Positions 1-64,000 of a stretch of 64,000 bases of DNA are shown here, in pieces (the first letter of the stretch is position 1; each line of letters starts with the position of its first letter). The notes under the pieces were generated by a model, which was given only the letters and a program-made list of their open reading frames with translations, was not told the DNA's origin and did no database searches. A program made the position numbers and the translations under genes. Origin of the DNA: Maricaulis maris (lineage in GTDB: Bacteria; Pseudomonadota; Alphaproteobacteria; Caulobacterales; Maricaulaceae); assembly GCF_036322705.1 (NCBI RefSeq), contig NZ_AP027270.1:372001-436000 (forward strand), given 5' to 3'.

Positions 1-945
1 GTGCCGCGGCATGGCGCGCCGGATGATCTTGACGCCCTGATCAATCGCCTCGCCGCCGAGAGTGGTGCCCGCTTTGAAGGCATGGCCTCGAGCTGGGTCG
101 ATGAAGGCCCCAATCCGGGCAGCGCCAATTTCCGCACCCTGCGCGCGCCCAGCGTCGCCATGCTGTGGGACGAGGGTACCGATCCGACGTCGGCTGGCGC
201 CACGCGTTATGTGCTGGAACGCCGATACGATATTCCCGTCTCGGTGATCCGGACCTCGTCCGTCGGCCGGGCCCAGCTCGGCAATTACGATGTTCTGATC
301 CTGCCCGAGCAGGGCTATGGCGGTTTGGCCGACGCGCTGGGCAGCTCCGGCGCCAGCGCGATCCGTGATTTCGTCCGTGAGGGCGGAGTCGTGGTCGGCC
401 TCGGTGATGCCACGCGCTGGCTGGCCTCGGCCGATGTTGCGCTGATCCCGGCCCAGCGTGAGCGGGCTGCCGATGCGCCGCGCGACGGCGCGGCTCCCTC
501 CGGACAGGTCATCGACGGAACGGTTCTGTCGGATGAGGCCGAGCTGCGGGTGCTCGAGGCGGAAACCGGCGCCCTGCCGGATAGTTCGCCCGGTGCCCTG
601 GTCAGCGTAGTCGCCAATCCCGAGGCCTGGATGTCAGCCGGATATACCGGGGGGGCAACGGCCCTGGTGATGGGGTCCGATATCTATGCCCCGGTCTCGA
701 TGGGCGATGCGACCACGGCGCTGCGCTTTGACGCGCGTGGCGCCCTGCTTGAGGGCGGGTATCTGTGGGACGAGTATGCCGACCAGCTGGCCCTGAAGCC
801 CTTCGTCCTGTCGACCAGCCAGGGGGCCGGTCAGGTGGTTGCAATTACGCAGTCGCCGACCACGCGGGCTTATCTGGAAGGTCTGGACCTGCTGCTGCTG
901 AACGCCGTTCTGCTGGGACCGGCGCAGTCACGCGCTTTGCGCTAG
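1..945 (+). CDS. C-terminal part of an M14-like zinc carboxypeptidase (partial at left edge)
   Basis: The reading frame is open from base 1 and ends with TAG at 943-945. The GTG at base 1 has no visible upstream context, so the true start is probably outside the window. What is visible is about 314 residues with a glutamine-amidotransferase-like fold pattern: a strand reading SVAMLWDEG, then YDVLILPEQGYGG, then a glycine-rich VVVGLGDATRW segment. Such a domain closes many bacterial M14 carboxypeptidase-like proteins, which is why that family is proposed. No zinc ligands (HxxE...H) lie in the visible part, so catalytic status cannot be judged. It converges on the ABC-F gene, with an inverted repeat between them. 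Confidence 0.6.
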   Translation: MPRHGAPDDLDALINRLAAESGARFEGMASSWVDEGPNPGSANFRTLRAPSVAMLWDEGTDPTSAGATRYVLERRYDIPVSVIRTSSVGRAQLGNYDVLILPEQGYGGLADALGSSGASAIRDFVREGGVVVGLGDATRWLASADVALIPAQRERAADAPRDGAAPSGQVIDGTVLSDEAELRVLEAETGALPDSSPGALVSVVANPEAWMSAGYTGGATALVMGSDIYAPVSMGDATTALRFDARGALLEGGYLWDEYADQLALKPFVLSTSQGAGQVVAITQSPTTRAYLEGLDLLLLNAVLLGPAQSRALR

Positions 946-958
946 GCGGACATCGCAA

Positions 959-988
959 GGCGGATTGGTCTGGCATGGCCAATCCGCC
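959..988. terminator. inverted repeat between convergent genes, likely bidirectional terminator
   Basis: GGCGGATTGG at 959-968 and CCAATCCGCC at 979-988 form a perfect 10-bp stem with a 10-base loop. It sits between the convergent ends of the M14-like gene (945) and the ABC-F gene (1035). There is no strong T-tract on either side, so intrinsic termination is plausible but not certain. Confidence 0.5.
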
Positions 989-1034
989 GTCCGTCCTGTT
1001 CGGGGTTCGGCGTCATCACCGCTGAGTGCGAAGG

Positions 1035-2846
1035 CTATCCTTCGATTTCCTCGCGCAAGGCTTCCAGCTCGAGCCAGCGGTCTTCCTTGTCGGAACGTTC
1101 CTGGATCGCGGCGCCGAGGCGCTTGGAGACCTGGGCGAAGCGCACGCTGTCGGAAAACAGCTTGGGGTCGGCCATGTCCTGCTCCAGTTGCGCGATCTCG
1201 CTGCTCAAGGCCTCGATTTCCGCCGGCAGGAGTTTGAGCGCGTAGCGATCCTTGTTGGCCATCCGGCGCCGTTCGGGTTTGGCCGCGGGGGCAGGTGTCG
1301 CAGCACTGCTCGAGGTTCTGCCAGCGGCCTTGCCACGCTTGTCGAGTGCCGAGACCCCGGCGCCGCGCTGGGCGACCATGTCCGAATATCCACCGGCATA
1401 TTCCTGCCAGACACCATCGCCTTCGGCGATGATCACAGAGGTGCAGCAGCGGTCGAGGAAATCGCGGTCGTGCGAGACGAGGAAGACCGTGCCGGCATAA
1501 TCCGCGATCAGGCCCTGCAGGAGATCCAGCGTCTCCAGGTCAAGGTCATTGGTCGGTTCGTCGAGCACGAGAAGGTTGGACGGCAGGGCGAGGGCGCGGG
1601 CCAGCATGATGCGGGCGCGCTCGCCGCCGGACAGGACATGGACCGGGGTGTTGGCCTGTTCCGGCGGGAACAGGAAGTCCTTCATATAGGCCATGACATG
1701 CTTGGTCTTGCCGCCGACCTCGACCTGCTGGCCGCTGCCCTGGGTGAGGGCCTCCGACAGGGTCCAGTCGTCCTTCAGGGCGAGACGTTTCTGGTCGAGC
1801 GAGGCAATCTCGAGCTTGGTGCCGAGACGGACGGAGCCTTCGTCGGGTTCAAGCTGGCCGGTCAGGATATTGAGCAGCGTGGTCTTGCCGGCGCCATTGG
1901 GACCGACGAGGCCGATACGGGCATTGCGGGCGATCTTGGTCGAGAAATCCTTGACGATGTCACGCTCGCCATAGCGCAGCGAGACCGACTTGGCCTCGGC
2001 CACGAGCTTGCCGCTCTCGGAGGCTTCGGAGGCTTCCAGCTTGACGCTGCCCTGCGGGCCGCGGTGGTCGCGGCGCTGCTGCTTGAGGGCGTGCAGGTCA
2101 CCGAGGCGGCGGACATTGCGCTTGCGCCGGGCGGTGACGCCATAGCGCAGCCAGTCTTCCTCGCGGACGATCTTGCGGTCGAGCTTGTGCAGCTCCTCCT
2201 GCTCCTGTTCCAGTACCGTGTCGCGCCAGCTCTCGAAGCCGGCGAAGCCCTGGTCGAGCTGACGGGTCTGACCGCGGTCAAGCCACACGGTCTTGCGGGT
2301 CAGGTTTTCCAGGAAGCGGCGGTCGTGACTGATCAGGACGAGGGCCGAACGACAATGGCGCAATTCCTCTTCCAGCCATTCAATGGCCGGCAGGTCGAGA
2401 TGGTTGGTCGGCTCGTCGAGCAACAGGATGTCAGGATCGGGGGCCAGGGCGCGCACCAGGGCCGCACGCCGTGCCTCGCCGCCGGACACGGTGTCCGGCG
2501 TTTCCTCGCCGCTCAGGCCCAGCTTCTCGAGCAGATAGTCCGCCCGGTAATCGGCATCGCCGGGCGCGAGGCCGGACATGACATAGTCGCGTATGGTGGC
2601 ATGGGCCGACAGATCGGGATCCTGCTCGAGATAGCGCACGGTGGCGGACGGGTGGACGAAACGGTCGCCCTCGTCACATTCGACCAGACCGGCCGCGACC
2701 TTGAGCAGGGTCGATTTGCCCGAGCCATTGCGGCCAACCAGACACAGGCGTTCGCCTTCGTCGACCTGAAGGTCGGCGCCGGCCAGCAGCGGGGTCACAC
2801 CAAAGGTGAGATGAATGTTCTGAAGCGTGAGAAGGGGTGGAGCCAT
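1035..2846 (-). CDS. uup: ABC-F family ATPase, Uup-like
   Basis: A 603-residue cytosolic protein with two ABC ATPase domains and no membrane segments. The first Walker A (GRNGSGKST) is near residue 38, with signature TVSGGEARRAA and Walker B LLLDEPTNHLDL. The second domain has GPNGAGKTT, LSGGERARIMLARAL and LLVLDEPTNDLD. A charged linker and a C-terminal coiled coil of about 75 residues follow, the Uup layout. ABC-F proteins act on ribosomes or on branched DNA intermediates rather than in transport. The ATG at 2846 (MAPPLLTLQN) is preferred over the longer frame reaching 2963 because the homologous N-terminus begins there. It is divergent from the ABC exporter at 3052. Confidence 0.9.
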   Translation of the reverse strand: MAPPLLTLQNIHLTFGVTPLLAGADLQVDEGERLCLVGRNGSGKSTLLKVAAGLVECDEGDRFVHPSATVRYLEQDPDLSAHATIRDYVMSGLAPGDADYRADYLLEKLGLSGEETPDTVSGGEARRAALVRALAPDPDILLLDEPTNHLDLPAIEWLEEELRHCRSALVLISHDRRFLENLTRKTVWLDRGQTRQLDQGFAGFESWRDTVLEQEQEELHKLDRKIVREEDWLRYGVTARRKRNVRRLGDLHALKQQRRDHRGPQGSVKLEASEASESGKLVAEAKSVSLRYGERDIVKDFSTKIARNARIGLVGPNGAGKTTLLNILTGQLEPDEGSVRLGTKLEIASLDQKRLALKDDWTLSEALTQGSGQQVEVGGKTKHVMAYMKDFLFPPEQANTPVHVLSGGERARIMLARALALPSNLLVLDEPTNDLDLETLDLLQGLIADYAGTVFLVSHDRDFLDRCCTSVIIAEGDGVWQEYAGGYSDMVAQRGAGVSALDKRGKAAGRTSSSAATPAPAAKPERRRMANKDRYALKLLPAEIEALSSEIAQLEQDMADPKLFSDSVRFAQVSKRLGAAIQERSDKEDRWLELEALREEIEG

Positions 2847-3051
2847 AGGCCACCGCATACATTCCGCCGCCGCTCCGGTCACCCGTTTCCGGCAGGAATT
2901 GAACGGAAATCGCGAGGGGGGACATCCGGCGTTGCGCGTCCCTCTAGCGTCAAACCTGAACATACTCTCATTTGCGCCATAATCCGGCGCGGCCTAGGCT
3001 TCGCCTTCGGGACAGGAGAGGGACGCTGGCCATGGCCGGCGCAAGACAATC

Positions 3052-3939
3052 ATGCTGACAATCAACAATCTCACGAAAACCTATGGCAATGGCGTGCGCG
3101 CCATGGACGGGGTCACGCTGGACATCCCCAAGGGCATGTTCGGTCTGCTCGGCCCGAACGGCGCCGGCAAATCGACCCTGATGCGCACCCTGGCCACCCT
3201 GCAGGCCCCGGATAGCGGCTCGGCGGTCTTCGGTGAGATTGATATCGTCAAGGATCCCAAGGCGCTGCGCGCCACGCTGGGCTATCTGCCGCAGGATTTC
3301 GGCGTCTATCCGCGTATGTCGGCGCGGGCCATGCTCGACCATCTTGCCGTCCTCAAGGGCCTGACCAATGCGAAGGAACGCAAACAGGTCGTCGAGGCCC
3401 TGCTGGAACAGACCAATCTCTCGCAGCACGCCAAGAAATCCGTCGCCTCCTATTCCGGCGGCATGCGCCAGCGCTTCGGCATCGCCCAGGCCCTGCTGGG
3501 TGATCCGCAGCTGATCATCGTCGACGAGCCGACCGCCGGCCTCGACCCGGAAGAGCGCAACCGCTTCCACAATCTTCTCTCGGAAATCGGTGAGAATGTC
3601 GTCGTCATCCTGTCGACCCATATCGTCGAGGACGTCGCTGATCTCTGCCCGAAAATGGCGATCATGAACCAGGGCAAGATCGTCGCCTCCGGCGTGCCGG
3701 CCGATCTGGTCAGCCAGCTCAATGGCAAGATCTGGTCGAAGACCGCCGCCAAGTCCGCACTCGCAGAGCTGCGTACCCGCCACAACGTCATCTCCGAGCG
3801 CCTGACCATGGGCCAGGTGATGATCCGCGTCCTCGCCGACAGCCAGCCGGGTGATGATTTCACAGCGGCGACGCCGGATCTCGAAGACGTCTATTTCTCG
3901 ACCATTCGCGGCGGCCAGTCCGACGCAGCTGCGGCGTAA
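3052..3939 (+). CDS. ABC transporter ATP-binding protein
   Basis: A 295-residue ABC ATPase with Walker A GPNGAGKST (about residues 34-42), signature YSGGMRQRFGIA (134-145) and Walker B LIIVDEPTAGLD (154-165), followed by the H-loop STHIVED. The C-terminal 80 residues are an accessory domain common in ABC-2 type exporters. It is followed after 28 bases by the permease-peptidase gene at 3968, so the two form one exporter unit. No convincing Shine-Dalgarno lies just before the ATG. The purine-rich GGAGAGGGA about 35 bases upstream is too far to serve. Confidence 0.9.
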   Translation: MLTINNLTKTYGNGVRAMDGVTLDIPKGMFGLLGPNGAGKSTLMRTLATLQAPDSGSAVFGEIDIVKDPKALRATLGYLPQDFGVYPRMSARAMLDHLAVLKGLTNAKERKQVVEALLEQTNLSQHAKKSVASYSGGMRQRFGIAQALLGDPQLIIVDEPTAGLDPEERNRFHNLLSEIGENVVVILSTHIVEDVADLCPKMAIMNQGKIVASGVPADLVSQLNGKIWSKTAAKSALAELRTRHNVISERLTMGQVMIRVLADSQPGDDFTAATPDLEDVYFSTIRGGQSDAAAA

Positions 3940-3967
3940 GCCTCAACCCAGCAGAAAGGAGCTCGTC

Positions 3968-6900
3968 ATGCTCTCCAAGATCGCCGGGTTCGAGATCCGC
4001 TATCAGCTTTTCTCCCCCGTTTTCATCGCGGTTTTCGCGATTTTCTTCCTTCTCGTGTTCGGTGGTGTGACCATCGACAACATCCAGATCGGCGGCGGCG
4101 GCGCGACCAATATCAACTCGCCCAACGCGCTGACCATCAATGTCCTGATCTTCTCGCTGTTCGGCGGCCTGATCCCGGTCGCCTTCCTGTCGTCCGGCGT
4201 GATCCGGGACCGCAGCTTCAAGATGGAAGAGCTGTTCTTCTCGCGTCCGATCAAGGAATTCGATTTCGTCCTCGGTCGCTTCATCGGCGGCTTCCTGGCG
4301 ACCGCGCTGTGCTTTGCGAGCGTGCCCTTGGCCTTCCTGCTGGGCTCGATCATGCCCTGGCTGGACCAGGAACTGATCGGCCCGACGCGGCTGGACTGGT
4401 TCCTCTACGTTTACCTGGTCTTTGGCCTCGTCAACATGTGGGTGGTCGGGACGATCCTGTTCACGGTCGCGAATTTCACCCGTTCGACCATGCTGGTCTG
4501 GGCCGGCTTTGTCGGCCTTCTGGTCCTCTACTTCGTCGGATCGGCGATTGCCGGTCAGGAGCCGGCCCTGCGCGACACCCTCGCCTTGATCGACCCGTTC
4601 GGCTTCAACACCTTCGGTGAGGCCACGCGTTACTGGACTGCCTTCGAGCAGAACGGCCAGGTCGTTCCGTTCGAGGGTACGCTGCTGATCAACCGGCTGA
4701 TGTGGATCGGGATCGGGGCAGCCCTGCTCATCCTCAATCTCGTGACCTTCCGCTTCCGTCGCGGCAATGCGGGTGGCAGTGCCAAACGCAAGTCTGCCGT
4801 TGTCACCGGAGGCGCCAATCACGCCATCACGGATATCGAGCTTCCGCGGGCGACGCCCAATCTCGGCGGTGCCGCTTCGCGTCAGCAGCTCTTTGCCCGC
4901 ATCGGCTTTGAGGTGAAGGGCGTTGTTCTCAACATCGCCTTCTGGATCATCCTGGCGCTGGGCCTGTTCAATACCGTGCCGGGCTTCTTCTTCGCCAACG
5001 GGATTTACGGGACCGATAATTTCCCGATCACCCGCCTGGTCATGAACACCATCGGCAATGCCTATTCGATCATCCCGATCGTGATCGTGATCTACTACGC
5101 GGCCGAGTTGATGTGGCGCGAGCGCCGCTTCGGCTTCAATGAAATCACCGACTCCACGCCGACGGAAAGCTGGGTCTTCATCACCGCGAAATTCGTTTCG
5201 ATGGCGGTCGTGATTGTCTCGCTGGCCCTGGTGGCCGTGATCGCCGGCATGCTGTCGCAGCTGATCATGGGCTATTCCGATCTCGAAATCGGGCAGTACG
5301 CCCTGCGCAGCCTGATGGAAGTCATCATTCCGGCCGTCCTTCTGTCGGCTCTGGCGATCTTCTTCCAGGTCGTGCTCAATAATCGCTGGCTCGGCATGGC
5401 GGCGATGCTGGTCTACTTCATCACCAGCCTGGTGATGAGCCAGGTGGGTTTCGATCACAACCTGTACCAGTTCCCGGCCATTCCCGGCGCGCCCTATTCC
5501 GACATGAATGGCTATGGCCATTTCCTCGGGATCTCGCTCTGGTTCACGGCTTATTGGAGCTTCTGGGCCCTTCTGCTCATGGTGCTGGCCTACCAGCTCT
5601 GGAGCCGCGGCGCGCTGAGCCCGATCGGTCAGCGGATCGGACGGGTCATCTCCGGCTATTCACCGGCGACCGGCCTGCTGGCGCTCATTGCCATTGTTGG
5701 GGCCGGCGCAACCGGCGGGTGGATCTTCTACAACACCAACATCCTCAACACCTATCGGTCCGGACCGGATGCCCGGGCGATGACGGCGGAGTATGAGCGG
5801 CAATACCTGTACCTGCAGGACGTGCCGCAGCCGACCATCATCGAGACCGCCTATGATGTCGACATCTATCCCGATGAGCGGCGCTATGCGGCGAGCGGTC
5901 ACTATGTGCTGGAGAACAAGGAAGACACGGCCATCGACACGCTGTGGATCTCCTACGGCAATGGCACGACTGTGGTGTCGCAGTCGGTTGAGGGGGGCGA
6001 ACTGGCGACGTCGGACGAGGATTTCTACCTCTACTCCTTCGATCTCGGCACGCCGCTCGAGCCGGGCGAAACCCGCCGCTTCGACTTCGCGGTCGAGCGC
6101 AACAACCCGGGCTTCCGCAATTCGGGCAATGTGACGACCGTCAATTACAACGGCACCTTCTTCAACAATGGCGAGTCGATGCCCAATATCGGCTTCAACG
6201 GAAACTGGCGCCTGACCGATCGGCAGCAACGCCGCCGCGAAGGGCTGGAGCCGATCGAACGGGCCTTCCCGCTCGAAGACGAAACCCATTGGTACGAGAA
6301 CGGGATCACCAATTCCGATTATGTGAGCTTCCGCTCGGAAGTCTGCACGTCGGCCGGTCAGACCGCGATCGCCCCCGGCTATCTCGAACGCAGCTGGGAC
6401 GAGACGGATGAGAACGGCGCCGCGCGAGCCTGCTTCGAATACATCATGGATCGGCCGATCCTGAACTTCTATTCCTGGCTGTCGGCGGACTATGCGGTCG
6501 CCGAACGCGAGCGTGACGGCATCAATCTCCAGGTCTTCTATCACCCCGACCATGCCTGGAATGTCGAGCGCATGCTGGAGGCGTCCGAGGACTCGCTCGC
6601 CTATTTCTCCGAGCATCTTTCGCCCTTCCAGTACCGGCAGTTCCGGATCCTGGAGTTCCCGGCCTATGCGAGCTTCGCCCAGTCCTTCCCGAACACCATC
6701 CCGTATTCGGAAGGGATCGGCTTCATCGCGGACCTCTCGGACCCGCAGGACATCGACTATGTCTACTACGTGACCGCCCACGAAGCGGCGCACCAGTGGT
6801 GGGCCCACCAGGTCATGTCGGCGAATGTCCAGGGCGGCACGATGCTGATCGAGACCTTCGCCCAGTATTCGGCCCTGATGGTGATGCGCCAGGAATATGG

Positions 6901-7570
6901 CGAGGACCACATGCGTCGCTTCCTGAAGTACGAGCTCGACAGTTATCTGTCGGGACGCGGGTCGGAGGCCATCGAGGAGCAGCCGCTCTACCGGGTCGAG
7001 AACCAGCAATACATCCATTACCGCAAGGGCGCGGTGATCATGTACGCGCTGCAGGACTATGTCGGCGAAGAGGTGGTGAACCGCACCATGCAGCGCCTGA
7101 TTGCCGAGCGGGCCTATTCATCCGCCCCCTATGCGACGACGCTCGATTTCCTGCGCCTTCTGCGCGAGGAAGCGGGCCCGGAGCATGAGGCGATGATCCA
7201 TGACTTCTTCGAGCGGATCGTTCTCTTCGATCTCAATGTGACTTCGGCCACGGCGAGCGAGCGCGAGGATGGCCGCTGGGATCTGGTGCTGGAGATCGAG
7301 GCCCACAAATACGAGGCCGATGGCGCCGGCGAGCAGACCGAGGAGCCGATCGACTATCTGATCGATATCGGTGTGTTCACGGAAAATCTCGACGACGCCT
7401 ATGAGGGCAATGATCATGTGCTCTACATGGACAAGCACCGCATCAACGAGACCACGATGCGGATCGAGCTGATCGTCGACGAAGAGCCGCGCTATGCCGG
7501 TATCGACCCCTACAACAAGCTGATCGACCGCAATTCGGATGACAATCTGATCCCGGTCACGATCGAGTAG
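3968..7570 (+). CDS. ABC-2 type permease fused to an M1 family aminopeptidase domain
   Basis: A 1200-residue fusion. Roughly residues 1-600 hold many hydrophobic segments in two ABC-2 permease-like blocks, the second starting near residue 315. Residues from about 640 form a soluble M1 (gluzincin) peptidase region. The zinc motif HEAAH is at residues 938-942, the third ligand is in the following IETFAQYSALMV segment (E962), and a downstream YRKGAVIMYAL segment matches the region of the M1 catalytic tyrosine. ATG 3968 is chosen because it has an AAAGGAG ribosome site and starts a hydrophobic N-terminus; the open frame extends to 3851 inside the ATPase gene. It probably exports or processes peptides at the membrane with the ATPase at 3052. 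Substrate unknown. Confidence 0.88.
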   Translation: MLSKIAGFEIRYQLFSPVFIAVFAIFFLLVFGGVTIDNIQIGGGGATNINSPNALTINVLIFSLFGGLIPVAFLSSGVIRDRSFKMEELFFSRPIKEFDFVLGRFIGGFLATALCFASVPLAFLLGSIMPWLDQELIGPTRLDWFLYVYLVFGLVNMWVVGTILFTVANFTRSTMLVWAGFVGLLVLYFVGSAIAGQEPALRDTLALIDPFGFNTFGEATRYWTAFEQNGQVVPFEGTLLINRLMWIGIGAALLILNLVTFRFRRGNAGGSAKRKSAVVTGGANHAITDIELPRATPNLGGAASRQQLFARIGFEVKGVVLNIAFWIILALGLFNTVPGFFFANGIYGTDNFPITRLVMNTIGNAYSIIPIVIVIYYAAELMWRERRFGFNEITDSTPTESWVFITAKFVSMAVVIVSLALVAVIAGMLSQLIMGYSDLEIGQYALRSLMEVIIPAVLLSALAIFFQVVLNNRWLGMAAMLVYFITSLVMSQVGFDHNLYQFPAIPGAPYSDMNGYGHFLGISLWFTAYWSFWALLLMVLAYQLWSRGALSPIGQRIGRVISGYSPATGLLALIAIVGAGATGGWIFYNTNILNTYRSGPDARAMTAEYERQYLYLQDVPQPTIIETAYDVDIYPDERRYAASGHYVLENKEDTAIDTLWISYGNGTTVVSQSVEGGELATSDEDFYLYSFDLGTPLEPGETRRFDFAVERNNPGFRNSGNVTTVNYNGTFFNNGESMPNIGFNGNWRLTDRQQRRREGLEPIERAFPLEDETHWYENGITNSDYVSFRSEVCTSAGQTAIAPGYLERSWDETDENGAARACFEYIMDRPILNFYSWLSADYAVAERERDGINLQVFYHPDHAWNVERMLEASEDSLAYFSEHLSPFQYRQFRILEFPAYASFAQSFPNTIPYSEGIGFIADLSDPQDIDYVYYVTAHEAAHQWWAHQVMSANVQGGTMLIETFAQYSALMVMRQEYGEDHMRRFLKYELDSYLSGRGSEAIEEQPLYRVENQQYIHYRKGAVIMYALQDYVGEEVVNRTMQRLIAERAYSSAPYATTLDFLRLLREEAGPEHEAMIHDFFERIVLFDLNVTSATASEREDGRWDLVLEIEAHKYEADGAGEQTEEPIDYLIDIGVFTENLDDAYEGNDHVLYMDKHRINETTMRIELIVDEEPRYAGIDPYNKLIDRNSDDNLIPVTIE

Positions 7571-7593
7571 GAACGACCTGCCCTTCCACGAGG

Positions 7594-7625
7594 AGAGCCG
7601 GGCCTTGCGGCCCGGCTCTTTCATT
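7594..7625 (+). terminator. intrinsic terminator of the ABC exporter operon
   Basis: AGAGCCGGGCC and GGCCCGGCTCT form an 11-bp GC-rich stem with a TTGC loop, followed by TTCATTT. It begins 24 bases after the stop of the permease-peptidase gene. Confidence 0.8.
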
Positions 7626-7675
7626 TGGGGGTCTGGACGGGATCACCGGTTGGGGAAGGGGCGTGACCGGCCGGC

Positions 7676-8881
7676 TCAGGCGGCGCTGAACGCCTGGACA
7701 ACCGGATGCGGGATCGGGGAATGCATGCGGCGACGACCGTCACCCTGTCGGGTCTCGCTGCCTGGCACGATCCGCGTCACGCTGGCGATGAAGTCCGAGA
7801 ACAGCATCACCGCCTCGCGGGCCTGCAGGAAGCCTTTCGAATTCTGTCGCGCCCAATAGCTCCAGTAACCCGGGACATGGCTGACCGCCGACAGGTCGCT
7901 GCCGACATCATAGAAGAGGTTCGGCGCTTTCAGGAGGAAGTTGCGAAAGCCGTTGGCATCCTCGCCGCGGCAGAAGCGGCCGAAGACATGCTCGTATTCA
8001 TCCATGACCGAGGTCAGGCTTTTCCAGCGGTGTCGGGTCTCCTCGATGATCGAGCGGCGCATGTGCTGGAGTTCGGTGTACTCATGATCTGAAGCGCCGA
8101 CGATCGAGACCGCCTTGATCTGGTTGATGAAGCCTTTGAGCGCCTCGAGGGCTTCGCTCATGCACCAGCGGTAGTAGAGAATTCCCTTCCAGCCGAAGAT
8201 GCCGGTCTTGAATTCGATCTCGGTCATGTCGAGGGATTTGCGCAGGGCCTGCATCCTGCCGTCGAGATCGCCGGACAGGAGCTGGCGCGTAAAGCGCATG
8301 GCCCGTTCGTCGTCCCGCCCGGTATCGGTTTCGCCGAATGCCAGCGCGACGACGGAGACGATCTGCTTGGCGACCGATTGTTCCATCCGTTCGACCTCGG
8401 CATCGGTGATGTTGAAGTAGCAATCATCAATGGGCCGGACATGGTCACGGAAACGCTCGGCGATCAGGAAGGGGTCGAAGGAGGGCAAGGCTGCCAGTTC
8501 GCGCAGGCGGATCATGTCGAGATCCAGCAGGTGAGGCTCGTCCCTGCGCTCGAACAAGGTCCGCATCTTGGCCGCGAAACCGATCTCCTCGACGAAGACG
8601 GCATGACCGCCAAGCGACAGGTCGTCATGGGCGAGCGGCACCAGGACTTTCGTCACAACCGGCTGGCTCGACATCACATAGGGACGTTCATGAGCTCGCA
8701 CCGTGTGCTTGACGATGAAACAGCGATTGAGGCGGGCGTGGAGGAAGAAGGGCTTGTCGGCGTGGGCGTCAAACTCGCCATAGCGCCTGGCGATGGAGTG
8801 CAGGTCGAGGATGCGGGACGTGGCGCCGCCCTTGACGATGTTGCGCAGATCGGACCGGACGGTTTCGCGGATACGAGACAT
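7676..8881 (-). CDS. hypothetical protein, about 400 residues
   Basis: I do not recognise this protein. It is a soluble protein of 401 residues without a signal peptide or membrane segments, rich in charged residues and with long predicted helices. Distinctive stretches are HERPYVMSSQPVVTKVLVPL, GIFGWKGILYYRWCMSEALEALKGF and PGYWSYWARQNSKGF; the aromatic motifs suggest a conserved core. Three starts are stacked (GTG 8887, ATG 8884, ATG 8881). ATG 8881 has the best spacing to the GAGAGG ribosome site. It is a single-gene unit, with the ABC exporter operon converging on its 3' end. Confidence 0.75.
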   Translation of the reverse strand: MSRIRETVRSDLRNIVKGGATSRILDLHSIARRYGEFDAHADKPFFLHARLNRCFIVKHTVRAHERPYVMSSQPVVTKVLVPLAHDDLSLGGHAVFVEEIGFAAKMRTLFERRDEPHLLDLDMIRLRELAALPSFDPFLIAERFRDHVRPIDDCYFNITDAEVERMEQSVAKQIVSVVALAFGETDTGRDDERAMRFTRQLLSGDLDGRMQALRKSLDMTEIEFKTGIFGWKGILYYRWCMSEALEALKGFINQIKAVSIVGASDHEYTELQHMRRSIIEETRHRWKSLTSVMDEYEHVFGRFCRGEDANGFRNFLLKAPNLFYDVGSDLSAVSHVPGYWSYWARQNSKGFLQAREAVMLFSDFIASVTRIVPGSETRQGDGRRRMHSPIPHPVVQAFSAA

Positions 8882-8946
8882 CATCACCTCTCTTCAGAAA
8901 GGACAGGTTAGGCGCAGGCGTTTTAAGGAGAACTCTGCCCCGGCAT

Positions 8947-8979
8947 CGGCATTCGAAACTCAATTGAGTCGAATGCCGG
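8947..8979. terminator. inverted repeat downstream of the small membrane protein gene
   Basis: CGGCATTCG and CGAATGCCG arms enclose a second pairing block (CTCAA/TTGAG) with a two-base bulge. The hairpin lies 4 bases beyond the stop of the gene at 8983 and 66 bases before the next gene on the same strand. There is no T-run, so its role as terminator is a guess. Confidence 0.4.
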
Positions 8980-8982
8980 GTA

Positions 8983-9447
8983 TCAGGTTGCGTGGGCAGC
9001 AGGCTTGAGCGTGGCGAAGAGGAGACCGGCAATCAGCCCGCCCAGCGACAGGGTCAAAAGCCCGGCGAGCTCCCGGCTCGAGGCAACCGGCGTGATCGTC
9101 GCTTCCAGCGCCACCTGGTAGAACAGCGTGATGCTGGAGACCATCACGATGACAGCTACCGCGCCGGCGAGGGCAAAGCCGAAATGGCGCCAGCCGGCGC
9201 CGAGCCAACGGCTGATCCAGCCGGCGACCGGGAAGGCGATGGCAAAGCCGATCGTGATCAGCACCATCAGGGTTGGACCGAAACCCATCAGGTCACGCCC
9301 GACGGCGTCAATCCGGACGGCGAGCGGGATCCGGGCGCCGATACCGGCTAGGGCCTGAAGGTCGATATGGGTGTTGGCGAGGCTGACCAGGACCGTGCCG
9401 ACAAGGACGGCCAGCAGATAGATCGCGATCGTTTTCAGCACGGACAT
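8983..9447 (-). CDS. small integral membrane protein, four predicted transmembrane segments
   Basis: A 154-residue protein with hydrophobic segments near residues 5-24, 55-78, 84-107 and 125-147, and few polar loops. I do not recognise a family. The ATG at 9447 (MSVLKTIAIYLLAV) starts a natural first transmembrane helix; the upstream extension to 9612 would be arginine-rich and overlaps the divergent gene. It is divergent from the PQQ sugar dehydrogenase gene with 82 bases between the starts, so the two may share a control region. Confidence 0.7.
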   Translation of the reverse strand: MSVLKTIAIYLLAVLVGTVLVSLANTHIDLQALAGIGARIPLAVRIDAVGRDLMGFGPTLMVLITIGFAIAFPVAGWISRWLGAGWRHFGFALAGAVAVIVMVSSITLFYQVALEATITPVASSRELAGLLTLSLGGLIAGLLFATLKPAAHAT

Positions 9448-9529
9448 GTCAGCATTTCTCCTCGGCACTCTACAGTCGCTGTGGGAGCCTATAGTGTGGC
9501 GTCCGAAGCGACAATTCGGGAGTGATACC

Positions 9530-10621
9530 ATGCGCGCAATCCTGGCAGGCCTGATGACGGCGACCGTGCTCGCCGGTGGGGCATGGGCGCAAACCCTGGA
9601 GACCCGGGCCAATGGCCTGGAATATCCGTGGAGCGTGGCTTTCCTGCCTGATGGTCGTCTCCTTGTGACGGAAAAGCCCGGACGCTTGCGGATCGTCGAC
9701 GAGACCGGCCTCGTCGCGGCCCCCGTCTCGGGCGTGCCGGACGTTCTCCATTCCGGACAGGGCGGTCTGCTTGATGTTGCCGTCGCGCCGGATTTCGAGA
9801 GCAGCGGCGAGATCTATCTGACCTGGAGCGAGGGAACGCCGACCGACAACACCCTTCATCTAGGTCGCGGCCGGCTGGTCGATGGCGGGCTGGTCGGGTT
9901 TGAGACCCTGTTCTCGGCCGAGCCCCGACGCCGGACCGATGTGCACTATGGCGGCCGGATCGCATTCGTCCCGGACGGGCTTCTGCTGGGGATCGGGGAC
10001 GGTTTCGATTTCCGCGAGCAGGCCCAGAATCCGCAGACCCATTTCGGAAGCTTCGTGCATCTCGCGCTGGACGGTGAGCCGATGCCTTCGCCCTTCGACG
10101 CGGCTGCACCGGGGGTGTTCTCGATCGGCCATCGCAACCCGCAGGCAGTCGTTTACGACGCGGCGAGCGAGACCATCTATGCCCATGAGCACGGACCCCA
10201 GGGGGGTGACGAAATCAATGTCCTCCGGCCCGGTGCCAATTATGGCTGGCCGATCGCCAGCTATGGCATCGACTATACCGGTGCGCTGGTGACGCCCTTC
10301 GAGCGTTATGACGGCATGGTCGAGCCAATCCTCGCCTGGGTTCCGTCAATCGCACCGTCCGGCATGGCGGTCTATCACGGCGACATGTTCCCCGAATGGG
10401 AGGGCGACCTGCTCGTCTCGGCCCTGATCGCCGGCGATGCTGACACACCGTCAGGGCATGTCCGGCGGGTCGATCTGGAGGACGGGGCTGTCGTCGGTCA
10501 GGACGTATGGTTCGGCGAACTTGGCGCTCGCATCCGCGATGTCCGGGTCGGGCCGGATGGCGCGATCTGGTTGCTGACCGATGCCGCCGACGGACAGCTG
10601 GTGCGCGTCAGCCGCGACTGA
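9530..10621 (+). CDS. PQQ-dependent aldose sugar dehydrogenase, YliI/Asd-like
   Basis: A 363-residue secreted protein. A signal peptide (MRAILAGLMTATVLAGGAWA) is followed by the six-bladed propeller sequence of soluble glucose/aldose dehydrogenases: GLEYPWSVAFLPDGRLLVTEKPGRL near the start, then HYGGRIAFVPDG, IGHRNPQA, HEHGPQGGDEINVLRPGANYGWP and PSIAPSGMAVYHG. These proteins oxidise aldose sugars in the periplasm with PQQ as cofactor. ATG 9530 has a GGGAG ribosome site. The gene abuts the convergent RND gene: one stops at 10621 and the other at 10622. Confidence 0.88.
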   Translation: MRAILAGLMTATVLAGGAWAQTLETRANGLEYPWSVAFLPDGRLLVTEKPGRLRIVDETGLVAAPVSGVPDVLHSGQGGLLDVAVAPDFESSGEIYLTWSEGTPTDNTLHLGRGRLVDGGLVGFETLFSAEPRRRTDVHYGGRIAFVPDGLLLGIGDGFDFREQAQNPQTHFGSFVHLALDGEPMPSPFDAAAPGVFSIGHRNPQAVVYDAASETIYAHEHGPQGGDEINVLRPGANYGWPIASYGIDYTGALVTPFERYDGMVEPILAWVPSIAPSGMAVYHGDMFPEWEGDLLVSALIAGDADTPSGHVRRVDLEDGAVVGQDVWFGELGARIRDVRVGPDGAIWLLTDAADGQLVRVSRD

Positions 10622-13600
10622 TCACTCGGCGGGCTGGGCCTCGGTCGCAACCTGTTCGCTGCGTCCCAGAAGGCGGCGCATCATGTGACCGAGCCGCGAG
10701 GGCACGCCCAGCATGACGGGCGTGAGCAGGAGGGTCAAAAGGGTTGAGAAACCCAGACCCCAGACCACCGCCGAGGACAATTGAACCCACCATTCGCTGG
10801 CCGGTCCGCCGATCGACAGGACGCCATGGGCGAAGTCTGCATTGAGCTGGAAGACCATTGGCAGAAGGCCGAAGATTGTCGTGACGGTGGTCAGCATGAC
10901 CGGACGCAGCCGCTGGGCCGCGGTGCGCACGATCGCTTCATCGACCGGCATGCCGAGGCTGCGAAGCCGCTGAAACGTGTCGATCAGCACGATGTTGTTG
11001 TTCACCACGATGCCGGCCAGCGTCACCACACCCGTCCCGAGGAAGAGGATGGAGATGTAGGGGAAGGTCAGCATCACGCCGAGCAACACGCCCACGACCG
11101 ACAGGACGACGGCCTGGAGGGTCAGGATGACGTGCCAGAAATTGTTGAACTGCCAGAGCAGGATCACCGCCATCATGAAGAGTGAGGCGGTCATGGCCGC
11201 AGCGAAGAAGGCGCCGGCCTCGGCATTCTCCTCGTCGGCGCCAAGATAGTCGATCTCGACGCTGGGCGGGATGGTCCCGTCGGCAACACGGGCATCAATC
11301 CAGCCGCGCAGATCGGCGAGCAGCAGATTGCCGGCAAAGCCCTCATCGGCATTGGCCCGCACGATCAGCACGCGCTTGCCGTCGCGGCGACTGATCGAGT
11401 CGACCCGTTGCCGGGCCTCGCGGGTGACGAAATTGGAGATCGGGACAGCCCCGGTCGCGGTATTCACGCGCAGATCGTCGAGGCGTGAAATGTCTCGGTC
11501 CTCGGCCGGGAAGCGGACCCGGATATCGACCTCCTCGTCAGCATCGTCGGGCCGGTAGCGACCGACCAGCGTGCCGGTGGTGACCAGTTGAACGGCGGCG
11601 CCGAGCTGGGTCACGTCGGCACCGAAACGCCCCGCTTCCTCGCGGTCGATATCCAGTCGCCACTCAACGCCGGGCAAGGGCAGGGTGTCGTCGATATCGG
11701 TGACGCCATCCATCTGGTCGATATAGCCCCGCATCAGGCGCGCGGCAGCTTCCAGGGCTACCGGATCGTTCGAGCGCAGCTCGATCTGGATGTCCTTGCC
11801 GACGGGCGGTCCCTGCTGGAAGGGGCGGATCTCGATGATGACACCGGGAATACCGGTCATGGCCTGGCGGATCTGGCGCTCGATCAGGCGACCATTGGGG
11901 CGTTGTCCGAAGGGCTCGAACTCGACGAAAATCCGCGCCACGCTATCGGCCGGCGCGGCACCGACGCCGTCGAAGGGCGATTGCCCCGGCGGGGTGCCGG
12001 CCACGGTGTAGTAGCCCTTGATGCCCTCGATCCCGGCCAGGCGGGTTTCCGCTTCCAGGGCCAGTTCATACTGCTCGGCCGGAGACAGGTTGCCGCGGGC
12101 ACGAACGAAAACGTAGAGCTGCTCCGGCTCGGCATCGAGGAAGAATTCGGTGCGCATGCTCGACGCGGTCGCGACGAAGCTGCCGACGACACCGACGACC
12201 ACGGCGAGGGCGGCCAGCGAGACCATCACGGGGCGTTTGACCAGTTTGGCAATCGTGCGGGCATAGACACCGGTCAGGCCGGGCAGGTCGGCGGGATCGC
12301 TTTCCTCCTCGGCATTGAGATGGGCGACGGCACTGGATGTGTCGACCACACCGCCCTTGCGACCGAAGACCGAGCCCAGGGTCGGCAGGAAGATCAGCGC
12401 CATCACCAGTGCCGAACTCAGCACGAATATCAGGGTGAGCGGCAGGAAGGCCATGTACTGGCCCGGTATGGAATTCCAGAACAGGAAGGGCACAAAGGCG
12501 GCCAGCGTCGTCGCCGTCGAGGAGACGATCGGCCAGAACATCCGCTTCCCGGCGCTGGCATAGGCCTCCTTGCGGGTCGCGCCTTCGGCCAGTTTGCGGT
12601 CGGCATATTCCACCACGACAATGGCGCCATCGACCAGCAGCCCGACCGCGAGGACCATGGCGAACATGACCATGAAATTCACGGTCAGCCCGTACAGGTC
12701 GAGCAAAAGGAAGGAGAAGAGGAAACTCGACGGGATCGCGATGCCGACCAGCAGGGCCGAGCGCAGGCCGAGGGCGGCGACCACGATGATCAGCACCAGG
12801 ATGATCGCCAGCATGATCGACGAGGTCAGGCTCTGCAGGCTGTCGCGGACATAGGTCGACAGGTCGAGCGAGAATTCGTGGCGGATGGTTTCCGGCCAGC
12901 TCTGGGAAATCTCATTGGTCAGCGCGCGGACTGCGGCCGCCGTGTCCATGATGTTCTCGCCAGAGCGGCGGACCACTTGCAGCGTGTAGGCCGGGGCGCC
13001 GTTATAGCGGGCGAAGCTGTCGGCATCCTTGAAGGTCCGGCGCACCGTGGCGACGTCCTGCAGGGTGACAACCGTATCGCCGGACCGGCTCAGCGGCAGG
13101 TTGAGGGCGTCATCGGCCTCCTCGAAAAGCCCCGGCACCTTGACCTGGAAGCGCGCCTCGCCGCTATCCAGCGAGCCGGCGGCGATCAGCCGGTTGTTGG
13201 ACTGAACCGCGTTGAAGAGTTGCGAGTAGGTGACGCCATAGGTTTCCAGACGAGCCGGATCGATCACGATCTCCAGCACTTCCTCGCGCAGGCCCTGAAT
13301 ATCGACCTGCAGGATCTGCGGCAGGGCCTCCAGCTCGTCCTCGAGGGCCCGGGCGGTGCGATAGAGCGCGCGCTCGGGCGCTTCGCCATAGATCTGCACG
13401 GCAATGGTCGGCGCGAGCGCCGAGTTGAATTCCTGGATCACCGGCTCGCGGACATCCTCGGGGTATTCGCGCCGCGCCATGTCGACGGCCTCGCGGACGT
13501 CCAGCACCGACTGGTCGGCGTCAAAGGGAACGTCGAATTCGGCGACCAGCTGGCCCGCACCCAGTGAGGCCGTACCGTTGAGCTCGGACAAGCCTTCGAT

Positions 13601-13822
13601 CGCCCGCATCTCGGTTTCGGTCGGCCGTACGATCAGACGTTCGGCGTCTTCCGGGGAAATGCCGTCGAGCGGTACGACCACGATCACGAAGGGGAAGGGG
13701 ATGTCCGGGTCGGCTTCGCGCGGCAGGGTCAGGAAAGCGATCAGGCCTGCGATCAGGGCGCAGACGAAGATCGCCAGGATCATGCGGGCCCGGCCGATGG
13801 CAAAGTCGACAATGCCGGTCAA
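10622..13822 (-). CDS. RND efflux permease, AcrB/HAE1-like
   Basis: A 1066-residue inner-membrane pump with the RND layout: one N-terminal helix, a large periplasmic loop, helices 2-6 starting near residue 340, a second loop, and helices in the last 200 residues. The fourth-helix motif reads GLLVDGAIVVVEYAD, so one of the two relay aspartates of AcrB is retained and the other is glycine. The helix 10 region reads GIVVNNNIVLIDTF. It overlaps the upstream adaptor gene by 4 bases (ATGA) and forms a two-gene efflux operon with it. No outer-membrane TolC-like gene is adjacent. The substrate cannot be told from sequence. Confidence 0.92.
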   Translation of the reverse strand: MTGIVDFAIGRARMILAIFVCALIAGLIAFLTLPREADPDIPFPFVIVVVPLDGISPEDAERLIVRPTETEMRAIEGLSELNGTASLGAGQLVAEFDVPFDADQSVLDVREAVDMARREYPEDVREPVIQEFNSALAPTIAVQIYGEAPERALYRTARALEDELEALPQILQVDIQGLREEVLEIVIDPARLETYGVTYSQLFNAVQSNNRLIAAGSLDSGEARFQVKVPGLFEEADDALNLPLSRSGDTVVTLQDVATVRRTFKDADSFARYNGAPAYTLQVVRRSGENIMDTAAAVRALTNEISQSWPETIRHEFSLDLSTYVRDSLQSLTSSIMLAIILVLIIVVAALGLRSALLVGIAIPSSFLFSFLLLDLYGLTVNFMVMFAMVLAVGLLVDGAIVVVEYADRKLAEGATRKEAYASAGKRMFWPIVSSTATTLAAFVPFLFWNSIPGQYMAFLPLTLIFVLSSALVMALIFLPTLGSVFGRKGGVVDTSSAVAHLNAEEESDPADLPGLTGVYARTIAKLVKRPVMVSLAALAVVVGVVGSFVATASSMRTEFFLDAEPEQLYVFVRARGNLSPAEQYELALEAETRLAGIEGIKGYYTVAGTPPGQSPFDGVGAAPADSVARIFVEFEPFGQRPNGRLIERQIRQAMTGIPGVIIEIRPFQQGPPVGKDIQIELRSNDPVALEAAARLMRGYIDQMDGVTDIDDTLPLPGVEWRLDIDREEAGRFGADVTQLGAAVQLVTTGTLVGRYRPDDADEEVDIRVRFPAEDRDISRLDDLRVNTATGAVPISNFVTREARQRVDSISRRDGKRVLIVRANADEGFAGNLLLADLRGWIDARVADGTIPPSVEIDYLGADEENAEAGAFFAAAMTASLFMMAVILLWQFNNFWHVILTLQAVVLSVVGVLLGVMLTFPYISILFLGTGVVTLAGIVVNNNIVLIDTFQRLRSLGMPVDEAIVRTAAQRLRPVMLTTVTTIFGLLPMVFQLNADFAHGVLSIGGPASEWWVQLSSAVVWGLGFSTLLTLLLTPVMLGVPSRLGHMMRRLLGRSEQVATEAQPAE

Positions 13823-14892
13823 CGGCTTGCCCCTTCGCGGCGGACCTCGACCCGGGTGCCGTCGGAGACGAAGTCCTGACCCAGGACAATGATCTCCGCC
13901 GTCTCCGGCAGACCGCTGATCCAGACCTGTTCGCCGTCATCGCTCAACAGCCGGATCGGCAGGAAGCGAACGGTGTCGCCATTCTCGATGATGCGGACGC
14001 CAAGATCGCCATTGGAATCCAGTGCGAGGATGGAGGCCGGGACACGGTGGGCCGGTTCCGGCGGCAGGTTGAGCCGGATTTCGGAGGTCACACCCGACCG
14101 GATCGCACCGTCGGGATTGGGCACTTCCAGTTCGACGCGGAAGGTTCGTGTCGCCGGATCGGCGCGCCGCTCGACAAACCGGATGGTTCCATCAACCCGC
14201 TGACCACTCAGCAGGCGGGCTTCGCCGGGCATGCCCGGTTCCAGACCGCCGACATCGCGCTCGGCAACTTCCGCAACGATCAGGATCGGGTCGAGCTGAA
14301 GCACGGTTCCGCACGGGTCACCGGTCCGCAGGAAATCGCCGATCTCGGCGTCGCGACCGTCAAAATAGCCGTCGAAGGGCACGCGCAGTTCGATATTGGC
14401 GAGCTCCTCGCGGGCAGCGCGGAGCTGGGCCCGGGCGCCATCGCGGGCGGCCTCCAGCGCGGCCACGCTATTGGCCGAGCGGTGACCACGGGCCTGCAGC
14501 TCGACGGCGGCATCATATTCAAGTTGCCGGGCCCGCAGGTCGGCAGAGGCCTGGTCGACCGCCGCGCCGCGGGCATCGACATCGAGCCGGCAGACCACGT
14601 CGCCAGCCTGGACCGGGCTGCCTTCCAGAATCGGTGCCTCGACAACGCGTCCACCGGTTTCGGCCCGGATGGTGACCGCACGGATGGCCTGCGTCCGGCC
14701 ACGCAGCCGCAGCTCGGCCGGGCGCGGCGAGGCGGTCACGGAGCGGCTGACGACTTCAAACAGGGGATGCTCACCCACCGGCGTGCCGGGCTCGGTCACG
14801 GCATCGCCCCGGAACACGGTCCCGAGGGTGAAAAGGAGAACGACTGCAACGAAGATACCGGCAGCGGCCAGGTAGGACGTATTCAACTTCAT
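13819..14892 (-). CDS. RND periplasmic adaptor (membrane fusion protein)
   Basis: A 357-residue protein with an N-terminal membrane anchor (YLAAAGIFVAVVLLFTLGTVF). It then has a lipoyl-like half (RAETGGRVVEAPILEGSPVQ), an alpha-helical hairpin rich in alanine and arginine near residues 115-165, a second lipoyl half (LRVPFDGYFDGRDAEIGDFL) and a beta-barrel domain. Adaptors of this type bridge an RND pump to an outer-membrane channel. Translation is coupled to the pump gene by a 4-base overlap. GTG at 14898 is a possible alternative start, two codons longer. No regulator lies next to the operon. Confidence 0.9.
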   Translation of the reverse strand: MKLNTSYLAAAGIFVAVVLLFTLGTVFRGDAVTEPGTPVGEHPLFEVVSRSVTASPRPAELRLRGRTQAIRAVTIRAETGGRVVEAPILEGSPVQAGDVVCRLDVDARGAAVDQASADLRARQLEYDAAVELQARGHRSANSVAALEAARDGARAQLRAAREELANIELRVPFDGYFDGRDAEIGDFLRTGDPCGTVLQLDPILIVAEVAERDVGGLEPGMPGEARLLSGQRVDGTIRFVERRADPATRTFRVELEVPNPDGAIRSGVTSEIRLNLPPEPAHRVPASILALDSNGDLGVRIIENGDTVRFLPIRLLSDDGEQVWISGLPETAEIIVLGQDFVSDGTRVEVRREGASR

Positions 14893-15037
14893 GGTCACAC
14901 TGGTCTCGTCGGGATGCCAATGACGATCCGCCGGTCAGGCGAACGCCGTTCACTGCCCCTGAGATACCCCCCATCCCGTTTCATGGCGAGAACAAATACG
15001 CGGCCATGTGGTCGCGCCCTGTCGCGTTCGCCGTTTC

Positions 15038-16219
15038 CTAAACCACCTGTCCGGCGCTCCAGCCCGACGACCATGCCCATTGGAAGTTGTATCCGCCAAG
15101 CCAACCCGTCACGTCAACAACTTCGCCGATGAAATACAGTCCCGGCACATCGCGGGCCTGGAGCGTGCGGCTGTCGAGACCATCGGTATCCACCCCGCCC
15201 AGTGTCACCTCGGCGGTGCGATAGCCTTCCGAGCCGGTCGGGGTTAGCGGCCAGGCGGCCAGATGGTCGGCGAAGGCGCGCAATTTCTTGTCCGACTGAT
15301 CCGCCAGATTGCCGGTCAGCCCGACCTCCTCGACCAGCATCTGCGCGAGCCGTTTGGGCATGTGCTCGGCCAGCGCCGTCTGCACGGCCTGGCGCCCATT
15401 GGCTTGCCGGGCGTCGCGCAGAAGGGTGTAGAGGTCGAGGTCGGGGCGAATGTGAACCCGGATGTCCTCGCCTTCCCGCCAGTAGGAGGAAATCTGCAGG
15501 ATGGCCGGTCCGGAGAGCCCGCGGTGCGTGAACAGCATGGCCTCCTCGAACCGTGTCCTGCCATGGCAGGCGACCCCATCAACGGCGACCCCGGCGAGCG
15601 GCTTGAACCGGGTCAGCGTATCGGGATCAAAGGTCAGCGGGACGAGGCCGGGCCGGGTTTCGATGATGTCGAGGCCGAACTGCCGGGCGATGTCGTAGCC
15701 AAAGCCGGTCGCGCCCATCTTCGGAATCGACTTGCCGCCCGAGGCGATGACGAGGGACTGGCAGGTCAGGGTCGAGCCGTCCGAGAGCATCAGGAGATAG
15801 TCCTCGCCCTGGCGTGAGACCGTGTTGACTGCGGTCGACAGGCGCAGCTCGCCGCCGGCCTGCTTCAGGTCAGCGAGGAGGGCGGCGATGATGTCCTTGG
15901 CCGAATGGTCGCAGAACAGCTGGCCCAGCGTTTTCTCATGCCAGGCAATGCCATGGCCATTGATCCAGTCGATGAAATCCCACTGGGTGTAGCGCTTGAG
16001 GGCTGACTTGGCGAAATGCCGGTTATTCGACAGGAAGTTTTCCGGCGTCGCGTGCAAATTGGTGAAATTGCAGCGTCCGCCGCCGGAGATGCGGATCTTC
16101 TCGGCCGGTGCCCTGGAATGCTCGATCAGCGTGACCGAGCGTCCGCGCTTGCCCGCCTCGATGGCGCACATGAGACCGGCCGCACCGGCCCCGATGATGA
16201 CGACATCACGTGCGGGCAT
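15038..16219 (-). CDS. NAD(P)/FAD-dependent oxidoreductase, HI0933/YhiN family
   Basis: A 393-residue flavoprotein with an N-terminal dinucleotide-binding motif (VVIIGAGAAGLMCAIEAGKRG), followed by the family hallmark ISGGGRCNFTN. A second conserved stretch reads SLVIASGGKSIPKMGATGFGY. The C-terminus reads DVTGWLGGYNFQWAWSSG, the FAD-closing motif of the HI0933 group. The physiological substrate of these proteins is not settled. It stops 4 bases upstream of the next gene's start on neither side; instead the hydrolase gene at 16223 lies directly upstream on the same strand with a 3-base gap, so the two are probably co-transcribed. Confidence 0.88.
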   Translation of the reverse strand: MPARDVVIIGAGAAGLMCAIEAGKRGRSVTLIEHSRAPAEKIRISGGGRCNFTNLHATPENFLSNNRHFAKSALKRYTQWDFIDWINGHGIAWHEKTLGQLFCDHSAKDIIAALLADLKQAGGELRLSTAVNTVSRQGEDYLLMLSDGSTLTCQSLVIASGGKSIPKMGATGFGYDIARQFGLDIIETRPGLVPLTFDPDTLTRFKPLAGVAVDGVACHGRTRFEEAMLFTHRGLSGPAILQISSYWREGEDIRVHIRPDLDLYTLLRDARQANGRQAVQTALAEHMPKRLAQMLVEEVGLTGNLADQSDKKLRAFADHLAAWPLTPTGSEGYRTAEVTLGGVDTDGLDSRTLQARDVPGLYFIGEVVDVTGWLGGYNFQWAWSSGWSAGQVV

Positions 16220-16222
16220 GGA

Positions 16223-17161
16223 TCAGCCGGTGACCCGGTCGAGCCAGTCGGCGAAGGCGTCGGTCTGAGCGTCGCGGCCGATCTCGTTCATCGTCTCATG
16301 GCGGAAATCCTTGAGCACTTCGAGCCGGACATCGGTCAGGCCGGCCTTCTTGAGACGCTTTGCCAGCGTCGCCATCGAGGCGCCGCCCTCCGTCGCCGGG
16401 TCCTTGGAGCCGGCGATCAGGTGCAGCGGTATAGCCTTGGGCAGGGCAGCCAGGTGGGCGTCATCCTCGGCATAGGCGACGCCGGACAGGAAGTCGCGCC
16501 AGAGCGAGACCGTCGACGGCCAGCCGCAGGCCGGGTCATTCACGTAGGCGTCGACCTCGTCGGTGTCGCGCGACAGCCAGTCGGCATCGCTGCGGCCCTC
16601 CGGGAAACGCTTGTTCCAGGCCTTGAAGGTGAGATTGTCGAGCGTATGGCTGGTCGCCGTTGCGCCGCCGCCGAACAGGGCTTCGAAAAACAGCACGAAG
16701 CGCATCACGCCCTTCAGCCCGCCAAGCGCCATATTGCCGTTCCAGATTGCCGCTGCGGTGACGCTGTCGGGTGCCCGCAGGATATGGTTGAAGGCGATCA
16801 CCGAGCCCATCGAGTGACCGAAGATGACCAGCGGCAGGCCGGGCCAGCGCCGTCGCGCCTCGGCATGGACCGCGGCGACGTCCTGCATCAGCTTGTTCCA
16901 GCCATCGGTATCGGCAAAGCGGCGCGGACCGCCATCGCTGGCTTGTGTTTCGCCATGGCCGCGATGGTCCTGGGCGATCACGTGATAGCCCCGTCGTGCC
17001 AGGTGCGCCGCCATGCGCGCATAGCGACCCGCATGCTCGGCGAGGCCGTGATTGATATGGACGATACCGCGCGGCGTGCCCTCGGCCTCCTGCGTGTAGA
17101 TCGCCAGATCGGCACCGCTGGTGCTGGCCAGCCGCTCAAGCCTGAATGTCGCGTCGCTCAT
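16223..17161 (-). CDS. alpha/beta hydrolase, monoacylglycerol-lipase-like (serine aminopeptidase S33 fold)
   Basis: A 312-residue cytosolic hydrolase. INHGLAEHAGRYARMAAHL and VIAQDHRGHGET are typical of the monoglyceride lipase/lysophospholipase group. The nucleophile elbow is GHSMGS with Ser118; the acid and histidine are expected in IAGSKDPAT and FRHETMNE. It likely cleaves monoacylglycerols or similar esters. Glycerol kinase is the divergent neighbour at 17266, which would fit use of released glycerol, but that link is inference. It is followed on its own strand after 3 bases by the flavoprotein gene. Confidence 0.85.
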   Translation of the reverse strand: MSDATFRLERLASTSGADLAIYTQEAEGTPRGIVHINHGLAEHAGRYARMAAHLARRGYHVIAQDHRGHGETQASDGGPRRFADTDGWNKLMQDVAAVHAEARRRWPGLPLVIFGHSMGSVIAFNHILRAPDSVTAAAIWNGNMALGGLKGVMRFVLFFEALFGGGATATSHTLDNLTFKAWNKRFPEGRSDADWLSRDTDEVDAYVNDPACGWPSTVSLWRDFLSGVAYAEDDAHLAALPKAIPLHLIAGSKDPATEGGASMATLAKRLKKAGLTDVRLEVLKDFRHETMNEIGRDAQTDAFADWLDRVTG

Positions 17162-17265
17162 GCATCCTCCCGTTTGGGTGTGAACCTAGCGCGTTTTCTC
17201 CGGTGCCGTCAGGGCTATAGTCACCTGTTCGCTCCGCGAGAGGGTGGCATATGGGGAGGATGGCG

Positions 17266-18762
17266 ATGTTTTCCAAACGCAAGGCCTTGCTGGCAATCGA
17301 CCAGGGCACCACCAGTTCGCGGGCGGTGGTGTTCAAGCCTGATGACGACGTCGTGGCGACGGCGCAACGCGAATTCCAGCAGATCTATCCCCGGCCGGGC
17401 TGGGTCGAGCATGATCCGGATGTGATCTGGGCCACCGTCCGGGCCACTGCCCGTGAAGCGCTCGCCGCCGCCGAGAAAGCCGGGTATCGGGCCGAGGCGA
17501 TCGGTATCACCAATCAGCGCGAAACCACGCTGGTCTGGGACCGCATGACCGGCGAACCGATCCACAACGCTATCGTCTGGCAGGACCGCCGGACTGCCGA
17601 GACCTGTGCCGCCCTGCGGGCTGCCGGCCATGAGGCGCTGGTCACGGAGAGGACCGGGCTTGTCCTCGATCCCTATTTCTCGGCGACCAAGATCGCCTGG
17701 ATCCTTGATCATGTGGACGGGGCCCGGACCCGTGCCGAGGCCGGGGAGCTGGCCTTCGGGACGGTCGACACCTGGTTGATCTGGAAGCTCACCGGCGGCG
17801 CGGTGCACGCGACCGATGCGACCAATGCCAGCCGGACCGCGCTCTATGACATCACCGCCAATCGCTGGGACGAAGACCTGCTCGCCCTGTTCGGTGTGCC
17901 GGCTGCCCTGCTGCCGGATGTGCGCGACAGTGCCGGAGATTTCGGCGTCGCCGCCAAGTCGGTACTGGGCCAGGCGCTGCCGATCACCGGTGTTGCCGGC
18001 GACCAGCAGGCTGCCGCTATCGGCCAGGTCTGCCTGGCACCGGGCGAAATGAAGTCGACCTATGGCACCGGCGCCTTCGTTCTGATCAATACCGGCGACG
18101 CACCGGTCCGGTCCCGGAACAAGCTTCTGGCCACCATCGCCTATCGCATCGCCGGTCAGACGACCTATGCGCTGGAAGGCTCGGTGCTGTCGGCCGGAGC
18201 GACGGTACAATGGCTGCGTGACGGGCTCGGCCTGATCGCCAAGGCGTCCGAGATCGAGGCGCTTGCCGAGAGCGCCGACCCTGACAGCGGGGTCTATCTG
18301 GTGCCTGCCTTTACCGGTCTGGGTGCGCCCTACTGGGATGCCGAGGCACGCGGTGCCCTGATCGGTCTGACCCGCGGCTCAGGCCGGGCCGAGATCGCGC
18401 GGGCGGCGCTGGACAGTTCGGTCCACCAGACCTGCGACCTGCTCGATGCCATGGCCGCGGACGGGGTCGAGGCGCGCAGTTTGCGGGTCGATGGCGGCAT
18501 GGCCCGCAACGCGGCTTTCCTGCAACGGCTCTCTGACCTGACCGGAATCGACGTGGTGCGGCCGGCCAGTGTCGAGGCGACCGCCTGGGGGGCGGCCTTC
18601 CTCGCCGGTCTGGGGTGTGGCCTGTTCAGGAGCCTCGAGGATGGTCGTGCCCTGTGGGTCGCCGACGCCGAGTTTGCGCCGACCCGGGACACCAGCCGCC
18701 GGGACGCTGACCGGGCGGGCTGGCATGCCGCTGTGGCCCGGGTGCGCTCGGACGCGGTCTAG
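17266..18762 (+). CDS. glpK: glycerol kinase
   Basis: A 498-residue FGGY-family kinase that phosphorylates glycerol to glycerol 3-phosphate with ATP. The N-terminus carries the DQGTTSSRAVVF phosphate-binding loop. NQRETTLVWDR, the IVWQDRRT block, FGTVDTWLIWKLTGG, TYGTGAFVLINTG and the second FGGY signature region (VDGGMARNAAFLQ) all match GlpK. Length is usual for the family. ATG 17266 is preferred over 17251 or 17260 because GGGAGGA lies at the right distance. It is monocistronic; glpF and glpD are not beside it. It ends one base before the convergent metB gene. Confidence 0.96.
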   Translation: MFSKRKALLAIDQGTTSSRAVVFKPDDDVVATAQREFQQIYPRPGWVEHDPDVIWATVRATAREALAAAEKAGYRAEAIGITNQRETTLVWDRMTGEPIHNAIVWQDRRTAETCAALRAAGHEALVTERTGLVLDPYFSATKIAWILDHVDGARTRAEAGELAFGTVDTWLIWKLTGGAVHATDATNASRTALYDITANRWDEDLLALFGVPAALLPDVRDSAGDFGVAAKSVLGQALPITGVAGDQQAAAIGQVCLAPGEMKSTYGTGAFVLINTGDAPVRSRNKLLATIAYRIAGQTTYALEGSVLSAGATVQWLRDGLGLIAKASEIEALAESADPDSGVYLVPAFTGLGAPYWDAEARGALIGLTRGSGRAEIARAALDSSVHQTCDLLDAMAADGVEARSLRVDGGMARNAAFLQRLSDLTGIDVVRPASVEATAWGAAFLAGLGCGLFRSLEDGRALWVADAEFAPTRDTSRRDADRAGWHAAVARVRSDAV

Positions 18763-18763
18763 C

Positions 18764-19912
18764 TCATCCCGCCGACAGCGCCCGGTCGAGATCGGCGATC
18801 TGGTCGGCGGTGCTTTCCAGCCCGACCGAGAGCCGGATCAGGCTGTCGGCGACGCCGGCTTCGGCGCGCGCTTCCGGTGACATCGAGGCGTGGGTCATCA
18901 GGGCCGGTATGCAGCACAGGCTTTCCACCCCGCCGAGCGACTGGGCCAGGGTGAAGATCTCCAGCGCCGAGACGACCTCGCGCGGATCGGGGGCGTTCCT
19001 GGCCAGCTCCAGACTGATCAGCTGACCGAATCCGTCCTGCTGACGGGCCGCTAGCTCATGGCCGGGATGGCTGGCGAGGCCGGGATAATCGACCCGGGCC
19101 ACACGCGGATCGGCGTCCAGCCAGCGGGCAATCTCGAGCGCGCTCCGGCATTGGGCCTCGGCGCGCAGTGGCAGGGTGCGCAGGCCGCGCAGGGCGAGAT
19201 AGCTGTCGAAGGCGGCGGCGCCGACCCCGACGCAATTCGCCCACAAGGTCAGTTCGGCGACACGTTCGGGATCGGCGCAGCAAACCACCCCGCCGACCAT
19301 GTCGGAATGACCGTTCAGGAGCTTGGTGACGGATTGGACCGAATAGTCCGCGCCCCAGTCGAGCGGACGCTGCAGCACGGGTGACATCACGGTGTTGTCG
19401 ACCGCGAGCTCGGTTCCCGAATTGCGCGCCAGCCGGGCCAGGCCCTTGAGGTCGGAGATGCGCAGACGTGGATTGGACGGTGTCTCGGCAATGATCAGGG
19501 CGGCGTCCTCATTGAGCGCGTCGGCGACCTTGTCGAGATCGGAGGTGTCGACATAGACCGGGATCAGTCGGCCGCCGCGACCGCGGGCGTCGAGCAGCCG
19601 GCGTGTGCCGCCATAGGCATCGTGCGAACACAGGACGCGGGCCCCGTGCGGCAGGCCATGAAGCAGGAGATCGATCGCCGCCATGCCGGAGCCGGTGACC
19701 ACCGCGCCGGCAGCATTCTCAAGCTCGGCGATGGCATCGGCCAGGAGGGAGCGTCCCGGATTGCCGGTGCGGGCATAGTCGAAGGCCGGCTGGATGCCCG
19801 GGTCCTCGCGCCGATAGGCGGTCGAGAGCGAGACCGGCGGAATGACGGCGTTCCAGCTCCGGTCGGTGTTCAGCCCCGCCCGGATGGCCTTGGTGCGTTG
19901 ATCGCTCGACAT
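18764..19912 (-). CDS. metB: cystathionine gamma-synthase or O-succinylhomoserine sulfhydrylase (PLP enzyme)
   Basis: A 382-residue enzyme of the Cys/Met-metabolism PLP family. It joins activated homoserine with cysteine (or sulfide) on the way to methionine. The PLP lysine is K197 in SVQSVTKLLNGHSDMVGG. Other family marks are YARTGNPGR, TGSGMAAIDLLL and ETPSNPRLRI. MetB and MetZ activities are hard to separate by eye; MetB is favoured by overall similarity, with MetZ the main alternative. It is the last gene of the hom-metX-metB operon, one base after metX, and so should be controlled by the SAM-II riboswitch upstream of hom. Confidence 0.85.
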   Translation of the reverse strand: MSSDQRTKAIRAGLNTDRSWNAVIPPVSLSTAYRREDPGIQPAFDYARTGNPGRSLLADAIAELENAAGAVVTGSGMAAIDLLLHGLPHGARVLCSHDAYGGTRRLLDARGRGGRLIPVYVDTSDLDKVADALNEDAALIIAETPSNPRLRISDLKGLARLARNSGTELAVDNTVMSPVLQRPLDWGADYSVQSVTKLLNGHSDMVGGVVCCADPERVAELTLWANCVGVGAAAFDSYLALRGLRTLPLRAEAQCRSALEIARWLDADPRVARVDYPGLASHPGHELAARQQDGFGQLISLELARNAPDPREVVSALEIFTLAQSLGGVESLCCIPALMTHASMSPEARAEAGVADSLIRLSVGLESTADQIADLDRALSAG

Positions 19913-19913
19913 G

Positions 19914-20852
19914 TCAGCTCCCGAATATCTCGTCCAGTGTGGCGCCGATGATAGCGTCTTCCTTGAGGAAGGCATCATGGCCGTAGACAGAGCTGAGGGT
20001 GATGAGTCGGCCTTTGGGGGTGTGACTGGCGGCCTCGGCGATCTGGTCGGCGGGAACCAGCCGGTCTTCCAGGGCAGCGAGATAGGTGACCGGACAGCGG
20101 ATCTGGCTGACATCGACCCGGTGCGCGTCCATCGAGCGGGACAGGGCGAGAAAACGCTGTGGATCGACTGTTTCGGCCCAGGCCTTGCCGCGGGCACCGA
20201 GATAGGCGGTGACCCCGTCGGCATCGCGGCTGTTCGCGTCCGGCGCGGCGAAGCGGTCCTCGAATTCCTCCGGCGTGCGATAGGTCGTCATGGCGAGGCG
20301 TCGGGCCAGGTCGAGCCCGGCCTTGCCGTCGCCGAGACGAATGGCCAGCTCAACCGTGTCGCGCTGGATCGAGCGCCAGGCCTTGGCCATCTCGCTGGAG
20401 CGGTCGGCGGCCGAGATCACAACGAGTTCGCGCACCCGCTCCGGGGCCAGCGCGGCGAGGGCGAGCCCGATCATGCCGCCATAGGAGGACCCGACAATGG
20501 CGAGGTCGCGAATATGGGCGGCGTCGGCCAGCGCCAGGATGGCGCGGGCCTGGTCCTGTGTGCTCGGGAAGGGGGGAATGTCCGCCCCAATGAAATCGAA
20601 GGAGAGAATGCGATAGCGATTGGTGTCGATCGACTTTCCGGCGCCGGCCTGCTGCCGCCACCAGCCTTGCCCGGTCACCGTGTCGGACACACGGCGATCC
20701 GAGGATATGCCGCCCAGCACGAGGACCGCCGGTGCGCCCTCCGGACCGGCGACCCGTCCCGTGACCCGGACCGGCGAGCCGCTCGTGGTCAGGGCAATGG
20801 TCGAGATATCGCGACAGCGCAGGGCGGGCGGATGTTCCAGGGTGACGCTCAT
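19914..20852 (-). CDS. metX: homoserine O-acyltransferase, MetX family
   Basis: A 312-residue alpha/beta-hydrolase-fold acyltransferase that activates homoserine with an acetyl or succinyl group. The nucleophile is Ser123 in GSSYGGMIGLALA. The rest of the triad is expected in LAALEDRLVPADQI (Asp) and SSVYGHDAFLKED (His); the GHDAFL block is typical of MetX. It is shorter than the usual 370-380 residues. Which acyl donor it uses cannot be told here. The ATG at 20852 overlaps the hom stop by 4 bases, so translation is coupled; metB follows one base after its stop. Confidence 0.85.
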   Translation of the reverse strand: MSVTLEHPPALRCRDISTIALTTSGSPVRVTGRVAGPEGAPAVLVLGGISSDRRVSDTVTGQGWWRQQAGAGKSIDTNRYRILSFDFIGADIPPFPSTQDQARAILALADAAHIRDLAIVGSSYGGMIGLALAALAPERVRELVVISAADRSSEMAKAWRSIQRDTVELAIRLGDGKAGLDLARRLAMTTYRTPEEFEDRFAAPDANSRDADGVTAYLGARGKAWAETVDPQRFLALSRSMDAHRVDVSQIRCPVTYLAALEDRLVPADQIAEAASHTPKGRLITLSSVYGHDAFLKEDAIIGATLDEIFGS

Positions 20853-21841
20853 CGCGGCGCTCCATCGGCCAGCAGGGCGCGGACATCGGACAGGACCGAA
20901 CCCGCCGTCGGGGCCTGACCGGCGCCCTTGCCGTTGAGGATGATCGAGATGCCGCTGGCACAACTGACCTCGACCGCATTCTCCTCGTTTTCGACCCGGG
21001 CCAGGGCGTGATCTTCCGGCAGAGCAATCAGGCGGACGCTGGCGGAGATGCCGTCTTCGGTCGCGACCAGTTCGGCGACCTGGCGATAACGCAGACCGTT
21101 CTCGCGGGCACCGAGGATTTGCCCGACCGAGAGGTCGAACAGGCTGTCGGCTTCAATGGCGTGCGGATCAGGGGCGATGTCGAAGGCGGCGCGGGCGATC
21201 AGGGCCAGTTTGGCGGCGGCATCCAGCCCGTCGAGATCGGCGCTGGGGTCCTCCTCGGCAAACCCGGCGGCTTGGGCGGCGGTGATCGCCTCGTCAAACC
21301 CGACCCCCTTTTCCAGCAGGCCGAGCACGAAATTCGAGGTGCCGTTGAGGACGCCGCGCACCCTTGTGACGCGCTCGCCGGAGGCTTTCAGGCGGGCCAC
21401 GGTTTCCAGCACCGGCACGCCGCCGCCGACTGCTGCGGAATAGGCAAAGCCGTTGCCGGCCTTGCGGGCCCGGGCTTCGAGATCCGGGCGACGGGCAATG
21501 ACCGCCTTGTTGGCCGAGATGACATGAATGCCACGCTCGACGGCGAGGGCGAGCGCCTTCTCGGCGGTCGCACAATCGGGCAGCGCGTCGATGACCAGAT
21601 CCGGGCCGGTGTCGAAGGCGGCGTGGATATCAGTCAGCCAGGCATAGCGGTCATCACCCTTGCGACGCGGCTTGCGGGTGATGATCGCCGCGATCTCGAC
21701 CCGGTCAGCCATCGCCTCGAGGCCCGCGAGAACACCGGCATTCACCGTCCCGCATCCAAGCAGGACGACGCGCAGGCGCGGCGCATGGGCCGCCACCGGC
21801 GCGGGGGAGAGGGGGTAGTCAAGCGCTGCAACCAAAGTCAT
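20849..21841 (-). CDS. hom: homoserine dehydrogenase without ACT domain
   Basis: A 330-residue enzyme that reduces aspartate semialdehyde to homoserine. It has the NAD(P) motif VVLLGCGTVNAG, then ISANKAVIA, SAAVGGGVPVLETV, VRGVLNGTSNFVL and EEDPSADLDGLDAAAKLALIA, all hallmarks of the family. The usual C-terminal ACT regulatory domain of about 90 residues is absent, so feedback by threonine through that domain is not expected. As first gene of a methionine operon under a SAM-II riboswitch it may be a methionine-dedicated isozyme (inference). The ribosome site is weak and lies in a small hairpin just upstream. Confidence 0.92.
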   Translation of the reverse strand: MTLVAALDYPLSPAPVAAHAPRLRVVLLGCGTVNAGVLAGLEAMADRVEIAAIITRKPRRKGDDRYAWLTDIHAAFDTGPDLVIDALPDCATAEKALALAVERGIHVISANKAVIARRPDLEARARKAGNGFAYSAAVGGGVPVLETVARLKASGERVTRVRGVLNGTSNFVLGLLEKGVGFDEAITAAQAAGFAEEDPSADLDGLDAAAKLALIARAAFDIAPDPHAIEADSLFDLSVGQILGARENGLRYRQVAELVATEDGISASVRLIALPEDHALARVENEENAVEVSCASGISIILNGKGAGQAPTAGSVLSDVRALLADGAPR

Positions 21842-21848
21842 CGCGACA

Positions 21849-21868
21849 CATTCCGTCTGGGCGGAATG
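21849..21868 (-). promoter_or_regulatory. hairpin overlapping the hom ribosome-binding region
   Basis: CATTCCG and CGGAATG form a perfect 7-bp stem with a 6-base loop, ending 7 bases before the hom ATG. The only purine-rich segment before hom (GACGGA) is inside it. It is a candidate part of the expression platform of the SAM-II riboswitch, since the aptamer itself ends about 97 bases upstream of the start codon. Confidence 0.4.
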
Positions 21869-21938
21869 CGCGGCACGCCGATTGCGGGATACTGCCGAGG
21901 CGAAAGGGATGTGTGGCGATTGCCGCTGCCTCGTCCGA

Positions 21939-21993
21939 TCCGCTTTAGCCGCACTTGTTCCGCGCCCGCAAGCTAGACATCAAATCGGCGCGA
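21939..21993 (-). ncRNA. SAM-II riboswitch (SAM_alpha, metA-type leader)
   Basis: Read on the minus strand, the leader follows the SAM-II aptamer order: TCGCGCC (5' arm of P1), GATTTGA (loop 1), a short variable part ending in CTTGC, GGGCGCG (3' arm of P1), then AACAAGTGCGGCTAAAGCGG, which carries the conserved GCTAAA of the pseudoknot strand. Sequence order and spacing match the known structure class almost base for base. SAM-II riboswitches bind S-adenosylmethionine and repress methionine-synthesis genes in alphaproteobacteria. Here it precedes hom-metX-metB. Confidence 0.9.
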
Positions 21994-21998
21994 CTTCA

Positions 21999-22026
21999 CG
22001 TATAAAGATATGTTTATATGTGTCAA
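21999..22026 (-). promoter_or_regulatory. sigma-70-type promoter of hom-metX-metB
   Basis: On the minus strand a perfect TTGACA (22026-22021) is followed after 16 bases by TATACG (22004-21999). Transcription would start about at base 21992, the first base of the riboswitch, so the aptamer sits at the very 5' end of the transcript. The surrounding AT-rich segment contrasts with the GC-rich neighbourhood. Confidence 0.75.
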
Positions 22027-22050
22027 GCGCGCCGCTGCACGCATCGAGAT

Positions 22051-22357
22051 CGCCACGGTGTCTCCACCTGGCGGTCTGGGCAGTAGAGGGGTGCGAGGTG
22101 CCTTGCCGGTGCCTTGCTATGGAAGTTGTGTAGGTGGCGCCGGGGGCACCTCGCACACGGAGATTTGGTCGGCGCCGTTACCGGCCCCGTCTCGAAACCG
22201 ACAGGAACAAACGGTCGAGCTTTGTGCCGCCGTCCTGCCGATGGCCACGCCGGGTTTTGTGGTGGTCAAATCCACAAGACCGGACGAGCTCCGCAATCCC
22301 CGCACCCCCGGATAACCGGTCCGAGCCTCGAGTTGGCGCGGGAACACGAGGAGTATG
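22051..22357 (+). ncRNA. candidate structured RNA element, copy A
   Basis: This region shares a near-identical core of about 160 bases (22145-22255) and looser flanks with 60988-61285. GTGCGAGGTGCC (22091-22102) pairs with GGCACCTCGCAC (22145-22156). Inside it CCGGTGCC (22106-22113) pairs with GGCGCCGG (22136-22143). A later stem has TTGTGG (22257-22262) and CCACAA (22272-22277). In the other copy these stems keep pairing with different bases, which points to RNA structure. T-G pairs at 22110/22139 and 22256/22278 are valid only if the plus strand is the RNA. No known family was recognised. Confidence 0.5.
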
Positions 22358-22403
22358 CGCCGGGTGCCACGGGGCGGGGACAAGTCTTGTGATTTTTTTC
22401 TTC

Positions 22404-22521
22404 ACACACCGTCATTCCGGCGACGGCCGTGACCCAGATTGCGACGCAAGCTGTTGCCATGTTTGGCGAAATCGCGTGTGCGAGACTGGGTCCTGACTTG
22501 CGTCAGGATGACGGTTTGTGG
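22404..22521. repeat. intergenic palindromic element
   Basis: About 118 bases with inverted ends: CACACCGTCATTCC on the left and ATGACGGTTTGTG on the right, with an inner pair GACCCAG (22431-22437) and CTGGGTC. Elements with CCGTCAT/ATGACGG ends recur at 30772 and in the array at 61402-62146, but the interior here is different. Confidence 0.6.
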
Positions 22522-22934
22522 GGCGCACAGCGGGGATAAGCTCGAACTTTTCTTCCCCATTCCATGGGGAAGTGGGCCGAGGCGAAGCCTCTGGTCGATG
22601 GGGTCCGAGCGGAGCGAGGAAAACCCATGCCGCTTGCGGCGTCACCCCTCCGTCTCGCCCTTCGGGCGCGACACCTCCCACGATGTGGGGAGGAAAAGAT
22701 CACATTTTTCCCGGCCGCAGTCCCGCAAAAGCGGGGCGAAGAGCCGGGACCAACGAAACCCTCTAGCAAGCGATGAGTCTCCCGTCGGTCCCGGATGGCG
22801 CTGTGCGCCTCCGGGAAAAATATAGGGTGATGAAAACGAGGAGAAGCCTCATGCCGCCTGCGGCGTCATCCCACCGTCTCATCGCTTCGCGCTGATCCCC
22901 CTCCCCACGATGTGGGGAGGAACAGGTCCAGCCT
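22522..22934. other. intergenic stretch of small hairpins, no gene seen
   Basis: It holds a TTCCCCAT/ATGGGGAA hairpin near 22554-22573, two copies of a CTCCCCAC-GAT-GTGGGGAG type hairpin (near 22676 and 22899), and the repeat at 22703-22822. The open frames here are short, arginine- or proline-rich and change with each repeat, so none is called. Confidence 0.5.
22703..22822. repeat. palindromic repeat with TTTTTCCCGG/CCGGGAAAAAT ends, copy 1
   Basis: The ends ATTTTTCCCGG (left) and CCGGGAAAAAT (right) are inverted. The inner block GATGAGTCTCCCG-TGGTCCCGGAT-like sequence is shared with the second copy at 30522-30640. It is about 120 bases and non-coding. Confidence 0.65.
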
Positions 22935-23756
22935 CTAGGTCGCCACAAACGCCTTCTCGACGACGAAATCCGCCGGGGCCGCATTCGAGCCTTCGACGAA
23001 ATTGCGGTCGAGGCAGATCTGCTTGACGTCCTTGAGCAGGCCTTCCGAGCCGCAGATCATCACCCGGTCGACGGCCGGGTCGAGCGGCGGGACGCCGAGG
23101 CGGTCGAAGAGTTCGCCGCTTTCGATCATGTCGGTGACACGACCTTTCACCGGCCCGTCCTCGCGAGTGACCGAGGTGAAGTGGACCAGTTTCTCGCGCG
23201 CGAACTCGCCGATCAGCTCGTCATCCTTCACGGCTTCGACCAGCTCGATGCCATAGGTCAGCTCGGCATTTTCGCGGCAGGTCTGGGTCAGGATGACCTG
23301 GTCGAATTTCTCATAGGTCTCCGGGTCGCGGATCAGGCTCGCGAAGGGTGCGATGCCGGTGCCGGTGGAAATCATGTAGAGCCGTTTGCCCGGCTTGAGG
23401 GCGTCGAGCACCAGCGTGCCGACCGGCTTGCGGCCGAGCAGGACTTCATCACCGGCCTTGATGTGCTGGAGGCGCGAGGTCAGCGGGCCGTCGGGCACCT
23501 TGATCGAGTAGAAATCGAGTGCCTCATCCCAGAACGGGCTGGCCACCGAATAGGCACGCAGCAGCGGTTTGCCGTCTTCCTTGGGCAGGCCGATCATGAT
23601 GAATTCGCCCGAGCGAAACCGGAAGCTGTCCGGCCGCGTGATGCGGAAATGGAAAAGCCGGTCGGTGTAGTGGGTCACCGACAGAACCGTCTCGACCGTA
23701 TAGGGGCCGGGCTTGGCGGAAATCGCATTCTTCGGGGCGGGCGCAGTCGCGGTCAT
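22935..23756 (-). CDS. fpr: ferredoxin-NADP reductase
   Basis: A 273-residue flavoprotein of the bacterial FPR type. RAYSVASPFWDEALDFYSIKVPDGPLTSRLQ is the FAD-binding and isoalloxazine region, ISTGTGIAPFASLI binds NADP(H), and the protein ends VVEKAFVAT, the extended aromatic tail seen in Azotobacter-type enzymes. It moves electrons between NADPH and ferredoxin or flavodoxin. It lies 38 bases downstream of cysK on the same strand, at the end of the sulfate-assimilation operon. A role in feeding electrons to the ferredoxin-dependent sulfite reductase (cysI at 25955) is therefore likely, by inference. Confidence 0.93.
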   Translation of the reverse strand: MTATAPAPKNAISAKPGPYTVETVLSVTHYTDRLFHFRITRPDSFRFRSGEFIMIGLPKEDGKPLLRAYSVASPFWDEALDFYSIKVPDGPLTSRLQHIKAGDEVLLGRKPVGTLVLDALKPGKRLYMISTGTGIAPFASLIRDPETYEKFDQVILTQTCRENAELTYGIELVEAVKDDELIGEFAREKLVHFTSVTREDGPVKGRVTDMIESGELFDRLGVPPLDPAVDRVMICGSEGLLKDVKQICLDRNFVEGSNAAPADFVVEKAFVAT

Positions 23757-23794
23757 CGTCGGGGTCTCGTGCTCGGGTGGTCGGGGCGTGGCGG

Positions 23795-24817
23795 TCAGGC
23801 CGGCAGGCGCGGCGTCTCGGTATCGGCCCAGGACGGGACAGGCAAGCCCCGTGAGGACAGGAAGTCCGGGTTGAAGAGTTTGCCGGCATAGCGCGAACCA
23901 CTGTCACACAGGATGGTGACGATGGTCTTGCCCGGTCCCAGATCGCGCGCCAGCCGCATGGCGCCGGCGATATTGATCCCGGCCGAGCCGCCCAGCGACA
24001 GGCCTTCGCGCTTCACCAGGTCGAACAGGATGGGCAGCATCTCGGCGTCCTCGATGCGGTAGACATGGGAGACATCGAGGCCTTCCAGATTGCCGGTGAT
24101 GCGATTGACGCCGATGCCCTCGGTGATCGAGGAGCCTTCGCCCTTGAGCTCGCCCTTGGTGTAATAATTGTACAGCGCTGCCCCGGCCGGATCGGCGGCG
24201 CCGATGGCGATATCGGGTTTGTGGGCGCGCAGGGCCTGCGCGACCCCGGCGAGCGTGCCGCCCGAGCCGACCGCGCAGATGAAGCCGTCGATCTTGCCGC
24301 CGGTCTGCTCCCAGATTTCCGGACCGGTGGACTGGATATGGGCGCGCTTGTTGGCGAGATTGTCGAACTGGTTCGACCAGATCGCGCCCTGGGGCAGGCT
24401 CGCATTGAGCTCCTCGGCCAGGCGGCGCGAATAATGAACGAAATGGTTGGGGCTGGAGAAGGGCGCGGCATCCACCTCGATCAGGCGCGCGCCGAAGGAG
24501 CGGATTGCCGCCTTCTTTTCCTCGGACTGGGTGCGCGGCATCACGATGGTGACGTCATAGCCGAGCGCGCCGCCGACCATGGCGAGCCCGATACCGGTAT
24601 TGCCGGCCGTGCCCTCGACAATCATGCCGCCCGGCTTGAGCGAGTCGTCGGCGACCGCCTCGCGGACGATATTGAGCGCCGCGCGGTCCTTGACGGAACC
24701 GCCCGGATTGAGGAATTCGGCCTTGCCGAGGATTTCGCAGCCGGTCGCATCGGACGGGCCATTGAGCCGGATCAGCGGCGTCTTGCCGATCAGGTCGAGC
24801 ACATGTTGGGCAGACAC
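23795..24817 (-). CDS. cysK: cysteine synthase (O-acetylserine sulfhydrylase)
   Basis: A 340-residue fold-type II PLP enzyme that makes cysteine from O-acetylserine and sulfide. The PLP lysine is K43 in NPGGSVKDRAALNI. The phosphate loop region reads GSGGTLAGVAQAL and the substrate loop EGTAGNTGIGLAMVG; classical CysK has TSGNTGIA there. The start is GTG 24817, with AAAGGA nine bases upstream; the longer open frame to 24961 is in the gap before and inside cysH. It carries a C-terminal tail of about 25 residues (LSSRGLPVPSWADTETP) beyond the common CysK length. Confidence 0.9.
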   Translation of the reverse strand: MSAQHVLDLIGKTPLIRLNGPSDATGCEILGKAEFLNPGGSVKDRAALNIVREAVADDSLKPGGMIVEGTAGNTGIGLAMVGGALGYDVTIVMPRTQSEEKKAAIRSFGARLIEVDAAPFSSPNHFVHYSRRLAEELNASLPQGAIWSNQFDNLANKRAHIQSTGPEIWEQTGGKIDGFICAVGSGGTLAGVAQALRAHKPDIAIGAADPAGAALYNYYTKGELKGEGSSITEGIGVNRITGNLEGLDVSHVYRIEDAEMLPILFDLVKREGLSLGGSAGINIAGAMRLARDLGPGKTIVTILCDSGSRYAGKLFNPDFLSSRGLPVPSWADTETPRLPA

Positions 24818-24843
24818 GGGGCGTGTCCTTTCTTCAAGTCTGA

Positions 24844-25968
24844 CTATTCCGCAGCGACCCGGGCCGGCGTGTGGATTCCGCACTCGGTCTTGTCCTGGCC
24901 AAGCCAGCGACCGGATCGGATATCGCCCTCGCTCTGGACCGGTGCTGTACACGTCCAGCAACCGATTGAGGCATACCCCATATCGGTCAGCGGGTGTCGC
25001 GGCAAATCGAAGCGCTGGAAATAGGCCTCGACCGCGGCCGCATCCCAGTTGGCGAGCGGATTGACGCGGATATGGCCATCAATGCGCTCGACCACCGGCA
25101 GCCGCATCCGGCCGCCGCCATGGAAGCGTTTGCGCCCGGTGATCAGGGCGCTGTAATCGCCAAGTGCCTGGTTCAGCGGGCGGACCTTGCGCAGGGCGCA
25201 GCAGGCATCGGGATCGCGGCGCCACAGGCGCTCGTCACTGTCCTCGTCGGCCAGCTCCCCGGCATCCGGGCCCAGCACCCGGATCGCGGTCAGGCCGAGC
25301 TTGTCGGTCAGGGCGCGCTGGTATTGTTCCGTCTGGGCAAACAGGCGGCCGGTATCGAGGAAGATGACCGGCGTCGCCGGGTCGATCTGCGCCATCATGT
25401 GCAGGCCGACGGCTGCTTCGGCGCCGAAGGAGGACATCACGGCGATCCGGCCGACCCACTCGCGCTCGATGGCATCACGCAATATGTCCTGCGGGCCCAT
25501 CTCGCGATAGCGCGCATTGAGGGCAGCAAGATCGTCCGGTGCCGGACGATTGGCGGCGGTGGTGTGGCGATGGCGAAACAGCGGCGTGACGTTGTCGCGC
25601 GCCGGCTGGTAGGCGTGGGTGAAACGGGTCCGGGCCCGGGCCCAGTCGGCATCGAGGCCCTTGCGGTCCGGATCGACATCGTCGAAGCCGACGCGGATCA
25701 GGTGCCGGGCCTGGTCGGGAATGAGATCGCCGACGGCGCGCAGCCTGCCGGTATAGCCGACGCGCTGGCGCAGCTGGGTCGCGAGCGAGAAGCCGCGCCC
25801 GTCATTGAATTTTGCAAAGCGGATATCGACCCGGATGGCCCCGGCGATTTGCTCGCCGACCTCGCGCCAGTCGGCATCGCCGGGCAGTTCGACGACATGT
25901 CCGCCACCGGCGGCCAGTTGGGCTTCGGTGATCGGGTTTGTGTCGGCGGTGCGATCAAGCGTCAGCAT
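24844..25968 (-). CDS. cysH: DUF934 domain fused to APS/PAPS reductase
   Basis: A 374-residue fusion. Residues 1-130 match DUF934, with FAKFNDGRGFSLATQLRQRVGYTGRLRAVGDLI, a protein usually encoded separately beside cysH and cysI. Residues 150-374 are the CysH reductase, with the P-loop-like SSFGAEAAVGLHM, LDTGRLFAQTEQY, the CC pair (C256, C257) and CxxC (C337, C340) that bind a 4Fe-4S cluster, and the catalytic cysteine in ECGIH (C363). The cluster cysteines favour adenylyl-sulfate reductase activity. It overlaps the 3' end of cysI by 14 bases. Fusion of the two parts has no frame break between them. Confidence 0.9.
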   Translation of the reverse strand: MLTLDRTADTNPITEAQLAAGGGHVVELPGDADWREVGEQIAGAIRVDIRFAKFNDGRGFSLATQLRQRVGYTGRLRAVGDLIPDQARHLIRVGFDDVDPDRKGLDADWARARTRFTHAYQPARDNVTPLFRHRHTTAANRPAPDDLAALNARYREMGPQDILRDAIEREWVGRIAVMSSFGAEAAVGLHMMAQIDPATPVIFLDTGRLFAQTEQYQRALTDKLGLTAIRVLGPDAGELADEDSDERLWRRDPDACCALRKVRPLNQALGDYSALITGRKRFHGGGRMRLPVVERIDGHIRVNPLANWDAAAVEAYFQRFDLPRHPLTDMGYASIGCWTCTAPVQSEGDIRSGRWLGQDKTECGIHTPARVAAE

Positions 25969-27592
25969 AGATGGCCTCCTTGAAGGCGTCAGACCCGACA
26001 CGCCGCAGCGTGTCGATGAAGCGCTCATTTTCGGCGCGAATGTCGAGATAGGTTTCCAGCGTGCGGGCAATGGCGGCGGGGACATCCTCGCCGGCCAGGC
26101 CCTTGCCGATGATCGAGCCGATGGCGGCATCCTTGCCGAAGGCGCCACCGAGCGTGATCTGGTAGAATTCCTCACCCCGCTTGTCGACGCCGAGCACGCC
26201 GATATGGGCGACGTGATGGTGTCCGCAGGCATTGATGCAGCCGTCGATCTTGATCGTCACATCGCCCGCCTTGTCGGACAGGCCGGTTTCCTCCAGCAGG
26301 CTGGAGATCGCCTGGGCGATGGGGATCGAGCGAGCATTGGCGAGGTTGCAATAGTCCAGTCCCGGGCAGGCGACGATATCAGTGGCGAGACCGGCATTGG
26401 CGGTTGCCAGGCCGGCCTCGACCAGGCCGGTCCAGACGGCTTCCAGGTCACCATTGCCGACATGCGGCAGGATCAGGTTCTGGTCCGGCGTGGCGCGGAT
26501 CTCGTCAAAGCCGAAGCGCTCGGCCAGATCGGCAACCGCCTCCATCTGGACGTCCGTGATGTCGCCCGGCGTGCCGCCGATCGGCTTCAGGGAGATGACC
26601 AGCGACGACAGTCCGTCAACCGCATGGTCGCGGCGATTGCGATCGAGCCAGCGCGCGAAGGCGCGGTTCTCGCTGACCGGGACCGGCGCGGGGGCGGCGC
26701 TTTTCGGCTTGTCGAAGAAACTGCGAATACGGTCGATTTCGGCGGCGGGAAGCCTGAGCTCGCCATCACGGATGACCGCCCACTCGTCGGCAACCTGGCG
26801 TCCGTATTCGTCGGGACCGAGCGCCTCGACCAGGATCTTGATCCGGGCCTTGTAGAGATTGTCGCGGCGACCGTGCTGATTGTACACGCGCAGGCAGGCG
26901 GTGAGGTAGGACAGGAGGTCCTCCGGCGCCAGAAAAGGCTTGATCAGATGGCCCAGGCGCGGCGTGCGGCCCTGGCCGCCCCCGACCCAGACTTCAAACC
27001 CGGTCTCGCCGGCGTCGTTCCTTACAATTTGCAGACCGATATCATGGACGCGGATACCGGCACGGTCGGCGCTTGCGCCATTGACGGCAATCTTGAACTT
27101 GCGCGGCAGGAAGGTGAATTCCGGGTGGAAGCTCGACCATTGCCGGACGATTTCGGCCCATGGGCGGCCATCCTCCAGCTCGTCGGCGGCGGCACCGGCA
27201 AACGGGTCGGCGGTGACATTGCGGATGCAATTGCCCGAGGTCTGGATGGCGTGCATCTCGACGGCGGCGAGGCGGTCGAGAATGTCCGGGATGTCGACCA
27301 GGGCCGGCCAGTTGTACTGGATGTTCTGGCGGGTGGTGAAATGGCCATAGCCCTTGTCATACTCGCGCGCGATCGCGGCGAGGGTACGCATCTGGGCGCT
27401 GTTCAGCGTGCCATAGGGGATCGCCACCCGCAGCATGTAGGCGTGCAGCTGCAGATAGACGCCATTCATCAGGCGCAGCGGCTTGAACTGCTCCTCGGTC
27501 AGACGGCCATCGAGGCGACGTTCCACCTGGTCGCGAAACTCCGCGATCCGGTCGGCCACCATGGCGTGGTCATAGCTGTCATACTTGTACAT
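25955..27592 (-). CDS. cysI: sulfite reductase hemoprotein (nitrite/sulfite reductase family)
   Basis: A 545-residue siroheme and 4Fe-4S protein that reduces sulfite to sulfide with six electrons. The cluster cysteines follow the family pattern: C409 and C415 in ACPGLDYCNLA, and C452 and C456 in DGCINACGHHH. An internal repeat typical of the family is visible (FTTRQNIQYNWPAL in the first half, ATPDQNLILPHV in the second). No flavoprotein subunit cysJ is present, so electrons probably come from ferredoxin. It starts 3 bases after DUF2849 and overlaps the cysH fusion by 14 bases. Confidence 0.9.
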   Translation of the reverse strand: MYKYDSYDHAMVADRIAEFRDQVERRLDGRLTEEQFKPLRLMNGVYLQLHAYMLRVAIPYGTLNSAQMRTLAAIAREYDKGYGHFTTRQNIQYNWPALVDIPDILDRLAAVEMHAIQTSGNCIRNVTADPFAGAAADELEDGRPWAEIVRQWSSFHPEFTFLPRKFKIAVNGASADRAGIRVHDIGLQIVRNDAGETGFEVWVGGGQGRTPRLGHLIKPFLAPEDLLSYLTACLRVYNQHGRRDNLYKARIKILVEALGPDEYGRQVADEWAVIRDGELRLPAAEIDRIRSFFDKPKSAAPAPVPVSENRAFARWLDRNRRDHAVDGLSSLVISLKPIGGTPGDITDVQMEAVADLAERFGFDEIRATPDQNLILPHVGNGDLEAVWTGLVEAGLATANAGLATDIVACPGLDYCNLANARSIPIAQAISSLLEETGLSDKAGDVTIKIDGCINACGHHHVAHIGVLGVDKRGEEFYQITLGGAFGKDAAIGSIIGKGLAGEDVPAAIARTLETYLDIRAENERFIDTLRRVGSDAFKEAIYADA

Positions 27593-27595
27593 GGG

Positions 27596-27871
27596 TCAGG
27601 CCGTCGCTTGGGCATGGGTGGAACCGGTCGTCGGACCGGACAGACGGATGCCTTCACGGCGCCATTTCTGGCCGCCGGGTTTCTCGTCCTCGAGCTCGAT
27701 CAGATAGGCACCAACGGCGATATGGGTCTCGTCCGAGGCGGCCTCGAGCACGGCGTCGGCCTCGTCCGCGTCGAGACGGGCAGCGTCGGAGAGATCGGTT
27801 GACCAGCTGCCGGATACGGTGCGGTAGATCACGCGGCCATCGGTGAGGCGGTTGGCGGTCACGGTTTTCAT
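27596..27871 (-). CDS. DUF2849 domain protein
   Basis: A 91-residue small protein: TANRLTDGRVIYRTVSGSWSTDLSDAARL near the start matches DUF2849, a family found almost only beside cysG and sulfite reductase genes in alphaproteobacteria. Its function is not established. It overlaps the cysG stop by 4 bases and precedes cysI by 3, so it is translationally coupled to both. Confidence 0.85.
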   Translation of the reverse strand: MKTVTANRLTDGRVIYRTVSGSWSTDLSDAARLDADEADAVLEAASDETHIAVGAYLIELEDEKPGGQKWRREGIRLSGPTTGSTHAQATA

Positions 27872-29277
27872 GCGAATTGCTCCTCGCCGACGCTTGTGGT
27901 CGTGCGGGCAGTGGCGGCAAGCGCCGTCCCGGCCACCTCGCCGACAATCATGATGGTGGGGCCGGCAATCGCCTCGCGGGCGACCAGTCCGGCAAGATCG
28001 CCGAGTGTTCCGAAGACGCGGCGCTCATTGTCCAGCGTGCCGTTCTCGATCAGGGCGACCGGGGTCGAGGGGCTGCGACCGGCGGCGATCATCTTGGCCT
28101 CGATCTGCGGCGCCGCGCCGACGCCCATGTAGAAGACGGTGGTCGAATTGGCGGCGGCGAGGGCGCTGTAATCGGCGTCCGGCCCATCCTGCTTGACCAC
28201 GCCGGAGGCAAACGTCACCGACTGGGCATGGTCGCGATGGGTCAACGGAATACCCGCGGACGCGGCGCAGGCGATGGCGGCCGTGATGCCTGGCGTGACC
28301 TCAACGGCGATGCCGGCCGCGCGGACCACGTCCAGCTCCTCGCCGCCGCGTCCGAAGACAAACGGGTCGCCGCCCTTGATGCGGACCACGCGCTGACCCT
28401 TGCGGGCCTCGCGCACAAGGATCGCGCTGATCTCGTCCTGCGGAATCGGATGGTGGCCCTTGGTCTTGCCGACATCGATACGCAGCGCATCGCGGCGGGC
28501 GAGATCCATGACGCCGTCGGAGACGAGGCGGTCATGGACAATCACATCGGCCTCGCGCAGCAGGCGGGCGGCCTTGAGGGTCAGGAGGTCGGGATCGCCG
28601 GGACCGGCGCCGACCAGATGCACGATCCCGGCCGCGGGACCGGTCTCGCCATTGAGCTCGCGCAGCATTTCGCGGCGGGCGCCGGCGCTGTCACCTGACA
28701 GGGCGAGATCGCGGGCCTTGCCACGCAGGGCGCGTTCCCAGAAGGCGCGGCGATCGTCGAAATTGCGCAGCACCGACTTCACCGTCCCGCGCAGCTCGCG
28801 GGCGAGATCGGCGATGACACCGATGCGCGCCGGCAGGATCTGCTCGATCGCGGCGCGGATATCGACGGACAGGACCGGCGCGGCGCCGCCCGAGGCAATG
28901 GAAACGACAATGCCGTCGCGGTCGACAATGGCCGGGGTCTGGAAATCCGAGGCCGCCGGGCTGTCGACGATATTGACCCGAGCACCCTGGCTGCGGCCCC
29001 AACGGGCCATCCGGGCAATCGCCCGATCTTCGCCACCGGCGATGAAAATCATTGTCGCGCCACGAAAGTCCCGCCGGGTCGGCACACGGGGGATGATCTT
29101 CGCATATCGGGCAATATCCGAAGCGACAGGATCGATGGACTCACCGGTGAACCAAAGCAACCGGGCTGGGGATGACGCAAACAGGCGTGCTTTCGGTTCG
29201 GCCATCGGGCCATGCCCGACAACGATCACCGTCTGCCCCTCCAGGGGGATGGATGCAGGGAAAACACGCATGGTCAC
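27868..29277 (-). CDS. cysG: siroheme synthase (methyltransferase, dehydrogenase and ferrochelatase)
   Basis: A 469-residue multifunctional enzyme making siroheme from uroporphyrinogen III for the sulfite reductase downstream. The N-terminal 200 residues are the precorrin-2 dehydrogenase/ferrochelatase part (VIVVGHGPMAEPKARLF, then FIAGGEDRAIARMARW). From about residue 218 it is the SAM-dependent methyltransferase (HLVGAGPGDPDLLTLKA, VRIKGGDPFVFGRGGEEL, VTPGITAAIACAASAGIPLTHRDHA). The GTG at 29277 has AGGA eight bases upstream; ATG 29271 is an alternative. The dehydrogenase motif reads GHGPMAEPKA where GGGxVAxRK is usual, a mild deviation. It is the first gene of the cys operon. Confidence 0.92.
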   Translation of the reverse strand: MTMRVFPASIPLEGQTVIVVGHGPMAEPKARLFASSPARLLWFTGESIDPVASDIARYAKIIPRVPTRRDFRGATMIFIAGGEDRAIARMARWGRSQGARVNIVDSPAASDFQTPAIVDRDGIVVSIASGGAAPVLSVDIRAAIEQILPARIGVIADLARELRGTVKSVLRNFDDRRAFWERALRGKARDLALSGDSAGARREMLRELNGETGPAAGIVHLVGAGPGDPDLLTLKAARLLREADVIVHDRLVSDGVMDLARRDALRIDVGKTKGHHPIPQDEISAILVREARKGQRVVRIKGGDPFVFGRGGEELDVVRAAGIAVEVTPGITAAIACAASAGIPLTHRDHAQSVTFASGVVKQDGPDADYSALAAANSTTVFYMGVGAAPQIEAKMIAAGRSPSTPVALIENGTLDNERRVFGTLGDLAGLVAREAIAGPTIMIVGEVAGTALAATARTTTSVGEEQFA

Positions 29278-29365
29278 TCGTCCAATCCTGCGCCTTCGTG
29301 GCGCGACGAGTTCAATATTTCTATTCGATGCAGCGATTACAAACGACGATTATTGGCTTTTGAAG

Positions 29366-29378
29366 TTAGAAAAACTAA
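29366..29378. promoter_or_regulatory. candidate LysR-type operator
   Basis: TTAG-AAAAA-CTAA is a perfect dyad that also fits the T-N11-A LysR box. It lies 9 bases before the start of the LysR gene in the 110-base region divergent from cysG, where an autoregulatory site would be expected. The whole region is AT-rich compared with its surroundings. Confidence 0.4.
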
Positions 29379-29387
29379 ACTGATCCC

Positions 29388-30323
29388 ATGGCCCAGACAT
29401 CCCGCCTTCCGCCGCTCAATGCCCTGCGCGCCTTCGAGGCCGCCGCCCGGCTTGAGAGCTTTGCCCGCGCCGCCGACGAATTGGCCGTCACCCCGGGGGC
29501 GATCAGTCAGCAGATCCGGCAGCTGGAAGAGCATGTCGGCGCACCGCTGTTCGTCCGCCAGGGACGCGGTTTGAGCCTGACCGAGGCCGGCCGTGCGGCG
29601 GCCGGGATCACCTCGGAGGCCTTCGAGACGCTCGAGCGGGCGGTCTCGCTGATGCGCCAGCCCGTGCACCGTCGCGCGCTGACGGTTTCGGTCGCCCCTT
29701 CCTTTGCCGGCAAATGGCTGGCCCCGCGCCTGTTCCGCTTTCAGGAGGAAGTGCCGGGCGTCGAGGTGTGGATTGCCGCGACGTCCGAGCGGGTTGATCT
29801 CGCCGCCGGTGCTGCCGATCTGGGCATCCGCTATGGTCCCGGTGGCGACATGACGCTGAATGAGGAGACGCTGCTGGCCGAGGAAGTCCTGCCGGTCTGC
29901 TCGCCGGATCTCCTGCGCGATGGCCCGCCGCTGACCCGCGCCCAGGACCTGCAGGGCCAGACCCTGCTGCATGATGCCTCACCGGAGACCGAGGTCAACG
30001 GTGCCGACTGGGCCTCCTGGCTCAAGGCGCGCAATGTGCGCGGGGTCGATGTCGCCGGTGGCGTGCGTTTCAACCAGTCCGCCCTGGTCATCGATGCGGC
30101 GGTCGCCGGTCGCGGCGTCGCCCTCGCCAAGCGCGCCCTGGTCCAGAACGACCTCGCCAGCGGCCGCCTCGTCGCCCTCTTCCCCGACGGCACCACCCCG
30201 GTCCGCTCGGCCTATCATATCGTGACGGCGAGAAACCGCCCGCTGAGCCCTGATGCGCGGGCGTTTATTGCCTGGCTGAAGGCGGAGGCACGTGTGCACG
30301 AGCATTCTGTGGATGAGCTTTAG
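29388..30323 (+). CDS. LysR family transcriptional regulator, GcvA-like
   Basis: A 311-residue regulator. The N-terminal winged HTH reads LNALRAFEAAARLESFARAADELAVTPGAISQQIRQLEEHVGAPLF, typical of the GcvA branch (PPLNALRAFE start). The C-terminal part is the substrate-binding-like effector domain with DLGIRYGPG. It is divergent from cysG with 110 bases between, so control of the sulfate/siroheme operon is the obvious hypothesis. It is not clearly a CysB, whose HTH sequence differs. No good ribosome site is seen before ATG 29388. Confidence 0.88.
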   Translation: MAQTSRLPPLNALRAFEAAARLESFARAADELAVTPGAISQQIRQLEEHVGAPLFVRQGRGLSLTEAGRAAAGITSEAFETLERAVSLMRQPVHRRALTVSVAPSFAGKWLAPRLFRFQEEVPGVEVWIAATSERVDLAAGAADLGIRYGPGGDMTLNEETLLAEEVLPVCSPDLLRDGPPLTRAQDLQGQTLLHDASPETEVNGADWASWLKARNVRGVDVAGGVRFNQSALVIDAAVAGRGVALAKRALVQNDLASGRLVALFPDGTTPVRSAYHIVTARNRPLSPDARAFIAWLKAEARVHEHSVDEL

Positions 30324-30380
30324 GGCAACGTGGACGAGGGGCGTTCTCGCACTCTCATCCATTCATCGCTTGCCGGGAGT

Positions 30381-30510
30381 TCGCGCTATCCGGTTTTCAA
30401 GGTCAAGGGCGCATACGCGCCGCTTCGCGGTTTCACCCTTGAGCTTGAAAACCGGATAGCGCCCGCTGGCTGACAAGCGATTTATGGGCATTTCCGCGCG
30501 AGGCGCTACC
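30381..30510. repeat. palindrome plus direct-repeat unit, copy 1
   Basis: CGCTATCCGGTTTTCAAG pairs with CTTGAAAACCGGATAGCG to give a long hairpin (about 30383-30462). The right arm and the next 50 bases (to GCGAGGCG near 30503) recur at 30671-30750, so this is also a direct repeat. Confidence 0.6.
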
Positions 30511-30521
30511 AGTCCAAAGCT

Positions 30522-30640
30522 CATTTTTCCCGGCCGGAGACCTGCGCAGGCAGGTCGCAGAGCGGGGACCGACCCGCCTTTCCGGTGGTGATGAGTCTCC
30601 CGTTGGTCCCGGATCGCGCGATGCGCGTCCGGGAAAAATG
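30522..30640. repeat. palindromic repeat with TTTTTCCCGG/CCGGGAAAAAT ends, copy 2
   Basis: It has the same inverted ends and the same GATGAGTCTCCCG(T)TGGTCCCGGAT interior as 22703-22822. The left inner part differs between copies but keeps a local hairpin in each (CCTGC-GCAGG here). Confidence 0.65.
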
Positions 30641-30670
30641 GGAGGGATTGCTCGCCAGTCTCGCAAATCG

Positions 30671-30750
30671 CTTTCACCCTTGAGCTTGAAGATCGGATGG
30701 AGCCGGCTAGCGGACAAGCGATTTATGGGTAGTTCCGCGCGAGGCGTCGC
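30671..30750. repeat. direct-repeat unit, copy 2
   Basis: TTTCACCCTTGAGCTTGAA and GACAAGCGATTTATGGG are shared with 30431-30490, with the same spacing. The left palindrome arm present in copy 1 is missing, so this looks like a partial copy. Confidence 0.55.
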
Positions 30751-30771
30751 GCTCCAACAAGTCTCCCTCTG

Positions 30772-30888
30772 CACCGTCATCCCACGGTCGCGACCGTGTC
30801 GCGATCCGGGGGACCTCAGCCAAACCGTCGACAGGGAAGCGCAGGTCCCCCGGATGCCCGCTTCGCGGTCACCGTGGGATGACGGTTG
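30772..30888. repeat. CCGTCATCCCACGG palindromic element, single copy
   Basis: The left arm CCGTCATCCCACGGT and right arm ACCGTGGGATGACGG are perfect inverted repeats about 117 bases long overall. GGGGGACCTCAGCC and CAGGTCCCCCGGATGCCCGC form an inner stem. It is the same family as the four units at 61402-62146. Confidence 0.8.
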
Positions 30889-31109
30889 AGTTTAGGCGCG
30901 TGCTTCATCTGACGGTTCATCATTCCCCGTTACCGCCACCATTTTGCACTTGCTTCGCACTAACAAACAAAGCCGTGCGCAATCGGTCGCTTAAAGGGGA
31001 AATCGCTTGACCCTTGCGGCGTTCACCATGTGAGAATGGACGTAATTCTGCGACCCTCGACGGTCGCCGGCCCACAGCACAGAGCGGGCGCGAGCCCGGG
31101 GTGAGGACG
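30889..31109 (+). other. upstream region of the oxidoreductase operon
   Basis: No gene seen. With the repeats to its left it makes up the 786-base gap from 30324. A TTGACC at 31006-31011 is a possible -35 box, but no clear -10 follows. GAGGACG before ATG 31110 is the ribosome site. Confidence 0.3.
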
Positions 31110-32906
31110 ATGAAGCCGACTGATACGCGCGATCCCGACTATTTTCACAAGGTCGTGGATTGCCAATGGGCCTGCCCGGCACATACGCCGGTGCCCGAAT
31201 ATATCCGCCTGATTGCGCAAGGTGAATTCACCGAAGCCTATCTCGTCAACCGACGCTCGAACGTGTTTCCCGGCATTCTCGGCCGGGTCTGCGACCGTCC
31301 CTGCGAGCCGGCCTGCCGGCGCGGGCGGGTCGAGGAGGAGCCGGTTGCGATCTGCCGCCTGAAGCGGGTCGCCGCCGACCATCGCGACGAGGTCAAGCAT
31401 CTGGTGCCGCAAAAGCCGGAGCGGACCAATGGCAAGAAGATCGCCCTGATCGGGGCCGGTCCGGCCTCGCTGACAGTCGCCAATGACCTGGCGCCGCTGG
31501 GCTATGAATGCACGATCTTTGAAGCCCATCACCGCCCCGGCGGGCTGATGATCTCCAACATCCCCTCCTTCCGCCTGCCGGAAGAAGTGCTGGACGAGGA
31601 GATCGGCTATATCCTCGACCAGGGCGTGGAGCTGAAGACCGGTCACCGCATCGAGAGCCTCAAGGCGCTGACCGAGAGCGGCTATGACGCCGTCTTCATC
31701 GGTTCCGGTGCGCCCAAGGGCAAGGACCTCAATATCGAGGGCCGCGAGGACGCCGACGCCAATATCCACATCGGTATCGACTGGCTGGAAAGCGTCGCCT
31801 TCGAGCATGTCGACAAGATCGGCAAGCAAGTCCTTATCATTGGTGTCGGCAACACCGCGATGGATTGCTGCCGTACCTCGCTGCGCCTCGGCGCCTCCGA
31901 TGTGAAGGTGATGGCCCGCAAACCGCGGCAATTCTTCAAGGCCTCCCCCTGGGAGCTCGAGGATGCCGAGGACGAGAATGTCGAAATCCTGGTCAATCAT
32001 TCGCCCAAGCGCTTCGTCGTCGAGAACGGCAAGCTGACCGGGATGGAATTCGAGCTGATGGAATACGAGCTCGATGAAGACGGCCGGATCACCGATACCC
32101 GGACCACCGGGACCAAGATCATCCCGTGCACCGATGTCATCCTGGCGATCGGCCAGGAGAATGCCTTCCCGTGGATCGAGCGCGATATCGGTATCGAGTT
32201 CGACAAGTGGGGCGTGCCCATTGTTGACGAGAAGACCTTCGAGTCGACCGTGAAGGGCGTCTTCTTCGGCGGCGACAGCGCCTTCGGTCCCAAGAACATT
32301 ATCTGGGCGGTCGAGCACGGCCACCAGGCGGCGATCTCCATCCACAAGCATTGCGAGGGCTCGGCGCTGGATCAGCGCCTGCCGCGCGGGGTCAATCTGC
32401 AATCGGCCAAGATGGGCGTGAATGAGTGGATGTATTCCAACAGCTATACCGGCGAGCATCGCCGGCAGATGCCGTTGGCCGAGCTCAAGGCGCGTCTCTC
32501 CAACCGCAAGGTCGAAGTGGAGATGGGCTATACCGCCGAGCAGATCGCGACCGAGGTCCAGCGCTGTCTGAACTGTGACGTACAGACCGTGTTCGAGGCA
32601 CCCTTGTGCAAGGAATGCGATGCCTGCATGGATATCTGCCCGGTCGACTGCCTGTCGATCGTGCCGGTCGCCGAGGAGGCCGAGCTGCGCCAGTCGCTGC
32701 GGGTACCGGCGACCAACAAGGACCAGGACCTGTTCGTCTCGGAACCGCTCAAGGATACCGGGCGGGTCATGGTCAAGGACGAGAATCTCTGCCTGCATTG
32801 CGGCCTCTGCGCCGAACGCTGCCCGACGGCTGCGTGGGACATGCAGGACGCCGACATCTTCATTCCGCATGTCGATGACGAAATCAGGAAAGTGGCTGCC
32901 GAATGA
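31110..32906 (+). CDS. GltD-like FAD oxidoreductase with ferredoxin domains
   Basis: A 598-residue iron-sulfur flavoprotein. The N-terminus has the glutamate-synthase-beta cysteine set (C18, C22, then CDRPCEPACRRG at 61-72 and C82). FAD binding is at KKIALIGAGPASLTVANDLA (about 110) and NAD(P)H binding at VLIIGVGNTAMDC (about 240). The last 120 residues hold two 4Fe-4S ferredoxin motifs (CKECDACMDICPVDC and CLHCGLCAERCP). It is followed by the two 2-oxoacid:ferredoxin oxidoreductase subunits with 4-base overlaps, so it probably passes their electrons to NAD(P)+. The ATG at 31110 is chosen by its ribosome site and homologous N-terminus. Confidence 0.88.
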   Translation: MKPTDTRDPDYFHKVVDCQWACPAHTPVPEYIRLIAQGEFTEAYLVNRRSNVFPGILGRVCDRPCEPACRRGRVEEEPVAICRLKRVAADHRDEVKHLVPQKPERTNGKKIALIGAGPASLTVANDLAPLGYECTIFEAHHRPGGLMISNIPSFRLPEEVLDEEIGYILDQGVELKTGHRIESLKALTESGYDAVFIGSGAPKGKDLNIEGREDADANIHIGIDWLESVAFEHVDKIGKQVLIIGVGNTAMDCCRTSLRLGASDVKVMARKPRQFFKASPWELEDAEDENVEILVNHSPKRFVVENGKLTGMEFELMEYELDEDGRITDTRTTGTKIIPCTDVILAIGQENAFPWIERDIGIEFDKWGVPIVDEKTFESTVKGVFFGGDSAFGPKNIIWAVEHGHQAAISIHKHCEGSALDQRLPRGVNLQSAKMGVNEWMYSNSYTGEHRRQMPLAELKARLSNRKVEVEMGYTAEQIATEVQRCLNCDVQTVFEAPLCKECDACMDICPVDCLSIVPVAEEAELRQSLRVPATNKDQDLFVSEPLKDTGRVMVKDENLCLHCGLCAERCPTAAWDMQDADIFIPHVDDEIRKVAAE

Positions 32907-34738
32907 AGGATCTCGTGGATGTCTCCGGTGACGTGCGGGTCAATGACTTCGTCATCAAGATCGGCAATGTAAATGGCACCGGCTCGGCCTCGGCCAATGG
33001 TCTCCTGATGAAGGCCATTTTCCGCATGGGCGTGCCGGTGGTGGGCAAGAACCTCTTCCCCTCCAACATCCAGGGCCTGCCGACCTGGTATGAAATCCGC
33101 CTGACCAAGGACGGCTATATGGCCCGCTCCGGAACGGCGGAATTCATCGTTGCGATGAATGCCGAGACCTACAAGCAGGACCTCGCCGCGGTCAGCCCCG
33201 GCGGCTTCCTGCTCTATGACTCGACCTGGCCGCGCCCGGACCTGCATGCCCGCGCCGACATCACCGCCATCGGCGTGCCGCTGGCACGCCTGGTCAATGC
33301 CGCCTTCGACAATGCCCGCACCCGCGTTCTGATGAAGAACATGGCCTATGTCGGCGCTGTCGCCGGCCTGACCGGTCTCGATGTCGAGGTCATCCGCGGT
33401 CTGGTGAAGGAGATGTTCGGCACCAAGGAACACCTGATCGACGCCAATATGAAGGCGATCGGGCTGGGCCTCGACTATGTTCGCGAACACCATCCCGAGC
33501 CGCTGCCGCTGCATATCGAGGCGATGGACAAGACCGCCGGTCACATCATGATCGACGGCAATACCGCCGCTGCGCTGGGCTGTGTCTATGCCGGGGCGAC
33601 GTTCGGCGCCTGGTATCCGATCACACCCTCGACCTCGCTGATGGATGGCTTCAAGTCGTTTTGCGAGAAATTCCGCGTCGATCCGCAAACCGGCGAGCAC
33701 AATTACTGCATCATCCAGGCCGAGGACGAGCTGGCCTCGGTCGGCATGGCGATCGGTGCCGGCTGGAACGGGGCCCGGGCCTTCACCCCGACCTCGGGGC
33801 CGGGCATCTCGCTGATGAGCGAGTTCATCGGCTTTGCCTATTATGGCGAGGTGCCGCTGGTCCTGTTCGACGTCCAGCGCGCGGGCCCGTCGACCGGCCT
33901 GCCGACGCGGACCCAGCAATGCGACATCACCCTGGCGGCCTATGCCAGCCATGGCGATACCAAGCATATCCTGCTCTTCCCGGCCAATCCGAAGGAATGC
34001 TTCGAGATGGCGATCCAGAGCTTCGACATCGCCGAGCGCTTCCAGACCCCGGTCTTCTTCATGACCGATCTCGATATCGGCATGAATGACTGGATGATCC
34101 CGGAACTGGAATGGGATGAGAGCTATACGCCCGATCGCGGCAAGGTCCTGACCGCCGACGAGATCGAAAAGCTTGAGAAATTCTACCGTTATGAAGACCG
34201 TGACGGCGACGCGATCCCTTATCGCACCCTGCCGGGGAGCCATCCCAAGGGCGCCTATTTCACCCGCGGGTCGGGTCATAACTGGAAGGGTGGCTATACC
34301 GAGGACAGCGCCGAGTACAAGGAAGTGCTCGACCGTCTGACCACCAAGTGGAAGAACGCGGCCAATGCCGTGCCCGCGCCGGTGATCACCCGCTGCGGCC
34401 GGAACGCGCGGCGCGCGATCATCTCGGTCGGCGGCTGTGACGGGGCCGTGCTGGAAGCGCTCGACCGCTTCGCCGAAAACGGTGTCGAGCTGGATTACCT
34501 GCGCGTTCGCGGCTTCCCGTTCAATGCCGAGGTCGACGCCTTCATCGCCCAGTACGAGGAAGTCTTCGTGGTCGAGCAGAACCGCGACGGCCAGTTGCGA
34601 TCCCTGCTGGTCAATGAAACCGCGGCCGACAAGACCAAGCTCATCCCGATCCTCGATTATGCCGGGATGGCGGCCAATCCGAAATTCATCATCGAGGGCA
34701 TCTCGGCCCATCTCGAAGCCCTGGGAGACGTCGCATGA
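32903..34738 (+). CDS. korA: 2-oxoacid:ferredoxin oxidoreductase, fused gamma-alpha subunit
   Basis: A 611-residue subunit. Residues 1-190 form the gamma domain (VNDFVIKIGNVNGTGSASANGLLMKAIFRMG). The alpha pyrimidine-binding domain starts near 205 with GNTAAALGCVYAGATFGAWYPITPSTSLMD, then EDELASVGMAIGAGWNGARAFTPTSGPGISLM. The enzyme oxidatively decarboxylates a 2-oxoacid (2-oxoglutarate most often in this group) to acyl-CoA with reduction of ferredoxin. Substrate cannot be fixed by eye. Overlaps by 4 bases on both sides couple it to its neighbours. Confidence 0.9.
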   Translation: MKDLVDVSGDVRVNDFVIKIGNVNGTGSASANGLLMKAIFRMGVPVVGKNLFPSNIQGLPTWYEIRLTKDGYMARSGTAEFIVAMNAETYKQDLAAVSPGGFLLYDSTWPRPDLHARADITAIGVPLARLVNAAFDNARTRVLMKNMAYVGAVAGLTGLDVEVIRGLVKEMFGTKEHLIDANMKAIGLGLDYVREHHPEPLPLHIEAMDKTAGHIMIDGNTAAALGCVYAGATFGAWYPITPSTSLMDGFKSFCEKFRVDPQTGEHNYCIIQAEDELASVGMAIGAGWNGARAFTPTSGPGISLMSEFIGFAYYGEVPLVLFDVQRAGPSTGLPTRTQQCDITLAAYASHGDTKHILLFPANPKECFEMAIQSFDIAERFQTPVFFMTDLDIGMNDWMIPELEWDESYTPDRGKVLTADEIEKLEKFYRYEDRDGDAIPYRTLPGSHPKGAYFTRGSGHNWKGGYTEDSAEYKEVLDRLTTKWKNAANAVPAPVITRCGRNARRAIISVGGCDGAVLEALDRFAENGVELDYLRVRGFPFNAEVDAFIAQYEEVFVVEQNRDGQLRSLLVNETAADKTKLIPILDYAGMAANPKFIIEGISAHLEALGDVA

Positions 34739-35787
34739 CCTCCATGAGCAAGCCTTTCATCGACAAGCACCTGCCCAAGAACAAGCTGGGCCTGTCGGTG
34801 CGTAATTATGAAGGCGTGATGTCGACCCTGTGCGCCGGCTGTGGCCATGACTCGGTCACCGCGTCCCTTGTGCAGGCCTTCTGGGAGCTTGATCTGGCGC
34901 CCGAGAGCGCGGCCAAGATCTCCGGCATCGGCTGCTCGTCCAAGACGACGGCCTATTTCATGGGCCAGTCGCACGGCATCAACACCGTGCACGGTCGCAT
35001 GCCGTCGGTCGCAACCGGTGCCAATGCCGCCAATGGCGATCTCAACTATATCGGCATTTCCGGTGACGGGGATTCGCTGTCGATCGGCTTCGGCCAGTTC
35101 GCCCACGCCATCCGGCGCAATCTCAACATGCTCTACATCATCGAGAATAATGGCGTGTACGGGCTGACCAAGGGGCAATTCTCGGCGTCCGCCGATTACG
35201 GCTCCAAGTCCAAGAAGGGCGTCGCCAACGAGCAGACCCCGATCGACCCGTGCGTCCAGGCGCTGACCCTCGGCGCGGGCTTCGTGGCGCGGGCGTTCTC
35301 CGGCGACAAGTCGCAGCTCATCCCGCTGATCAAGGCCGGTCTGAAGCACAAGGGATTTGCCCTGATCGACGTGATCTCGCCCTGCGTGACCTTCAATGAC
35401 CATGCCGGCTCGACCAAGAGCTATGCCCATACCTACAAATACTATCACCCGCTGGTGCACACCGATTTCGTCGCCCATGCCGACGAGGTGACCGGCTCCT
35501 ATGACAAGGACGGGGCGATGCGGGTGACCATGCAGGATGGCGGCGAGCTCTTTCTGCGCAAGACGGCGGATGATTATGATCCGCGCGACCGCGCCCAGGC
35601 CATCGAGACGCTGTTGATGAACAAGACCGAGGGCGAGATCCGCACCGGGCTTTTGTATCTCAACAGCGATCTGCCGGACATGCAGGCGGCCAACAAACTG
35701 CCGAAAATCCCGCTCAACCAGGTGCTCTATGAGCGCCTGACCCCGGGCAAGGCAGCGCTCGCCAAACTGCAGGCGCGCTACCGCTGA
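34735..35787 (+). CDS. korB: 2-oxoacid:ferredoxin oxidoreductase, beta subunit
   Basis: A 350-residue thiamine diphosphate subunit. CAGCGHDS near residue 26 carries cluster cysteines; ISGDGDSLSIGFGQFAHAIRRN followed by IENNGVYGLTKGQ is the ThDP motif (GDG...NN). VISPCVTFND carries the last expected cluster cysteine. It pairs with KorA at 32903. The start ATG 34735 overlaps korA by 4 bases; ATG 34744 is three codons later. It ends the three-gene oxidoreductase unit, with a TonB-C gene 21 bases downstream. Confidence 0.92.
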   Translation: MTSMSKPFIDKHLPKNKLGLSVRNYEGVMSTLCAGCGHDSVTASLVQAFWELDLAPESAAKISGIGCSSKTTAYFMGQSHGINTVHGRMPSVATGANAANGDLNYIGISGDGDSLSIGFGQFAHAIRRNLNMLYIIENNGVYGLTKGQFSASADYGSKSKKGVANEQTPIDPCVQALTLGAGFVARAFSGDKSQLIPLIKAGLKHKGFALIDVISPCVTFNDHAGSTKSYAHTYKYYHPLVHTDFVAHADEVTGSYDKDGAMRVTMQDGGELFLRKTADDYDPRDRAQAIETLLMNKTEGEIRTGLLYLNSDLPDMQAANKLPKIPLNQVLYERLTPGKAALAKLQARYR

Positions 35788-35808
35788 CCCGTATCGTGGA
35801 GGCCTGAG

Positions 35809-36174
35809 GTGAGCCTGTCAGGGCTTTTCAGTCTGGCGCTGGTTCTGCTCGGCGCACAAGTGATCGAAAGCGGCGACGCGGCCGGGTCAGTCGCGGCGGA
35901 GCCGTCGGTATCGACCTGGCGCCCGACGGTTGTCGCCTACCATGCGCCGATCTATCCGGCCGGTCCGATGAGCCGGGGCCTGGAAGGGGCGTGCACCGTC
36001 TTGCTGCGGGTCGACCAGGCCGGTCTGGCGGTGATCGAAACGGTGAGCTGCAGCGATGCGGGCTTCGAGACCGCCACGCGGGAGGCCGTCGCCCGTTGGC
36101 GCTTCACGCCCTTCCCGGGGCCCGAGCCGCTCAGTGAGCGTTTCCAGCAGCCGGTCACTTTCCGTCTCGAATAA
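35809..36174 (+). CDS. periplasmic TonB C-terminal domain protein
   Basis: A 121-residue protein: an N-terminal hydrophobic stretch (SLSGLFSLALVLLGAQVI), then a TonB C-terminal domain (PIYPAGPMSRGLEGACTVLLRVDQAGLAVIETVSCSDAGFETATREAVARWRF). It lacks the proline-rich spacer of true TonB. The start is GTG with GGAGG seven bases before it. It probably acts in the periplasm, role unknown. It is close enough to korB to be co-transcribed, though no functional link is obvious. Confidence 0.8.
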   Translation: MSLSGLFSLALVLLGAQVIESGDAAGSVAAEPSVSTWRPTVVAYHAPIYPAGPMSRGLEGACTVLLRVDQAGLAVIETVSCSDAGFETATREAVARWRFTPFPGPEPLSERFQQPVTFRLE

Positions 36175-36180
36175 GCGGCG

Positions 36181-36786
36181 TCAGCGTTCACCAGTTTCGC
36201 TGAATCGTTCAATCCGCGGTGCGGCGTCATTGGCCGCTGCCCGCGCGGCCGGGCTGTCTTCCAGGCCGGCCAGGGTCACATGGATGAAGCTGGCACCGGT
36301 TTCGTCGCGGATCGGTGTGTAGCGCACCTGCCAGAAGCGGTCGGCCTGTCCGGGATCGGCCCAGACCGCCGACGCGCCGAGTATCTGCCCATCGTCGATA
36401 CCGCCGCGAGCCAGCAGGTTCAGATCGCTGATCAGGCGAGCCAGCGCCGGAGCGTCGCAAATCCGCGCCCGGCCGCCCATGAAATCCCGGCTCATCTCAG
36501 CGCTGATCGCCTCGACCTGCGGGCCCTTGTGGCCGGTCTGTACCAGCAGGCAAGGGAAGGGGCTGTGGTCGACCGTCGCCCGCAGATCGTCAAACAGTGA
36601 CCGGGTGCGCGGGTCTGCGGCCAGCTTGGTCAGGGCCTCGGCGACCGCCGGTGGCGGCGAGACGGTTCCCGCTTCCAGGCGTGAGACATAGGTTTGGCTG
36701 ACGCCGATGAGTTCTGCCAAAGCGCCTTGCTTCAGTCGCAGCCTCAAGCGAAGCGAACGGACCGTCTTTGCCCAGTCAGTTTCCAA
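36181..36786 (-). CDS. XRE-family regulator with C-terminal PAS-like domain
   Basis: A 201-residue protein. Residues 5-58 are an XRE helix-turn-helix (WAKTVRSLRLRLRLKQGALAELIGVSQTYVSRLEAGTVSPP). The rest resembles a PAS-like sensor region (WQVRYTPIRDETGASFIHVTLAGLED). The layout matches the regulator at 38419, on the other side of the PiT-like transporter gene: both have W-(A/P)-xx-(I/V)R, LKQxALA and a HTH followed by PP. It may control that transporter (inference). It lies 103 bases downstream of the transporter gene on the same strand. Confidence 0.82.
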   Translation of the reverse strand: METDWAKTVRSLRLRLRLKQGALAELIGVSQTYVSRLEAGTVSPPPAVAEALTKLAADPRTRSLFDDLRATVDHSPFPCLLVQTGHKGPQVEAISAEMSRDFMGGRARICDAPALARLISDLNLLARGGIDDGQILGASAVWADPGQADRFWQVRYTPIRDETGASFIHVTLAGLEDSPAARAAANDAAPRIERFSETGER

Positions 36787-36889
36787 GGACCGTCCCCAAC
36801 CCCTTTGAAATTCAGGGTATTATGTTGGCCCTTCACGCGCGAATGGGCACTCATAAAATATGAATGCCTGTTGTCGTCGGTGCGCGTGG

Positions 36890-38017
36890 TCACAAACCCA
36901 GCGCGCGACCAACATATCCCGGCAGGTCCGACATCAGCACGCCGAGCTCGCCGCGGGCCCAGGCGGGCAGGAAAATCGCGAGGACAACGCTGATGATCAG
37001 GCCGAGGAAGGCCCGCAACACGTCCGAGGTGACATCCCACAGCGCCGCCAGCCTGGAGCGCAGTCCGGCGATATAGGCGATGGCGATCTCACGGCCCGCC
37101 AGCATGCCGAGGAAGACCCAGGTGGTGCTCATCGGCACGTCGTTGAGCTCCTTGAACACGAACAGGATGATGCCGTAGATCACATCGATCGCGGTCGCGG
37201 CGCGGATATCGGTCGAATTGGTCTTGGACAGGACGATCTTCTGGATCTCGCCACCGCGATTGCGGAAAATGATGGCGTGCAGGGCCAGCATGACAACGGT
37301 CGCAAAGACCAGCAGGAGCGGCGAGAAGCTGACCTGGGTCTGCATCACCGCCACCCCCTCGCGCAGCAGCGGCGCGCCGCTGCCGTCGAGCACCGGTACC
37401 AGCTCGGTCGTGCGGGGCAGGAAGATGAAGATGTTGGCGAGGTCCTGCATCAGCCACTGCGACCACAGGAAGGCTGTGGCCGCCCATTGGGCGGCAAACC
37501 AAGCCGGGTGATGGGGCTGGTCCTTGGTACGATCGATCCAGCGCTCGAAGACGCGCGAGATCAGCAGGTAGACGAAGAAGGCGGCGCCGATCGCGACGAT
37601 GTAGCCGAGGCCGGATTTCACCAGCATTTTCGGCAGCACACCTTCCGTATTGGCGCCGCCGGTCAGGGCAAAAATGGTCAGGACGAGGAAGGTCGTCGAT
37701 ACCGGGATGCCGTAGCGGGTGAGGATGAGCAGGAAAAGCGGCGGGATGGCGTGCCACCACTGCACACCGCCTTCCGGGTAGGGCAGGGAGTTCAGGCGGT
37801 CGAAGGCGATATCGCCATTGCCGCCGAAAAAGCCCCACAGCATGACCGCGACGATGATCGAGCAGGCATAGGCCCACAATACCCACCAGGGCCGCTTCGC
37901 GTTTGAGCTCAGAAACGTGCCGAGCGTCTGGATCGCGTCATTGGCGACAATGGAATAGGCGGCAATGAGGAAGCCGAGGATGGAGAAAATCCAGACCGTG
38001 GTGTTCAGATCGGCCAT
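36890..38017 (-). CDS. multi-pass membrane protein, distant PiT-like permease
   Basis: A 375-residue protein with about nine to ten hydrophobic segments. Two short blocks recall the inverted repeats of PiT phosphate permeases: VANDAIQTLGTFLSSN near residue 24 (PiT: NDxANAxGT) and RYGIPVSTTF near 101; a second copy of the STT block is VPMSTTWVFLGMLAGRE near 288. Overall similarity to true PiT proteins is low, so an anion or phosphate transport role is a hypothesis. There is a gap of 401 bases to the divergent XRE gene. Base use is like the neighbours. Confidence 0.75.
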   Translation of the reverse strand: MADLNTTVWIFSILGFLIAAYSIVANDAIQTLGTFLSSNAKRPWWVLWAYACSIIVAVMLWGFFGGNGDIAFDRLNSLPYPEGGVQWWHAIPPLFLLILTRYGIPVSTTFLVLTIFALTGGANTEGVLPKMLVKSGLGYIVAIGAAFFVYLLISRVFERWIDRTKDQPHHPAWFAAQWAATAFLWSQWLMQDLANIFIFLPRTTELVPVLDGSGAPLLREGVAVMQTQVSFSPLLLVFATVVMLALHAIIFRNRGGEIQKIVLSKTNSTDIRAATAIDVIYGIILFVFKELNDVPMSTTWVFLGMLAGREIAIAYIAGLRSRLAALWDVTSDVLRAFLGLIISVVLAIFLPAWARGELGVLMSDLPGYVGRALGL

Positions 38018-38418
38018 GGCCGGACATCCTTTTCAAGAGCAGTTGTCGGGGCAGGTAGCAAACAGCAGGGCCCTCGATCAATCAGCGTCTTGCCGCGCGC
38101 GTGCAATTTCACGCAGGTGTCACAAATAAGCGCTCCTGCGGCTGCCGGCTGTGCCGGGTCACCCCGACCAGTCTCCGAGCCCGCGAAGGTTCCTTTGACG
38201 ATTCGACGGAAAGCGTTGAAAGTACGGCACGCTATTGCTTTGGCCATTCACATGGTAAATGCGATATCGGGTCCGTGCAGGGGTTGTGCGGATCATACGT
38301 GGCCGATGATGCACTGATTCAATGATGCAGCGATCCAGCGCATGATGATCGTGGATCGGATCGGGTCGATGCGGCACTGCCTGGGCTCCAATGGATCGGG
38401 CCTGCAAGGGGGACGGAT
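38018..38418. other. long divergent intergenic region, no gene seen
   Basis: Between the PiT-like gene and the XRE regulator. No ribosome-bound ORF, tRNA or strong hairpin was found. AGGGGGA at 38407-38413 is the ribosome site of the TTG start at 38419. The length suggests a control region for both genes. Confidence 0.35.
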
Positions 38419-39063
38419 TTGGTAGATGATATCAAATTGTCGATGACGTCGAGCAAGGTGAACTGGCCAGCCGTGATCCGGAATTTCCGGATGTCCAAAC
38501 GGCTCAAGCAAGCTGCGCTCGCCGGTGATCTCGGTGTCACCCAGGCCATGATCTCGCGCTGGGAAAACGGGGATAGCGAGCCGCCCGAGCGGATCAAGCG
38601 CCGGATGGCTGAACTCGTCCAGGACGCCTTCGTGATCGCGCCCGCGCCGACCTGGGTCGATCTGGTCTCACTCAATCCATCCGTTGAATTCGTCACCGAC
38701 GCCATGGGGATGATCAAGGCGATCTCGATCGGGGCGCTCGACCTGTTCGGCCTCAAGCGCAACGAAATCGAGGGGCGCAATGTGCGTGATTTCCTCGGCG
38801 GCGATTTTTCCGCTGCGCTGGTGCAGTTGCGCGCCGAGGGCATGTTCCAGAACAATCTCGCCTTCGCCCAGAGCATGGGCACGCTGGAAGTGAATGTGTC
38901 CTCGGGCATGCAGTCGCTGCTGTGCGACTTCATCCACTGGCCGCGCATCTCCGAGGCCCGCACCGTCTATTGCATCCATTCCGGCGCCACTCTGGACGAG
39001 AAGCGTTATTCAAAGCGCCTCGAGGAGCGGGGCGACAAGGTCGTGGTGCGGCGGACGTTCTGA
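38419..39063 (+). CDS. XRE-family regulator with PAS-like domain
   Basis: A 214-residue protein with an XRE helix-turn-helix at about residues 14-68 (WPAVIRNFRMSKRLKQAALAGDLGVTQAMISRWENGDSEPP) and a PAS-like region after it (DAMGMIKAISIGALDLFGLKRNEIEGRNVRDFL). The start is taken as TTG 38419 because AGGGGGA sits five bases before it; ATG 38443 has no ribosome site but would give an intact domain. It mirrors the regulator at 36181 in length and layout, and the two flank the PiT-like gene. It ends at a terminator shared with the convergent peptidase gene. Confidence 0.8.
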   Translation: MVDDIKLSMTSSKVNWPAVIRNFRMSKRLKQAALAGDLGVTQAMISRWENGDSEPPERIKRRMAELVQDAFVIAPAPTWVDLVSLNPSVEFVTDAMGMIKAISIGALDLFGLKRNEIEGRNVRDFLGGDFSAALVQLRAEGMFQNNLAFAQSMGTLEVNVSSGMQSLLCDFIHWPRISEARTVYCIHSGATLDEKRYSKRLEERGDKVVVRRTF

Positions 39064-39103
39064 TACGCCCGCGCGCCGTGCAGACATGACACTTGCGGAC
39101 ATG

Positions 39104-39134
39104 AAAAAGGGCGACCCGGCGGGCCGCCCTTTTC
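39104..39134. terminator. bidirectional intrinsic terminator
   Basis: AAAAGGGCG and CGCCCTTTT arms flank a short GC-rich loop between the convergent ends of the XRE gene (39063) and the M28 peptidase gene (39155). A-run and T-run sit on opposite sides, so it can work in both directions. Confidence 0.85.
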
Positions 39135-39154
39135 CGTTCAGTCCAGCAATATCG

Positions 39155-40858
<1,704 letters not shown>

Positions 40859-40977
40859 CTCAATCCCCTATCAAGCCTTGGGCATTGCCCGCTTTGTGTG
40901 CAACATCGTGCATTCGTCGCGTCGGGCCGCAAGGTATCGCACGCAGGGGTGACATGGAAATCGGGTTTGACCAAACC

Positions 40978-40991
40978 TGAATGACCATTCA
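40978..40991. promoter_or_regulatory. candidate TetR-type operator in the MFS promoter region
   Basis: TGAATG-AC-CATTCA is a perfect palindrome of the size and style bound by TetR-family repressors. A possible -35 TTGACC lies just before it (40967-40972). Twelve-base direct repeats TTCATGTTTGCG follow at 40988 and 41005, spaced 17 bases. No TetR gene is in the window. Confidence 0.4.
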
Positions 40992-41096
40992 TGTTTGCGG
41001 CGCCTTCATGTTTGCGTCGACGGAGAGTGACGCAATGCACAGTCGATCAACGGCTGGCAGGCGAACAATGACCGGCAGGCCTTGAGGGGAGACATC

Positions 41097-42833
41097 ATGG
41101 CGACTGATAACGGGAGCGGCGCACTCGGCGCCGAGAAAAAAGCCAGTGCAGGCTATCGCAGCGTCGTCATGCTGCTGCTGTTTCTGGTCTATGCCTTCAA
41201 CTTCCTTGATCGCCAGATCATTTCCATCCTCGCCATTCCGATCAAGGAAGATCTCGGCCTGACCGACGAGCAGCTCGGCCTGCTTGGCGGGATCGCCTTC
41301 GCGCTGCTCTATTCGACGCTTGGCGTTCCGATCGCCTGGTTCGCCGACCGCATGAGCCGGACCTGGATCATGACGATCGCCCTGACCGTCTGGAGCGGTT
41401 TCACCGCCGTCAGCGGTTTCGCGCAGAACTTCACCCAGCTCTTCCTCGCCCGCGTCGGCGTCGGCGTCGGTGAGGCGGGCGGGGTCGCGCCGGCCTACAC
41501 GATCATTGCTGACTATCACCCGCCGGAGGAACGCTCGCGGGCCCTGGCGATCTACTCGCTCGGCATCCCGGTCGGCAGCGCCTTCGGTGTGATCGCCGGT
41601 TCGCAAATCGCCGGCGGCGGGATCTCCGACTCGCTCGACTGGCGCTCGGCCTTCTTCATTGTCGGTATCGCCGGCATCGTCCTGGCGCCGATCTTCAAGC
41701 TGGTCGTGAAAGAGCCCAAGCGCGGCCAGTTCGACAGCGGCCCCACCAAGGCGGCCCAGTCGCGCCAGGAAGTCGGTGTCTATTCCGACCGGAAAACCCG
41801 CATTCTCTCCATCGCCGGCGCGGTCCTGTTCGCGCTGCCGAGCCTGCTCTCGATCTTCAATATCCTGGTTTTCGGCGCCACCTCGATCCAGTCCGTGCCG
41901 CTGCTGCTGGCCGCCTCCGTGGTCGGTGCCCTGTCCGGCTGGATGGCCGGTCGCTGGGTTTCGCGCACGACCAGTCCGGCCATGCTGATGCTCGGTCTGG
42001 CGGTGCTCCTGCCGCTGTCGGCGCTGGTCGCCTGGGTCGTTCCGGCCCTGAGCGGTGCCGGTTTCGGCGTCTCGGCGATTGGCTGGCTGGTCGGTCATGT
42101 CGTCGCCGGTGCCATGATCGGGGCCTTCTTCGCAGCCTTCCGTGACTTCATGTCCCTGGCACTCGAGAAGCCGAGCTTCTGGCTGATGATCATGGGCGCC
42201 TCGGCCTCCTCGATGATGGGCTATGGCGTCTTCTTCTGGCTGCCCTCCTTCTTCTCGCGCAGCTTCCAGCTCGGCCTTGTCGAGACCGGCTGGCTGTTCG
42301 GCGGCGTGCTGTTCGTCGCCGGTAGCCTCGGCATCTTCCTCGGTGGCGTGATGGGCGATCTGATGGGCAAGTCGAAGCGCTCGGCCTTTGCCACCGTTCC
42401 GGCGATCGCCTTCCTGCTCAGCGCACCGCTGTACTGGGCCGGGATCATGGCGCCGTCGCCGCTGCTGGCCGTCATCATCCTGTTCATCCCGACCGCCCTT
42501 GGCCTGGCCTGGCTGGGACCGGTCCTGTCGGCCTTCCAGCACCTGATGCCGCCGCACATGCGGACCAGTGCCTCCTCCGTCTTCCTGCTGATCAACAACC
42601 TGCTCGGCATTGGCGGTGGTGTGTATGTGCTCGGCCGGGTGTCGACTGTGCTGCAACCAACCTTCGGGGATGGCTCGCTGCGGATCTCGATCGTGATCGG
42701 TGCCAGCATCTATCTGGTCGCGGCCTTCTTCATGTTCTGGGCCGCCCGCTACCTGGCCAGGGATTGGGAAGGGGGCGGCGAGACCGTTCCAGTCCCGCAA
42801 GCCGAACCGCCGACGGAGGCCGAACCGTCCTGA
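41097..42833 (+). CDS. MFS transporter with extended middle region
   Basis: A 578-residue permease. The first half is a typical major facilitator, with NFLDRQIISILAIPIKEDLGLTD in helix 1, PIAWFADRMSRTWI between helices 2 and 3, and GVGEAGGVAPAYTIIADYHPPEERSRALAIY, as in the spinster-like group. It is about 130 residues longer than a 12-helix MFS protein. The extra part (about 235-345) holds three or four further hydrophobic segments between the two halves. ATG 41097 has GAGGGGA upstream. Its stop overlaps the hydrolase start (TGATG), so import of an ester or amide substrate followed by cleavage is conceivable. Confidence 0.88.
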   Translation: MATDNGSGALGAEKKASAGYRSVVMLLLFLVYAFNFLDRQIISILAIPIKEDLGLTDEQLGLLGGIAFALLYSTLGVPIAWFADRMSRTWIMTIALTVWSGFTAVSGFAQNFTQLFLARVGVGVGEAGGVAPAYTIIADYHPPEERSRALAIYSLGIPVGSAFGVIAGSQIAGGGISDSLDWRSAFFIVGIAGIVLAPIFKLVVKEPKRGQFDSGPTKAAQSRQEVGVYSDRKTRILSIAGAVLFALPSLLSIFNILVFGATSIQSVPLLLAASVVGALSGWMAGRWVSRTTSPAMLMLGLAVLLPLSALVAWVVPALSGAGFGVSAIGWLVGHVVAGAMIGAFFAAFRDFMSLALEKPSFWLMIMGASASSMMGYGVFFWLPSFFSRSFQLGLVETGWLFGGVLFVAGSLGIFLGGVMGDLMGKSKRSAFATVPAIAFLLSAPLYWAGIMAPSPLLAVIILFIPTALGLAWLGPVLSAFQHLMPPHMRTSASSVFLLINNLLGIGGGVYVLGRVSTVLQPTFGDGSLRISIVIGASIYLVAAFFMFWAARYLARDWEGGGETVPVPQAEPPTEAEPS

Positions 42834-43705
42834 TGACTGACGTTGACTTCACCGAGCATTTCTTCACGACGGCGGATGGTCCGCGCCTCAACTGGCGGGA
42901 CTATCCGGCGATCGGCCCGGAAACCGGCCTGCCGGTGCTCTGCCTGCACGGGCTGACCCGCAATGTGAAGGACTTCGAGGACCTCGCCCCGATGATCGCG
43001 GCGACGGGACGGCGGGTCATTGCGGTCTCGGCCCGCGGTCGCGGCCGCTCCGATCATGATCCGGTCGCCGAGCGCTATCAGCCGCCGGTCTATGCCGGCG
43101 ATATCCTGGCCCTGATGGCCGAGATCGATCTGCCGCGCGCGGTCTTTGTCGGCACCTCGATGGGCGGGTTGATGACCTTCATCATTGCCGGCCTGCACCC
43201 GGAACGCATCGCGGCGGCGGTGATCAATGATATCGGTCCGGAAATCGCTGTCGAAGGGCTCGACCGGATCAAGGCGAATGTCTCCAGCCGCGAGCCGGTC
43301 TCGAGCTGGGCGGAGGCGGCGGCGCGGACCCGTCAGGCGAATCTCGCGGCCTTCCCGAAGCGTGCCGATGATGAGGCCTTCTGGGAGGACTTCGCGCACA
43401 AGACCTGGGTCGAGCGCGCGGACGGCATGATCGCGCTGGCCTATGACGGGGCGCTGGTGGCGCAGATGGAGGATGGCGCGCCGCTGCCGGACCTGTGGCC
43501 GTTCTGGACACCCTTCGCCGAAATTCCGGTGCTGGTCGTGCGTGGCGGCATCTCGGACCTGCTGACGCCGGCAACCATTGCCGAGATGAAGCGTCAGAAA
43601 CCCGACCTCCGGGTCGTGGAAGTGCCCGATGTCGGACACGCACCCTTCATGACCGAGCCGGAAGCCTGGACCGCGATCAAGGCGCTGCTGGCCGACTGCG
43701 ACTGA
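42833..43705 (+). CDS. alpha/beta hydrolase
   Basis: A 290-residue hydrolase with the oxyanion region LCLHGLTRNVKDFEDL, nucleophile elbow GTSMGG (Ser109), the acid likely in VVRGGISDLLTPATI and the histidine in PDVGHAPFMTEPEA. The start overlaps the MFS stop by one base, so the two are translated together. It ends flush with the convergent histidine phosphatase gene (43705/43706). The substrate is not clear. Confidence 0.88.
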   Translation: MTDVDFTEHFFTTADGPRLNWRDYPAIGPETGLPVLCLHGLTRNVKDFEDLAPMIAATGRRVIAVSARGRGRSDHDPVAERYQPPVYAGDILALMAEIDLPRAVFVGTSMGGLMTFIIAGLHPERIAAAVINDIGPEIAVEGLDRIKANVSSREPVSSWAEAAARTRQANLAAFPKRADDEAFWEDFAHKTWVERADGMIALAYDGALVAQMEDGAPLPDLWPFWTPFAEIPVLVVRGGISDLLTPATIAEMKRQKPDLRVVEVPDVGHAPFMTEPEAWTAIKALLADCD

Positions 43706-44338
43706 TCAGCTGAAATAGCGGCCGATCACGGCCGCGTTCGGCGCCTCATTCCAGCAGATCCGGGTGCCGGTCCCGCCGTCAAAGCGGGCGCCGCAGACAT
43801 GTCCGGTCTTGACCTTGGCATTGTCGTCATACCCGTCGAGCGCAGCGTGCATGTAGCGCAGGATGCCGTTCGAGGTAATGACCACGGCGAGGCCGTCTGT
43901 CTTTGCCGCGTCGGCGAGGGCGGCGAGGGCATTGGCCTTGAGCTCCTCGTCCGGGGGCGACCAGTCGACGCCGTCCGGGCGGGTATGTCGCTTGTCCCAG
44001 CAGTCCAGTGTGTCCTGGCCGAATTCGGCGACGATCTCGTCATTGGTCTTGCCGCCCCAGGAGCCGTAATCAATCTCGGTCAGGCGGGTGTCGATCTCGA
44101 TCGAACCGGCAAATCCGGTCAGCTCGGCGACGATTTCCGCAGCGCGGCGGGTCCGCTTGAGCGGGCCGCAGATGAGGCGCGCCGGCGTCAAACCCTTTTC
44201 GGCGAGCGCCTCGCCCAGCGCGCGGGCCTGGGCTTCGCCGCTTTCGACGAGGGGCAGGTCTTCCTTCGCGCCCACCCAGACCGGGGTGTCGCCGGGGCCG
44301 AATGTATTGCCGTGGCGGGCAAGCAGGACGCGTCCCAT
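43706..44338 (-). CDS. histidine phosphatase family protein
   Basis: A 210-residue phosphoglycerate-mutase-like enzyme. The phospho-accepting histidine is in LLARHGNTFGPGD (about residue 9), with LICGPLKRTRRAAEIV supplying the second arginine block and VVITSNGILRYMH the late histidine-region segment. The late segment has ITSNG where ITHG or VSHG is common, so the second catalytic histidine is not obvious. It starts one base into the kdsB stop (TGATG), so both are one operon. Confidence 0.82.
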   Translation of the reverse strand: MGRVLLARHGNTFGPGDTPVWVGAKEDLPLVESGEAQARALGEALAEKGLTPARLICGPLKRTRRAAEIVAELTGFAGSIEIDTRLTEIDYGSWGGKTNDEIVAEFGQDTLDCWDKRHTRPDGVDWSPPDEELKANALAALADAAKTDGLAVVITSNGILRYMHAALDGYDDNAKVKTGHVCGARFDGGTGTRICWNEAPNAAVIGRYFS

Positions 44339-45117
44339 CAGACCAGCTCCCCTTCGCGTGCGATGATTGCCGCGACGCGCTCGGCGTCTTCCGGCGAGTC
44401 GACGGACCAGGCCGACCGGCCGCGATAATCGGTCAGCACGACGCGGATCGGGATACCGTTCTCCAGTGCCCGAAGCTGCTCCAGGCTCTCGGTCAGCTCG
44501 AACGGCGTCGGTTCCAGCGCGACCAGTCTTTCCAGCGTCTCGCGGCGATAGCCGTACAGGCCGATATGCTGATAGGCGGGTGCACCTTCGCCGGCCTTGC
44601 GGCGGAAGGGGATGACCGCCTTGGAGAAATACATCGCGTCCATGGCCTTGTTGAAGACAACGGTCGTACCCGAGGCCGAGCCCTTGGCCTTGTCCTCGCG
44701 CATGCGCGCCTCGGTCGCCTTGGGCAATTCGATCGCCGGGGTCGCCATCTGCAGCGACGGATCGGCCCGCAGGGCTTCGGCGACGCCGCCAATGACCCAG
44801 GGCGGGATCAGGGGGGCATCGCCCTGCACATTGATGATGATCTCGGCATCGCTGTGCAGGCGGCGGACGGCGTCGAGCGCACGTTCGGTCCCGTTGCGGC
44901 AGGCCGGATCGGTCATCACCGCTTCGCCGCCGGCAGCCGTGACAGCGTCGGCGATCCGGTCGTCATCGGTCGCGACCACGACCCGGTCGACCCCGTCGGC
45001 GGCGGCCGCGATGCGCCAGACCCGCTCGACCATCATCTGGCCGGCGATGCTGGCCAGTGGCTTGCCGGGGAAGCGGGTTGATCCGTAACGGGCGGGAATG
45101 ACGGCGAGAACGGACAT
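44338..45117 (-). CDS. kdsB: 3-deoxy-manno-octulosonate cytidylyltransferase
   Basis: A 259-residue enzyme that activates KDO with CTP for lipopolysaccharide synthesis. VIPARYGSTRFPGKPLASIAGQMMVERV is the family N-terminus; VVVATDDDRI, NVQGDAPLIPPWVI and YQHIGLYGYRRETLERLVALEPTPFELTESLEQLRALENG also match KdsB closely. Length is usual. It leads a two-gene unit with the histidine phosphatase and is divergent from the arginine operon, with 191 bases between. Confidence 0.95.
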   Translation of the reverse strand: MSVLAVIPARYGSTRFPGKPLASIAGQMMVERVWRIAAAADGVDRVVVATDDDRIADAVTAAGGEAVMTDPACRNGTERALDAVRRLHSDAEIIINVQGDAPLIPPWVIGGVAEALRADPSLQMATPAIELPKATEARMREDKAKGSASGTTVVFNKAMDAMYFSKAVIPFRRKAGEGAPAYQHIGLYGYRRETLERLVALEPTPFELTESLEQLRALENGIPIRVVLTDYRGRSAWSVDSPEDAERVAAIIAREGELV

Positions 45118-45308
45118 CGGCGATCCTCAAATCCTGTGGTCTCCGGCTTGTTCCACACACGGCGGCGAAATTCCACTCCCGCTTCAAGGCTGACGCTGCG
45201 CCATGCTGGAATTTTCCGTGCGCGAGCGGCGCTGATGTCTTAGAGAGTTCGGGCGCGCCGCTTGGCTGACGCACAGATTTGCCCCCCAACCCGCCAGAAG
45301 GACCGGAC

Positions 45309-46322
45309 ATGCGCCATTTCCTTTCGACCGCAGACTGGACTCGCAACGAACTTCAGGGCCTGCTCGACCGAGCCAGCGCTTTCAAGTCCGGCGAGCGAAG
45401 CCGTGCGCTTGAGGGCAAGTCGGTGGCGCTGGTCTTTTTCAACCCGTCGCTGCGCACCCGTTCCTCCTTTGACATTGGCACCCATCGCCTCGGCGGTCAT
45501 GCCATCGTGCTCGACGCCAAGGGCGCGACCTGGCCGATGGAGTTCGGGGATGGCGCGGTGATGGATGGGGACAAGGAAGAGCATGTCCGCGAGGCTGCAC
45601 GCGTCCTGTCCAGCTATGTCGACCTGATCGCCATTCGCTGCTTCCCCGAGTTCAAGAACTGGCAGACCGAGCGCGAGGATCCGCTGATCGAGGCATTCGC
45701 GCGGCATGCGACCGTGCCGGTGATCAACATGGAGACCATCGTCCACCCTTGTCAGGAACTGGCCCACATGCTGGCCCTGCAGGAGCGGATGGGCCCGATC
45801 GCTGACAAGACCTATCTGCTGACCTGGGTGCCGCACCCCAAGCCGCTCAACACGGCGGTGGCCAATTCCTCGCTCCTGATCGCCTCAAAGTTCGGCGCCA
45901 ATGTCCGCATCCTGGTCCCGGACGAGGCCTTCCGTCTGGATGAGCGCTACATGTCGGCTGCCGAGCGCTTTACGGCCGAGGGCGGCGGCTCCGTGACCCT
46001 GACCACCGATGTCGAGGCGGCCTATGACGGCGCCGACGTGGTCTATGCCAAGAGCTGGGGCGCCTTGCCGTTTTATGGCAATTGGGACGCCGAGGCGCCG
46101 CTGCGCGCCAAGGGGGCCGATTTCATGATCACGCCGGAGAAGATGGCGCTGACCAATAACGCCGCCGTCAGCCATTGCCTGCCGATGCGCCGCAATGTGA
46201 AGATTGCCGACGCGGTCGTGGACAGCCCGGCCTTCATGGGCATCGAGGAAGGCGCCAACCGCCTGCCGGTCCAGATGGCGGTGATGGAGGCGCTCGCCGC
46301 CCAGGCGGGAGGGGTGGAATGA
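45309..46322 (+). CDS. argF': N-acetylornithine carbamoyltransferase
   Basis: A 337-residue transcarbamylase. The carbamoyl-phosphate motif reads FFNPSLRTRSSFDIG instead of the STRT of ordinary OTCase. DGDKEEHVREAARVLSSYVDLI, NMETIVHPCQELAHMLALQE, WVPHPKPLNTAVANSSL, YAKSWGALPFYGNW and SHCLPMRRNVKIADAVVDSP match the Xanthomonas N-acetylornithine enzyme closely. So carbamoylation probably acts on acetylornithine and gives acetylcitrulline. The start ATG 45309 has AAGGA eight bases before it. It leads the operon with the fused kinase/synthase and argC. Confidence 0.9.
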   Translation: MRHFLSTADWTRNELQGLLDRASAFKSGERSRALEGKSVALVFFNPSLRTRSSFDIGTHRLGGHAIVLDAKGATWPMEFGDGAVMDGDKEEHVREAARVLSSYVDLIAIRCFPEFKNWQTEREDPLIEAFARHATVPVINMETIVHPCQELAHMLALQERMGPIADKTYLLTWVPHPKPLNTAVANSSLLIASKFGANVRILVPDEAFRLDERYMSAAERFTAEGGGSVTLTTDVEAAYDGADVVYAKSWGALPFYGNWDAEAPLRAKGADFMITPEKMALTNNAAVSHCLPMRRNVKIADAVVDSPAFMGIEEGANRLPVQMAVMEALAAQAGGVE

Positions 46323-47644
46323 GTTCGAACCCGCCCGGCGTCCGCCAGACCATCGTCCAACTGCTGTCGCATATGCGCGACGGCAAGGAGATCCGCGAAT
46401 ATCTCCATCGCTTCTCCGGGATCGACCAGGAACGCTTTGCCGTTATCAAGGTCGGCGGTGCGGTCATCCAGGACGATCTCGAGGGTCTCGCTGCTGCGCT
46501 CGCCTTCCTGCAGACAGTCGGACTGACGCCGGTCGTGGTGCATGGCGGTGGGCCGCAGCTGGATACGGCACTGGAAGCGGCCGGGATCGAAACCGAGCGG
46601 GTCGACGGCCTGCGGGTCACCCGTGACGCCGCCATTCCGATCATTCGGGACACGTTGACCCAGGCCAATCTCACCCTGGTCGATGCGATCCGCAATGCCG
46701 GGGGCCGCGCGGCGGCCGTCCCGCGCGGCGTGTTCGAGGCCAGGATCGTCGACGAGGCCCGTCTGGGCCGGGTCGGTGAGCCGAGCCGGATCCATCTCGA
46801 CCTGGTCGGCTCGGCGGCGCGGGCCGGTCAGGCCGCCATCCTCGCCTGTCTCGGCGAGACGGCCGATGGCAAGCTGGTCAACATCAATGCCGACGTGGCC
46901 GTGCGCGCCCTCGTGCACGCACTGCAGCCCTACAAGGTTGTCTTCCTGACAGGGACGGGCGGTCTGCTCGACGAGGATGGTGACATCCTGTCCTCGATCA
47001 ACCTGGCCACCGATTTCGCCAGCCTGATGGAGGCCGACTGGGTCAATGGCGGGATGCGGCTGAAGCTGGAAGAGATCAAGCGTCTGCTTGACGACCTGCC
47101 GCTCTCCTCCTCGGTCTCGATCACCCGCCCGGCCGAGCTGGCCCGCGAGCTGTTCACCCATGCCGGGGCCGGCACGCTGATCCGCCGCGGCGAACGCATT
47201 GTCGAGGCCGACAGCAAGGACAGTCTTGACCTCGGCCGTCTCGATGCGCTGGTGACCAAGGCCTTCGGACGCCCGGCGATTGCCGGGTACTGGGACGCGC
47301 TGACCGTCGACCGGGCCTTCGTGACCGAGAGCTATCGCGCGGCCGCCATCACCACCCGGCTCGATGGCTGGGTCTATCTCGACAAGTTCGCGGTGCTCGA
47401 CGACGCCCGCGGCGAAGGCCTGGGCCGGACGGTCTGGCAGCGCCTCGTCGATTACGCCCCGCGCCTGATCTGGCGCTCGCGCACCAGCAATCCGGTCAAT
47501 GGCTTCTATTTCGAGGAATGCGACGGCGCGGTGCGGCGCGATGACTGGACCGTGTTCTGGCGCGGTGACATGGGCCCGACCGAGGTTGCGGGCGTGGTCG
47601 AGACCGCCTTTGCCTTGCCGCCAACCCTCGAGGCGCCGCAATGA
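46319..47644 (+). CDS. argB/argA: bifunctional N-acetylglutamate kinase/synthase
   Basis: A 441-residue fusion. Residues 1-285 form the amino-acid kinase domain (FAVIKVGGAVIQDD, VVVHGGGPQLDTALEA, INADVAVRALVHAL, FLTGTGGLLDEDG). Residues 290-441 form a GNAT-type acetyltransferase domain (YLDKFAVLDDARGEGLGRTVWQRL, then RTSNPVNGFYFEECDG). Such NAGS/K enzymes, related to vertebrate NAGS, have been studied from Maricaulis maris and Xanthomonas campestris. It does the first two steps of arginine synthesis. The ATG overlaps the argF' stop by 4 bases and argC follows with another 4-base overlap. Confidence 0.94.
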   Translation: MSSNPPGVRQTIVQLLSHMRDGKEIREYLHRFSGIDQERFAVIKVGGAVIQDDLEGLAAALAFLQTVGLTPVVVHGGGPQLDTALEAAGIETERVDGLRVTRDAAIPIIRDTLTQANLTLVDAIRNAGGRAAAVPRGVFEARIVDEARLGRVGEPSRIHLDLVGSAARAGQAAILACLGETADGKLVNINADVAVRALVHALQPYKVVFLTGTGGLLDEDGDILSSINLATDFASLMEADWVNGGMRLKLEEIKRLLDDLPLSSSVSITRPAELARELFTHAGAGTLIRRGERIVEADSKDSLDLGRLDALVTKAFGRPAIAGYWDALTVDRAFVTESYRAAAITTRLDGWVYLDKFAVLDDARGEGLGRTVWQRLVDYAPRLIWRSRTSNPVNGFYFEECDGAVRRDDWTVFWRGDMGPTEVAGVVETAFALPPTLEAPQ

Positions 47645-48588
47645 GCGTCCGGCGGGTCGGCCTGGTCGGCGCGCGCGGCCATACCGGACGGGAACTCCTG
47701 CGTCTGATCGCCGACCGCGATGATGTCGAGCTGGTCTTCGCCAGCTCGCGCGAATGGGCCGGGCAGCCGGTGTCCGAAATGGCACCGGAGATCGCCACCG
47801 ACCTCGCCTTCGAAGCGCTCGGCCCGGACGATGTCGCGGCACGGGCTGTCGACGCCGTGATCCTCGCACTGCCGAACGGTGCGGCGGCGCCCTTTGTCGC
47901 CGCCCTCTCGCCCGGGACGGTGATTGTCGACCTGTCGGCCGATTATCGCTTTGATGATGCCTGGACCTATGGCCTGCCGGAAATCCATGGTCGTGAGGCC
48001 CTCGCCGGTGCACGGCGGATCGCCAATCCCGGTTGCTATGCAACCGCCGGCCAGCTCGCCATCGCGCCGTGGCGCGGCCGGTTGGCCGGGGATGCCCATG
48101 TTTTCGGTGTGTCCGGCTATTCCGGTGCCGGGACGACGCCCTCACGCAAGAACGACACGGCAGCCCTGGCGGACAATCTCATGCCCTATGCGCTGAGCGG
48201 GCATCTGCACGAGCGCGAGATGACCCGGCATATGAGCGAGGGGGTGCGCTTCACGCCGCATGTCGCCGCTTTCTTCCGCGGGATTGTCGCGACCACGCAT
48301 CTGACGCTCAAGGCGCCGGTGACGCCCGCCGAGGTCGCACAGGCCTATGCGGCTGCCTATGCCGGCGAAGCCCTGATCCGGGTCATGGACGGCATTCCGG
48401 AAGTGCGCGATGGCGCGCTTCAGCCGGGTGCCGTGATCGGCGGTTTTGCGCTCGATGAGAGCGGCCGCAAGCTGGTCGTGGTGTCGGCGCTCGACAATCT
48501 GCTCAAGGGCGCCGCCGTCCAGGCCATGCAGAACCTGGCCCTGGCCCTGGGGCTGCCTGAAGGCGTCTACTCGCCGTCCCCGCTATAG
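47641..48588 (+). CDS. argC: N-acetyl-gamma-glutamyl-phosphate reductase
   Basis: A 315-residue NADPH-dependent enzyme for the third arginine step. GLVGARGHTGRELLRLI is the nucleotide-binding start, VDLSADYRFDD and NPGCYATAGQLAI carry the family core with the catalytic cysteine in NPGCYAT, and VFGVSGYSGAGTTPS matches ArgC. It overlaps the kinase/synthase gene by 4 bases. Its last 22 bases overlap the convergent glycosyltransferase gene. Confidence 0.95.
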   Translation: MSVRRVGLVGARGHTGRELLRLIADRDDVELVFASSREWAGQPVSEMAPEIATDLAFEALGPDDVAARAVDAVILALPNGAAAPFVAALSPGTVIVDLSADYRFDDAWTYGLPEIHGREALAGARRIANPGCYATAGQLAIAPWRGRLAGDAHVFGVSGYSGAGTTPSRKNDTAALADNLMPYALSGHLHEREMTRHMSEGVRFTPHVAAFFRGIVATTHLTLKAPVTPAEVAQAYAAAYAGEALIRVMDGIPEVRDGALQPGAVIGGFALDESGRKLVVVSALDNLLKGAAVQAMQNLALALGLPEGVYSPSPL

Positions 48589-50147
48589 CCGCGCAGCGGG
48601 GTCGTCTGGTCGGCCTCGTCAAAGGCGCGCCAGCGGATTTCATAGGCCTCGTCACGGACAACGCGCTGATGGCCCTCGGCCACCCAGAGCGTGAAATCGC
48701 GCGTATAGGGACCATCCAGCTCGATCGCCAGGTCCCCGACCGGCTCGAAGCGCTCGAAGTCCTCGCGCATACGGGCGACTTCGCGGGGCCGGTTGGAGAC
48801 GATCAGCAGGCGTCCCGCCTGATCCTCGGCCAGCGGCCAGACATCCTCGGCATGATTGGTCGGGCCAGCCTGGCGCAACCACATGGCCATGCGGCCTTCG
48901 AGCGCCGGCGCATACCGCTGCATCTGGTGAAAGGCGTTGCGATCATCAAACACGATCATCGCGTAGTCGTCGGCGTTGGCGGCGGCGAGGATGGCGTCGG
49001 CGGTGTCGTCCCAGGCGCGGATACGCTTGGTCGCGTCGCCGAGACCCAGGGCCTCCACGAGCGGCGGGCTGGCCGCGATCGAGACCGCAAACAGGCCAAT
49101 CGCGCTATGCACACCGATGGAGCCGAACAGGACCCAGCGCCGCCAGTCGGGGCCGCGCAGGAGGAAGGCCAGTACGAGGAGCGTGCCGGCGACATAGGTC
49201 GCCGCAGCCCAGTTGGCGTGGGCCCGTGAAATGAAGGCCTGGACCGACACCACCAGCAGGGGTGGCAGGGCGTAGAGGACCAGCAGGCGCTGGTCGGCGT
49301 CGACCCGGAAGAAGCGGGCGAGGGTGAGGCCGAACACCGTCAGCAGGATGACGAAGGTGACGGGCCCGAACACGCCCGGCTGGGCGCCGAGGAACTCGAT
49401 CAGCTCTCCGGGATGAAAAAGGTCGCCGCCCCAGTTGGCGTTGGCTGCCGTATGGCTGACCGTCGCGAAGTCATGGGCGGCGTTCCAGACCAGGTTCGGC
49501 GCGAGCAGGGCCAGGAAAATCGCCAGGGCAACAAGACCGCGCAGGCTGACAAGCGCCCGCCGAACCGGGGCGTCGAAGATGATCGCCAGCCCGGTAGAGA
49601 GCAGGAAATAGATCATCGCGTATTTGGACAGGAAGCCGAAGCCGAGCGCGGCGCCGAGCCCGACAGCGGCACCCCAGCCTGCGCCAGCGCGCAGGCGCAA
49701 TAGCGCATAAAGCCCGCCGGACCAGGCGCTGAACAGGACGGCATCGGTGGAGATCACGAAGCCGGACAGCCAGATCCCCGGCATCGTCAGATACAAGGCC
49801 GCTGCCCAGAAACCGGTTCGGGCGTCCCACAGCTGGCGCGCGCTCAGCATCAGGAAAGTCGCCGTCGCGGTGTGCAGGAGCGGGGCGGGCAGGCGGATGG
49901 CAAAATCGCTGTCGCCAAACAGGCCGGTCGACAGGCTGATCAGCCAGGCGATCATCGGCGGCTTTGAGTAATAGCCCCAGTCAAAATTCCGCGACCAGAC
50001 CCAGTACTGGGACTCATCCTGGTAGAGCGAGACCGGGCTGACCGCGAGCGCGAGGATGCGCAGGACCGCGAAGCCCAGGATCAGGACGATGGCAGCCTGC
50101 GTCCACGAGAATCGACTCGGCAGGATAGAGGTAGGCGACTCGGGCAT
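48567..50147 (-). CDS. glycosyltransferase family 39 (ArnT/PMT-like) membrane protein
   Basis: A 526-residue integral membrane protein with about ten to twelve hydrophobic helices. The first periplasmic loop has the GT39/GT83 acid pair in LYQDESQYWVWSRNFDWGYYSKPPMIAWL (D44, E45). These enzymes move sugars from polyprenyl phosphates to lipids or proteins. A soluble C-terminal part of about 130 residues follows. ATG 50147 (MPESPTSIL) is preferred to TTG 50168. It converges on argC with a 22-base overlap, and its upstream region is shared with the Oar-like receptor. Confidence 0.85.
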   Translation of the reverse strand: MPESPTSILPSRFSWTQAAIVLILGFAVLRILALAVSPVSLYQDESQYWVWSRNFDWGYYSKPPMIAWLISLSTGLFGDSDFAIRLPAPLLHTATATFLMLSARQLWDARTGFWAAALYLTMPGIWLSGFVISTDAVLFSAWSGGLYALLRLRAGAGWGAAVGLGAALGFGFLSKYAMIYFLLSTGLAIIFDAPVRRALVSLRGLVALAIFLALLAPNLVWNAAHDFATVSHTAANANWGGDLFHPGELIEFLGAQPGVFGPVTFVILLTVFGLTLARFFRVDADQRLLVLYALPPLLVVSVQAFISRAHANWAAATYVAGTLLVLAFLLRGPDWRRWVLFGSIGVHSAIGLFAVSIAASPPLVEALGLGDATKRIRAWDDTADAILAAANADDYAMIVFDDRNAFHQMQRYAPALEGRMAMWLRQAGPTNHAEDVWPLAEDQAGRLLIVSNRPREVARMREDFERFEPVGDLAIELDGPYTRDFTLWVAEGHQRVVRDEAYEIRWRAFDEADQTTPLRGYSGDGE

Positions 50148-50470
50148 GGCGGGTCCGGAGGCTGTCAAAAAGTGTTACATTTTCGCCGCAGGCTATGCGC
50201 TTTTCGACTCCGACCGTAAAGGGCCGCGTGGATAAAATTCTGCGCGCAAAAAATCTGAAGGTGGCGGATTTTGAGGTTTTGTGCGGCTGCACACACATAT
50301 CTTGCGGTTTGCTGCGATCGCGAATGGCCGCGTCGCGGTCTATCCGGACGCGGACTGTCACAAAAGGTTCGTTTATGTGTCTTGGAAAGTTCGACCCCGC
50401 AGCGTAGATCGCCCCTGCTTCGTACGGGGACCTGTGTCCCTGCTCTTCGGTTTATCGGGGGACATGCTCA
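50148..50470 (+). other. leader region of the Oar-like receptor gene
   Basis: A 323-base divergent region without a gene. It is locally AT-rich at 50230-50290. A GGGGGA ribosome site is at 50457-50462. A long untranslated leader is possible for this apparently strongly expressed gene; no promoter could be fixed. Confidence 0.35.
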
Positions 50471-53400
50471 ATGTCTTTTACTAAGAAACTCTCTCTCGGC
50501 ACGGCGGCCATCGCCCTGCTCGCCGCGGCCCCGGCTGCGGTTCACGCTCAGCAGACGTCGTCTCAGCTGCGCGGCGTCGTTGTCGATGCAAGCGGTTCGC
50601 CGGTTTCCGGTGCCGCCATCACGATCATCCACGCTCCGTCGGGCACGGCTTCTGTCGCGACCACGAACGAGTCGGGCAGCTTCGTGCAAACCGGCCTTCG
50701 CGTCGGCGGTCCTTACAGCATCACGGTTTCCGCGTCCGGCTTTGACGGCCAGGCGATGGACGGCATGTTCCTCCAGCCGGGCAGCCAGGCTCCGATCACG
50801 GTCACGTTGAACTCCAGCGTCGAGACGATTGTCGTCACCGGTGCCGCGATCAACATGATCGACCTGAACAACGGTGTTGGCTCGAACTACTCGGCTCGCG
50901 ACATTGCGAACCAGCCGGCCGCCAACCGCGACGTGCTCGCCACGATCGCCCGCGACCCGCTCGCTTTCTCCGGCGCTGAAGGTCAGCTGACCGTCGCCGG
51001 CGTGAACCCGCGCTTCAACGGCCTGTCCATCGACGGCTCGCTGCAGCAGGACGATTTCGGTCTCGGTTCGAACACCTACGCCACCGCGCGTTCGCCGATC
51101 TCCCTCGATGCCGTTGAATCGGCCTCGCTCGCCATCTCCGACTACTCGGTTACGGCGTCCGGCTTCACCGGCGGCCTGGTCAACATCACGACCCGCTCGG
51201 GTACGAACGAGTTTGACGGTTCGGCTTACTACTATCGCCAGAACGAAGAGTATTTCGGTGACGAGTCCGACGGTCGCCCGGTGACCATCGCTCCGTTCGA
51301 CGAAAAAGAATACGGCGTCACCCTCGGTGGCCCGATCGTTGAAGACACGCTCTTCTTCTTCGTCTCCTACGATGAGTTCGAGTCCGGTTCGGGTTCCGAC
51401 TTCACCGTTGCCGACGCCAATGACGACATCGACGCCGGCTTCTACTCGGCGCTCAACGACCTCGTCCTGACCGAGCTCGGCTACGACATGGGCGGCCGCC
51501 CGTCGACCGTCTCCCTGCCGGTCACCTCCGAGCGCCTGCTCGGCAAGATCGACTGGAACATCAACGCCGATCACCGCGCGTCGTTCACCTACCAGTCGAC
51601 CGAAGAAGGTGGCAGCTCCGTCAGCCGCCAGAACTTCACCACCGCATGGTATGACGTCCCGGTCGAGCTGACCGCCTATACCGGCCAGCTGTTCTCCGAT
51701 TGGACGCCGGAATTCTCGACCACGCTGCGCGTGAACTACAAGGAATTCTCCCGCGGCCAGATCTGCGGCGGCGGCACCACCAGCCCGCACCTCGAATTCC
51801 GCCTCTCGCAAGCCGACATCGCCGGTACGGCGCTTGACGGCCTGCTGACCGCTCCGGGCGAAGAGACCTTCGTCGGTGGTTGTGACCGTTTCCGTCACGC
51901 CAACGAGTACAATGATGACCGCCTTCAGATCCTCGCCCAGGGTGACTATGTCTATGGCGATCACCTGATCACCTTCGGCGCCGAGTACGAGCAGTTCAAC
52001 CTGTTCAACCTCTTCGTCGCCGGTTCGAATGGCCGTTTCATCTACAGCGATGTCACGGAAATCCTGAACAACACCCCGCAGATCGATTACGTCAACGTGC
52101 CGAGCAACGTGGCCGCCGACGGCGCTGCGGCCTGGGGCTATGACCAGCTTGCCCTGTTCCTGCAGGACACCTGGCAGTTCAACGCGGACCTCGAACTTGG
52201 CTTCGGCATCCGCTACGAGCGCTTCACCCAGGGTGACGTTCCGGCCAATGATCCGTCGATCCTCGCCACCTATGGCCAGTCCTCGACGGAAAACCTCGAC
52301 GGCAAGGACCTCATCCTGCCGCGCGCCAGCTTCCGCTGGACCCCGAGCGAGCGTACGACCGTGACCGGTGGTTTCGGCCTGTTCGCCGGTGGTGAGCCGA
52401 ATGTCTGGATTTCGAACGCGTTCCAGAGCCCGACCGGCTTTGCGCGCCAGAATGCCGGCACGCCGATCACCAATTTCGACATCCCGGCGGCCCTGCTCGC
52501 CTCGGTGGCCGGTTCCACCGGTAACGCGATCGACGTGATCTCCCCGGACTTCGAAATCCCGTCCGATTGGAAGGCTTCGATCCGTTTCGATCACGAGCTG
52601 AACCTGAACCGCTTCGGCTTCAACCTCGGTGACGGCTACAACTTCTCGGCCCAGTACCTCTACACTGCGCCGCGTGACGCCTTCATCTGGACCAACCTGG
52701 CCCAGACCGAGCTGGCCGCAGCCCTGCCGACGGGCGTGGCACCGGATGGTCGCACCATCTATGCCGACCTCGACGATCTCGGCATTCGTAACCTGACCGA
52801 GCTTGGCAATGCAGACGGCAGCGACAGCCACGTCTTCTCTGTCAGCCTCTCCAAGGAATACGAGAACGGCTTCGGCTTCTTCGTGTCCTATGCCTACCAA
52901 GACGTCCAGTACGTCTCCGAGGGCAGCTCTTCGCGCGGCATCTCCAACTGGCGCGGCATCACGGCGATCGACCGGAACAATCCGGAAGTTCGTACGTCTG
53001 CCTACCAGATCTCGGACGCCTTCAACGTCGCGCTGTCCTACGAGCGTGATTTCGTCAGCGACCTGACCACGCGCTTTGACATCTTTGGCCAGATCACGTC
53101 GGGCTCGCCCTACACGCTGACCTATGACGTCAACAACTCCAACGCTCTCTTCGGCCGTGCCGGTGACGGCGAAGGTCCGTTCGACAACAACCCGCTCTAC
53201 ATTCCGCTCTCCGGGACGGATGCGCGCGTTGTTTATGCGACCGGCTTCGATCAGACCGGCTTCTCGAACTTCGTCGACTCGATCGGCGCAGCTCGCGGCA
53301 GCATTCATGAAGTGAACTCGGCCCAGTCGGCCTGGAACCAGCAGTGGGACTTCCGCGTCTCGCAAGAACTGCCGGGCATCCCGGGTGCTGACCGCTGGGT

Positions 53401-53719
53401 CGGCGAGAACAGCTTCTCGATCGTTCTCGACGTGATCAACTTCCCGAACCTGCTGAACAGCGACTGGGGCACCCAGACCAATGGTCCGGGCAATGGCCAG
53501 CTGGGCGTGGTTCGTGCTGACCTCGTCAGCGCGGCTGACGTGGCTGCCAACGGTGTTGACGGGGCCACGGCTCTGACCGGCGACGCACCGCGTACCGCCT
53601 GCCTCGCGGCTGGTGATTGCGTGTATCGCTACAACTCCTATCGCGACAGCGACACGGCGTTCGCGAGCAACTTCAACTCGGTTTACCAGGTCCGCGTGGG
53701 TCTGCGTTACGAGTTCTAG
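50471..53719 (+). CDS. TonB-dependent receptor, Oar-like, with carboxypeptidase-regulatory N-terminal domain
   Basis: A 1082-residue outer-membrane protein. The signal peptide (KLSLGTAAIALLAAAPAAVHA) is followed by a carboxypeptidase-regulatory beta-sandwich (LRGVVVDASGSPVSGAAITIIHAPSG) at about residues 33-115, then a plug domain (ETIVVTGAAINMID to VNITTRSGTNEF, about 117-250), and a long beta barrel ending in aromatic VGLRYEF. Layout and length match Oar-type receptors. Codon use is strongly biased to C-ending codons, which suggests high expression. Substrate unknown. A strong terminator follows. Confidence 0.93.
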   Translation: MSFTKKLSLGTAAIALLAAAPAAVHAQQTSSQLRGVVVDASGSPVSGAAITIIHAPSGTASVATTNESGSFVQTGLRVGGPYSITVSASGFDGQAMDGMFLQPGSQAPITVTLNSSVETIVVTGAAINMIDLNNGVGSNYSARDIANQPAANRDVLATIARDPLAFSGAEGQLTVAGVNPRFNGLSIDGSLQQDDFGLGSNTYATARSPISLDAVESASLAISDYSVTASGFTGGLVNITTRSGTNEFDGSAYYYRQNEEYFGDESDGRPVTIAPFDEKEYGVTLGGPIVEDTLFFFVSYDEFESGSGSDFTVADANDDIDAGFYSALNDLVLTELGYDMGGRPSTVSLPVTSERLLGKIDWNINADHRASFTYQSTEEGGSSVSRQNFTTAWYDVPVELTAYTGQLFSDWTPEFSTTLRVNYKEFSRGQICGGGTTSPHLEFRLSQADIAGTALDGLLTAPGEETFVGGCDRFRHANEYNDDRLQILAQGDYVYGDHLITFGAEYEQFNLFNLFVAGSNGRFIYSDVTEILNNTPQIDYVNVPSNVAADGAAAWGYDQLALFLQDTWQFNADLELGFGIRYERFTQGDVPANDPSILATYGQSSTENLDGKDLILPRASFRWTPSERTTVTGGFGLFAGGEPNVWISNAFQSPTGFARQNAGTPITNFDIPAALLASVAGSTGNAIDVISPDFEIPSDWKASIRFDHELNLNRFGFNLGDGYNFSAQYLYTAPRDAFIWTNLAQTELAAALPTGVAPDGRTIYADLDDLGIRNLTELGNADGSDSHVFSVSLSKEYENGFGFFVSYAYQDVQYVSEGSSSRGISNWRGITAIDRNNPEVRTSAYQISDAFNVALSYERDFVSDLTTRFDIFGQITSGSPYTLTYDVNNSNALFGRAGDGEGPFDNNPLYIPLSGTDARVVYATGFDQTGFSNFVDSIGAARGSIHEVNSAQSAWNQQWDFRVSQELPGIPGADRWVGENSFSIVLDVINFPNLLNSDWGTQTNGPGNGQLGVVRADLVSAADVAANGVDGATALTGDAPRTACLAAGDCVYRYNSYRDSDTAFASNFNSVYQVRVGLRYEF

Positions 53720-53744
53720 TCACTCGACAAAACGTGAAGTCCGG

Positions 53745-53776
53745 AAGGGCGGCCCTCGGGCCGCCCTTTCTTTTTG
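53745..53776 (+). terminator. strong intrinsic terminator after the Oar-like receptor
   Basis: AAGGGCGGCCC and GGGCCGCCCTT form an 11-bp stem with a short loop, followed by TTCTTTTT. Confidence 0.9.
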
Positions 53777-53830
53777 CCGGTTCGAACAGGCGGCTCGCCA
53801 AGGTTCAATCTGCGTGATAGAGGCGCGATC

Positions 53831-54844
53831 ATGATGATTGATCTGCCTCACGAAACCGCCCCCCAGTCCCGCCTGTTCACCTGCTGGCCGTCCGATGCCT
53901 CGCTGTGGGAAGAGAATCTCGAACCGGCCCAGGCCGAGTTCGCGGCCTTCCTGAAAGCGGTGATCGCGCCGTCTGCGACGGGCCGGACACTCGATCTCAC
54001 CATTCTCGCCTCGACCGGCCAGGCCGAAGCGTCGGCCCGCAAGGCGCTGGGGAATCGGGCCAAGGTCGTCCGGGCGCCGTTCGGCGATGTCTGGGCCCGC
54101 GATACCGGTCCTGTCTTCCTGCGCGAGGACGGCGAGCCGGTTGCTGTACGTTTCCGCTTCAATGGCTGGGGCGGCAAGTATGAGCTGCCGGGGGATGACA
54201 CGATCGGCGGCGTGATCGCCCGCCTGGCCGGTGCGCCGGAGCGTCGGATCGACCTCGTCGCCGAGGGCGGGGCGCTGGAGTTTGACGGCGAGGGCACGCT
54301 GATCACCACGCGGCAATGCCTGCTCAATCCCAATCGCAATCCGGGGCTCGGCGAAGCGGACGTCGAGGCTCGCCTCAAGGCCGCCCTCGGTGTCGAAACC
54401 GTGCTGTGGGTCGATGAGGGCCTCGTGGCCGATCATACCGACGGGCATATCGACAATATCGTCCGGTTTGCCCGGCCGGGCGTGGTCGTGTGTCAGAGCC
54501 CGTGGGGCGATGACGACCCGCAGGCCGAAGTGCTCGAGGCGATTGCGCGGCAGGTGTCGCGGATGAGCGATGCGAAGGGCCGGCGTCTCCAGGTCCGGCG
54601 TATTCCGTCTCCGGGCCGGGTCGACCTGGGCGATGGCGAGGTCGTTCCGGCGAGCCACATGAACTGGGTGATCGGACCGCGACGGGTCGTCGTCCCGACC
54701 TATGGCACAAGCGGCGGCGAGGCAGCCGTCCGGGCCCTGCGAAGGATTTTCCCCGATCATGAGGTGGTCGGAAGCTCGGCGCGTGCCATATTGTCGGGTG
54801 GGGGAGCCTTTCACTGTGTGACCTGTCACCAAGCCGGAGACTAG
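53831..54844 (+). CDS. aguA: agmatine deiminase
   Basis: A 338-residue member of the peptidylarginine-deiminase superfamily that converts agmatine to N-carbamoylputrescine and ammonia. The catalytic cysteine is C329 in LSGGGAFHCVTCHQ; other active-site residues are in WARDTGP (D91) and TDGHIDN (D204, H206, D208). EGGALEFDGEGTL and PNRNPGLG are also typical. Start ATG 53831 has GAGGCG upstream; ATG 53834 is next. N-carbamoylputrescine amidase lies two genes downstream, which supports the agmatine role over a peptidylarginine one. Confidence 0.92.
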   Translation: MMIDLPHETAPQSRLFTCWPSDASLWEENLEPAQAEFAAFLKAVIAPSATGRTLDLTILASTGQAEASARKALGNRAKVVRAPFGDVWARDTGPVFLREDGEPVAVRFRFNGWGGKYELPGDDTIGGVIARLAGAPERRIDLVAEGGALEFDGEGTLITTRQCLLNPNRNPGLGEADVEARLKAALGVETVLWVDEGLVADHTDGHIDNIVRFARPGVVVCQSPWGDDDPQAEVLEAIARQVSRMSDAKGRRLQVRRIPSPGRVDLGDGEVVPASHMNWVIGPRRVVVPTYGTSGGEAAVRALRRIFPDHEVVGSSARAILSGGGAFHCVTCHQAGD

Positions 54845-54847
54845 GGA

Positions 54848-56110
54848 TTGATCCGATCCGCCCTGACTGCCTTCACGACTGTCTTGTGTGCGGCCCTGAC
54901 CGGTCTGGCGGCGTCGCCGCGGGCCGCGGCCCAGCTGACGGCCCTGGTCGCCGAGCCGGCGCCCGCGGTGCCGTCTGACAGCGTGACCCCGTCGGATCAG
55001 GCCGGGCTGGCGGTGCTCTATCCCTACCGGGCGACCTTCCCCTATCTGGAAACCCTCGAGGCGCGGCTTGACGAGGCGCTGGCCGACCGGCGCGTGGTCG
55101 GTCTCGTCGCGGCCGTGATCGAGAATGGGGAGCCGGTCTTCATCTATACTCATGGCGAGACCGCGGCCGGTTCCGGCGAGGCGGTGACGCGCGAGACGCT
55201 GTTCCGAGCCGCGTCTGTCTCGAAGACCTTTACCGGCACGCTGCTCGGTGTTCTCGAAGCCGAGGGCCTGCTCGACCTGTCAGCCCCGGTGCCGGGCGAT
55301 GTGCTGCGGGTCCGCGGCAGCCGACAGCCGACGCTGGAAGAGATCGCCAGTCACCGGACCGGCCTGCCGCCAAACGCCTATGATCTCGATCTCGAGGCTG
55401 GCCAGGCCCCGTCGCGGATCCGGGAACGCCTGTCCGGCGTCGAGCTGATCTGCCCGGTGGGCGAGTGCTATACTTACCAGAATATCGCCTTTTCGGCGCT
55501 CGAGAGCCTGGTCGAAGACGCCACGGGCGAGGACTTCTCCAGCGCCTTGCGCGACCGGCTTCTGGAGCCGCTCGGCTTGCCCTCGGCCTCCATTGGCACA
55601 GCGGCGCTGACAGCGTCACCGTCCTGGGCGCGTCCGCACAGTGGCTGGCGGCGGCTCGGAAACCGGCCGGGCGATCCGGCGACACCCTATGACACCATCC
55701 CCTCGGCCTCGGGGCTCAACCTGTCGCTGGACGATATGATCGTGTGGGCGCAGGTGCAGATGGGCACGCGGCCGGGCCTGTCCGAACCGGTCCGAACCCG
55801 CATCCATGCGCCTCTGACCGATACCGTGCGCGAGACCCGTCGTCTTGGCGATCTGCGCACCCGGGTCGACCAGACCTGGTACGGGCTGGGCTGGCGGGTG
55901 TATGACTGGGAAGGGCGGACCCTGGTGCTGCATTCCGGTTACCTGTCCGGCTATGGCGCGCAGATCGTGCTTGAACCGGAGACCGGTTTCGCCTTTGTAG
56001 CGCTCTGGAATTCGGATAACCGCCCGGCCTGGTGGTTATGGCCGACCGTCATGGACCTGCGCACCGGAAATGGTCCGGGAACCTGGCTTGATCGCTTCGT
56101 GGAGGACTGA
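54848..56110 (+). CDS. serine hydrolase, class C beta-lactamase/DD-peptidase fold
   Basis: A 420-residue exported protein: signal peptide (ALTAFTTVLCAALTGLAASPRAAAQ), then a penicillin-binding-like fold with SVSK (Ser123, Lys126), a YQN tyrosine motif near residue 213 (CYTYQNIAF) and an HSG motif near 362 (LVLHSGYLSGYG). The start is TTG 54848, three bases after the aguA stop. It sits between the two agmatine-pathway genes and is co-transcribed with them, yet has no obvious polyamine role. Members include esterases, peptidases and beta-lactamases. Confidence 0.87.
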   Translation: MIRSALTAFTTVLCAALTGLAASPRAAAQLTALVAEPAPAVPSDSVTPSDQAGLAVLYPYRATFPYLETLEARLDEALADRRVVGLVAAVIENGEPVFIYTHGETAAGSGEAVTRETLFRAASVSKTFTGTLLGVLEAEGLLDLSAPVPGDVLRVRGSRQPTLEEIASHRTGLPPNAYDLDLEAGQAPSRIRERLSGVELICPVGECYTYQNIAFSALESLVEDATGEDFSSALRDRLLEPLGLPSASIGTAALTASPSWARPHSGWRRLGNRPGDPATPYDTIPSASGLNLSLDDMIVWAQVQMGTRPGLSEPVRTRIHAPLTDTVRETRRLGDLRTRVDQTWYGLGWRVYDWEGRTLVLHSGYLSGYGAQIVLEPETGFAFVALWNSDNRPAWWLWPTVMDLRTGNGPGTWLDRFVED

Positions 56111-56115
56111 CCCTC

Positions 56116-56973
56116 ATGGCACGTACACTCACTGTCGCCGGCCTTCAGGCCGCTTTCGGGACCGATATGGCCGCCAATATCGCGACCGTCACCGCGTTGG
56201 TGCGCGAGGCGGCGGCCAAGGGTGCCCAGGTCATCCTGCCGCCGGAACTCTTCCAGGGGCCCTATTTCTGCAAGGTCCAGGACGAGGCCTTCTTTGCGGC
56301 GGCCTATCCGGCTATGGAGCACCCCTGTGTGACGGCCCTGCAGCCGCTGGCCGCCGAGCTGGGCGTCGTCATTCCGGTCTCGATCTATGAGCGCGACGGG
56401 CCGCACTACTACAATTCCATGGTGATGCTGGATGCCGACGGCTCGGTGCTGGGCGTCTACCGCAAGAGCCATATCCCCGACGGGCCGGGCTATATGGAGA
56501 AATTCTACTTCCGGCCGGGCAATACCGGCTTCAAGGTCTGGGATACGAAATTCGGCAAGATCGGGGTCGGTATCTGCTGGGACCAGTGGTTCCCGGAAGC
56601 GGCCCGGGCCATGACCATGCTGGGCGCCGAGGTGCTGCTCTACCCGACCGCGATCGGGTCGGAACCGCATGATGACAGCCTCGACACCGCGGCGCGCTGG
56701 CAGCGGGCGATGCAGGGCCATGCCGTCTCCAACGTGATCCCGGTGATCGCCGCCAACCGGATCGGTGACGAGGGGGGGCAGGTCTTCTACGGCTCATCCT
56801 TTGTCGCCAGTCATACCGGCGAGAAGACCGACGAGCTGGGACGCAGCGAGAGCGGGATCGTGTCGGGCACGTTTGATCTGGATTACCTGCAGCGCCACCG
56901 CGCCGCCTGGGGTTTTTTCCGTGATCGGCGTCCGGACCTCTACGAGCCCTATTTCACGCCGCGCTCGTCCTGA
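56116..56973 (+). CDS. aguB: N-carbamoylputrescine amidase
   Basis: A 285-residue nitrilase-superfamily enzyme that cleaves N-carbamoylputrescine to putrescine, carbon dioxide and ammonia. The catalytic triad is visible: E44 (LPPELFQGPYFC), K117 (YRKSHIPDGPGY) and C154 (VGICWDQWFPE). EKFYFRPGNTGF and AVSNVIPVIAANRIG match the family closely. With aguA it makes putrescine from agmatine. It starts 5 bases after the serine hydrolase stop and overlaps the convergent small membrane gene by 25 bases. Confidence 0.94.
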   Translation: MARTLTVAGLQAAFGTDMAANIATVTALVREAAAKGAQVILPPELFQGPYFCKVQDEAFFAAAYPAMEHPCVTALQPLAAELGVVIPVSIYERDGPHYYNSMVMLDADGSVLGVYRKSHIPDGPGYMEKFYFRPGNTGFKVWDTKFGKIGVGICWDQWFPEAARAMTMLGAEVLLYPTAIGSEPHDDSLDTAARWQRAMQGHAVSNVIPVIAANRIGDEGGQVFYGSSFVASHTGEKTDELGRSESGIVSGTFDLDYLQRHRAAWGFFRDRRPDLYEPYFTPRSS

Positions 56974-57173
56974 CGGTGTCGGTCGTGGCGGGCCCGGTCA
57001 CGGCGCTTGCCGGTCGGCAGTAGCATGATGATGACGAAGGCGACCGCGATGGCGGGCCAGCCAAAGGCGATGGCCTGGTCGGTCTGACCCTGGGTCAGGC
57101 TGAACGCTGACGCCGTCAATCCGCCGGCGGTTACGGTCGCTGCCGTGAGCAGCATGGCAAGGCTGTAGCCCAT
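56949..57173 (-). CDS. small membrane protein, 74 residues
   Basis: Two hydrophobic segments (about residues 2-25 and 36-55) and a basic, charged C-terminus (GKRRDRARHDRHRQDERGVK). ATG 57173 has a GGAGG ribosome site five bases upstream. The 3' end overlaps aguB by 25 bases on the opposite strand. I do not recognise a family; existence rests on the ribosome site and the membrane-like sequence. Confidence 0.5.
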   Translation of the reverse strand: MGYSLAMLLTAATVTAGGLTASAFSLTQGQTDQAIAFGWPAIAVAFVIIMLLPTGKRRDRARHDRHRQDERGVK

Positions 57174-57322
57174 GCATTCCTCCAATACCCCCGCGTGGTC
57201 GTTATCATCGACCCCTCTGTGGCATCACAATGGCAGAAATCGGCTAACACTTGGTTTCCGCAAGGCTTGATCTGTTTCGGGCAGTCGGGTGGACGGGCGG
57301 CGCTCGAATCCCGCTATCAAAA

Positions 57323-57345
57323 AGTACTTTGTAATGTAAAGTACT
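57323..57345. promoter_or_regulatory. inverted repeat upstream of the secreted hypothetical protein
   Basis: AGTACTTT (57323-57330) and AAAGTACT (57338-57345) are perfect inverted arms separated by 7 bases, ending 25 bases before the ATG at 57371. Such position and symmetry fit a repressor operator. The site is AT-rich in a GC-rich region. The regulator is not known. Confidence 0.5.
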
Positions 57346-57370
57346 CTTGCATCAGTCAGTGGAGATCGAC

Positions 57371-57973
57371 ATGCAGACCGAAATCACAGGAACTCCGGCC
57401 CCAGCCGGCCAGGCACCGCGCGCGACGGGCCGCAGCAATTTCGCCGGGACCGTCATGTTCGCCTGTCTCGCCATGACAGGTATGGGGGCGCCTGCCGCTG
57501 CGCAAGTGGCCGTGCCGGATATCCTGCCCGGAGACGCCCTGGCCAGCATGGTCGGGGAATGGCAGGGCACCGGCTGGTCGGCCATGCCGGATGGCAGTCG
57601 AGAGAGTTTCGACATTTTCGAGCGCGTCGAAAGCATTGGTGGCGGCAATGCGATCATGATCCGCGGCATGGGCTATGCCCCGGCAGGTCAAGGCCGCAAC
57701 GGTCGATTGGTCCATGATGCCGGCGGCTTTGTCAGCATCGCGGACGGCGGCTACCAGATGTTCGCCGCAACCGCGCGGGGCGCGCCGGAAAGCTATCCGA
57801 TGACGATCACCGAGACCGGTTATCAGTGGGAAATCACGCTCGGGCCGCAGGGCCGGATGGTGTTCGAGGCCTGGATCGAGGGCGACAGCTGGGTCGAGAC
57901 GGGCCAGTACTGCAATCCGCAGGGCACGTGTTTCCCGACCCTGGAAATGACGCTGACCCGGGTCGCCGACTAG
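57371..57973 (+). CDS. secreted hypothetical protein
   Basis: A 200-residue protein: basic N-terminal stretch, then a hydrophobic segment ending in APAAAQ (about residue 45), likely a signal peptide with a long n-region. The mature part (LASMVGEWQGTGWSAMPDGSRESFDIFERVESIGGGNAIMIRG) resembles lipocalin-like DUF1579-type proteins with a GxWxGxG start, but I cannot name a family. Two cysteines near the C-terminus (YCNPQGTCFP) may pair. GGAGATCGAC precedes the ATG. An operator-like palindrome lies just upstream. It overlaps the marC end by 4 bases. Confidence 0.75.
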   Translation: MQTEITGTPAPAGQAPRATGRSNFAGTVMFACLAMTGMGAPAAAQVAVPDILPGDALASMVGEWQGTGWSAMPDGSRESFDIFERVESIGGGNAIMIRGMGYAPAGQGRNGRLVHDAGGFVSIADGGYQMFAATARGAPESYPMTITETGYQWEITLGPQGRMVFEAWIEGDSWVETGQYCNPQGTCFPTLEMTLTRVAD

Positions 57974-58617
57974 GCGTGACCGGTGACCAGGGCGCCGAGA
58001 ATGCCGTCGATGATGAACTGGGCGGCGAGGGCGGCCAGGATGACACCGAGGATGCGCGTGATCATGGCGGCCATCGAGTCGCCGATCACCCGCATCACCG
58101 GGCCGATCAGCAGGAAGGTGACCAGGCAGACCACCAGGATCACACCGGCCGAGGCCAGCACGACACCGCGTTCCATCCAGCCACTGGCGTCGGACATGTA
58201 GAGCATCACCGTGGCGATGGCGCCGGGACCGGCCAGCATCGGGATGGCCATCGGGAAGACCGAGATGTCGTCCCAGGTCTCGGGGTGCTCGTCATGCTCG
58301 CCGATGATCGTCTCGGCCCGTTCCTCGCGGCGCTCGGTCCGCTTCTCGAAGATCATTTCCAGCGCCATCAGGAAGAGCAGGACACCGCCGGCGATGCGGA
58401 AGGCGTCGAGGCTGATATGCATGGCATTGAGCAGCCAGCCGCCGCCCAGCGCGAAGCCGAGCAGGACACCGGTCGCGATGATCACCGACTTGATCGCCAT
58501 CCGGCGCCGGTGCGCGTTCGGCGCACCATCGGTCAGCGCGGCAAAAATCGGCGCCACGCCGGGCGGGTCGATGGCGACAAAGAAGGTCACAAGGGCGGAG
58601 GTGAAGAGTTCAAGCAT
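57970..58617 (-). CDS. MarC family integral membrane protein
   Basis: A 215-residue protein with six hydrophobic segments. It starts LFTSALVTFFVAIDPPGVAPIFAALT, the MarC/UPF0056 N-terminus (usual: xxFLxxxxPxGxxPxF), and has the second conserved block FPMAIPMLAGPGAIATVMLY. The family's transport role is not settled. It has a hydrophilic loop of about 40 charged residues after helix 3 (EKRTERREERAETIIGEHDE). ATG 58617 is used rather than the long frame reaching 59481, which crosses the divergent gene. Confidence 0.9.
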   Translation of the reverse strand: MLELFTSALVTFFVAIDPPGVAPIFAALTDGAPNAHRRRMAIKSVIIATGVLLGFALGGGWLLNAMHISLDAFRIAGGVLLFLMALEMIFEKRTERREERAETIIGEHDEHPETWDDISVFPMAIPMLAGPGAIATVMLYMSDASGWMERGVVLASAGVILVVCLVTFLLIGPVMRVIGDSMAAMITRILGVILAALAAQFIIDGILGALVTGHA

Positions 58618-58827
58618 GTCGGCGGTCCTGTCTGAGCCGCCCGCATATCGGTTCGGCGCCGCGGCGTCACCCCCTGTTTCGGCGGCGAGCTGCATGGTTC
58701 CCATGCCAAAACGCTGCAACTTGCTTCCCAAGTCTTCGATAATTGCCTGATCACTGGCGAGCCGGGCGGTTTTTCTTGCCCGGTCCGCCGCGCCGGTCCA
58801 CGCTGCTGAGGAGCAGGGGGGATTGCC

Positions 58828-60444
58828 ATGAAGCGCCTGACCGGATTGATGTTTGCCGCGCTGACGGCCTCGCTTTTGCTGGCCGCCTGCCAGCCCGCTG
58901 CCGGCGGTGGCGAGGCCCGCACGATCTATCGCGGCAATACGATCGAACCGCTCAGCCTCGATCCCGACAAGGCCCATATCATGGACGAGCGGGTCATCAT
59001 CGCCGACCTCTTCACCGGGCTCTACGAACCGACCGCCGATGCGCACCCGATCCCGGCCCTGGCCAATACCGCGGATGTTTCGGAGGACGGCCTGGTCTGG
59101 ACCTTTACCCTGCGCGAGGCGCTGTGGTCGGACGGCACACCGATCACCGCCGATGATGTCGTCTTCGGCCTGCAGCGCGCCCTCGATCCGGCGACCGGCA
59201 ACCAGTTCGGCGCCCCGCTCTTCCCCATCGCCAACGCCCAGGCCGTCTATGAGGGCCGCGTGCCGGTCACGTCGCTGGGCGTGCGGGCGATTGATGAGCG
59301 GACGGTCGAGATGACCCTGGAAGGGCCGACGCCCTTCCTGCCCTCCATCCTCATGTTCTGGGGGCAGCCGGTGCCGCGCCATGTCGTTGAGCAACATGGT
59401 GACGCCTGGATCCGGCCGGAAAACATCGTCACCTCGGGCGCCTTCACCCTGGTCGACTGGCGGGTGAATGACTTCATCCACCTGCGCGCCAATCCGACCT
59501 TCTTCGACGCCGCCAATGTCTGCCTGACGGATGTCTATTACTTTCCCACCGTCGACACCGCCGCCGCTGAACGCCGCGTGCGTAGCGGTGAGCTCGATCT
59601 CAACAATGATTTTTCCAGCGGCAATACCGCCTTCCTGAACGAGCGCGCGCCGGAGATCGTCCGGGTCGCGCCGGGCACGCTGTCGCGCACACTCGATTTC
59701 AACACGACCTCACCGCCCTTCGACGATGTCCGGGTCCGCCGGGCCCTGTCGATGGCGATCGACCGGACCTTCATTACCGATACCGTGCTCGGCGGCAGCG
59801 ACATGCCGGCGACCCGCGTGGTCGCCGAGGGTATTGCCGGGCGCCGCGATGATGTCCGCATCGATTATCTCGACCTGTCGATGGAGGCCCGCCGGGCCGA
59901 GGCGCGGGCCTTGCTCGAAGCCGCCGGCTTCGGCCCCGACAACCCGCTCGCCTTCACCCTTTTCTACCAGCCCTCGGCCAGCTGGCCGCGCACCGTGCCG
60001 GTGATCCAGCAGGACTGGGCAACGATTGCGCCCTGGGTCCAGGTCGAGCTCGCCGGGCGTGACAGCCAGCTTCACTATGACGCCATGCGGGTCGGTGATT
60101 TCCAGGTCGCGACCTCCGGCTGGGTGCCCGATTTCGACGACCCCTATGCCTATCTCCTGCAATGGGAAACGCGCGCCGGCGAGATCAATTACGCGCGCTA
60201 TTCCAACCCCGAATTCGACGCACTCACCGCGGCCGCGGTGGCCACACCGGACCCGGAAGAGCGCGCCGACCTGCTGGCGCAGGCGGAACGTCTCTTCCTC
60301 GCCGGCAGTGCCTCGACGCCGATCCTGTTCGAAGCCAGCCGCGACCTCGTCAGCCCCCGCATCACCGGCTGGCAGACCAATCGCGTCGGCATCAACCAGA
60401 GCCGCTGGCTGTGCACGACAGATGTCGTGGAGACGTCGGAGTAG
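58828..60444 (+). CDS. oligopeptide ABC transporter substrate-binding lipoprotein (SBP_bac_5)
   Basis: A 538-residue lipoprotein with lipobox LLLAAC (C21). EPLSLDPDKAHIMDERVIIADLFTGLYE and WTFTLREALWSDGTPITADDVVFGLQRALDP are classical OppA/MppA segments; the fold continues to VSPRITGWQTN near the C-terminus. No permease or ATPase gene is adjacent, so it is an orphan that may serve a distant transporter or murein-peptide uptake. GGAGCAGGGGGG upstream of ATG 58828 is the ribosome site. Confidence 0.9.
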   Translation: MKRLTGLMFAALTASLLLAACQPAAGGGEARTIYRGNTIEPLSLDPDKAHIMDERVIIADLFTGLYEPTADAHPIPALANTADVSEDGLVWTFTLREALWSDGTPITADDVVFGLQRALDPATGNQFGAPLFPIANAQAVYEGRVPVTSLGVRAIDERTVEMTLEGPTPFLPSILMFWGQPVPRHVVEQHGDAWIRPENIVTSGAFTLVDWRVNDFIHLRANPTFFDAANVCLTDVYYFPTVDTAAAERRVRSGELDLNNDFSSGNTAFLNERAPEIVRVAPGTLSRTLDFNTTSPPFDDVRVRRALSMAIDRTFITDTVLGGSDMPATRVVAEGIAGRRDDVRIDYLDLSMEARRAEARALLEAAGFGPDNPLAFTLFYQPSASWPRTVPVIQQDWATIAPWVQVELAGRDSQLHYDAMRVGDFQVATSGWVPDFDDPYAYLLQWETRAGEINYARYSNPEFDALTAAAVATPDPEERADLLAQAERLFLAGSASTPILFEASRDLVSPRITGWQTNRVGINQSRWLCTTDVVETSE

Positions 60445-60477
60445 GGGCCCGGGGGAGATGAGGCGAAGGCGGCCGCC

Positions 60478-60936
60478 TCACGGTTTGCCTTCGCCCTTCC
60501 GGCGTCCACCGACATGCGCCCAGCTCGCCTCCCAGCGGGGTTCCTCCACCGGGTATCCGGCCTGACGGGCGCGGCGGATGCGTTCGGCATCCTCTTCGAT
60601 CTGCAGGTCGATCTCGACCTCCTCGACCGTGGCGCCGACCGCATTGTACCAGGCGACCCTCGCGGCGCGCCGGGCGGCTTCGGTCTCGTCATTCAGGCGG
60701 ATCTGCTCGCGGGCCAGTGCAACACTGGCCCGTGACTGGGCAATGAAAGTCCCGGCCAGATCGAGCAATTTGCGGGCGACCCTGTCATCGCCCCTGTCCA
60801 GCGCCAGGGCCGCCGCTCCCAGGCAGTGCCGTCCGACCCGCGGCGCATCGGGCGGCTCTCCGCTCAGTCGTGACTGGAGCGTCATCGGGCACTTGCGCTG
60901 GCGCTGACGATGGCGGGCGGGGAGCCGACGTGACAT
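60478..60936 (-). CDS. hypothetical protein, about 152 residues
   Basis: Not recognised. It has a basic N-terminus (MSRRLPARHRQRQRK), then an alanine-rich helical part (LDRGDDRVARKLLDLAGTFIAQSRASVALAREQIRL) and an acidic patch EEVEIDLQIEEDAERIRRARQAG, so mostly helical and soluble. ATG 60936 is supported by GGAAAGGA eight bases upstream; ATG 60885 is an internal alternative. It converges on the substrate-binding protein gene with a 33-base gap. The 3' neighbour and lack of known motifs leave its role open. Confidence 0.6.
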   Translation of the reverse strand: MSRRLPARHRQRQRKCPMTLQSRLSGEPPDAPRVGRHCLGAAALALDRGDDRVARKLLDLAGTFIAQSRASVALAREQIRLNDETEAARRAARVAWYNAVGATVEEVEIDLQIEEDAERIRRARQAGYPVEEPRWEASWAHVGGRRKGEGKP

Positions 60937-60987
60937 GGGCGATCCTTTCCTGAAGGTGTGCGTGGCAGGGGCGGGCAGGTTTGCCCG

Positions 60988-61285
60988 CGCCACGGTGTTG
61001 CCACCTGGCGATATGAGGGGTGCGGGGCCCGGCCGGTGCCGGATGGCTTGTGTTTATGTGAGTGGCACCGGAGGTACCCCGCACACGGAGATTTGGTCGG
61101 AGCCGTTACCGGCCCCGTCTCGAAACCGACAGGAACAAACGGTAGAGCTTTGTGCCGCCGTCCTGCCGATGGCCACGCCGGGTTGGTCTGGCGGTGTTTC
61201 CAGACAACCGGACGAGCTCCGTCCTCCCAGCGCCCCCGGATCACCAATCCGGGCCTCGAGCAGCGCGGGACGGGAAGGAGTATGG
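60988..61285 (+). ncRNA. candidate structured RNA element, copy B
   Basis: Second copy of the element at 22051-22357. GTGCGGGG (61020-61027) pairs with CCCCGCAC (61077-61084), CCGGTGCC (61033-61040) with GGCACCGG (61064-61071), and GGTCTGG (61185-61191) with CCAGAC (61200-61205). The core from CACACGGAGATTTGGTCGG to ATGGCCACGCCGGG differs from copy A at only two places. Stem positions differ in compensating pairs. Transcription and function are not shown. Confidence 0.5.
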
Positions 61286-62166
61286 GGCGGGCGAGAAGGG
61301 GGGCGGATAAGGTAGGTGGGAAAGCGAGTATTTGCAGTGGGTTAGGGCGGCGCGGCGGGGGATAAGCCGGTCGACTTCGATCCCTTTGATCGCTTCATAC
61401 CCACCGTCATCCCACGGTCGCGGCAAGGCCGCGATCCGGGGGACCTCAGCCCGGCCGTCGACGGGGAAGCGCAGGTCCCCCGGATGCCCGCTTTGCGGTC
61501 ACCGTGGGATGACGGTGGGGTTGGGTTTTGCGAAGTGCGTGCTGGCGCCCGCTTCGTCCTTCAAACCTTGCCGGGATGACGCAATATCCGCTCCAACACC
61601 ATCACCCCCAATTCCCCACCGTCATCCCCCGGCTTGTCCGGGGGACCTCAGCCAGGCCGTCGACGGGGAAGCACAGGTCCCCCGGATGCCCGCTTCGCGG
61701 CCACCGTGGGATGACGGTGGGGTTGGGTGTTGCGAAGAGCGTGCCGGCGCCCGCTTCGCCCTTCACCCCTTGCCGGGAGTGCGCCGCATCCGCTCCAACA
61801 CCATCACCCCAATTCCCCACCGTCATCCCACGGTCGCGGCACAGCCGCGATCCGGGGGACCTCAGCCAGGCCGTCGACGGGGAAGCGCAGGTCCCCGGAT
61901 GCCCGCTTCGCGGTCACCGTGGGATGACGGAGGAGTTGGGTGTTTCGAAGAGCGTGCCGGCGCCCGCTTCGCCCTTCACCCCTTGCCGGGAGTGCGCCGT
62001 AGCCGCTCCAACACCATCACCCCAATTTCCCACCGTCATCCCACGGTCGCGGCAAGGCCGCGATCCGGGGGACCTCAGCCAGGCCGTCGACGGGGAAGCA
62101 CAGGTCCCCCGGATGCCCGCTTCGCGGCCACCGTGGGATGACGGTGGGGTGGGGGGTGAGGTGGAA
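61286..62166. other. intergenic region dominated by repeats, no gene seen
   Basis: From the end of RNA copy B to the terminator at 62167. Long open frames cross the repeats, but their translations repeat with them and lack start sites or ribosome sites, so no gene is called. The total gene-free stretch from 60937 to 62224 is 1288 bases. Confidence 0.5.
61402..62146. repeat. tandem array of four palindromic units with conserved spacers
   Basis: Units start at 61402, 61617, 61818 and 62031, a period of 201-215 bases. Each unit is about 104-117 bases with CCGTCATCCCACGG and CCGTGGGATGACGG ends and an inner GGGGGACC/GGTCCCCC stem. The roughly 98-base spacers are also near-identical (TTGCGAAGAGCGTGCCGGCG and CTCCAACACCATCACCCC). 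Unit 2 has a shortened left arm. A fifth, isolated copy without the spacer is at 30772. Confidence 0.9.
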
Positions 62167-62201
62167 ACAAAAAAAGCCCCGGCGTCACCGCCGGGGCTTT
62201 T
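62167..62201 (-). terminator. intrinsic terminator of the DHS-like gene
   Basis: Read on the minus strand, AAAAGCCCCGGCGG and CGCCGGGGCTTTTTTT make a strong stem of 10 or more GC-rich pairs followed by a T-run. It begins 24 bases beyond the stop at 62225. It separates the gene from the repeat array. Confidence 0.92.
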
Positions 62202-62224
62202 CTCGTCAGAGCTGAGCCGAAGCC

Positions 62225-63271
62225 CTAGTCCTGGAACATGTCCCCATAGCGGTGACGCGGGCGTTTTTCCCAGTCGCGGCGGTGGTAGACGTCGGAGGCG
62301 ATGACCGGGGCGACCGTGCTGGCTTCGGCGAAGACCATCTGTTCCAGGGCGACGTCGACCTTGCCCCAGGAGCAGGCTTCCTTGAGCGTGGAGGAGGAGC
62401 AGGCACCGTCGCGGACGTCGGCGACGGTGATCTGGACGGCATAGGCGTGCATCGGCACTTCGACGCCGAGGATTTCGGCGCAGACGACGGTGTCCTGGGC
62501 GAAGTTCTTGGGCACGCCGCCACCGACCATGAAGAGGCCCGTCTTGCCGGCCTTGATCTTGATGTCGGTGAGCTCGCGGAAATCGGCGACGCTGTCGATC
62601 GAGAGATAGGGCTTGTTGGCCTTCATGCGCTCGACCTGGTGCTTGACGAGGCCGAAGCCGGCCGAGCAGTCGGAGAAGGCCGGGCAGAAGATCGGCACGC
62701 CCTGCTCATAGCATTCCTGGACCAGCGAGCCTTCTTTCTTGGCATTGCCGTCGGCCAGCCATTTGCCCATCGCCTTGATATAGGAGCGCGAGGAGCGCGG
62801 ACCCGGCTCGAGCAGGTTGGCGATTTCGAGCGTCGCGGCGTCGCAGGCCTGCAGCTCTTCCTCGTCGATATAGGTGTCGTAGATGCGGTCGATATAGAGA
62901 TCGCGCAGCTCGCGGTCGTCGGGGATTTCCTTGGCCTGGTAGTGCTTGAAGCCGAGCGCTTCGAAGAAGTCCATGTCGACGATGGAGGCACCGGTCGAGA
63001 CGATGGCGTCGACCATGTTGTTGCGCACCATGTCGCGCCAGACATGCATGCAGCCGCCGGCCGAGGTCGAGCCGGCCAGGGTCAGGATCACCGAGCAATC
63101 GGGATCGGCGACGGCCTGCTCCAGGATGCGGGCAGCGCGCGCGGCATCGCGCGAGGTGAAGGACATCTTCTCCCAGGCGTCGATCATGTGACGGCCGTCG
63201 AAGGCGGTGATGTCGATATGTTCGACCGGGCTGGAGAGCAGCTCGGCCTTGCGGTTGGACGTGTCGGTCAT
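62225..63271 (-). CDS. deoxyhypusine synthase-like protein (probable polyamine aminobutyltransferase)
   Basis: A 348-residue member of the deoxyhypusine synthase family. NAD-binding segments (LTLAGSTSAGG, IVSTGASIVDMDFFEALG, MVGGGVPKNFAQD) and the active-site lysine region CSWGKVDVALEQ (K304) are intact. Bacteria do not make hypusine, and bacterial DHS-like proteins are thought to make homospermidine or related polyamines from putrescine and spermidine. It follows the decarboxylase gene after 75 bases, so putrescine supply and use are side by side. Which product forms cannot be told here. Confidence 0.88.
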   Translation of the reverse strand: MTDTSNRKAELLSSPVEHIDITAFDGRHMIDAWEKMSFTSRDAARAARILEQAVADPDCSVILTLAGSTSAGGCMHVWRDMVRNNMVDAIVSTGASIVDMDFFEALGFKHYQAKEIPDDRELRDLYIDRIYDTYIDEEELQACDAATLEIANLLEPGPRSSRSYIKAMGKWLADGNAKKEGSLVQECYEQGVPIFCPAFSDCSAGFGLVKHQVERMKANKPYLSIDSVADFRELTDIKIKAGKTGLFMVGGGVPKNFAQDTVVCAEILGVEVPMHAYAVQITVADVRDGACSSSTLKEACSWGKVDVALEQMVFAEASTVAPVIASDVYHRRDWEKRPRHRYGDMFQD

Positions 63272-63286
63272 GGAAATCTCCTCGGT

Positions 63287-63352
63287 CCTGACGGATCAGG
63301 CTCGTGTTGCAGGGACCTGACCCGCCGGGTCAGGCCGCCTGACAGATCAGGC
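63287..63352 (-). promoter_or_regulatory. three CCTGA-type hairpins between the decarboxylase and DHS-like genes
   Basis: On the minus strand three short palindromes lie in 66 bases: GCCTGATCTGTCAGGC (63352-63337, overlapping the decarboxylase stop), CCTGACCCG-GCGGGTCAGG (63334-63316) and CCTGATCCGTCAGG (63300-63287). All share CCTGA/TCAGG arms. The spacing before the DHS-like ribosome site suggests control of the second gene. Confidence 0.5.
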
Positions 63353-64000
63353 GCGTCGTTTCAGACGCGGGCGGCGCCGGCGGGCGCGGGCGAAATTGAT
63401 GACCGTGGACTGGTCGTCCTCGGCCTGGTCGGACTGGACCTCGAACATCGACGGCCACGGCATGTCCTCGACGGCGACGAACTCGACCGAGCCGAAGCCG
63501 TTGAAGTCGGTCGCCAGCGCGGTGCCATAGGCGCCGAGCATGCCGATCTCGATGACATCGCCTTCGCGGATGTCGGCCGGCAGTTCGAACGGTCCGGGAA
63601 TGGCATCCAGGCTGTCACAGGTCGGTCCGAAGAAGCGGAAGGACGCGGTCTGCTCGCTGGCTTCGCCAACCGGCCCATGGGTCCGCGGGCGGTGCAGCCG
63701 GACCGGGAAGGGCCATTTGGCGTGCGCCGCGTCGAACAGGCGGCCATAGGCGCCGTCATTGAGGTAGAGGGCGTCGCCCTTGACCAGCTCGACCCGGGTC
63801 AGCACCGACTCGGCCTCGGCCACCAGGGCCCGGCCGGGTTCGCACCAAAGGTCGGCATTCTCGAGCACCATCATCTCCTCGAAGGCATCCTCGATGGCGG
63901 TGATGTACTCGTCCATGGGCGGCGGGTTCATGCCCGGATAGATCGACGGGAAACCGCCCCCGACATCGACGATGTCGACGGTGACGCCGGCCTGGGCAAT
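63347..64000 (-). CDS. ornithine/lysine decarboxylase-type PLP enzyme (fold III), C-terminal part, cut by the window edge
   Basis: The visible 217 codons are the C-terminal part. VDVGGGFPSIYPGM is the glycine-rich PLP-phosphate loop, CEPGRALVAEAESVLTRV follows, and FFGPTCDSLD carries the active-site cysteine typical of eukaryotic-type ornithine decarboxylases and carboxynorspermidine decarboxylases. The PLP lysine lies upstream, outside the window. Ornithine decarboxylase is the most likely reading, with lysine/ornithine decarboxylase as the alternative. It is upstream of the DHS-like gene on the same strand. The C-terminus is basic (ARARRRRPRLKRRA). Confidence 0.9.
   Translation of the reverse strand: MAQAGVTVDIVDVGGGFPSIYPGMNPPPMDEYITAIEDAFEEMMVLENADLWCEPGRALVAEAESVLTRVELVKGDALYLNDGAYGRLFDAAHAKWPFPVRLHRPRTHGPVGEASEQTASFRFFGPTCDSLDAIPGPFELPADIREGDVIEIGMLGAYGTALATDFNGFGSVEFVAVEDMPWPSMFEVQSDQAEDDQSTVINFARARRRRPRLKRRA

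Follow-up and report, generated by a model that had tools for sequence, protein, structure and literature searches.

The 64,000-nucleotide stretch of DNA analysed here (the window) contains two copies of a structured RNA, both assigned to subfamily A and both read from the minus strand. Copy 1 (22051-22385, minus strand, model match of 122.9 bits) was delimited with a 25-copy alignment and consensus fold; helix coordinates place its 5' end at approximately 22385 and its terminal hairpin at 22051-22073 (minus strand), and no ORF of the recurrent kind described below lies behind it. Its core (22154-22295, minus strand), matched by covariance models R1 and R2, forms a three-way junction; CGGAG/CTCCG closes it, and its arms occupy 22289-22244, 22242-22197 and 22189-22170. 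Copy 2 (60988-61312, minus strand, 112.2 bits), with its core at 61082-61223 by model match and its terminal hairpin at 60988-61010 by helix coordinates, lies directly upstream of a small ORF on the same strand. The 51-nt linker between them (60937-60987) carries a ribosome-binding-like GGAAAGGA ahead of the ATG, and the ORF (60478-60936, minus strand) encodes an uncharacterised 152-aa protein of ORF family 1, relatives of which are found behind RNA copies in other Maricaulis genomes. A preliminary description of this DNA had recognised the two segments as alike, and they do align end to end at 79%, with a shared core of more than 100 bases (approximately 22153-22256) that contains two differences. 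The segment it gave for copy 1 (22051-22357) is real, but the conserved unit continues past 22357 to about 22385. It overlooked the small ORF behind copy 2 and the recurrence of ORF-bearing copies in other species.

Based on a reading of the translations, copy 1 has as neighbours a ferredoxin-NADP reductase-like gene and, on the other side, a SAM-II-like element with a homoserine dehydrogenase-like gene, while copy 2 neighbours a deoxyhypusine synthase-like gene and the small ORF. The SAM-II (RF00521)-like stretch (21924-22001, minus strand) is a riboswitch candidate scoring 27.9 bits (gathering score 36); it precedes the homoserine dehydrogenase-like gene (20849-21841), is conserved in M. maris, and is separated from copy 1 by a region that includes a TTGACA-like box. 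The stretch upstream of copy 1 (22386-22541, minus strand) is a module of some 156 nt that contains a REP-like palindrome and was defined by motif spacing, pattern and alignment with the M. maris orthologue; it starts with CTTATCCCCG, resembling the 5' end of the RNA itself (CTTGTCCCCG here). Across 43 copies in the host genome (G000), G063 and G064, a further TTATCC-type motif was found 156-158 nt before the 5' motif of the RNA in 18 copies and 146-148 nt before it in four more, and where these regions could be aligned a REP-like palindromic module lies between the two motifs. The intervening sequence represents at least two REP types. Just upstream of copy 2, a 213-base REP-like unit is repeated in tandem (61426-62154; 3.5 copies, 89% matches), and relatives of it adjoin RNA copies elsewhere in the host genome.

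The consensus fold of the 25 full-length copies consists of a 5' stem, the three-way junction (arms of 16, 9+6 and 7 pairs), a 12+7-pair stem and the terminal hairpin, ten helices in all. Five partial copies (L025, L026, L031, L032, L033) were left out before alignment, as were two contig-end copies (L012, L024) from alignments A2 and A3, so that 25 of 27 were used. In the MAFFT alignment A3, which is the source of the full-length fold itself, 97.3% of cells pair, compared to 37%-43% when the partner is slid, and 31 of 85 pairs are changed on both sides. For the core, the 142-144 nt spanned by R1 and R2, 53 sequences (52 distinct) show changes to both partners in 31 of the 39 pairs, and none of 500 shuffles reached any of the covariation measures. 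Paired cells amount to 90.8% of this core alignment (36%-46% when the partner is slid), which leans towards structure because it was fitted to the model. Pairing is retained in copies without an ORF as well. Selection acting on the RNA fold is strongly supported. The compensated pairs cited in the preliminary description are present in the sequence: A22096-T22151, replaced by G61025-C61079 in copy 2, sits in the 12-pair helix (AU in 15 and GC in 10 of the 25 copies), and the other two (22259/22275 and 22257/22277) belong to the apical stem of the 16-pair arm. Further copies lacking covariation had been named as grounds for abandoning the idea; there are many further copies, and these do covary.

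We assessed which strand is the RNA using the same 25 copies. The minus-strand consensus fold reaches -118 kcal/mol with 85 pairs, compared to -72 kcal/mol with 67 pairs (18 double-changed) for the plus strand. Within the minus fold, itself chosen on the minus strand, 267 wobble cells stand against 9 A-C cells. A fairer test is provided by the 44 pairs common to both folds, where wobbles that require a minus-strand reading occur in 12 columns and those that require a plus-strand reading in two. The single-sequence energies slightly favour the plus strand (mean -157.9 versus -152.0 for minus), which has the lower energy in 21 of 25 copies, the minus strand in four. The plus strand, proposed in the preliminary description from two T-G pairs (22110/22139 and 22256/22278) that read as A-C mismatches on the minus strand, was rejected on the consensus fold and wobble pattern despite these slightly lower energies.

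No Rfam 15 family matched the window at gathering scores. In a permissive search of 601 bases around copy 1, the sole overlap with the element was Ms_AS-1 (22.6 of 37 bits, minus strand), and three matches obtained for 12 loci from several subfamilies all lay off the element cores; HEARO/OMEGA (RF02033) was not matched by the RNA in these same searches. Near a M. parjimensis copy, outside the element, Rfam returned an rpsB sRNA match of 42 bits (gathering score 40; L059, 1022-1122, minus strand). A sigma-70 scan of two regions returned no site, and open-licence literature, searched by title and abstract, yielded no paper on the element. The element is an uncatalogued structured RNA of about 335 nt. 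The proposal of an undescribed RNA selected for its folding is supported, with no Rfam family and covariation far above the controls, whereas the two parts of it that concerned strand and copy number are not: in place of two copies, the host genome (one contig, 3.14 Mb) has six by DNA search, 14 by R1 and 16 by R2.

Copies of the RNA were found by R1 in 17 of 19 Maricaulis genomes, and by R2 in 19 of 137 genomes of the family, namely those 17 Maricaulis genomes plus G004 and G031, each the sole R2 match within its genus. Copy number ranges from zero (G071, G079) to at least 23 per genome by R2. In the order sample, R1 matched 19 of 398 genomes, one of which (G254, L066, E 0.0014) is probably spurious, fitting the family poorly outside a few helices, and was left out of alignment A7. 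R2, run under the tighter filter settings applied to large sets, matched one of 385 genomes in the class sample, that of the window itself. A pattern scan of named genomes returned 73 stretches, 69 of them in Maricaulis records and four in one alphaproteobacterial MAG. The exact pattern of the element was absent from the viral contigs scanned, and a phage origin was rejected, no phage record having matched. A plasmid origin was likewise rejected: the single match, of 56 bases inside a LysR gene of one plasmid, was judged to be due to chance. In what was searched, the RNA element is restricted to one bacterial family.

An ORF behind the RNA was identified for 19 of the 145 copies examined (105, then 40 further), the other 126 having none of this kind. 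Eleven of the 19 genomes have ORF-bearing copies, each with one or two, and among the copies examined none was seen in the remaining eight. Their order is RNA, linker, ribosome-binding site and ORF, with 35-51 nt from hairpin to ATG in the ten measured (51 in copy 2 of the window); two family-3 members (G065, G062) have inserted sequence and roughly 160-190 nt. Two further candidates, G000_2386k and G063_3:521k, were excluded from the ORF count; each has a correctly spaced ATG whose frame continues into the antisense strand of an adjacent gene. Family 1 occurs in ten genomes (the M. maris member is frameshifted), family 2 in two and family 3 in six (one member is cut by the end of its contig); G076 has a singleton, counted by position alone. 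In ORF-less A copies such as L010, L020 and L027, an AAAGGAG stretch stands behind the terminal hairpin; next comes a long hairpin (CCTTCCCGCC...GGCGGGAAGG), at the position where the gene starts in ORF-bearing copies.

The proteins seen whole are 89-172 aa long. In families 1 and 2, 6-12 of the first 22 residues are basic; in the window ORF, 8 of the 22 are R, K or H. Pairwise dN/dS was 0.27-0.57 in family 1 (0.37-0.41 for the window member) and 0.26-0.49 in families 2 and 3; the three ORF families are under purifying selection. None of 15 ORF proteins exceeded a cut-off in Pfam or NCBIfam, whether for a RuvC/HNH nuclease, a toxin family or any other, and PHROGs and PADLOC gave nothing convincing. 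Weak profile matches, such as TraC (E 0.0054, for the window ORF) and phrog_20344 (E 0.006), fell below every cut-off and were not taken as assignments; among PDB sequences, only a designed protein was returned (E 0.12). A family-1 profile had a single match in each of 11 among the 137 family genomes, only a piece in G063 and G068, and matched 12 of 398 order genomes, with one weak match outside the genus. Its order-level match in G421 had an E value of 1e-5. Homology between families 1 and 3, suggested by eye, is not claimed given an hhalign probability of 0.1%, that is, no detectable homology. With these two families not detectably homologous and the G076 singleton counted by position, some ORFs may be captured neighbours.

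Copies have sharp ends in common. Near-identical copies in M. alexandrii share both ends (CTTATCC at the 5' end, the terminal hairpin at the 3' end) within different flanks, as do six G031 copies and seven host B copies, among which host copy 85k has a deviating 3' end. No target duplication was seen by eye among the M. alexandrii copies compared. Neighbours on the RNA strand differ between copies and often run the opposite way, and orientations are varied. We compared loci between species, one genome per species, for 13 of 16 host copies, 16 of 18 in G064 and 14 of 16 in G063. For 7 of the 13 host copies, G063 or G064 has an RNA copy whose left and right flanks are both homologous, and at two of these sites, 210k and 3050k, the species carry different subfamilies. 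A tree was built from 68 copies (the 43 from the locus comparison and 25 chosen others); within subfamilies, its grouping is largely by genome: the seven host B copies form one cluster, separate from the partners of 1107k in G063 and G064. An exception is the ORF-bearing copy of the window, which clusters with its positional partner in M. maris. Copies often keep their locus between species, yet are closer to other copies in their own genome than to positional partners, which points to homogenisation between copies on top of earlier spread. Some loci have flanks that each match a different place, as would be expected if copies recombine. The left flank of host 765k and the right flank of 2049k (or vice versa) both match a single M. 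maris copy, C1:529k in G063, and rearrangement breakpoints are located at these RNA copies. An empty-site comparison at one locus, 765k, met a rearranged region of broken synteny; in G068, the orthologue of the left flank had a 5'-truncated copy next to it.

Our preferred explanation, held tentatively and at slightly less than an even chance, is an undescribed Maricaulaceae element made up of an RNA and a small protein, in which most copies are ORF-less derivatives supported in trans by the RNA-protein pair. Its constant part would be the structured RNA of approximately 335 nt read from the minus strand, and a complete element would comprise this RNA, usually 35-51 nt with a ribosome-binding site, and a gene for a protein of 89-172 aa. 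Copy 2 of the window with its ORF would then be a complete element and copy 1 an ORF-less derivative. The RNA is presumably transcribed and the basic protein may bind it, and the pair could support ORF-less copies through copying into new sites, gene conversion between sites, or both, much as an autonomous element sustains non-autonomous relatives; we infer that the element is mobile. This explanation draws on the covariation, the common sharp ends with different flanks and the range from 0 to at least 23 copies within one genus; on the recurrence of ORFs (three families and a singleton) at similar spacing with dN/dS of 0.26-0.57; and on RNA copies at orthologous loci (7/13), subfamily change at two of them and grouping by genome in the tree. 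Counting against it are the 126 of 145 copies without an ORF and the eight of 19 genomes in which the copies examined had none, the chance that some ORFs are captured neighbours, the frameshifted family-1 ORF of M. maris, the negative search for a mobilising enzyme and the single-sequence energies slightly favouring the plus strand. Somewhat doubtful, if a serious possibility, is the bolder reading that these loci constitute a new class of ribonucleoprotein element, pairing a constant structured RNA with small, basic proteins that diverge fast. One or two coding copies per genome would then sustain an RNA-only fleet, with cassette-like subfamily change at fixed loci and RNA- and protein-directed copying that needs no recognisable transposase or reverse transcriptase.

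The ORF-less majority, together with intergenic copies that have common ends, varied neighbours and orientations and a patchy range, would also suit a dispersed repeat like bcr or ERIC, selfish or passive, whose fold serves its own spread or affects neighbouring mRNAs and whose ORFs are chance neighbours. We consider this rather unlikely, as ORFs with ribosome-binding sites recur at similar spacing in three families and 11 genomes under purifying selection, and a fold of this complexity goes far beyond a hairpin. The order of RNA, linker, ribosome-binding site and ORF, and the AAAGGAG stretch kept in some ORF-less A copies, could instead reflect a cis-acting leader regulating translation or transcription of the small ORF (by protein autoregulation or a ligand), the other copies being decayed duplicates or leaders of other genes. 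That seems improbable given that most copies lead into no common gene, their RNA-strand neighbours differing and often running in the opposite direction, and that ORF-less copies keep their pairing too. The same gene order (RNA, hairpin, small ORF), shared with type III loci as described in PMC5086642, might indicate a toxin-antitoxin-like pair in which the RNA neutralises the small protein and RNA-only copies serve as extra antidotes, but the chance of this is slim: the RNA is no tandem array, no toxin family was matched, and RNA-only copies far outnumber ORFs. Slimmer still is the prospect of a single-stranded DNA structure for a recombinase or transposase rather than an RNA. The sharp ends, the terminal hairpin and the adjoining REP-like modules starting with a similar TTATCC motif would fit such a structure, G-T wobbles form in DNA too, and the host has two Y1 transposase genes; however, Y1 transposase (Y1_Tnp) occurs in only 5 of 19 genomes, and the conserved junctions and loops exceed the needs of a palindrome. 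Reverse transcriptase (RVT_1) was found in two of the 19 genomes (one over the cut-off) and a TnpB zinc ribbon in four at E 0.001 (one over the cut-off), the host being in neither group. G064, a single contig with 18 copies, has none of the three, implying that none of these enzymes is needed to keep copies. Among Y1_Tnp, RVT_1 and TnpB zinc ribbon matches across the 19 genomes, no mobilising enzyme was identified, and the element does not class with retro- or IS200/IS605-type elements on reverse transcriptase or Y1 transposase in its carriers.

Major systems have lain concealed behind structured RNAs next to arginine-rich ORFs in the past, as when HEARO proved to be an IscB guide (PMC9755519). 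The family described here offers a defined fold, small proteins of no known family and fixed-site copies that evolve in concert, and the RNA copies leading into a small gene hint at an unrecognised genetic element of RNA plus protein. The spread and homogenisation of a bacterial non-coding element without a recognised enzyme thereby become testable, and a cultured carrier exists (Maricaulis maris DSM 4734).

Ribosomal RNA operons, too, are present in several copies at conserved loci and are homogenised within a genome. The likeness concerns the mode of evolution only, that is, multi-copy conserved loci homogenised within genomes, whereas the Maricaulis RNA varies from 0 to at least 23 copies between species of one genus and is therefore dispensable. 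HEARO RNA copies without an ORF also occur. The likeness to HEARO/OMEGA with IscB is one of architecture only: as described in PMC9755519, HEARO is a large structured RNA directly upstream of a same-strand, arginine-rich ORF, later recognised as guiding IscB-type nucleases. The Maricaulis RNA cannot be counted as a member, having no RF02033 match and ORFs of 89-172 aa that match no nuclease family. It also differs in being confined, within the genomes searched, to one bacterial family. Type III toxin-antitoxin loci (ToxIN and relatives) share the gene order, with RNA, hairpin and small ORF on one strand (PMC5086642), but their RNAs are short tandem repeats, in contrast to one complex RNA with many RNA-only copies and no toxin homology. 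Within the element, copy 1 has only an 11-base unit in 1.9 copies and copy 2 no tandem array, and sequence profiles gave the ORF proteins no match to a ToxN-like family. The many intergenic copies and common fold of the element are as in a structured dispersed repeat. In this it resembles bcr1-bcr18 of the Bacillus cereus group and ERIC/RU of enterobacteria, dispersed intergenic repeats of which some have conserved RNA structure and some are transcribed (PMC3446304, PMC2267715, PMC2759123); it differs from them in its length of approximately 335 nt, its three-way-junction core and the recurrent small gene behind some of its copies.
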